Made by a program: the position numbers and the translations under genes
Shown here: piece by piece, positions 1-30,739 of the stretch
How positions within the stretch are numbered: position 1 is the stretch's first letter
Layout of the letters: every line of letters begins with the position of its first letter
Source: a virus
DNA: 30,739 nt
Direction: 5' to 3' (one strand)
Virus record (IMG/VR): IMGVR_UViG_3300046011_001297
Location: 1 to 30,739 of that record
Notes under the pieces: generated by a model
The model's input: the letters and a program-made list of their open reading frames with translations, nothing else
What the model was told of the DNA's origin: nothing
The model's database searches: none

Positions 1-1
1 A

Positions 2-187
2 AGGGAGACTAAGCTTGCTGTGCATGAAGCCATCTGCTCGGAGCGCTATAACAGCATAGATCGCTCTTTGCGTGATGGGGATAAGCGCATGACCAAGATT
101 GAGTACTTGCTGTACGCGGTAATGGTCTGCGTCCTGTTCGGGCCGGGCGTTGCTGGGGAGCTTGTCAAAAAGATTTTAGGTCTGTAG
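2..187 (+). CDS. small membrane protein, 5' end cut by window
   Basis: The window opens inside this reading frame, which gives 61 residues before a TAG stop. The visible part is a charged helix (RYNSIDRSLRDGDKRMTKIE) followed by one hydrophobic segment (LLYAVMVCVLFGPGVAGEL) and a short basic tail. A soluble coiled region followed by a C-terminal TM helix resembles small phage holin-associated or XhlA-type proteins, and the gene sits two bases before another tiny membrane protein in the lysis region. The holin-accessory role is inference from layout and position. The true start is outside the window. Confidence 0.6.
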   Translation, partial: RETKLAVHEAICSERYNSIDRSLRDGDKRMTKIEYLLYAVMVCVLFGPGVAGELVKKILGL

Positions 188-189
188 CC

Positions 190-282
190 ATGAGGGATCT
201 GGTCGAAGCGTTTATCGTTGCGGCCTTTTTAGTTATCTTCATTATTTGGGGTACGTTCACCCTTATATGGATTTGGGGTTAA
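190..282 (+). CDS. 30-residue single-TM protein
   Basis: A tiny ORF (MRDLVEAFIVAAFLVIFIIW...) that is nearly all one hydrophobic helix and ends WIWG. It starts two bases after the preceding stop and ends three bases before the next start, so it is packed like a real member of the lysis operon. No clear Shine-Dalgarno precedes it, so translation may be coupled to the upstream gene. Function unknown; a small holin or holin regulator is possible. Confidence 0.5.
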   Translation: MRDLVEAFIVAAFLVIFIIWGTFTLIWIWG

Positions 283-285
283 CCC

Positions 286-903
286 ATGAGTGATGAAAAA
301 CTAAACGCCAATTCAACGCTTGATAAAGTGTTGGGCTACGTAGATAGTCCATTTAAGCTATTTGCAATCCTTGTCATGGGGGTTATGGCTTTTGTTGGGT
401 ATATGTTTTGGCAAAACCAATCGTTCCTAATCTCTGCGTACCAAGAGCAGAAGCGGATGCCAAGCATCAACGAGGAAAGAGCAGACGATGCGGCTTCTGT
501 ACTGTTTAAACAAACAGACGCTAAGTTTGTGGCTATTTTCAAAGTCAACCCAATATTGGGCACTCGGATTATGTACAGGCTGTATACAAAAGATGGGCGC
601 AGTAAGGAGTTAGAAGGCTTGGACGTTGGTCTGTTTACCGCCAACCACGCAAACAACAATGATGTTGTAAAACTAATGGCAGGGGATGTTCCTTGCAGTC
701 AGTACCTACGCCCACAAAGTGAATTGGGCATTTGGTACATAGCGCAAGGAGTTGGTTATACCTGCCGAATATCTGTGCCCCCAGATCGCAGTCGGTTCAT
801 AGGGCAGATTACGGCAGGATGGTCTAGTCAACCTGACAACTTAGAACACATCATTTCAATGATGGAGATTTCAGCAACCATGCTTACTAAACGAGGTAAC
901 TAA
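286..903 (+). CDS. one-TM phage protein of unknown function
   Basis: This 205-residue protein has a short cytoplasmic N-terminus, one strong TM helix at about residues 24-43 (LFAILVMGVMAFVGYMFW) and a soluble domain of about 160 residues that would be periplasmic. There are two cysteines in the soluble part. It overlaps the endolysin start by one base (TAATG), so the two are probably translationally coupled. Position directly before endolysin and holin suggests a role in lysis, but I do not recognise the family and do not call it a spanin: there is no lipobox and no nested second ORF. Confidence 0.65.
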   Translation: MSDEKLNANSTLDKVLGYVDSPFKLFAILVMGVMAFVGYMFWQNQSFLISAYQEQKRMPSINEERADDAASVLFKQTDAKFVAIFKVNPILGTRIMYRLYTKDGRSKELEGLDVGLFTANHANNNDVVKLMAGDVPCSQYLRPQSELGIWYIAQGVGYTCRISVPPDRSRFIGQITAGWSSQPDNLEHIISMMEISATMLTKRGN

Positions 904-1418
904 TGGCTCAGTTTGAACCAGCCTTTGAGCAGATGATTAGAGACGAGGGCGGTTACGTCCTCCACGAAGTTGCTGGCGACACAGGTGGGATGACCTACGC
1001 AGGCATCGCTCGTAACAAGAACCCACAGTGGAACGGCTGGGCGCTGGTGGACAAGAAGGAGTTTGGCGGCTCCCTAACGCCTATGGTGCGTGAGTTTTAC
1101 CGTGTTGAGTTCTGGGACAAGATGCGTGGCAACGAAATTTCAAACCAAGAGGTAGCTAACAGCATCTTTAACTTTGGGGTAAATGCTGGCATGGGCATGG
1201 CTGTAAAGCTTGCCCAGTTGGTCGTTGGAGCTACCCCTGACGGTGGAATAGGCGCCAAAACGGTTGAAAAACTTAACCAAGTCACGGATGGACAGCGGTT
1301 TAAGGAGTCTTATGCGTTGGCAAAGATTGCCCGTTACGTTGAGATATGCAACAAAAACCCCGTGCAGGTCAAGTTCCTCAAAGGCTGGATTAACCGCACA
1401 TTGAAAGGTCTAGCATGA
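903..1418 (+). CDS. endolysin, glycoside hydrolase family 108
   Basis: This 171-residue protein matches the GH108 plus PG_binding_3 layout of phage muramidases. Residues 9-35 hold the family signature: the catalytic glutamate is E15 in the RDEGGY motif, followed by DTGGMTYAGI. The C-terminal half (about 95-165), with NFGVNAGMG and VGATPDGGIGAKT, matches the peptidoglycan-binding domain. The enzyme would cut the glycan chain of the host wall at the end of infection. There is no signal peptide, so export depends on the neighbouring holin, whose start overlaps this gene by four bases (ATGA). A second wall-cutting enzyme, of virion type, is at 13265-14560. Confidence 0.92.
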   Translation: MAQFEPAFEQMIRDEGGYVLHEVAGDTGGMTYAGIARNKNPQWNGWALVDKKEFGGSLTPMVREFYRVEFWDKMRGNEISNQEVANSIFNFGVNAGMGMAVKLAQLVVGATPDGGIGAKTVEKLNQVTDGQRFKESYALAKIARYVEICNKNPVQVKFLKGWINRTLKGLA

Positions 1419-1852
1419 GCTTGCTTGCCGTTGGATCAATCATTGAAGCCGTGGGTAAGGTTGCAGGCGACCTGATCACCACTGACAAAGAAAAGATGGA
1501 GATGGAGATTGAGCAACGAAAGCTCGATCTTGAAGAGAAGCGCATCGACCAAGCTACAGACTTAGCTCAGATTGAAGTCAACAAGATCGAAGCGGCGTCC
1601 TCTAGCGTGTTTGTCAGCGGTTGGCGCCCTGCCATTGGCTGGATCGGTGTTGCGGCTATGGGTTACCAGTTCTTGGCTTATCCGCTGTTTCAGTGGGCTT
1701 GGAAGTACTTGCAGGCTATGGGTTGGGTTCCAGTGGGTATGGATCCTCCCCCAGTTCTTGAAGCTGACCAGCTTTGGGTCATCCTGTCAGGAATCTTGGG
1801 AATCGCTGGTATGCGTTCTTTTGAGAAGACTAAGGGTGTGGCAAGCAAGTAA
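1415..1852 (+). CDS. three-TM holin (GTA_holin_3TM-like)
   Basis: This 145-residue protein has a charged coiled-coil N-terminal half (residues 20-60, rich in E, K, Q and D). The conserved block SGWRPAIGWIGVAAMGYQF (69-87) is typical of the GTA_holin_3TM family. Hydrophobic segments lie at about 72-91, 92-105 and 119-134, and the tail RSFEKTKG is basic. It would form the inner-membrane hole that releases or triggers the endolysin encoded just upstream with a four-base overlap. It is the last gene before the late-gene promoter at 1855. Confidence 0.88.
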   Translation: MSLLAVGSIIEAVGKVAGDLITTDKEKMEMEIEQRKLDLEEKRIDQATDLAQIEVNKIEAASSSVFVSGWRPAIGWIGVAAMGYQFLAYPLFQWAWKYLQAMGWVPVGMDPPPVLEADQLWVILSGILGIAGMRSFEKTKGVASK

Positions 1853-1854
1853 CC

Positions 1855-1883
1855 TTGTCACAAGTTAAAAGGCATACTAAAAT
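1855..1883 (+). promoter_or_regulatory. sigma-70 promoter for tail genes
   Basis: The -35 box TTGTCA (1855-1860) is separated by exactly 17 bases from the -10 box TAAAAT (1878-1883). It lies in the 58-base gap between the holin stop and the adaptor gene, whose start at 1911 has a good RBS (AAGAGGTG). This is the best canonical sigma-70 promoter in the window. It does not belong to the TTTTAA...TGTTAAGAT family found in the early region. Confidence 0.72.
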
Positions 1884-1910
1884 GTCTCAACGAATTTAAG
1901 AGGTGAACGC

Positions 1911-2546
1911 ATGGCGACTGCAAGTGTTATGACCTATGACAGCTTGGTCGAAAACATCCAGTCTTATCTGGAGCGTACTGACACCGCTACGCTGGACAAG
2001 ATTCCCCTGTTTATCATGCTTGCTGAGCAGGTTATAGCCTCTCAGATCAAGTTTTTGGGCAACCTGACGGTCAACACCAGCAACATGGTGATTGGGACTT
2101 CTACGATTGCCAAACCAGCTCGTTGGCACAAAACGGTGTCCATGAACATCACAGTGGGTGGATCGCGCCAGCCAGTTTTGCTTCGTAAATATGAGTATTT
2201 GCGGGAGTATTGGCCTTCCCCCACAGCGACGGGAACCCCTGTCTACTACGCTGACTACGACTACTCGAACTGGCTCATAGCTCCTACCCCTGACGTAGCC
2301 TATGCCTTTGAGGTCTTGTACTACGAGCGTGTTCAGCCTTTGGACAGCTCTAACCAAACCAATTGGTTTACCATCTACGCTCCCCAAGCTTTGCTTTATG
2401 GTTCCTTGCTTCAAGCTATGCCATTCCTCAAGAATGACGAGCGCATTCCTATGTGGCAGAGTCAATACAAATTGATCATGGACACGTTGATGGCTGAGGA
2501 CAAGTTGCGTGTGGCTGATCGTCAAGCAATTGCGGTGGATTCATGA
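1911..2546 (+). CDS. head-to-tail adaptor (SU10/phiEco32-type)
   Basis: This 211-residue protein opens with SVMTYDSLVENIQSYLERTD and contains IPLFIMLAEQVIASQIKFLG, a Trp/Tyr-rich middle (YEYLREYWPS) and a C-terminal helical stretch near 170-200. This matches the adaptor or head-completion proteins of short-tailed phages such as SU10, which dock onto the portal and extend the DNA channel. It heads the late operon directly before the fibre-like and nozzle-like genes, as expected for tail assembly order. The start at 1911 follows the RBS AAGAGGTG. Assignment rests on remembered family patterns. Confidence 0.72.
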   Translation: MATASVMTYDSLVENIQSYLERTDTATLDKIPLFIMLAEQVIASQIKFLGNLTVNTSNMVIGTSTIAKPARWHKTVSMNITVGGSRQPVLLRKYEYLREYWPSPTATGTPVYYADYDYSNWLIAPTPDVAYAFEVLYYERVQPLDSSNQTNWFTIYAPQALLYGSLLQAMPFLKNDERIPMWQSQYKLIMDTLMAEDKLRVADRQAIAVDS

Positions 2547-3778
2547 GCTACGTAAGTCCTTTTACTGGTGACGTAATCCAGCCGACGGACGTCAGCTTCC
2601 GTGCGGTGACGCTGTCTGCTAACACGCAGTTGAACTGGCCCAGCAACAGCACCACAAGCACCGACTACGCCTCTCGCATCATGCAGGTGACTGCTACCGC
2701 TGGTAGCTTGAGCCTTTATATGCCTCCTGCCGACCAGACTTCGGTTGGTAACGACGCTCTGATCCGCAATATCGGTGCGAACACCTTTACGGTCAAAGAC
2801 TACACAGGCGTAAACACCATTGTGTCTGTAGCCGCTGGTGAGTCCAAGTACATCTACATCACCACCAACGCTACCGCACAAGGTACTTGGGGTGTCATAG
2901 CTTTTGGTACTGGTACATCCTCTGCTGATGCGGCTACTTTAGCTGGTTATGGTTTGGTTGCCAGTGGTGCTACGCTTAACCAAAGCCATCCAAGCTCGTC
3001 GATCACCACTGGTACTACCTTAGCTGTAACTGACCGAGCTCAGACTCGTGTGTGGGGTGGTGGTTCAGGTACAGCAACGCTTCCAGCCGCGGCTACCCTT
3101 GGGAACAATTGGTTCACGCTGTTCAAGAACAACGGTACAGGATCTTTTACGATCTCTTGCACTGGTGCTGAGCTGATTGACGGTAATTCTTCTAAGACGT
3201 TTAACCCAACTGAGTCAGCATTTATTGTATGTACAGGTACAGCTTATGTGACCGTGGGGTATGGTGTCAGTAGCCAGTTTACGTTTACTGCACTTACTAA
3301 AAACGTGACTGGTGGATCTGTCCTTCTCACAAACAATGAAGCGGCGAACAACATTCAAGAGTACGTTGGTAGCTTGACAAGCAACGTGGTTGTGACGTTC
3401 CCGCCAGTGGTTAACTTGTACGTGATTTCTAATCAGGTTACTGATAATGGATTCACGTTTACCGTCACAACAGGTTTGGGGTTCAGTGCGACGATCCCCC
3501 CGGGGCAACAAGCCACGCTCATTTGCGACGGAACTAACTTCCTTAACGCCAACACCACGCAAGCAGGTGCAACCACCGTGAGCTTGGTGGATGGTACTGT
3601 AGGTACGCCATCTCTTAACTTCGCGGCGGAAACTAGCACTGGTTTGTATCGTCCTGCGGCTGGTGAGTTAGGCATCTCTGTGCTTGGTACTAAGCGTGTG
3701 GGTGTAACAGCTACTGGAGTCTCGGTAACAGGTTCTGGCACGTTCACCACAGGAATTGCTGGGGGCACGTTCACATGA
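2543..3778 (+). CDS. tail fibre-like structural protein
   Basis: This 411-residue protein is almost free of charged residues and rich in Thr, Ser, Gly, Asn and Val, as in beta-structured phage fibres. It has two similar beta modules: one around 20-120 (MQVTATAGSLSLYMPPAD, NIGANTFTVKDYTG) and one around 165-240 (TLGNNWFTLFKNNGTGSFTI). The C-terminal 70 residues carry the fibre-tip-like stretch TGLYRPAAGELGISVLGTKR. It overlaps the adaptor and nozzle genes by four bases on each side. A virion surface or receptor-contact role is likely. The shortness and missing chaperone-like end leave open that it is a tail accessory protein rather than the main receptor-binding fibre. Confidence 0.7.
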   Translation: MSYVSPFTGDVIQPTDVSFRAVTLSANTQLNWPSNSTTSTDYASRIMQVTATAGSLSLYMPPADQTSVGNDALIRNIGANTFTVKDYTGVNTIVSVAAGESKYIYITTNATAQGTWGVIAFGTGTSSADAATLAGYGLVASGATLNQSHPSSSITTGTTLAVTDRAQTRVWGGGSGTATLPAAATLGNNWFTLFKNNGTGSFTISCTGAELIDGNSSKTFNPTESAFIVCTGTAYVTVGYGVSSQFTFTALTKNVTGGSVLLTNNEAANNIQEYVGSLTSNVVVTFPPVVNLYVISNQVTDNGFTFTVTTGLGFSATIPPGQQATLICDGTNFLNANTTQAGATTVSLVDGTVGTPSLNFAAETSTGLYRPAAGELGISVLGTKRVGVTATGVSVTGSGTFTTGIAGGTFT

Positions 3779-6017
3779 CGCAAAAGGTGTTTGCCCTCGA
3801 CACGAAGCCGGGGATCCAGCGCGATGGAACCGTCTTTGACAAAGAGTTCTACAACGACGGTCGTTGGGTTCGCTTCCAGCGTGGTCGCCCACGTAAGATG
3901 GGTGGGTATCGTGAGATTGTGAACGATCTGGCTGGCCCTTCCCGCGGGATGTACCTCAACCCACAGCAGAACTTTAACAACGTGTTCAGTGGGTACTCTG
4001 GTGGCTTGCAGTTGCTACCGATCAGCAGTACTGGAACAGGTTCTGGTATCACGGACATGACGCTGTCGAACTTCACAGCGAACGCAAACAACTTGTGGCA
4101 GTTTGATACGTTCTATGACGTGAGTGGGTCTGGGAATAACTTGTTGCTTGCGCACCCCGGTCAGAATCTGACCCTCATCGACAACAACGTCAACACCCCT
4201 GTTTTGGGTGGCGACATCACTGGTACTTCGATGGCGGCTCTTGGCGTGTTCACAAGCTCCGTGTTCTTGAACGCCACAACGACAATGTACTTGTCAACCC
4301 AAGATCTTTTGATTGGCGCTGGTCAGACCATCACAGGAACTGGTATTCCTTCTAGCACGACTGTTGTTTCTTCTAACCTACGGGTTCCAGTGTTGAACGC
4401 CGTAGCTGTTACAGGTATTGCTGGTCAGTGTTCTTGCACATCAACAACTGGTCTTTATGTTGGGCAAACCGTTGCCGTGTCTGGCACTAGCACTGGAACC
4501 GCTACTGGTATCACTTCTGGCGTGACGTACTTCATCATCGCCACCAACTATGCGACGACCTTCACGTTATCAGCTTCCTCTGGTGGCGCGGCAATCACAA
4601 CTACCGCTGGCACAACCACTGGTTTGGTCTTTACCATGGGTCAGATCCAAGACGTGGTTATCTCCAGCGCCGCAACGACCTCTGGCGCTTCCACAATTAC
4701 TTTTGACAACAACGTATCAGTCTCTGGTGGCGTGGTTACCCTCCACCCCTACGTGTTTGTCTACGGAAATGATGGGTTGATCAGGAACTCTGGTGCGGGT
4801 AACGTCCAAGATTGGGTCTCTGCTGACGCAAATGAGGTCTCTGTAGCCACAGGAAAGATTGTCCAAGGGCTACCTGTCAGGGGCGGTTCAAACGCGCCTT
4901 CTGGGCTGTTTTGGAGCCTTGATAGCCTAATTAGGGTGTCATACATCGGTGGTGCTGGCACTCCTCCTCAGTACTGGCGGTATGACTTGATCTCTTCTCA
5001 GTCGTCTATTCTGTCTGGTCAGTCAGTGATTGAGTACGACGGTATCTATTATTGGTGTGGTGTTGACCGATTCTTGCTCTACAACGGTGTTGTGAAAGAG
5101 ATCCCTAACGCCATGAACCAGAACTACTTCTTTGACAACCTAAACTACGCCGAGCGCGAAAAGGTTTGGGTTTCAAAGGTTCCTCGTTTTGGTGAGATCT
5201 GGTGGTTCTATCCTCGTGGTAGCGCTACTGAATGCACAGACGCAATTGTCTACAATGTGCGTGAGAATACTTGGTATGACGCAGGTCAAGCATTGGGTGC
5301 TCAGCGTTCTGCTGGTTACTTCTCTCAGGTCTTCCCTTACCCAATTGCCGCTGATTGGAACATCAACGCTTCAGGTGGTATTTTGACTGCCACTATCACA
5401 AATGCTGGATCTGGTTATACCGATGGAACCTACAACAACACCCCCCTAACTGGCGGTGCAGGTACAGGCGCTACAGCTAATATCACCGTCGCTGGTGGTG
5501 TCGTGACCACCGTAGTGATAAATGGTCACGGTGTTAATTACGCAGTCGGTAATACGTTGTCAGCATCAATTACAGGTGGTGCTGGGTTTGTTTTGACTGT
5601 TGCAACTTTGATGAACTTTGTTTCTTTGTACCAAAACGAGATTGGTACTGATAAGGTCAGTGGTGCTTTGGCTGTGGCGATTGAGTCCTACTTTGAGACA
5701 AATGACTTGGGGTTGGTCTCAGGAGGCCCGTCTCAGCCATCCCCTGTCGGCGAGAACAAATGGTTACGCTTAGAGCGTGTTGAACCTGACTTTATCCAAA
5801 GCGGTGACATGGAGCTATACGTGACTGGACGACCCTTTGCTCAGTCTCAAGACGTTACGTCTTCTGCATACACATTCACGCCCACGACAGGTAAGGTTGA
5901 CATGCGTGAACAACGTCGTGAGTTGAGGTTAAAGTTTGTGTCTAACGTGACTGGTGGGAATTACCAAGTTGGTAAGATCATCTTAGATGCTGACTTCGGT
6001 GATGTGAGGCCTTACTA

Positions 6018-6018
<1 letters not shown>
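3775..6018 (+). CDS. tail nozzle / P22 gp10-like structural protein
   Basis: This 747-residue protein has an N-terminus (KPGIQRDGTVFDKEFYNDGR, then WVRFQRGRPRKMGGYR) typical of podovirus tail-nozzle or DNA-stabilisation proteins that cap the adaptor ring. The middle has WFYPRG and NTWYD blade-like motifs (about 475-505), consistent with a beta-propeller. Two Thr/Gly-rich insertions look like decoration modules: about 155-300, and about 540-620 with the GSGYTDGTYNN motif seen in many phage structural proteins. It follows the fibre-like gene with a four-base overlap and touches the next gene by one base. Nozzle identity is inferred from N-terminal pattern and gene order. Confidence 0.65.
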
Positions 6019-10642
<4,624 letters not shown>

Positions 10643-10652
10643 GGAGCACACC

Positions 10653-11723
10653 ATGGGACTATTTACTGGAGCCGCACCACCAGACGTAACCAAGACGCAA
10701 ACGACTGCGTCTACTACGCCTGACTACTACACGGATTACCTGACCAAGCTGTCTCAATCTGGTCAGAATGCCATGGGTACATTTGACCCAGTGACCAAGC
10801 AGTTTACCGCCCCAACTCAGGCATCTATGGTGGCGGCTGGATCTCCTTACGTTGCTGAGTTGACTCAAGAGCAGAAGGACATATTTGACACTGCTCCAAC
10901 GCAACTGACCCGCTATCAAGATCCCCTTGATCAAGCTCTGACTGCTGGTAAATCTGGCATGGATGTTAGTCAAGCTGACATCTCCAAGTTCTACAACCCC
11001 TACGAGAATGCAGTGGTTGGTGGTTTGGCTACGCAGAGCGCTACGAACGTACAACGCAACCTCATGCCTCAACTCAAGGCTGGCTTTGTTGGTTCTGGTG
11101 CTTTAGGTAGCTCACGCTATGCAAACGCCATGGGTCAGACTATGGGTGACGTGAACACTGGTCTCCTGCAAGAGCAGAACAAGACGCGCATGGCTGGTTA
11201 CACCCAAGCCATGGATGCGGCTATGAAAGAGGCTCAGTTGTCTAACCAAGCCGCTTCCGCATTGACAGGAGTAGGTCAAGCTGAACAGCAAGCCGCAACG
11301 ACTGGGCTGAAGACTGGTGCTGACCTTGGTGCCTTAGAGCAGGCTTACACACAAGCTCAGATCAACGCACCCTTGACACAGGCTACAAACGTCGCTCAGT
11401 TGATGAGAGGGTACACAGTGCCAACAGGTCAGACGCAGACGTACAAGGGCCCCGGGGACGCCTTCCAGCCCTCACCCCTGTCACAGATTGCCAGCTTGGG
11501 CACCCTTTTGGGCAGTGGCTTCAATTCCAGCTCTGGTTGGGGTAACAAGTTGCTTAAAGGCTTGGGTACTTTTGGTAGTACTTCCGATGCAGATAAAGCG
11601 ATTAACGATTATTTCAAAGCTACAGGAAATAGCCCATTTGATGTTAGTGACACTGGAACCGTTGACTACACCGAAGAACTGCCTGAGTGGCTCCAAGAAT
11701 ATTACGCCAATAACCCCGATTGA
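10653..11723 (+). CDS. internal/ejection-type virion protein
   Basis: This 356-residue protein is rich in Ala, Gln, Thr and Gly, with few charges. A central block, ISKFYNPYENAVVGGLATQS (about 110-129), is followed by GFVGSGALGSSRYANAMGQT. This resembles a pattern (FYNPY..VV ... GAFG.SR) I recall in proteins next to lytic transglycosylases in short-tailed phages, usually taken as DNA-ejection or internal core proteins. The central 130-240 region is predicted to be helical and Gln/Ala-rich. It begins after a strong RBS (TAAGGAG) and is followed by two more virion-type genes. Confidence 0.62.
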   Translation: MGLFTGAAPPDVTKTQTTASTTPDYYTDYLTKLSQSGQNAMGTFDPVTKQFTAPTQASMVAAGSPYVAELTQEQKDIFDTAPTQLTRYQDPLDQALTAGKSGMDVSQADISKFYNPYENAVVGGLATQSATNVQRNLMPQLKAGFVGSGALGSSRYANAMGQTMGDVNTGLLQEQNKTRMAGYTQAMDAAMKEAQLSNQAASALTGVGQAEQQAATTGLKTGADLGALEQAYTQAQINAPLTQATNVAQLMRGYTVPTGQTQTYKGPGDAFQPSPLSQIASLGTLLGSGFNSSSGWGNKLLKGLGTFGSTSDADKAINDYFKATGNSPFDVSDTGTVDYTEELPEWLQEYYANNPD

Positions 11724-11732
11724 GGATTAAGC

Positions 11733-13262
11733 ATGGCACTTCCAACAAGCTTACTTAAAAAACCTGTCGATCTATCTGGTACTTCACCAGAAGACGAGGA
11801 ATACAAACTCGACTTCAAGAAATCACAAGCTGACCTAAAAGCGGCTCTTGCCGCTCGTGAGAATCAACTGTTTGATCCAGTTCTGTTAGCTCTGTCTCAA
11901 GGTTTTGCCGCGCCTACAAAAACTGGTGCATTTGGTGAGTCATTGAGCACTGCCGCAGGCTTAGCTAATCAAGCCGCTCAAGGTCAGCAAAAGAACTTGA
12001 TGGAAAACGCCCAGATGCGTATGCAACTAGCTCAGATGGGTTTAGAGCAGGGCAACAAGGAAAGAGCTATGAGTATGGTTGGGAAATTGTTTCCTAAGCC
12101 TGCTGGCGCTCCTTCCGTGGGCGCACCTGCTGGTGGGGCTGTTGCTGGTGCAGAGGGTGCCCCTCCTGCCGCTCCGCCTGCGCAAGAATTGCGCACAATT
12201 ACTGGCGAAGATATTTTTAGAATCACTGCCGCAAACAAAGACATTGGTAGCGCTTTAGCTGAAGCTGTTAAGCTGGATAGAGAGCGTTTTAAGATCTCTC
12301 AGAACGGTATTGTTTTTGACTCAGGAACGGGTCAGTACTTGAACATCCCGATCCCGGGGCAGACGCAGTCAAAGTTTGATACGCCATTCGGCTCATTCAA
12401 CATGACCGCTAACGAGTACGCTCAACTTGGTCAGGCTATGTCTCAGGGCAAGGGCAAGGAATGGATGGACATGTGGCGTCAAGGCAAGATTGACGTAGCT
12501 GGTAAACCTGTTGCTGGAGCTGTTCCTTTGCCTGCTGGTACTCCTATTACTGGCGGACGCCAATCAACTTCTGATGCTGAATCCGCCGCCGCCGCTAAGA
12601 GAATTGAGGCTGAAACAACAGCTAAGACTCGCGTCCAGCAAACAACTGAAGTCAAAGATGCCGCTAAAGCCGCCATGACCTTACTTCCTTTGTACGACAG
12701 AGCTGGCAAGCTTTTGAAGACCCAAGGAATTGATGAGGCTTTGGGTGTATTTGAGAGACCTGACTTCTTGGCACAACTTGGAGCTTTCCTTGACGACGCC
12801 GTGAGGATTGGCCCTTACGCCGTCAACGCCCCTGCTATTCGTAAGATCGTTACAAACTTTGCTACTGATCCTAAAGTAATCAGCGCTTTGACAGAGCTAG
12901 GTCAAGTTGAAGCGATGTGGCAGTTTGCTCAGCGTAAAGGTTTGGGTTCTGGAACGTCTGTGTCAAACTTTGAACAGCAGATGGTGAACTCGATGGGCCC
13001 TAACTTCAAGGATCCCAAAGACGCCTACACCAAGAAACTTCAGTTCATGCGTGAGAAGGCTAACTTTGAGCAATTGCTTGGCAAAGAACTCTACCGCACT
13101 GGTTTGCAGTACGAGGACTACGTTAATTCAAATGACTTTGATCGCATATTCCTTGACTACCGCAACCGCCTAGAGCGAATTGGTGAGGTCAAAGCTCCAA
13201 GTGTGGGCGGAAATGTTAACCCAGCGGCTGGTAATGATCTGCGTAAAAAGATAGGGATGTAA
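11733..13262 (+). CDS. internal virion protein, unknown exact role
   Basis: This 509-residue protein has an N-terminal helical region (about 15-105, rich in A, K, Q and M), a Pro/Ala/Gly linker (about 112-145: GAPSVGAPAGGAVAGAEG), a middle domain (150-270) and a C-terminal helical domain (about 300-490). There are no TM segments and no catalytic motif that I recognise. It lies between the ejection-type protein and the transglycosylase-containing protein, nine and two bases away. That order is like the internal core gene trio of T7-like and P22-like phages, so it may be part of the ejected channel. This is inference from position and composition. Confidence 0.55.
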   Translation: MALPTSLLKKPVDLSGTSPEDEEYKLDFKKSQADLKAALAARENQLFDPVLLALSQGFAAPTKTGAFGESLSTAAGLANQAAQGQQKNLMENAQMRMQLAQMGLEQGNKERAMSMVGKLFPKPAGAPSVGAPAGGAVAGAEGAPPAAPPAQELRTITGEDIFRITAANKDIGSALAEAVKLDRERFKISQNGIVFDSGTGQYLNIPIPGQTQSKFDTPFGSFNMTANEYAQLGQAMSQGKGKEWMDMWRQGKIDVAGKPVAGAVPLPAGTPITGGRQSTSDAESAAAAKRIEAETTAKTRVQQTTEVKDAAKAAMTLLPLYDRAGKLLKTQGIDEALGVFERPDFLAQLGAFLDDAVRIGPYAVNAPAIRKIVTNFATDPKVISALTELGQVEAMWQFAQRKGLGSGTSVSNFEQQMVNSMGPNFKDPKDAYTKKLQFMREKANFEQLLGKELYRTGLQYEDYVNSNDFDRIFLDYRNRLERIGEVKAPSVGGNVNPAAGNDLRKKIGM

Positions 13263-13264
13263 TC

Positions 13265-14560
13265 ATGGCTGAACCACAAAAACCAATGGCGTTTCTTGAC
13301 ACTCTTGACGAGACGCAAAAAAAATTTGCAGACGAGATTATTGAAAAGTCTAAGGCAAAAGGCATGGATCCGCGCCTTGGTTTAGCGTTGGTCTATCGTG
13401 AGAGCAAGTTTGACCCTAACGCTGTTGGTGACAGTGGTGAAATTGGCTTGTGGCAAGTCAAACCCTCTACTGGCAAGCTAATGAAGTACTCGGTAAAGGA
13501 TCTGCAAAACCCATCTAAAAACATTGATGCTGGCTTGCAGTATTTGAACCAAAACTTGATCAAGTTTAATGATCCAGTGCTGGCTGTGGCTGGGTACAAC
13601 GCGGGGCCTGACCACCCGTACTTCTCAGACCCAAAGACACCTTTGCCTGAGAGCACCGTCAATTACGTCAGAGACATCAAGGATCTTGGTGGGTTTACAA
13701 CAACCCCTAAAGAAGAGACAACAGAAGACACTAATGCAGGCGCTGGAACTACCGTAACCCCTGCGTCAGAGGAAGACCTGCGCAAGCAGAAAGCCGCCAT
13801 GATTGGTGGACTTAGTGGGTTTGGTGCTGGTGCGGTTCAGACAATGTTTGGTGGTGGTGGTGGGCAAGGTGGTGTGACGACGAATGCGACGACCCCCGGG
13901 GGCAAGTACGCCGCCAAGACTGGTTACGGTTTAGGCGAAGGATCCACTAGAGAAGCCATCGAGCGTTACAAGAAGTACGCTCCTCAACCATTGGGTGAAC
14001 AGATGTTTGCTGGTGATCCAAAGAAGACCTCCATGGGGGCTGGCCCTCGGAACTTGCCCACGGTGCCGGGGACTACCGCCGCGCTCTCCATCAACAGACA
14101 AGTCCCCACGCCTCCCCCAACGCCTATGCTTCAGAACATTCGTCAAGGTGCGCAGACCGTAGGGAATGTCATGGGTAAGATCCCCGTAGTTCCAGCCACC
14201 CTTGGCGGAGCCTCCGCAGGCTACCAAGGTCAAGAAGCCTTTAATCGTTACCAAAAGGGTGACATGGCTGGCGCTACCGTTGCTGGTATGGGCGCTCTAG
14301 GAGGGCTTGCATCGATGGTTCCTCACCCAGCCACCAGAGCACTTGGTTTAACGGCTTCTACAGTCTCTCCTGCGGCTTTAGCGGTGCTCGACAAGATGCG
14401 CTCCATGAACCAACCACCGCAAAATCCTGCTACTCCTCAAGAGATGCAGAATGCACAGAGCCCAGCTTTCAGGTATCCTAAGCCCATGAGTCAAGCACCA
14501 TTTCAACCAAGACTTCCACCATTAGGCACAGTCCCGCCTTCAACAATTCTTGGTAATTGA
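13265..14560 (+). CDS. virion protein with lytic transglycosylase (SLT) domain
   Basis: Residues 15-135 of this 431-residue protein form an SLT-type lysozyme fold. The catalytic glutamate is E46 in VYRESKFDP, followed by GEIGLWQVKPSTGK (58-71) and AGYNAGP (109-115). The remaining 290 residues are low in charge and Gly/Ala/Pro-rich, with a hydrophobic stretch near 330-370 (AGATVAGMGALGGLASMVP), as in phage internal proteins. It would open the peptidoglycan locally while DNA is ejected, unlike the GH108 endolysin that acts at lysis. It is the last gene of the late operon and is followed by a terminator. Confidence 0.85.
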   Translation: MAEPQKPMAFLDTLDETQKKFADEIIEKSKAKGMDPRLGLALVYRESKFDPNAVGDSGEIGLWQVKPSTGKLMKYSVKDLQNPSKNIDAGLQYLNQNLIKFNDPVLAVAGYNAGPDHPYFSDPKTPLPESTVNYVRDIKDLGGFTTTPKEETTEDTNAGAGTTVTPASEEDLRKQKAAMIGGLSGFGAGAVQTMFGGGGGQGGVTTNATTPGGKYAAKTGYGLGEGSTREAIERYKKYAPQPLGEQMFAGDPKKTSMGAGPRNLPTVPGTTAALSINRQVPTPPPTPMLQNIRQGAQTVGNVMGKIPVVPATLGGASAGYQGQEAFNRYQKGDMAGATVAGMGALGGLASMVPHPATRALGLTASTVSPAALAVLDKMRSMNQPPQNPATPQEMQNAQSPAFRYPKPMSQAPFQPRLPPLGTVPPSTILGN

Positions 14561-14603
14561 TTCTCCTCACAAGTGTCTTTTTTGCGCAGTTGCCACTTGT
14601 TTC

Positions 14604-14630
14604 AGCCCCCCTCATACGGGGGCTTTTTTT
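14604..14630 (+). terminator. rho-independent terminator of the late operon
   Basis: A 7-bp perfect stem (AGCCCCC / GGGGGCT) with a 7-base loop is followed by a run of seven T. It ends plus-strand late transcription 44 bases after the transglycosylase gene. On the minus strand no T run follows the stem, so it should act mainly in one direction. The stop codon of the last minus-strand gene (14629-14631) lies inside the T tract. Confidence 0.88.
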
Positions 14631-14853
14631 ATGCGTTGCCAGCAGGCGTACAGAGCATGAACAGGACTTGCTTGCGATCCTGCTCTACGTCATCCATGGC
14701 AACGTCATACCCATGCTCGAGAACTAACGAGAACAGCTTTGCTTTGTAAGCCTGTTCAGACTTACAGCCTTTGTCAAAGCACTTGGTCAGCTTTTCAATT
14801 GCATCCCAATCAGCTTCTAACTTGCCATTTCCGTCAATTTTCATCAAGATCAT
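14629..14853 (-). CDS. small protein, last gene of the early minus operon
   Basis: About 74 residues (MILMKIDGNGKLEADWDAIE...), mostly helical and charged, with three cysteines, two of them in CFDKGCKS. The start at 14853 is the first ATG. A second ATG at 14844 gives MKIDGNG and is equally possible; longer forms would need TTG. It overlaps the preceding gene by 20 bases in another frame, so its translation is probably coupled. Its stop codon sits in the T tract of the opposing terminator. Function unknown. Confidence 0.6.
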   Translation of the reverse strand: MILMKIDGNGKLEADWDAIEKLTKCFDKGCKSEQAYKAKLFSLVLEHGYDVAMDDVEQDRKQVLFMLCTPAGNA

Positions 14854-15070
14854 GTTCAAAACGCTTGGAGTCCACAAGGTCGTCAAACTCGTGGCATTCC
14901 CCGCGATCTCGTGGGTTGATTCGCCATTCTAACTTTTTAGCAAAGTCTCGTACAGCGTAGTACCTTTGAGAGTCCTCAGACCATCCCTTGATAGCGTCTA
15001 GGAAGGAGTGGAGCTGTGCAGGCTTCCACCCCTCACCAAAGAGCTCAGTAACAAAGTCTTTGGGTGTCAT
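14834..15070 (-). CDS. small charged protein of unknown function
   Basis: 78 residues (MTPKDFVTELFGEGWKPAQL...), helical and Trp-containing, with a strongly charged C-terminus ending HDLDEN. It overlaps the upstream gene by four bases (ATGA) and the downstream gene by 20, which supports a real operon member. No motif recognised. Confidence 0.62.
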   Translation of the reverse strand: MTPKDFVTELFGEGWKPAQLHSFLDAIKGWSEDSQRYYAVRDFAKKLEWRINPRDRGECHEFDDLVDSKRFEHDLDEN

Positions 15071-15294
15071 AGGTTCTCGCGGTACTCACCAAGAGCGCGA
15101 GCCACATTGGTATTCAGCGAGTTCACAAACTTGATACACATGTCGCGTTCGGTCTTCACGATAGCAGGCATAGCCGCCATGATGAATCCGTCAGCCAGCT
15201 TCTCAAGGTCTTCCTCGAGGAAGTCGTGGGTCTCCTCAAGGTAGATCTTGCGGAAGGCTTCTTTGATTTGTTCTTTGTCAAGGTAGGGGTTCAT
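15067..15294 (-). CDS. small helical protein of unknown function
   Basis: 75 residues (MNPYLDKEQIKEAFRKIYLE...). The N-terminal half is acidic and helical (FLEEDLEKLADGFIMAAMPA). It overlaps both neighbours by four bases (ATGA). No catalytic or metal-binding pattern is visible. Probably a conserved accessory early protein. Confidence 0.62.
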   Translation of the reverse strand: MNPYLDKEQIKEAFRKIYLEETHDFLEEDLEKLADGFIMAAMPAIVKTERDMCIKFVNSLNTNVARALGEYRENL

Positions 15295-15560
15295 GTTGTT
15301 GCCTGTGCTAGTTTCTCTGCGCGCTTACGAGCTGTGTACTTTCTCATGTACTCACGTTGAGCTTTTAGTTGCGCTGATGTTTTTTTCTTTGGTTTAGGTT
15401 TGATTTTTTCAGTTTCTTGCTTGAGGACAAAAATGTTTCCTTCCGCGGCTTTGAGTTTTGCTTTTAAGTACAAAACTTCAGAGGTCAAATCAAGTGTTTG
15501 CTTTTGAAGTTCCATGATTGACGAAACAATTTCATTTTTTTCTTTTGTTGAAATAAACAT
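15291..15560 (-). CDS. coiled-coil, basic-tailed small protein
   Basis: With the ATG at 15560 (two bases after the preceding stop, RBS-like GGATGGTGG upstream) the product is 89 residues. It has an amphipathic coiled coil (EIVSSIMELQKQTLDLTSEV, then LYLKAKLKAAEGNIFVLKQE) and a very basic end (KPKPKKKTSAQLKAQREYMR...). A longer frame reaching 15683 would overlap the small membrane gene at 15563-15730 throughout and is less likely. The basic tail suggests nucleic-acid contact. Function unknown. Confidence 0.6.
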   Translation of the reverse strand: MFISTKEKNEIVSSIMELQKQTLDLTSEVLYLKAKLKAAEGNIFVLKQETEKIKPKPKKKTSAQLKAQREYMRKYTARKRAEKLAQATT

Positions 15561-15562
15561 AA

Positions 15563-15730
15563 TTACCACCATCCAAACCAGAGACCAGTGCCATGAATGT
15601 TGGCAACAGGGAAGACTAAAGCGCCTGCGATGAGGAACCCCCAAGACATTGTCTGAATGCAAACAATGATGTGTGTGAGCCATGAGGCGAAGAGCCAGCC
15701 CACTAAAAGTACAGGTAAAAGATCGTCCAT
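15563..15730 (-). CDS. 55-residue two-TM membrane protein
   Basis: A small ORF reads MDDLLPVLLVGWLFASWLTH, then a second hydrophobic segment (SWGFLIAGALVFPVAN) and an end rich in Trp (GTGLWFGWW). The RBS GAGGAAATC stands just before the ATG. It is fitted between the nuclease gene (7 bases away) and the coiled-coil gene (2 bases away), which explains an otherwise empty 180-base stretch. Two TM helices in an early operon suggest a membrane effector such as a superinfection-exclusion factor. That role is inference. Confidence 0.65.
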   Translation of the reverse strand: MDDLLPVLLVGWLFASWLTHIIVCIQTMSWGFLIAGALVFPVANIHGTGLWFGWW

Positions 15731-15737
15731 GATTTCC

Positions 15738-16502
15738 TCACGTATGTTTGTTTTTAGCTTGCCAGTATTTGAGGAGGTGATAGAACATCTCCTCCCCGCG
15801 TTCTAGGTCTTCTTGAGACCATTCTTTGATGACCACGAGACCTCGCTCGGTGACCGACACAAAGACATTTGCACAGCGCGCCTGCGGGAGATTAAGTCCC
15901 AAGCGATAGGCGGCTAGTTGCATCAAGTGCTCGTCATAAGCGTCTACCTTGGCTGGGTCTGTAAACTCCTTCGTCTTGAAGTCAATCACAATTCCATCAC
16001 CGTCTGTGGTGCACAGGTCTAGCTTCCCACCAAAGCCTAGTTCGCAGGCGAAGGACTTCTCAGAGATCCACGTAGGTTCACCAAAGACCTTCTTGACCTC
16101 TTCGCCTACGCCCATTTGGTACTCGACCATGTCAGCGACCATCACGCCTTCGTACCAGCTCTCCAAAGCGGTATGAACCTCTGTACCCCGCTGAGCGGCG
16201 GCACGGGCGTGTTCCCTTGAGTCTTTGATCACTCGCTGGACGTAGAGGTCTTCAGGCTCGTCAGGTGCCCTTGGGAGGGTCATAGAGGCGAGCATCATTT
16301 GGTTGAGCTTCCACGCCTCGAGCCCCGGCTTCGCGGCACAGCCAATGATCGTTGTGACCGACGGGACTAGGTTCAGCTTGCGCGCATCCGCTAGTGTTGT
16401 GTTGCGTGGGTTGCCGTTCTTGGCTTCCACGGTGTACTTTGGCGCCCCCTCTCGGGTGTACCAATGTGAGCTTTCGCTCGCCCTTACTGTAATCTCAGCC
16501 AT
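15738..16502 (-). CDS. PD-(D/E)XK nuclease, RecB/Cas4-like
   Basis: Using the ATG at 16502 (RBS AGAGGGA) gives 254 residues; a longer form would need TTG. Catalytic residues of the RecB/Cas4 nuclease group are in order: H110 in QRGTEVHTALE, D162 in GGKLDL, then D174 and K176 in VIDFKTKEF (D-x11-DxK). These bind metal and cut DNA. The QLAAYRLGL motif at about 197-205 matches the QxxxY helix of this group. Four clustered cysteines for a Cas4 Fe-S site are not apparent. It is coded next to the SSB-like protein, so a phage recombination or host-DNA degradation role is likely. The gene overlaps the upstream winged-helix gene by 19 bases. Confidence 0.85.
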   Translation of the reverse strand: MAEITVRASESSHWYTREGAPKYTVEAKNGNPRNTTLADARKLNLVPSVTTIIGCAAKPGLEAWKLNQMMLASMTLPRAPDEPEDLYVQRVIKDSREHARAAAQRGTEVHTALESWYEGVMVADMVEYQMGVGEEVKKVFGEPTWISEKSFACELGFGGKLDLCTTDGDGIVIDFKTKEFTDPAKVDAYDEHLMQLAAYRLGLNLPQARCANVFVSVTERGLVVIKEWSQEDLERGEEMFYHLLKYWQAKNKHT

Positions 16503-16846
16503 GCCAATCCCTCTTTTGTTAATGTCCAAACAATTGCGTTGCTACCAGAAGGGGTCTTACGTTTGACGGTAAGACCCTCCTCGTCCTTGAGTCGCTCAAT
16601 AAACCCAGCGTCTTGGCAGTCTTTCCTGCGCTTGCCAATGCTGTTTTGCTGTAGTCCTGTGACGTCAGCCAGCTCAAAGTCGGTCATTGCACCGTACCTG
16701 AGCAGAGCCTCCATCGCCATGACTCGGTGCGCCGAAGCGCTGAAGCTCGCCCTGTGAGCGGCTTCGTGTGAAGTCACTGGATCTGACCTTCTAGCGAGTG
16801 GTTCGCTAAAGAGGTCGCGGGTATGAGTGTCTTCAAATGTCTTCAT
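16484..16846 (-). CDS. winged-helix DNA-binding protein
   Basis: This 120-residue protein has a conserved-looking opening DPVTSHEAAHRA (about 22-33) followed by a winged helix: HRVMAMEALLRYGAMTDFEL, then ADVTGLQQNSIGKRRKDCQDAG as recognition helix and wing, ending with IVWTLTKEGLAWLRLQ. I recall this arrangement (DPxTSHxAA then wHTH) in many phage proteins next to replication and recombination genes. It lies between the SSB-like gene (two bases away) and the nuclease (19-base overlap). It may regulate or assist recombination; no direct evidence for either. Confidence 0.72.
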   Translation of the reverse strand: MKTFEDTHTRDLFSEPLARRSDPVTSHEAAHRASFSASAHRVMAMEALLRYGAMTDFELADVTGLQQNSIGKRRKDCQDAGFIERLKDEEGLTVKRKTPSGSNAIVWTLTKEGLAWLRLQ

Positions 16847-16848
16847 GA

Positions 16849-17505
16849 TCAGAAGGGCAGGTCGTCGTCCATGTCATCAAAGCCGCTAGAAGGGGCTTTA
16901 ACGGCGTTTTGAGCGGGTTTCTTGCCTTGGAGAGCTTGCCACTCAGGGGAAGCCTCAATCATCGCCTTGAGCCCCTTACCAAAGGTGTCGTACAGCTCGT
17001 AGTCAGGCTCAGCCAAACGGAACACTTGGTTAGGGTTGATGGCTGGGGGTAGACCAGCGGACTTGATGACCGAAGGAACAGGGGCAACGCCCTTGACGTT
17101 GGAGTACATCTTGCCGTTTTTCCCCGGTCTCGGAATCACCGTCAACATGCACCAAGCACCAAGGATCGTGGAGATGTCAAACCGACGCATCTCCGCCTCT
17201 GTGAAGGGCTTGTTACGCCAGTTCTGTAGGTCGATCCGAAGGTTAGCCTTCTCTGACCAACTCAGCGTGTAGTTCTTAAAGATCGCTAGGGGGTCGCCAC
17301 GCTCTGTGACGAGCTCTTCACCTTCGTCATCTTTGCCATGGAGCTCCCAACCAAGCATGATCTTGCGTTGGTGCTTCTCTTGACCCTCGTACTCAGAACG
17401 CTGGGTTCCCAAGTCAATGATGCGGTAGCAACGTGCAAGGTGAAGACCTGCGGGTACTGCTTTGAAGTCGCCAATCGGCGCTGTGTTTTCTACGATAAAA
17501 CTCAT
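16849..17505 (-). CDS. SSB-like protein with acidic DDDLPF tail
   Basis: This 218-residue protein begins with a beta-rich domain (APIGDFKAVPAGLHLARCYR, MLGWELHGKDDEG), has a Lys/Arg/aromatic-rich central part (WSEKANLRIDLQNWRNKPF) and ends in a flexible Ala/Pro/Ser linker and FDDMDDDLPF. The last residues copy the C-terminal tip of bacterial SSB (DDDIPF), the docking site for host replication and repair proteins. The role is therefore most likely ssDNA binding in phage replication or recombination, as in gp2.5-like proteins. It overlaps the upstream small gene by three bases (17502-17504 with 17503-17505) and is two bases before the winged-helix gene. The fold assignment is inference; the tail is seen directly. 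Confidence 0.78.
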   Translation of the reverse strand: MSFIVENTAPIGDFKAVPAGLHLARCYRIIDLGTQRSEYEGQEKHQRKIMLGWELHGKDDEGEELVTERGDPLAIFKNYTLSWSEKANLRIDLQNWRNKPFTEAEMRRFDISTILGAWCMLTVIPRPGKNGKMYSNVKGVAPVPSVIKSAGLPPAINPNQVFRLAEPDYELYDTFGKGLKAMIEASPEWQALQGKKPAQNAVKAPSSGFDDMDDDLPF

Positions 17506-17666
17506 GATTTTTCCTTAAAGATTTCGTTAAATTTGCTAGTAAATTGGTTGATAAATTCAATTGCTTTTGGGTCTGTTTTGAGCGCTTCCTCGAGTAAATA
17601 TTGTGTGTATTCCTGCTGTAACACGGGGTCGTTTTTCCATTGTTCGTATTCCTGATTTGTTGCCAT
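17502..17666 (-). CDS. 54-residue helical protein
   Basis: A short ORF with RBS GAGGATCACC before the ATG reads MATNQEYEQWKNDPVLQQEY and continues with alternating aromatic and acidic residues to FNEIFKEKS. Its stop overlaps the SSB-like start (TCATGA), so they are coupled. It fills an otherwise empty 165-base gap in the operon. No motif recognised; it may be a small partner or regulator of the SSB-like protein. Confidence 0.62.
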   Translation of the reverse strand: MATNQEYEQWKNDPVLQQEYTQYLLEEALKTDPKAIEFINQFTSKFNEIFKEKS

Positions 17667-17674
17667 GGTGATCC

Positions 17675-17884
17675 TCACTCTGAGCCTCCAAAGAAAAAAG
17701 CCATGCCTACGTTGTCAGGAAGCTTTACGCCTCCGTTGTAGATGTGGTTGATGTCTATGTTGGCGTTCATACCATCAGCAACGCCAAGGTAGTAGTGAAG
17801 CTGTTCTGTGTGCCAATCAAGCACCATCAAAACACCAATGCGACCTTTGCTAGTGTCAAGCCAAAGCACGTCTTGTAAATTCAT
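17675..17884 (-). CDS. conserved small phage protein
   Basis: 69 residues (MNLQDVLWLDTSKGRIGVLM...). The pattern RIGVLMVLDWHTEQLHYYLG is similar to a common small phage protein I recall (RIGIV... ..YIGVG). It looks like one beta-rich domain with no cysteine. It starts one base inside the stop of the 30-residue membrane ORF (TAATG). Function unknown. Confidence 0.65.
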   Translation of the reverse strand: MNLQDVLWLDTSKGRIGVLMVLDWHTEQLHYYLGVADGMNANIDINHIYNGGVKLPDNVGMAFFFGGSE

Positions 17885-17976
17885 TAGGGTCTCCAGATAA
17901 AAATGTCGTATAGGGAAATGGCAAAACCAACTACAAACACAATGATGTAGAGGCGCTCGAAGTCTTTGTCGTTCAT
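17884..17976 (-). CDS. 30-residue single-TM protein
   Basis: MNDKDFERLYIIVFVVGFAI then SLYDIFIWRP: a charged N-terminus and one TM helix. Its start overlaps the alpha-CTD gene stop by four bases (ATGA) and its stop shares one base with the next start, so it is perfectly stitched into the operon. Function unknown; possibly an inhibitor at the host membrane. Confidence 0.58.
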   Translation of the reverse strand: MNDKDFERLYIIVFVVGFAISLYDIFIWRP

Positions 17977-18347
17977 GCTTGCCCCCTTAACTTCAATCCA
18001 CGTGCATCTAATTGCTCAATAATTTCTCTAAGGCTTTTGCGTCCCAAATTAGGTACCCTAAGCAAGCCAATATCAGAGTATGTGAGCAGTTGCGTTATGG
18101 TGTAAATGCCCTCAGCTTTTAAACAGTGCTCAGACCGTACAGTCAATTCAAGTTTTTCAATGCCATCTTCAACAATTGCATCCTTCAATGCCCAATTGTC
18201 TAAAACCGTTTGCCTGCATTCCAACATTTTTTCTGCAATTCCATAAGCGCGTAGTGCTACGTTATGCACAGCAACCATACCCTCTTGACGTTGAATTGCC
18301 TTCATTGCCTCAATTGCAAATTGGTCAAGTAATTGTTCTTTGTTCAT
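17973..18347 (-). CDS. free-standing RNA polymerase alpha C-terminal domain homologue
   Basis: Residues 63-121 of this 124-residue protein align closely with the C-terminal domain of bacterial RpoA. IEKLELTVRSEHCLKAEG is followed by LLRVPNLGRKSLREI. Counterparts of the E. coli DNA-contact residues are present: R71 (R265), G102 (G296), K104 (K298), S105 (S299) and E108 (E302); N268 is replaced by H74. The N-terminal 60 residues are helical and unlike RpoA, so no assembly domain is present. In the host, alpha CTD binds AT-rich UP elements and activators. A free phage copy could occupy UP elements, compete with host alpha, or act as a promoter-specific adaptor. RBS AAGGA precedes the ATG. It overlaps both neighbours by four bases. 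Confidence 0.88.
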   Translation of the reverse strand: MNKEQLLDQFAIEAMKAIQRQEGMVAVHNVALRAYGIAEKMLECRQTVLDNWALKDAIVEDGIEKLELTVRSEHCLKAEGIYTITQLLTYSDIGLLRVPNLGRKSLREIIEQLDARGLKLRGQA

Positions 18348-18664
18348 TGGAAATCCTTACATGAATGATGCTTGGCATCTTCTGAGTTATGCCATTTGCC
18401 TTGACAACCAGTGCATTTAAATTGTTTGGTTTTGATGGTGATGGTTTTGCCTCTTAACTCCTTGATGGCGTTCGAGGCAAAGTGGTAATAGTTGTGAGCG
18501 CCATTGTTACTTTGGGCTTCATGTAACCCCATGAGTAAATCAATACACGCGCTACGTTCGGCAGACGCAACAAGGTTGGCAAAATGTTCTAAACCTTCTG
18601 TAAAGATTGGCTTGCCAATCAATCCTGCCTCTTGCGCCATACAAATAATGTCTTCTCTGGTCAT
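18344..18664 (-). CDS. small phage protein with C-terminal zinc-finger-like motif
   Basis: 106 residues. The N-terminus (MTREDIICMAQEAGL) is one I recall from many phage accessory proteins. The central part is helical. The C-terminus has C84-x2-C87 and then H99, H100 and C102 (FKCTGCQGKWHNSEDAKHHS), a likely zinc-binding knuckle. It overlaps the alpha-CTD gene by four bases and starts one base after the preceding stop. A DNA- or RNA-binding role is possible but not shown. Confidence 0.68.
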   Translation of the reverse strand: MTREDIICMAQEAGLIGKPIFTEGLEHFANLVASAERSACIDLLMGLHEAQSNNGAHNYYHFASNAIKELRGKTITIKTKQFKCTGCQGKWHNSEDAKHHSCKDFQ

Positions 18665-18665
18665 C

Positions 18666-18884
18666 TCAGACCCCTAACGCAACCAAGGTTGAAACGAGCA
18701 CTGCCAGAAAGATGATGTACGCAACCCAGCCAGCAATGCGGCGCTGAGAGAACTCAGGCTCAATGCCAAGCAATGCCATTTGCAGAAGCTCTGCATCAGC
18801 ACTCATGTAATTGCGTTGGGGAGGGGTGTAGTTGCACCCAATTTGAAGACCAGACTTGGTCGTGTAGGGAAGTTGTTTTTCCAA
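18666..18884 (-). CDS. first gene of minus operon, C-terminal TM anchor, TTG start
   Basis: The best start is TTG at 18884, because AAGGAGAATCAA stands directly before it. The ATG at 18806 has no comparable RBS, and longer forms would run through the promoter and leader stem-loop. The 72-residue product has a polar N-terminus and one C-terminal TM helix (GWVAYIIFLAVLVSTLVALG). It is the first protein made from the minus early promoter. A rare start codon may set low expression. Function unknown. Confidence 0.6.
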   Translation of the reverse strand: MEKQLPYTTKSGLQIGCNYTPPQRNYMSADAELLQMALLGIEPEFSQRRIAGWVAYIIFLAVLVSTLVALGV

Positions 18885-18899
18885 TTGATTCTCCTTAAC

Positions 18900-18912
18900 C
18901 GCCGTATCGGCG
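18900..18912 (-). promoter_or_regulatory. 5'-terminal leader stem-loop (leftward transcript)
   Basis: Perfect 5-bp stem CGCCG/CGGCG with a 3-base loop, starting at the predicted transcription start and followed by GTTAAGGAGAATC with the RBS. Stem-loops in the same place, with other arm sequences, follow the promoters at 22812 and 26237. A transcript-stabilising role is inferred from known 5' stem-loops of this kind. Confidence 0.6.
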
Positions 18913-18919
18913 TACACGA

Positions 18920-18949
18920 ATCTTAACACCGAATTAAAAAGCAACACAA
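18920..18949 (-). promoter_or_regulatory. early leftward promoter, TTTTAA/TGTTAAGAT family
   Basis: Read on the minus strand: -35-like TTGTGT (18949-18944), an 18-base spacer, and the extended -10 TGTTAAGAT (18928-18920). The upstream 14 bases carry the TTTTTAATT box shared with the promoters at 22812 and 26237 at the same spacing (about 18 of 23 positions alike). The predicted start is near 18912, exactly where the leader stem-loop begins. It should drive the whole 18884-14629 operon. Confidence 0.7.
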
Positions 18950-19020
18950 TACATTCCCGAGTGAAACGTAGGGGTATCTTTAATTTAAAGTTAATGTATA
19001 CTTGCCGCCAAGGAAGAACA
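18926..19020 (+). promoter_or_regulatory. divergent control region with rightward promoter
   Basis: This 95-base AT-rich gap separates the leftward and rightward early operons. On the plus strand, 18979-18997 (TTTAATTTAAAGTTAATGT) matches the 26241-26259 promoter core at 15 of 19 positions. The overlapping TATACT at 18997-19002 is an alternative -10. TAGGGGTATC at 18969-18978 lies midway between the two -10 boxes and resembles motifs upstream of the other early promoters. It may be an operator for the Cro-like protein coded immediately to the right. Confidence 0.5.
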
Positions 19021-19227
19021 ATGATGACATTGCAAGAGTACTTTTCGACGGAGCCGTTGGGCGCAAGAGGTGAGATGGCAGAGTATCTGGGCATTAGCTT
19101 GACATGGATGTCTTTGTTGATTCACGAGCGCAGAACTGCGTCTGCCGCGTTGGCGGTTAAGATTGAAAAAGCAACACAAGGTTTGGTCACAAGAAAAGAC
19201 TTGCGTCCAGATTTGTTTTTCGTGTAA
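19021..19227 (+). CDS. Cro/YdaS-like helix-turn-helix regulator
   Basis: 68 residues (start MMTLQEYFST; RBS AAGGAAG six bases upstream). Helix-turn-helix: GEMAEYLGISLTWMSLLIHE, then RRTASAALAVKIEKAT. The end VTRKDLRPDLFF is typical of the YdaS/Cro group. It lies in the divergent control region and should repress one or both early promoters. No CI-type partner or integrase is visible in the window, so it may be a stand-alone early/late switch rather than part of a lysogeny system. Confidence 0.82.
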   Translation: MMTLQEYFSTEPLGARGEMAEYLGISLTWMSLLIHERRTASAALAVKIEKATQGLVTRKDLRPDLFFV

Positions 19228-19244
19228 AGTTTGAAGCACGGCTA

Positions 19245-19267
19245 GGTTCTGGGTAGCTCCCTAAACC
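19245..19267. promoter_or_regulatory. interrupted palindrome after the Cro-like gene
   Basis: GGTTctGGG and CCCtaAACC flank a 5-base centre (TAGCT), with seven paired positions and one 2-base mismatch. It lies in the 99-base gap between the Cro-like and DUF1376 genes, which otherwise holds no gene or T-rich terminator. It could be an operator or an RNA stem-loop controlling read-through. Confidence 0.45.
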
Positions 19268-19326
19268 GAAAAGCGTTCCATCCCCGCCTGCCGCTGTTTC
19301 TTTTGGGATGTGTTATTGGGATCGGT

Positions 19327-20079
19327 ATGCACTACTTTCAATTCAATATTGGCGACTATAGAGCCGCCACTGCTCATCTTTCAAACGAAGAGGATCTTGC
19401 TTATCGCAGGCTTCTCGACATGTACTACGACACCGAACAGAAGATCCCGCTGGATACCCAGTGGGTTGCCAGACGTTTGCGTGTTGGAACCCAAGTGGTT
19501 GAAGCTGTTCTAGTTGACATGTTTGAGAAGCAAGAAGACGGCTGGTTTCACGCTCGGTGTGAGGAAGTCATCAAGCAATACAAGGAGTTTGCCGAAGCTG
19601 GTAAACGTGGGGCGGCTAAGAGGTGGGGTAACAAGGGTGTAACACCCCCTAATGGGGAGGCTAGTAGCCCCCCTAATCCACCCCCAATAGCAACTATAAA
19701 CCAAGAACTAATAACTACTAACGATATAAAAGTAGCTAACGCTACTCCTGACCTCGGCAAGCCGAAGTCAGTGCCCCCTGCTCCGATTCAGGAAATTGTG
19801 GAGATGTACAACACCATCCTTCCTGAGTTGCCACAGACTGTTGTTGTCAACGATTCTCGCAAGAGGGCTATAGCCGCCAGATGGCGTGAGGTTGTCACTG
19901 CTGACAAGCTTGACAGGCAGGGTGGGTTGGACTTTTTCCGTTGGTACTTTGAGATGGTCAAGACCTCGAAGTTCCTGACAGGCAAATCAAAGGACTGGAA
20001 GGCTGACATGGACTTCCTGTTCAACCCAAGCAAGTTTCCCCGAGTTATCGAAGGCACATACCACAAGGAGCAAAAATGA
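19327..20079 (+). CDS. DUF1376 replication-initiation protein (YdaU-like)
   Basis: With ATG at 19327 the product is 250 residues; longer forms would need TTG and add an unlikely hydrophobic start. The first 90 residues are a textbook DUF1376 domain: MHYFQFNIGDYRAATAHLSN, LAYRRLLDMYYDTEQ, and a winged-helix-like end. A Pro/Asn-rich linker (about 100-145) is followed by a C-terminal helical domain (IVEMYNTILPELPQ, LDFFRWYFEMVKTSKFLTG), as in phage O-like and helicase-loader-linked proteins. It probably binds the phage origin and recruits host DnaB/DnaC. No phage polymerase or helicase is seen. The next gene overlaps by four bases. Confidence 0.82.
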   Translation: MHYFQFNIGDYRAATAHLSNEEDLAYRRLLDMYYDTEQKIPLDTQWVARRLRVGTQVVEAVLVDMFEKQEDGWFHARCEEVIKQYKEFAEAGKRGAAKRWGNKGVTPPNGEASSPPNPPPIATINQELITTNDIKVANATPDLGKPKSVPPAPIQEIVEMYNTILPELPQTVVVNDSRKRAIAARWREVVTADKLDRQGGLDFFRWYFEMVKTSKFLTGKSKDWKADMDFLFNPSKFPRVIEGTYHKEQK

Positions 20080-20498
20080 GTTACGCATCTGCCAAACAGC
20101 GCTACGCTGAAAAAACAACAGGGTTTGAAGACCAACCTGTCAGCCACAACTGCTTCGCCAATGGTTGCCCCATGGCTGGTGGCATCTCCACTGGTGGCAA
20201 CTGGGTCTGCGCCTACCACCATCAGGCTACCTCGGACACGTGGCCTCGCGTCACAGAAGCCCTGCGTGATGTTGAAAGCATACGAGTCGCGATCAATGAG
20301 GTCATGAAGATCGACATGATCTCTTGGGGCGCCAGCGTCAATGGTTACCCACCAAAGTGGCAAGAGTTTGCCGCCCTGTTTGACAATGAACCTGAGCTCC
20401 AACCAAACGAGCACGAGAAGATCCGCAAAACAAAGTACGAGTACCGCTTGCGCAATGAGTTGGCTATCCGTGCAGGCTTGGCAAAGAGGAAATCATGA
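20076..20498 (+). CDS. phage protein with Cys/His cluster
   Basis: 140 residues. A Cys/His group at about 26-49 (CFANGCPMAGG..., WVCAYHHQA) could bind zinc. The rest is helical and Trp-rich, with a basic end (LAIRAGLAKRKS). It overlaps the replication gene upstream (ATGA) and the next gene downstream by four bases. I recall similar proteins next to DUF1376-type replication genes, but no function is known to me. Confidence 0.66.
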   Translation: MSYASAKQRYAEKTTGFEDQPVSHNCFANGCPMAGGISTGGNWVCAYHHQATSDTWPRVTEALRDVESIRVAINEVMKIDMISWGASVNGYPPKWQEFAALFDNEPELQPNEHEKIRKTKYEYRLRNELAIRAGLAKRKS

Positions 20499-21274
20499 AT
20501 CCAAAAGTAGCTGACATGGCATCAAAGGTTGGGTTTGATGTTGCTGATTTCACTTGGTTTGACTTATCAAACATCAGTGAGTTTGGTGAAAAAGAATTGA
20601 TGGACTGGGCTGGTAAAAACGTCCCAGATCATCAAGAAAGCAAGTACAGAATTTCAGACTACATGCCACCGTCCGAGAAGATGGCAATAATCCATCCCAA
20701 GCTTAAAAACACAGTTGTAACTTACGAAAAACATGGCAAGGTGGACGATTACGAGGGGGCTGTGCTTTGCCTTTGGGCTTTAAACTTAGAAGAAGTACCG
20801 CTTGGTTTTATCACAGATGTTTTAGACAGCAAAACAGTTCAACATTTCACAAGACTTCAAAAAAAACTTTATGAAAACAAATCTTTAGAGACGGTCTCCA
20901 GAACATTTAACGATGCGTGTCTTGCGGCTTTAAATGTGACTTGTTTGTTGAACATGAGAGCGCATACAACTGAAGAGGTTCTAATTGCCCACAACGCCAA
21001 AGGGTTGGACTTCATCAATCGCAAGCGTAGAGCCAAGCACCAGCCATTGTTGTACTCATGGAACACCATAGAACTTAAACCTAGCGCACAAGTTAAACAG
21101 CCCCATAAAGGTGGCACCCATGCCAGCCCTGCTAGGCATAAGCGTAGAGCGCACCTAAGAAAGAAAAGAGATGGTAGTTTTGTTTGGATACCTGAGATGT
21201 GGGTAGGTAGCATTGAGAACGGACTTATCGTGCATGACTACGTGGCTGACCGTGAACTTAAAGGACAAGGATGA
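20495..21274 (+). CDS. unknown early protein with basic C-terminal module
   Basis: This 259-residue protein has an acidic N-terminal domain (1-120) and a helical centre (LCLWALNLEEVPLGFITDVL). Its C-terminal module of about 75 residues is strongly basic: HKGGTHASPARHKRRAHLRK, then DGSFVWIPEMWVGSI and a VHDY end. I recall the module (RR.H.R....G..VWV....VG) at the end of several unrelated phage proteins, so it may be a mobile domain, perhaps nucleic-acid binding. The gene is rich in AAA and TTT codons compared with its neighbours. Function unknown. Confidence 0.64.
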   Translation: MNPKVADMASKVGFDVADFTWFDLSNISEFGEKELMDWAGKNVPDHQESKYRISDYMPPSEKMAIIHPKLKNTVVTYEKHGKVDDYEGAVLCLWALNLEEVPLGFITDVLDSKTVQHFTRLQKKLYENKSLETVSRTFNDACLAALNVTCLLNMRAHTTEEVLIAHNAKGLDFINRKRRAKHQPLLYSWNTIELKPSAQVKQPHKGGTHASPARHKRRAHLRKKRDGSFVWIPEMWVGSIENGLIVHDYVADRELKGQG

Positions 21275-21489
21275 CCAAGCATGAAGCCCAAAAAATCCTC
21301 GACGAAATCCGCAGTGGGTTTGGTGATGCCTATACCGAGGCTTGCGCCATCGAATGTCTCTATCTCACAGGAGACCTTGGAACACATGAAACAATGCGAA
21401 GCGCGAGAGTGGATGAAACGGTACGAGAAGAAGGCTATCGAGCTAGGCTCAGGGAGCGCGCAATTATGGTGGCAAAAAGTAAAGAATGA
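21271..21489 (+). CDS. small phage protein, heavily overlapped at 3' end
   Basis: 72 residues. The first 40 (MTKHEAQKILDEIRSGFGDA, then ECLYLTGDL) look like a common small phage protein with an EAQ.LLD.IR and TGDL pattern. It begins in an ATGA overlap with the previous gene. The last 30 residues share DNA with the next gene in another frame. The tail may therefore be an extension gained by loss of an earlier stop. Confidence 0.58.
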   Translation: MTKHEAQKILDEIRSGFGDAYTEACAIECLYLTGDLGTHETMRSARVDETVREEGYRARLRERAIMVAKSKE

Positions 21490-21580
21490 CATCGAGAAGC
21501 GTCGTGGAACCGATGCTATGAATGACCTAGTAAACCGAATGAAAAAGGAGCGAGAAAATGGCAAAAGTAGAACTCAGTGA
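21386..21580 (+). CDS. small basic protein, overlaps previous gene out of frame
   Basis: With ATG at 21386 the product is 64 residues (MKQCEAREWMKRYEKKAIEL...WWQKVKNDIEKRRGTDAMND). The CEARxW...RRG pattern matches small phage proteins that I recall near RusA genes. A longer form from 21281 would add 35 low-complexity residues and overlap the previous gene completely. It ends 22 bases inside the following gene. Function unknown. Confidence 0.6.
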   Translation: MKQCEAREWMKRYEKKAIELGSGSAQLWWQKVKNDIEKRRGTDAMNDLVNRMKKERENGKSRTQ

Positions 21581-21806
21581 CTTTCAAAAGAAGTTCTTTG
21601 CTCAGGGCACAGGACAGACCTTGTACACAGCAAAAGAATTTGAGGAGGGGTTGGCACAAGCCAAGGCTGAGATCATGGCTGTAGCGATACAGACCACGAA
21701 GCAAGCCATTGGCATAGAGCGTGAAGCCTGTGCGCAGATCGCAGATCACTTTGAATTGCCAGAGCTGGCACACGCAATCAGAACGCGGATGCACCGTGCG
21801 GATTGA
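21558..21806 (+). CDS. small helical phage protein
   Basis: 82 residues with RBS AAGGAG before the ATG. Mostly helical (FEEGLAQAKAEIMAVAIQTT), with the motif IEREACAQIAD...LAHAIRTR at the end, which I recall in many small phage proteins of unknown role. It overlaps the preceding gene by 23 bases and the RusA start by 11. Confidence 0.66.
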   Translation: MAKVELSDFQKKFFAQGTGQTLYTAKEFEEGLAQAKAEIMAVAIQTTKQAIGIEREACAQIADHFELPELAHAIRTRMHRAD

Positions 21807-22155
21807 GCTGGACTTCCCGCCTGCGGAACTCTTCCCAAACCGTGCCAAGGGTACGCACTGGGGAAAGCTCTACCAACTACGGTCTGACTACCGTGACAGC
21901 AGTACTTGGCTGGCTAAACACCAGATCAAGGGCTGGAAACACGCAGGTGGAGAACTGAGACTTACGCTGACGTTTGAGATGCCTGATAAACGAAAGCGCG
22001 ACGCGGACAATTGCCTTGCCGCGGCAAAGGGAGCGCTGGACGGCTTAGCCGACGCATTGATGGTGAATGACCAACTGTTTCAACCCATCATGATTTACAG
22101 AAAATTTGGAACAAAACCCGGGAAACTTTTAGTCGAAATCGAGGAACAAACATGA
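21796..22155 (+). CDS. rusA: RusA-type Holliday junction resolvase
   Basis: Using GTG at 21796 gives 119 residues, the usual length for RusA; the only longer ATG form adds a non-homologous peptide from within the previous gene. The signature is clear: LDFPPAELFPNRAKGTHWGK at the start and MPDKRKRDADNCLAAAKGAL. Acidic residues D69, D71 and D92 and lysine K78 correspond to the catalytic set of E. coli RusA (D70, D72, D91, K76). It resolves four-way DNA junctions from recombination or replication before packaging. It overlaps the next gene by four bases. Confidence 0.93.
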   Translation: MRIELDFPPAELFPNRAKGTHWGKLYQLRSDYRDSSTWLAKHQIKGWKHAGGELRLTLTFEMPDKRKRDADNCLAAAKGALDGLADALMVNDQLFQPIMIYRKFGTKPGKLLVEIEEQT

Positions 22156-22502
22156 GCAAACTTATTGACCCAAACGAAGCCGTTGACTTCATGATCTCCA
22201 ACTCAGCCAAGTACGCCGAGGCAGAGGCAACAAAGGTGTACATGGAGGAGCTACGCAAGACCATCAAAGCCGAAGAGATGAAGAACGCTGAAATTTTTGG
22301 CAACGGTGAGTACAAGACCGCCGCCATGCAGGAGCGCGAAGCGTACGCCTCCCCTCGCTACAAAGAGCACCTAGAAGCCCTTAGACAAGCCGTACAGGAG
22401 CGCGAACGCCTCAGATGGCTCCTCATAGCCTGTCAGGAAAGAATCGCCGTATGGCGCTCTATGGAGGCTTCCAACCGCCACGTCGAGAAGGCTACCCTGT
22501 GA
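22152..22502 (+). CDS. RusA-linked coiled-coil protein
   Basis: 116 residues, almost fully helical and charged: ATKVYMEELRKTIKAEEMKN, QEREAYASPRYKEHLEALRQ, then RLRWLLIACQERIAVWRSME. I recall this pattern (QEREAYAH..Y..HL.AL..A......RWL...A....WR..EA) in proteins coded next to RusA or ssDNA-binding genes in many phages. Its function is not known to me; a recombination accessory role is suggested by context. The stop overlaps the GTG start of the HNH gene (CTGTGA). Confidence 0.72.
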   Translation: MSKLIDPNEAVDFMISNSAKYAEAEATKVYMEELRKTIKAEEMKNAEIFGNGEYKTAAMQEREAYASPRYKEHLEALRQAVQERERLRWLLIACQERIAVWRSMEASNRHVEKATL

Positions 22503-22771
22503 ACAACACTCTGACCGCCAAAGAAAAAGCTTATGTCGGGCTGGTAAAGGAGCTCCCTTGCTCTGTGTGCGACCAAGAGGGGCCCAGCGACGCCCACCAC
22601 GTCAAACAGCATAGGCAGTACACCGTCATAGCTCTGTGTAAGTCCTGCCACCAAGGCTCCAAGATGGGCTGGCACGGCGAGCGCAGGGCGTGGGCGATAG
22701 CCAAGATGGAGGAGATCGATGCCCTGAACATCACCGTGCAGAGGGTGATGGAGCTGTTGATTAAGCGTTAG
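22499..22771 (+). CDS. Ref-like / HNH zinc-binding nuclease
   Basis: With GTG at 22499 (RBS GAGAAGG) the product is 90 residues. Motifs are C21-x2-C24, a DAHHVKQHR block with H33 and H34, then C47-x2-C50-H51 and H59 in GSKMGWHGERRAW. This matches the RecA-dependent nuclease family (P1 Ref-like) or a related small HNH fold. It would nick DNA during recombination. It forms a recombination set with RusA and, on the other strand, the SSB-like and RecB/Cas4-like proteins. The start choice avoids a 28-residue out-of-frame overlap. Confidence 0.78.
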   Translation: MNNTLTAKEKAYVGLVKELPCSVCDQEGPSDAHHVKQHRQYTVIALCKSCHQGSKMGWHGERRAWAIAKMEEIDALNITVQRVMELLIKR

Positions 22772-22782
22772 GGTTTGTCCTA

Positions 22783-22834
22783 ATAAAAATATTTATAAAA
22801 AGACTTCTAAACCGTTTTAACTTCATGTTAAGAT
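22783..22834 (+). promoter_or_regulatory. early promoter with UP element
   Basis: The extended -10 TGTTAAGAT ends at 22834, and the shared 23-base core (22812-22834, CCGTTTTAAC...) differs at one position from that at 26237-26259. Upstream, 22783-22804 matches the UP-element consensus (nnAAAWWTWTTTTnnnAAAnnn) with a single mismatch. If transcription starts at 22842, it lies exactly at -59 to -38. There is no good -35. This region (22772-22876) has no gene. Confidence 0.72.
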
Positions 22835-22842
22835 CCCAATCA

Positions 22843-22855
22843 CTGCAATAAGCAG
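22843..22855 (+). promoter_or_regulatory. 5'-terminal leader stem-loop
   Basis: 4-bp stem CTGC/GCAG with a 5-base loop, beginning at about +2 of the predicted transcript. It is followed by GTTACCTGAAAGAC, which is nearly repeated after the stem-loop at 26266-26280. Confidence 0.5.
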
Positions 22856-22876
22856 GTTACCTGAAAGACAAACATC

Positions 22877-23191
22877 ATGACTACAGCAACATTGATCCAA
22901 ACAGAAGCTCTGATCTCCACAATCACTTCTGACATCGACTCACTTTACGTGCTCGACCAACAAGCCAAAGCATTGGCTGAGCAAATCAAAGCTCTCAAAG
23001 ATTCCATCGCCAACAAGTACGGCGAAGGCGAGCACAAAGGCGAACTCCACAGCGTGACAGTCAAGCTGGTTCCAGTCTCTGGCACTGTTGACTACAAAAA
23101 GCTCTGCGTCTCCTACGGTATCACTGACGACGTGTTGAACACTTTCCGCAAGGAAAGCCGTGGTGACATTCGCGTAACACCAGTCAAGTAA
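22877..23191 (+). CDS. small coiled-coil phage protein
   Basis: 104 residues. A helical first half (LDQQAKALAEQIKALKDSIA) is followed by GEGEHKGELHSVTVKLVPVS and a short C-terminal domain ending RVTPVK. I recall this layout (helix, GEGEH.GE.. V) in many phage proteins of unknown function near ssDNA-binding genes. It is the first gene behind the UP-element promoter, so it should be strongly expressed. Only a weak, distant RBS (GAAAG) precedes the start. Confidence 0.7.
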   Translation: MTTATLIQTEALISTITSDIDSLYVLDQQAKALAEQIKALKDSIANKYGEGEHKGELHSVTVKLVPVSGTVDYKKLCVSYGITDDVLNTFRKESRGDIRVTPVK

Positions 23192-23201
23192 GGAGAACGC
23201 C

Positions 23202-23405
23202 ATGATCCGCTTTAGCAAAGAAAATTTACTGACTCAGTTGCAAAACAAAATTAACCACATGGAAAAAGTTTGGGGTTTTGTTTCTGATAACGGCACAAAC
23301 CAAATTAAAGACAAGACTGACTTTGACCGCGTTGTGGCTTACGGTGAATACAACTCCCTACTTGACATATACGAGTCAATCAAAGACGGCAACTATTTTA
23401 TTTAA
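23202..23405 (+). CDS. small protein of unknown function
   Basis: 67 residues (MIRFSKENLLTQLQNKINHM...) with a strong RBS (AAGGAG) eight bases before the ATG. Charged and helical with an aromatic end (DGNYFI). Gene and codon use are more AT-rich than the neighbours. No motif recognised. Confidence 0.62.
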   Translation: MIRFSKENLLTQLQNKINHMEKVWGFVSDNGTNQIKDKTDFDRVVAYGEYNSLLDIYESIKDGNYFI

Positions 23406-23419
23406 GTGAAGACAGCATC

Positions 23420-23737
23420 ATGAGAAAAATTCAATACCAAGCCTATTGGTTTGACACGGATCACACCATAGGGGACAAGGGGCAGTTCCCCGGCGGGAAC
23501 CAGCGCAGGGTGCAAGTTGATGGCAAGACCGTCGGCTTCCTGCGTGTCACCAAAGAAGGGTGGGGGCAAAGCGAAAAGAAGCGTGGCACCCCCTCGCAGA
23601 TCTGGAAGTTTGAGCCAGTCAGAACTTCTGACATTGGTGTGTTGATTGCACAGAAAATGCCTTCATACACTGACTACTTTGCAGATGCTAAAAAAGTCAT
23701 TGCGTCTGTTGTGAATGATCAATATGAAATTCATTGA
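23420..23737 (+). CDS. small basic protein of unknown function
   Basis: 105 residues, rich in Lys, Gly and aromatic residues (AYWFDTDHTIGDKGQFPGGN, then QRRVQVDGKTVGFLRVTKEG) with a beta-like character. Its 3' end overlaps the methyltransferase start by 14 bases in another frame. The start lies in the motif TGAAGACAGCATCATGA, shared with the genes at 22877 and 26742. Function unknown; possibly linked to the modification cassette. Confidence 0.6.
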   Translation: MRKIQYQAYWFDTDHTIGDKGQFPGGNQRRVQVDGKTVGFLRVTKEGWGQSEKKRGTPSQIWKFEPVRTSDIGVLIAQKMPSYTDYFADAKKVIASVVNDQYEIH

Positions 23738-24767
23738 ATTATTTGCAGGCATTGGTGGGTTCCGCCTTGGATTAGAAAAGGCGGGTCACGATTGCGTGTG
23801 GGCTAACGAATTTATACCTAAAGCGGCAAGCATCTATGAGCACAACTTCAAACACAAACCCGACGGACGAGACATACGAGGAATTCACATTGATGAAATC
23901 CCCAGCGCCGACCTACTCGTTGGAGGATTTCCATGCGCAACTTTCAGCGTTGCTGGAAGACGAACAGGATTCGGGACAGAGGATACACGCGGTACTCTCT
24001 TTTTTGAGATCTGTCGCATTGCCTCTGGTAAGCGAATCCCATATCTATTCCTTGAGAATGTTAAGGGACTCCTCAATCACGACGGAGGACGAACCTTTGG
24101 AATTATCATCGCAAGTCTGGATGAACTGGGGTATGACGTCCAATGGGAGTGTCTTAACAGCAAGAATTTCGGAGTCCCACAGAATCGGGAACGAGTCTTT
24201 ATTGTCGCAAGTCTTAGAGGACACCCCAGACCCCAAGTATTTCCTCTCGGAAGATGTTATGCAGAAAATAGCGTTCAACACCGAGGTGAACAAGATCAAG
24301 AACCGCGGGTTCGGAGCGAAGGTGGTCTCACTATCGGAACACTCTGTCACAGACTTTACAAGGGAGACACTAACAACTTCTACCTTGCTGGACAAGTACG
24401 AGGACAAATTGAACAACTTGAGGACGCTACAGCAGGAGGAGAAGACGGCACCACCGAACCAAATGGATCTGTTCGGGCAGTCCTGACACCAGCCAAAGAA
24501 AAGAAGCGCCAGCGTGGTCGCCGAATGAAGGAACACAACGAACCTGCATTCACCCTTACAGCTCAAGACAGGCACGGGTTAATGGTTGGATCACAGCTCA
24601 GAAGATTCACACCGTTAGAGTGCGAGCGTTTGCAGTCGCTACCTGATGATTGGACGCGCTGGTTTGCAGACGGATCAGAGGTTCCTGACACACACAGGTA
24701 CGAGCGCTGTGGTCGTGCTGTTACGGTCAACGTCATATACGAAATTGCCAAGAGGTTACCAGCATGA
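23724..24767 (+). CDS. C5-cytosine DNA methyltransferase
   Basis: 347 residues from the ATG at 23724 (MKFIELFAGIGGF); an ATG three codons upstream is possible. Conserved blocks are in order: motif I FAGIGG (7-12), motif IV GGFPC with the catalytic C71, motif VI ENV (111-113), motif VIII QNRER (153-157), the late block RRFTPLECERLQSLPDDW, and motif X near GRAVTVNVIYEI. All catalytic motifs lie in one frame. The variable target-recognition region (about 175-265) is Gly/Glu-rich and unusual. It methylates cytosine in phage DNA, probably to resist host restriction; no partner restriction enzyme is visible. It overlaps the PP-loop gene by four bases. Confidence 0.93.
   Translation: MKFIELFAGIGGFRLGLEKAGHDCVWANEFIPKAASIYEHNFKHKPDGRDIRGIHIDEIPSADLLVGGFPCATFSVAGRRTGFGTEDTRGTLFFEICRIASGKRIPYLFLENVKGLLNHDGGRTFGIIIASLDELGYDVQWECLNSKNFGVPQNRERVFIVASLRGHPRPQVFPLGRCYAENSVQHRGEQDQEPRVRSEGGLTIGTLCHRLYKGDTNNFYLAGQVRGQIEQLEDATAGGEDGTTEPNGSVRAVLTPAKEKKRQRGRRMKEHNEPAFTLTAQDRHGLMVGSQLRRFTPLECERLQSLPDDWTRWFADGSEVPDTHRYERCGRAVTVNVIYEIAKRLPA
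23836..24486 (+). CDS. 216-codon ORF nested out of frame in the methyltransferase gene
   Basis: This reading frame lies wholly inside the methyltransferase gene, shifted by one base, with 216 codons and no stop. Its second half looks protein-like. SLLSQVLEDTPDPKYFLSED matches an LSxVLE...KYFLS pattern I recall from phage proteins associated with C5 methyltransferases and from some methyltransferases after motif VIII. The end (KYEDKLNNLRTLQQEEK...PPNQMDLFGQS) looks like a true C-terminus. No clear RBS precedes the ATG. It could be a real overlapping gene, a recognition segment reachable by frameshift, or a chance shadow. Confidence 0.35.
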   Translation: MSTTSNTNPTDETYEEFTLMKSPAPTYSLEDFHAQLSALLEDEQDSGQRIHAVLSFLRSVALPLVSESHIYSLRMLRDSSITTEDEPLELSSQVWMNWGMTSNGSVLTARISESHRIGNESLLSQVLEDTPDPKYFLSEDVMQKIAFNTEVNKIKNRGFGAKVVSLSEHSVTDFTRETLTTSTLLDKYEDKLNNLRTLQQEEKTAPPNQMDLFGQS

Positions 24768-25579
24768 TTGACATCAAAAAGGTTTTGCTCCAAAGCGCTG
24801 GTACACCGTCCAATGAAGCCGCTGTTTTGCTGAGTGCAGGGGTAGACTCATCCAGCGTTCTTTTTGCGTTGTTAGAGGCTGGTAAGCGCGTCACAGCGTA
24901 TTCGTTTTGCTTAGACGACAGAACGTCAACCGACGTGAAGTATGCGCAGATCACAGCTAAGGAGTTTGGCGTACCGTTTGTGCAGATACCGCTACCCACG
25001 AGCATTGACGTGCTCAGGGAAGACTTGGTGGATTTGGTGAGGTTTGGGGCTAGGAAGAAGACGGACTTTGAGTGTGGTTGGCCAATGCTCTACGCTTACA
25101 AGACCATCCGCGAACACGAGATCTTCTCTGGTATGGGTGCTGACGGGCACTTCTGCATCAGCAAAAAAGGAATGATGCACTTCAAAAACAAGATCGACGA
25201 GTTTAGGGACGCCCTGTTCTCTAACCCCTCTTACGGGCAGGAGCACATCCACAGGAAGCTCAGCATGGTCTACAAGAAGTGCTGGATTGCACCCTACATG
25301 ACGCAGGAGATGATTGACGAGCTTAGGGGGTCTACGTGGGATCAGGTCAACCGCCCCCATCAGAAGCAACCCATCCTCGACGCATTCCCTGAGCAGTTCA
25401 AGCGCATACGGGTGTTTAAGCACACAAACTTTCAAAAGGGTGACTCAGGTATTTCTGAGCACTTTGAGAAGCTCCTAACCACGGATCTGAACGTGGGAAG
25501 GCACAAGTCAGTGGTTGGAATCTACAACTACTTGGTCAAAAACTTAGCGAAAGAAAAAGATGAGCTCTTGGACATTTGA
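24764..25579 (+). CDS. asparagine-synthase-like PP-loop ATPase
   Basis: 271 residues. The PP-loop is LLSAGVDSSS (S24-A25-G26-V27-D28-S29), which binds ATP and adenylates a substrate. A second block, IFSGMGADGHF (S122-G123-x-G-A-D127), matches the SGxGADE loop of the asparagine-synthase ATPase domain. There is no N-terminal glutaminase domain, so ammonia must come from another protein or the acceptor is different. It sits between a DNA methyltransferase (4-base overlap) and a CmoA-like methyltransferase (20-base overlap). An amide-forming step in modification of a base or small molecule is therefore plausible, but the substrate is unknown. Confidence 0.82.
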   Translation: MIDIKKVLLQSAGTPSNEAAVLLSAGVDSSSVLFALLEAGKRVTAYSFCLDDRTSTDVKYAQITAKEFGVPFVQIPLPTSIDVLREDLVDLVRFGARKKTDFECGWPMLYAYKTIREHEIFSGMGADGHFCISKKGMMHFKNKIDEFRDALFSNPSYGQEHIHRKLSMVYKKCWIAPYMTQEMIDELRGSTWDQVNRPHQKQPILDAFPEQFKRIRVFKHTNFQKGDSGISEHFEKLLTTDLNVGRHKSVVGIYNYLVKNLAKEKDELLDI

Positions 25580-26216
25580 AACTCCTGAGATTGCCAGTAC
25601 GTTTGACTCGCACGTTCGTGAGCAATTACCGTGGTACGACATGACCACAGACGCTGTGTGCTATATCGTGCGCAACTACCTGACCGAAGGCGGCATTGTG
25701 GTGGACGTAGGGTCGTCTACTGGGAACATGCTGAGCAAGCTGATGCCACTGCTGAATGAACGCTTAGCGCAAGCGGTTGCCATCGAAAAAAGCCGCAACA
25801 TGTGCGAAGTCCTGCAAGAGCGTCTGAAGTACCACAACAACGTCGCCGTGGTTCAGGGTGACATCAGAGAGTGCGACATCCCAGAGGCGCAAGTCTTTAT
25901 CGTGTTCTTAACCATGATGTTTATTCCTGTGCACGAGCGTCAGTTGGTTTTAGAAGACCTCAGAGCGCGTTGTGTCAAAGGTGGGGTGATAGTGGTGGTG
26001 GACAAGATCTGTGACCATCGCGGGTACTTTGCGACCGTCCTAAAGCGTCTTACGATGCAGTTCAAGCTCCAGCAGGGCGCCAAGCCAGAGGACGTGCTCC
26101 ACAAGGAGATGAGTTTGGCAGGGGTGCAGATCCCTATTGACCCAGCCATCTTGGGAGAGGATGCCAAGCAATTCTTCCGCATGGGTGAGTTTGCAGGCTG
26201 GGTAATTGAATGTTAG
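25560..26216 (+). CDS. CmoA-like class I SAM-dependent methyltransferase
   Basis: 218 residues. SAM-binding motif I is IVVDVGSSTGNM (46-57), followed by an acidic strand end AIEKS (about 74-78) and the VVQGDIRE block. The opening FDSHVREQLPWYDMTTDAV and the centre FLTMMFIPVHERQLVLEDLR resemble CmoA, the enzyme that makes carboxy-SAM for tRNA wobble-uridine modification, rather than a typical DNA methylase. It overlaps the PP-loop gene by 20 bases and closes the cassette. Possible jobs are tRNA modification, a carboxymethyl-type base modification or a small-molecule step. The family resemblance is clear; the substrate is not. Confidence 0.78.
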   Translation: MSSWTFETPEIASTFDSHVREQLPWYDMTTDAVCYIVRNYLTEGGIVVDVGSSTGNMLSKLMPLLNERLAQAVAIEKSRNMCEVLQERLKYHNNVAVVQGDIRECDIPEAQVFIVFLTMMFIPVHERQLVLEDLRARCVKGGVIVVVDKICDHRGYFATVLKRLTMQFKLQQGAKPEDVLHKEMSLAGVQIPIDPAILGEDAKQFFRMGEFAGWVIEC

Positions 26217-26236
26217 GGTATATCCCTATGCCCAAT

Positions 26237-26259
26237 CCGTTTTAATTTCATGTTAAGAT
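26237..26259 (+). promoter_or_regulatory. early promoter, second copy of the 23-base core
   Basis: CCGTTTTAATTTCATG followed by TTAAGAT, 22 of 23 bases identical to 22812-22834, with the extended -10 TGTTAAGAT. The region upstream holds no UP element. It has the dyad TAGGG-N5-CCCTA at 26214-26228, overlapping the previous stop codon. It should drive the accessory operon from 26298. Confidence 0.72.
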
Positions 26260-26265
26260 GCATCC

Positions 26266-26280
26266 ACGCCAATCGGGCGT
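26266..26280 (+). promoter_or_regulatory. 5'-terminal leader stem-loop
   Basis: 5-bp stem ACGCC/GGCGT with a 5-base loop starting at the predicted transcription start (about 26267). It is followed by TTACTTGAAAGACC and the start codon at 26298. The arms differ from those at 22843 and 18900 but pair equally well. Confidence 0.58.
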
Positions 26281-26297
26281 TTACTTGAAAGACCAAA

Positions 26298-26732
26298 ATG
26301 AACTTCTTCAAAACACAACCTAACCCACACGCTCCAGTCCACATCATTGTTGTGGAGATCAGCGACAAGACTCAGCACACAGACGGCTGGGTATCACGCA
26401 ATGACTTCAAAACCTTTGAGCAGGCTCAAGAGGTGGCAGAAGCCGCCAGCCGTTTTGAGGGCGTGGACTACATCGCTACGGATGCTGGCGCATACTGCTC
26501 ACCACGTTACGACGTGATCAAGGCTCCTCAGCACTTGGCTCCAGTCTCCTACTGCTTCAACGGCGACTACTACCCTTGCGGTCACATCAAGACCATCAGC
26601 AAGACCATGAAGAAAATCACCACGACCACAGGCAAGACTTTCTACCGTCGCCGTAACACAGGTTGCTGGTTGGCTAACGGCACATGGTCAATGGTCGAAG
26701 GTCACATCGAACAACGCAACCCAATGTTCTGA
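26298..26732 (+). CDS. conserved phage protein of unknown function
   Basis: 144 residues. The C-terminal half (YCFNGDYYPCGHIKTISKTM, then KITTTTGKTFYRRRNTGCW) is a pattern I recall from a common phage protein. The N-terminus has a beta-alpha beginning (HIIVVEISD). Several cysteines (near 88, 95, 124) could be structural. It is the first gene after the promoter at 26237, in the same place as the 104-residue gene after the twin promoter. Function unknown. Confidence 0.72.
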   Translation: MNFFKTQPNPHAPVHIIVVEISDKTQHTDGWVSRNDFKTFEQAQEVAEAASRFEGVDYIATDAGAYCSPRYDVIKAPQHLAPVSYCFNGDYYPCGHIKTISKTMKKITTTTGKTFYRRRNTGCWLANGTWSMVEGHIEQRNPMF

Positions 26733-26741
26733 AAGCACATC

Positions 26742-26930
26742 ATGACAAACGAAATCGAAACATCAATCAACACTGAGGCGGAGGTTCGCGTCAGTGCCGA
26801 TCAATACGACGAGGGGGTCTGGCTTTGTCTGCAAGGTCGCCGCTCGATGATGAGCGTCCCACTGACTCGCGTTGAGGCTGAGCAGTTGATGGTCAACTTG
26901 AAAAAGATCTTAACCAACAACCCAGTATGA
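26742..26930 (+). CDS. small acidic protein
   Basis: 62 residues (MTNEIETSINTEAEVRVSAD...), beta then helical, ending VNLKKILTNNPV. It starts in the recurring boundary motif TGAAAGCACATCATGA and its stop overlaps the next start (ATGA). Function unknown. Confidence 0.6.
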   Translation: MTNEIETSINTEAEVRVSADQYDEGVWLCLQGRRSMMSVPLTRVEAEQLMVNLKKILTNNPV

Positions 26931-27106
26931 GCGAGACCAAAATGAGCGACTACATCAAAGGGTTCAACGCAGGGGTTGACTGCGTTTTGACCGAAATTAA
27001 GCGCCTCGAGAAAATAGCCCCTATAAACCTCGAACAGCTCCTCAAGCACCTTGACCCTCAACGCGACCAGAAAACGGCTCAAAAGCCCGATAAAGGGGCT
27101 TTATGA
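26927..27106 (+). CDS. 59-residue helical protein
   Basis: MSETKMSDYIKGFNAGVDCV then a charged helical middle (KRLEKIAPINLEQLLKHLDP) and a Lys/Gln-rich end. It overlaps both neighbours by four bases (ATGA), which strongly supports a real gene although it is short. A start at 26942 (MSDYIKGF) is possible. Function unknown. Confidence 0.6.
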   Translation: MSETKMSDYIKGFNAGVDCVLTEIKRLEKIAPINLEQLLKHLDPQRDQKTAQKPDKGAL

Positions 27107-27354
27107 GCATGGCTGTGATCAAGAGCGTACGTGTTGCGCTCCGCGGAATACCTGATGGCATGACCTTGGAGGAATTGGCTGACTTGCTAAACCGACCAAG
27201 AACCAACGTCAGGAAGGTTCTGAAGAACATGCCAGACGTGTACATAGATCGATGGGAAGCGGCGCCAAGGGGGCAATACAAAGCCGTCTGGTGTGCCTGC
27301 ATCCCCCCAACTGACTGCCCAAGACCTGAAGGGATGAGTAATGAACGCGATTGA
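27103..27354 (+). CDS. small helix-turn-helix protein
   Basis: 83 residues. A winged-helix-like region, MTLEELADLLNRPRTNVRKV then LKNMPDVYIDRWEA, looks like an HTH with a wing, and the end has two cysteines (VWCACIPPTDCP gives three). It begins in an ATGA overlap and ends 14 bases inside the next gene. It may be an accessory regulator; its target is unknown. Confidence 0.66.
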   Translation: MSMAVIKSVRVALRGIPDGMTLEELADLLNRPRTNVRKVLKNMPDVYIDRWEAAPRGQYKAVWCACIPPTDCPRPEGMSNERD

Positions 27355-27628
27355 ATGCTCCGTGTGCAGAGTTGACTTTACTGAGGACGAGGGTGGAACT
27401 GAGGGGTTAATCGGTATGATCCCTGCCAACTTCTGCCCAACCTGCTTAGCTGGTATCTACGACATGGTTGAACAGACCGCTGACCCGATAGAGTTAGAAA
27501 GCCTTACTGACGAGGAAATTCAGAGAGCTTTGGGTGTAACCGCTGAGAGCTCCAACTGGAACATGATCATGGTGCTCGAATGGGCGAGGAAGATTGAAAA
27601 CGCACTGCTGGAGAAGAACAATGTCTGA
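27341..27628 (+). CDS. small protein with two CxxC knuckles
   Basis: 95 residues. CSVC (6-9) and CPTC (32-35) probably bind one zinc ion. The C-terminal half (SLTDEEIQRALGV, then MIMVLEWARKIENALLEKN) matches an LTDEEI...ARAIE pattern I recall in many phage accessory proteins. It ends with LLEKNNV on the boundary sequence GGAGAAGAACAATG that also provides the next RBS. Confidence 0.68.
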   Translation: MNAIECSVCRVDFTEDEGGTEGLIGMIPANFCPTCLAGIYDMVEQTADPIELESLTDEEIQRALGVTAESSNWNMIMVLEWARKIENALLEKNNV

Positions 27629-27824
27629 ACCAAAGTTGAAGTTGGTATTTCAAGAGGGGTGCTTTGACGGGTTTGATGGCACACCAGACGAGCTGGCTGA
27701 GATGATCGCTGAGCTACACCGCATGGCGGCTGATGGAACCATCATGGACAACGCTACACCCTTGGACGACGACCAGATCGAGGAGCTCAACGAGGCTAAG
27801 AGCAGACGGGAGCAGAGGCAATGA
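27621..27824 (+). CDS. small acidic protein
   Basis: 67 residues from the ATG at 27621 (RBS GGAGAAG). Strongly acidic helical body (FDGTPDELAEMIAELHRMAA) with a charged end (AKSRREQRQ). It overlaps the next start by four bases (ATGA). Function unknown; the DNA-mimic-like charge is only a remark. Confidence 0.62.
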   Translation: MSEPKLKLVFQEGCFDGFDGTPDELAEMIAELHRMAADGTIMDNATPLDDDQIEELNEAKSRREQRQ

Positions 27825-27994
27825 GAGACGCTGACGACGACATTCAAGAATACGTGAAACCGTGGGTTAGGTTGACAGACAAAGAGATCAAATTATTGGC
27901 AAATCCGTCTGATGAGACAAAAATTCTTATGACGGGAAGAATGTGGATATTTGTAGGCGACTTGATGGACAAACTCAAGGAGAAGAACACATGA
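27821..27994 (+). CDS. 57-residue accessory protein ending KEKNT
   Basis: MRDADDDIQEYVKPWVRLTD then EIKLLANPSDETKI and a helical end MWIFVGDLMDKLKEKNT. It overlaps both neighbours (ATGA) and carries the LTDxEI pattern of small phage accessory proteins. The last codons lie on the first full copy of the repeated boundary sequence, so it shares its C-terminus with the next two genes. Confidence 0.6.
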   Translation: MRDADDDIQEYVKPWVRLTDKEIKLLANPSDETKILMTGRMWIFVGDLMDKLKEKNT

Positions 27995-28194
27995 ATGATT
28001 TTGTACAAGGTCTTATTGATGGACTTGATAAAACAACCGAAGCGGGTTTTGCTGAAGCCTTGTTGATTGCCATATCAAATTTAAAAAACGAGCAAGGGTT
28101 GCTGTTAAATGTCAGATTGAGTGACGACACCAAACAGAGCATTGACTTTGCGATGCAGATTTCGCGAATGATGGTCAAGGAGAAGAACACATGA
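27991..28194 (+). CDS. 67-residue accessory protein ending KEKNT
   Basis: Start at 27991 follows AAGGAGAAGAACAC. Helical (FVQGLIDGLDKTTEAGFAEA...) with an end MVKEKNT on the second copy of the boundary sequence. A longer form from 27943 would overlap the previous gene and lacks an RBS. Function unknown. Confidence 0.6.
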   Translation: MNDFVQGLIDGLDKTTEAGFAEALLIAISNLKNEQGLLLNVRLSDDTKQSIDFAMQISRMMVKEKNT

Positions 28195-28310
28195 TTGAAC
28201 TTACTGCCGCATTTGTAGTTGGGTGGATGCTAAGACCTTTATGGGAATGCTTTTTAAAGCCAATCTTGAAGGTTGCCATTGAAACCAAACTCAAGGAGAA
28301 GAACACATGA
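28191..28310 (+). CDS. 39-residue hydrophobic protein ending KEKNT
   Basis: MIELTAAFVVGWMLRPLWEC, a possible TM helix, followed by a helix ending ETKLKEKNT. It starts and ends on copies of the boundary sequence, with ATGA overlaps on both sides. Function unknown; perhaps a membrane effector. Confidence 0.52.
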   Translation: MIELTAAFVVGWMLRPLWECFLKPILKVAIETKLKEKNT

Positions 28311-28507
28311 GCGAAGCAGAACTAAACATTTGGGAAAGGGCATTGGGCTGGCGCAAAAGGCAGATGATCCAACGCCAGCTCGATCCCATCACAAACAAGA
28401 TCAGGAATGACACACTCGAAGAGGTGGCGCTTGAGTTCGATAAGATGCGCAATGGTGGGGATACCACGGCAAGCTTCGCCGCCTACGTACGAGGACTCAA
28501 GAAATGA
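28307..28507 (+). CDS. small helical accessory protein
   Basis: 66 residues (MSEAELNIWERALGWRKRQM...). The end DTLEEVALEFDKMR..GDTTASFAAYVRGLK is a pattern I recall in many phage accessory proteins. It starts on the third copy of the boundary sequence and overlaps the glycosyltransferase by four bases. Function unknown. Confidence 0.64.
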   Translation: MSEAELNIWERALGWRKRQMIQRQLDPITNKIRNDTLEEVALEFDKMRNGGDTTASFAAYVRGLKK

Positions 28508-29190
28508 CCAGAAAAGTAGCGATAGTCAGCCCGTCCTATGATGGGAAGATCGTATGTGACCACGCTATTGCACTGGTGACCATCTTTCAAAGAGCGGCTA
28601 AGGAGCGTCCTGACTTACAGCTCAGCCTGAGTTACTGGATGGGTGAGGCTCTCCTACAAAAAGCCCGAAACAACCTGTTCTGCGACGCATACGACAGTGG
28701 GGTAGACGACATTGTGTTCTTGGACGTAGACCAAGCGTTCGATGCTCAAGCGTTCTTTGATGTGCTCGACCACCCTGTAGACGTGGTGGGGATCACCGCT
28801 AGGATGAAGACAGACGAAGAGCGCTACACACACCGCCCAGAAGACCCTAAACAGCACCGCTGGGATCAAGATCTCAGGCTCCTAGAGGTAGAGTACCTAG
28901 CCACAGGATTTTTGCGCCTAAGCAGAAAAGCCATGAAAGCTCTGTACGACGTGTCAACCCCCTACAACGACGGGAAGATCCGTAGGCTTATCTGTGACGT
29001 GCAGATCATTGACGGTGGGATGATCTCAGAGGACATCCAGATTGGTAAGAAGCTGAAGGAGGCTGGGTTCAAGAGCTACTTGGACATCCGCCACACCTGT
29101 AGCCACTTCGGGGTTAAGAAGTACGAAGGTGACTACCAGTACAAGTACGCTGAGACAATGCTTGCTGACCTGATGGAGAAGGGCAAATGA
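28504..29190 (+). CDS. GT-A type glycosyltransferase
   Basis: This 228-residue protein has a Rossmann-like opening (KVAIVSPSYDGKIVCDHAIA), a conserved ARNNLFCDAYDSGVDDIVFL block and a DxD metal-sugar site in LDVDQAF (D74-V75-D76). Further on, EYLATGFLRLSRKAMKAL and ISEDIQIGKKLKEAG are usual acceptor-side motifs (ED before xxxxxK). No signal or TM segment, so it acts in the cytoplasm. Acceptors could be phage DNA bases, virion proteins or host surface sugars. It is next to the small terminase region and downstream of the modification cassette, which favours DNA, but only by context. Confidence 0.8.
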   Translation: MTRKVAIVSPSYDGKIVCDHAIALVTIFQRAAKERPDLQLSLSYWMGEALLQKARNNLFCDAYDSGVDDIVFLDVDQAFDAQAFFDVLDHPVDVVGITARMKTDEERYTHRPEDPKQHRWDQDLRLLEVEYLATGFLRLSRKAMKALYDVSTPYNDGKIRRLICDVQIIDGGMISEDIQIGKKLKEAGFKSYLDIRHTCSHFGVKKYEGDYQYKYAETMLADLMEKGK

Positions 29191-29399
29191 CTGAACAGAT
29201 CTGGGAAGCTGACTGGATCAGCGAGAACCCTGAGCTGGCAAACAAAGCCATCACAGAGCTACAGACGCTAGTGCAGGAGCTCGAGTCGAAGCTGAAACAC
29301 GCAAACAACAAAGTCGCCAAACTTGAAAGCCAAAACAAAGAATACAAGCTAACCATTAAGGACATGGATAGAAGGATCATGAGGGGATTGAAGGACTGA
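29187..29399 (+). CDS. coiled-coil protein before terminase
   Basis: 70 residues, with a long coiled coil from about 20 to 65 (ITELQTLVQELESKLKHANN, KVAKLESQNKEYKLTIKDMD) and a basic end. It overlaps the glycosyltransferase by four bases. Coded just before the small terminase; it may be a packaging or assembly accessory, but no family is recognised. Confidence 0.62.
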   Translation: MTEQIWEADWISENPELANKAITELQTLVQELESKLKHANNKVAKLESQNKEYKLTIKDMDRRIMRGLKD

Positions 29400-29440
29400 T
29401 TGCATACAAACACAAAGATCCGTTAAACTTTGCGTTAAAG
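29400..29440 (+). promoter_or_regulatory. possible promoter before terminase genes
   Basis: TTGCAT (29400-29405), a 17-base spacer and TTAAAC (29423-29428) form a weak sigma-70 pair. The stretch 29420-29440 (CCGTTAAACTTTGCG then TTAAAG) is also a degenerate copy of the early 23-base core. If that copy's -10 were used, it would overlap the terminase RBS (AAGGAG at 29438-29443) and give an almost leaderless message, so the TTGCAT pair is the better reading. Confidence 0.4.
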
Positions 29441-29450
29441 GAGCTCAGTG

Positions 29451-30023
29451 ATGGCAAAGAAACCAAAAGATCTTTCCAGCGACACAGTCGCCGATGTGAC
29501 AGGTAAGCCGCAAACAAAAGAGATAGCCAAGACAGGCAGACCCTCAAAGTACAACGCAGAGATAGCTCGAGTAATCTGTGAGCAACTAAGTGAGGGCGTA
29601 CCGCTTAGACAGATATGCAGAGACAACGAAGGGTTCCCTGCATGGAGGACGGTATACGATTGGATGTGGAGGGACGCAGAGCTTTCCACAGCCATCGCAC
29701 GTGCGCGTGACATCGGATACGACGCTCTGGCAGAGGAGTGCCTGTACATTGCTGACAACATGCACATTGGAACCAAGAAGGTCTACACCTCTGGCGCTAA
29801 GGAGGGCGAGGACAGCATGACCGTGACTGAGGAGGATATGCTTGGTCACCGTAAGCTACAGATCGAGACGCGCCTCAAGCTACTGGCTAAGTTCAACCCG
29901 AAGAAGTATGGCGAGTACAAGGCGCCTGAAGAGAAGGTCGATCCTATGATCATCGATGGCGAGGTCAAGAACGTGATGGACGTGGCGATCAAGCGCCTCG
30001 AGCTGATTCGGATTGCTGAATGA
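29451..30023 (+). CDS. terS: terminase small subunit
   Basis: 190 residues from the ATG at 29451 (RBS AAAGGAG). The N-terminal HTH region (TGRPSKYNAEIARVICEQLS, then GVPLRQICRDNEGFPAWRTV) matches a common phage small terminase that recognises the packaging site. The central helical part (ARARDIGYDALAEECLYIAD) is the oligomerisation region, and the C-terminal MDVAIKRLELIRIAE is the likely contact with the large subunit. The stop overlaps the large-subunit start by four bases (ATGA), as in many phages. Confidence 0.88.
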   Translation: MAKKPKDLSSDTVADVTGKPQTKEIAKTGRPSKYNAEIARVICEQLSEGVPLRQICRDNEGFPAWRTVYDWMWRDAELSTAIARARDIGYDALAEECLYIADNMHIGTKKVYTSGAKEGEDSMTVTEEDMLGHRKLQIETRLKLLAKFNPKKYGEYKAPEEKVDPMIIDGEVKNVMDVAIKRLELIRIAE

Positions 30024-30739
30024 CCGAGGTTGTCGACAAAGATGTGCTGGACATCCTTGCTGATCCGAACATCAGGAAGAGTTTAGGCCCTTACCACTCG
30101 ATGGCATACGCCAGACGGGCTAAATGGCTCTCAGGCGCGTTCAATCACCAGAAGCTACCCCAAGGTACTTGGTGGAGTATCTGGCTGATGTTAGCCGGGC
30201 GTGGTGCGGGAAAAACGAGAACCGCGGCAGAACAGCTCTGGTGGTGGGCATGGGAGAACCCAAACACACGCTGGCTCGTGTCCGCCCCTACATCGATGGA
30301 CGTCAGGGGTACGTGCTTCGAGGGTGAGTCAGGACTGATGGCTGTGATCCCTCCGATCCTGATCAAAGACTACAACAAAGCCCTGCACGAGATCGTCCTG
30401 ATCAATGGGAGCCTGATCAAAGGGATCAGCGCCAGCGAACCTGATCGTTTCCGTGGTGGTCAGTACCATGGTGCATGGCTGGACGAGCTGGCGGCTTGGG
30501 ACTACCTCGACGAAGCTTGGTACAACATACAGTTTGCTGTTCGACTCAAGAAGGACGATGGCAGGACACAGATCATTGCCACGACTACCCCACGACCCAA
30601 AGACCTCATTGTGGAGCTCGTAGGCAGGGAAGGTGACGACGTAGCGCTGACGACGGCATCTACCTACGTCAACCTAGCTAACCTCGCTCCTAGCTTCCAA
30701 AAGCAGATTCTCAGTTATGAAGGAACCAAGATAGGCCGT
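30020..30739 (+). CDS. terL: terminase large subunit, 3' end cut by window
   Basis: The open frame runs 240 codons to the window edge. Walker A is LAGRGAGKT (G60-R61-G62-A63-G64-K65-T66), Walker B WLDELAAW (D155-E156), and the coupling motif is ATTTPRP (187-193). An adenine-binding-like SLGPYHSMAYARRAKW precedes Walker A. The C-terminal nuclease domain is beyond the edge. This ATPase drives DNA into the prohead. The gene is coupled to the small subunit by an ATGA overlap, and portal and capsid genes probably follow outside the window. Confidence 0.92.
   Translation, partial: MTEVVDKDVLDILADPNIRKSLGPYHSMAYARRAKWLSGAFNHQKLPQGTWWSIWLMLAGRGAGKTRTAAEQLWWWAWENPNTRWLVSAPTSMDVRGTCFEGESGLMAVIPPILIKDYNKALHEIVLINGSLIKGISASEPDRFRGGQYHGAWLDELAAWDYLDEAWYNIQFAVRLKKDDGRTQIIATTTPRPKDLIVELVGREGDDVALTTASTYVNLANLAPSFQKQILSYEGTKIGR

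Follow-up and report, generated by a model that had tools for sequence, protein, structure and literature searches.

We find that a small phage protein unites a genuine C-terminal domain of the RNA polymerase alpha subunit (αCTD) with a two-helix hairpin that is otherwise a widespread phage mini-protein, and that the two parts have probably been joined at least three times. The protein is encoded on the minus strand of a 30,739-base virus record from IMG/VR (the window). Its family preserves the face by which αCTD touches DNA, and has let the faces for sigma and CRP drift. The reading that we prefer, at just short of an even chance, is that the protein would bind in the minor groove, with the hairpin for dimerisation or for contact with a partner, and would shift initiation at UP-type promoters (for UP elements, see PMC4390567); DNA binding as such we consider likely.

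The αCTD that a preliminary description of this DNA had proposed is borne out by three lines of evidence. The Pfam model RNA_pol_A_CTD (PF03118) scores the protein at 67.3 bits against a cut-off of 23.8, and in a sequence search of the PDB all significant matches were alpha subunits (best 4e-13, over residues about 56–120). The AlphaFold model (mean pLDDT 90.6) superimposes in Foldseek on E. coli αCTD with an rmsd of 0.4 Å over 60 columns at 52% identity, and the best 50 matches in the PDB are all RNA polymerase alpha chains or complexes, which goes beyond a generic helix-hairpin-helix match. With pTM values of 0.67 and 0.57, the models do not fix the orientation of the hairpin relative to the CTD. 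The alpha N-terminal assembly and dimerisation domain is absent from the protein, again as described: models of complete RpoA match essentially over the CTD part and reach 44–64 bits against cut-offs of 228–523. Along the domain, identity to E. coli is about 51% and rises to 54% for the best match, Comamonas, and the best CTD matches suggest a host group in the beta-proteobacteria (Burkholderiales).

Table 1. Positions of the features discussed (window coordinates).
Feature	Position	Strand	Remarks
Hairpin-αCTD open reading frame	17973..18347	-	124 aa, ATG start; much lower dN than dS in comparisons with relatives
αCTD, residues 59-114	18006..18173	-	Pfam PF03118, E=9.9e-19; Foldseek match to E. 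coli αCTD
Two-helix hairpin (helices 3-21 and 27-61)	18165..18341	-	AlphaFold; residues 6-45 homologous to stand-alone phage mini-proteins
Shine-Dalgarno AAGGA	18354..18358	-	A few bases 5' of the hairpin-αCTD ATG; read from the sequence
Upstream gene, 106 aa	18344..18664	-	Stop overlaps the start of the αCTD gene (ATGA, 18344-18347)
Two-gene block (106-aa gene and αCTD gene)	17972..18668	-	1 difference in 697 sites against contig G001
UP-element-like A/T tract	22785..22801	+	1 mismatch to AAAWWTWTTTTNNNAAA (core of the UP consensus); candidate target only

The plus strand opposite the gene is full of stops and thus closed. Because of the ATGA stop/start overlap, the hairpin-αCTD gene is probably translationally coupled to the gene upstream of it, for whose product searches of Pfam and PHROG returned zero matches. 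Near-identity of this block to contig G001, between flanks of 75–90% identity, marks the two genes, on sequence comparison, as a recently exchanged cassette that moved as a pair. They belong to a leftward operon. Facing it are a YdaS-like regulator and a DUF1376 replication gene, and it continues with a winged-helix-like protein and a PD-(D/E)XK exonuclease; from this position we infer that the hairpin-αCTD gene is expressed early. The YdaS-like gene itself (18961–19227) probably starts near 19020 and not at 18961, because relatives carry insertions of ~95 and ~430 bases between 19002 and 19024. Elsewhere in the window, very long TG/GT-rich repeats (9250–10100) code for long Gly-Thr runs in a 1453-aa tail-region ORF and are accompanied by mirror ORFs on the opposite strand, and a C5-cytosine methylase gene (23715–24767; Pfam E=3e-79) contains a 216-aa open frame (23836–24486) on the same strand in another frame.

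The N-terminal part, which had been taken to be new, turned out to be a module of wide distribution. Its motif, GMTLRDYFAAKAMQ...AYxxADAMLxAR, recurs in small separate proteins of the same phages. An HMM of the N-terminal half matches such proteins at E-values of 2e-9 and weaker, and an HMM built from the stand-alone proteins only finds an identical copy of the window protein (L089) at E=6e-8 over residues 6–45, along with many relatives from the window family at 1e-12 to 1e-7; used alone as a query, the window protein gives a weak match to phrog_20565 (E=0.036). By tblastn the module is present in 68 isolate-phage records, mostly as ‘hypothetical protein’ among the matches listed, and the phages that carry it are those of Pseudomonas, Burkholderia, Acidovorax and enterobacteria. 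The stand-alone proteins belong to phrog_2201, phrog_20565 and phrog_37111, labelled in PHROG as of unknown function, and relatives of the hairpin weakly match phrog_30599 (E=9e-6), whose label, transcriptional regulator, supports a role in transcription. In MW202544.1 an unannotated stand-alone hairpin gene (16880–17065; L195) lies between erf and an exonuclease gene. Because this is the slot that hairpin-αCTD genes fill in many relatives, the fusion would most simply have arisen by addition of αCTD to a resident hairpin gene. The stand-alone LRDYFAAKAM hairpin shares the two-helix motif with the window protein but has no αCTD, whereas the window protein does not begin with the GMT motif, and its second helix (residues 27–61 in the AlphaFold model) is the longer one.

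How often the two parts have met was assessed from CTD-based scans, which are not biased towards the hairpin. These yielded 84 distinct proteins, with a hairpin in 32, a sigma-70 region 4 in 16, and other or short sequences in the rest. Three topologies of hairpin and αCTD were found: (i) in the window family the hairpin is N-terminal to αCTD; (ii) in L136 (144 aa) αCTD comes first and the hairpin is C-terminal (HMM match at residues 90–142); (iii) in L139, L140, L149 and L150 (153 aa) αCTD is inserted between both hairpin helices, such that HMM positions 1–40 fall at residues 5–46 and positions 43–61 at residues 134–152. Pfam confirms αCTD in the proteins of alternative topology. Since a single fusion event would not easily give rise to permuted and nested arrangements, the parts were probably joined at least three times, and this repeated joining argues for a functional coupling between them. 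The argument rests on topology, the CTD tree (62 columns) being too poorly resolved for a firm count of captures; in this weak tree, the CTD of the nested proteins falls with RpoA of proteobacteria, and the sigma-4 fusions fall with CTDs of the Firmicutes type. A broader proposal, namely that small regulators were built at least three separate times from a captured host αCTD and a ubiquitous phage hairpin, where the hairpin would function as partner to either polymerase or UP-element DNA, appears plausible to us, if on balance somewhat doubtful.

The fusions of αCTD to sigma-70 region 4 (L170, L171, L173, L174, L178, L179, L181, L182, L186, L190, L191 and L114; also L169 and L192–L194) place αCTDs of other phages in transcription proteins. 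Pfam confirms PF04545 together with PF03118 in three of them, with region 4 at E=2e-18, and some carry an extra Cro-type HTH. Such proteins unite two promoter-reading domains that are neighbours on UP/-35 DNA. A further protein from a phage contig, L159 (153 aa), retains, before its CTD, what is left of an alpha dimerisation domain, a short piece (PF01193, E=3e-4, below the cut-off) and is perhaps an intermediate of capture from rpoA.

A profile scan of viral contigs recovered the two-part protein of the window family from 57 contigs, to which a CTD-only scan added about eleven with a like N-terminus, and two scans of 85,000 bacterial and archaeal species genomes gave no confirmed relative. 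Identifiable matches in isolate-phage records had other architectures or were cellular rpoA, and those annotated rpoA or encoding a whole RpoA (L068) were left out of the relatives. Identities within the family come in grades of 80–100% (same slot, close phages), 48–60% and about 35%. PF03118 matches each of the 37 aligned members, and for the divergent branch, too, AlphaFold gives a hairpin and an αCTD (pLDDT 86.4).

The company that these genes keep raises the possibility that αCTD is a generic double-stranded DNA binder aiding an annealing protein and an exonuclease, transcription not being involved. A YqaJ exonuclease gene lies near 31 of the 57 loci, the order annealing protein (Erf or Sak), hairpin-αCTD, YqaJ exonuclease recurs in about 25 relatives, the stand-alone hairpin gene of MW202544 has a comparable setting, and αCTD-like domains do occur outside polymerase, for example in PglW of BREX (PMC12839542). 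At L023, L038, L041, L048 and L062, however, the gene is found among unrelated small genes. Neighbourhood is a weak guide here, lambda-type leftward operons holding many unrelated functions, and the sigma region 4 fusions point to transcription, so that we regard an accessory role in recombination as unlikely. Rather unlikely, too, is the converse view that the hairpin is the active part, for instance an inhibitor of a host protein, and that αCTD serves solely to bring it to DNA or to polymerase engaged in transcription. The hairpin, alone in so many phages and joined to αCTD in three ways, is indeed the common denominator, but no function is assigned to it in any member, and αCTD keeps a constraint of its own.

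This constraint lies on the DNA face, whose preservation had been proposed at the outset. In E. coli numbering, the window protein retains R265, C269, N294, G296, K298, S299 and E302, with A267 replaced by E and N268 by H; the residues R265, G296, K298, S299 and E302 and the two substitutions had all been read correctly. Within the DNA-contact set R265/N268/N294/G296/K298/S299/E302, N268 to H is the only change, which agrees with the preliminary description for the window protein itself but is too narrow a statement for the family. Across its members R265, N294 and G296 are invariant and position 298 is K or R, whereas position 268 varies among R, H, N and S, with the E. coli N replaced in most; position 299 is S or G (G in the divergent branch), and E302 is kept only in the nearer half and lost from the divergent branch. 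Over the DNA-contact positions scored (265, 268, 269, 294, 296, 298, 299 and 302) mean entropy was 0.62, where the domain as a whole has 1.33 (permutation P=0.006), with the caution that positions 293–296 also form the helix-hairpin-helix turn, so that their conservation is perhaps partly structural and R265 is the most telling residue.

The protein-contact faces bear on another possibility, that of a decoy, in which the free αCTD would titrate CRP-like activators or sigma region 4 off polymerase. By its fold this is the domain on which activators dock, and the window protein retains E261, but the determinants at 261 (sigma) and 287 (CRP) are among the less conserved parts of the domain, no better than average (entropy 1.87 and 1.69; P=0.90 and 0.83), and in the window protein the sigma-contact residue D259 is K, with SDIG in the place of E. 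coli T285-E286-V287-E288, changes that the preliminary description had not mentioned. Because the 287 and 261 surfaces are unconserved, activator binding is disfavoured relative to plain DNA binding, and we hold a decoy to be quite improbable; a conserved DNA face combined with drifting sigma and CRP faces is more in keeping with a DNA binder than with a complete mimic of alpha.

Both halves of the protein are under purifying selection: in a codon comparison of the window protein with L012, dN and dS were 0.021 and 0.32 for the CTD and 0.10 and 0.42 for the N-terminus, and between L017 and L018 they were 0 and 0.18 for the CTD. These values contradict the idea of a recently captured, decaying and functionless fragment of host rpoA, which we rejected as hardly credible in spite of the resemblance of the CTD to beta/gammaproteobacterial alpha (Comamonas), the family being deep, with a common N-terminus, and the gene having a Shine-Dalgarno sequence and coupling to its neighbour.

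For the preferred reading, action at UP-type promoters, we envisage that the αCTD of the free-standing protein would grip the minor groove of A/T-rich (UP-like) DNA by residues that host alpha uses (R265, N294, G296 and K298), and that the hairpin would dimerise the protein or tie it to a partner protein. As an early product of the leftward operon, the protein would occupy or bridge UP-type sites and thereby change the promoters that host polymerase favours; the net effect, at a guess, may be repression, through masking of host or early UP elements, or activation. The identity of the domain, the low entropy of its DNA contacts, purifying selection, the joining of hairpin and αCTD in three topologies, and a near-consensus UP-like tract of which the A/T character is kept in three relatives all support this reading. 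Against it count that most members have H, R or S where E. coli has the DNA contact N268, that S299 and E302 are lost from the divergent branch, and that about half of the relatives are located between recombination genes, where another role would fit.

The tract in question, which is UP-like, lies within an element (22783–22804) that had been named at the outset for DNA-binding assays. The generally known UP consensus and promoter geometry were used for it; it is A/T-rich in three relatives, although the sequence of one is mostly different, and a conserved TTAAGAT lies downstream. UP-like sites at 2 mismatches were not in excess (5 found compared to 2.0 expected; 12 of 100 shuffles gave as many), and at 3 mismatches there were 42 compared to 18.8, many of which overlap at a few A/T tracts. 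As A/T tracts are common, the element may be unrelated to the hairpin-αCTD protein. After the putative -10, a conserved stretch (22829–22870) with the palindrome CAGGTTACCTG is nearly intact in three relatives and is a possible operator or leader element.

With RpoA the window protein has in common the αCTD fold (PF03118), a sequence identity of 51–54% (E. coli, Comamonas) and the main DNA-contact residues; it differs in having no assembly domain, no flexible linker and not the last RpoA residues, in its fusion to a phage hairpin and, family-wide, in unconserved sigma and activator surfaces and a replaced N268. Akin to it, proteins of Bacillus phage Goe8 and Erythrobacter phage vB_EliS-L02 (ORF40) have αCTD without a complete alpha subunit, although in most such proteins the partner domains are different; A0A6J5MNY7 (128 aa) matches the window protein over its whole length. 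Phage αCTD proteins are already named automatically in UniProt, as well as in a few genome papers (PMC9127768), and the open-access literature searched yielded no functional study of them. Interference at or near αCTD is also known from T4, whose Alt and ModA ADP-ribosylate R265 of alpha, so that phages act on this very surface (PMC2988021), and from phiKMV-like phages, whose Rac cleaves alpha (PMC7552054). Alt, ModA and Rac are enzymes that modify host alpha, whereas the window protein reproduces the domain. The new findings are which module partners αCTD, that the two have been joined recurrently, and that the DNA surface is conserved where the protein-contact surfaces are not.

If the protein binds UP-type DNA, the phage would be using the very domain by which host polymerase reads promoters, either against that enzyme or in concert with it, and this route of takeover would be distinct from sigma appropriation, alpha modification and alpha cleavage. 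The recurrent pairing also opens a first way into what the hairpin protein does, and both αCTD and hairpin proteins are small, soluble and easily assayed. If the hairpin does act as a partner of polymerase or UP-element DNA, a role would follow for the stand-alone hairpin genes, too, of which dozens are at present annotated as hypothetical.
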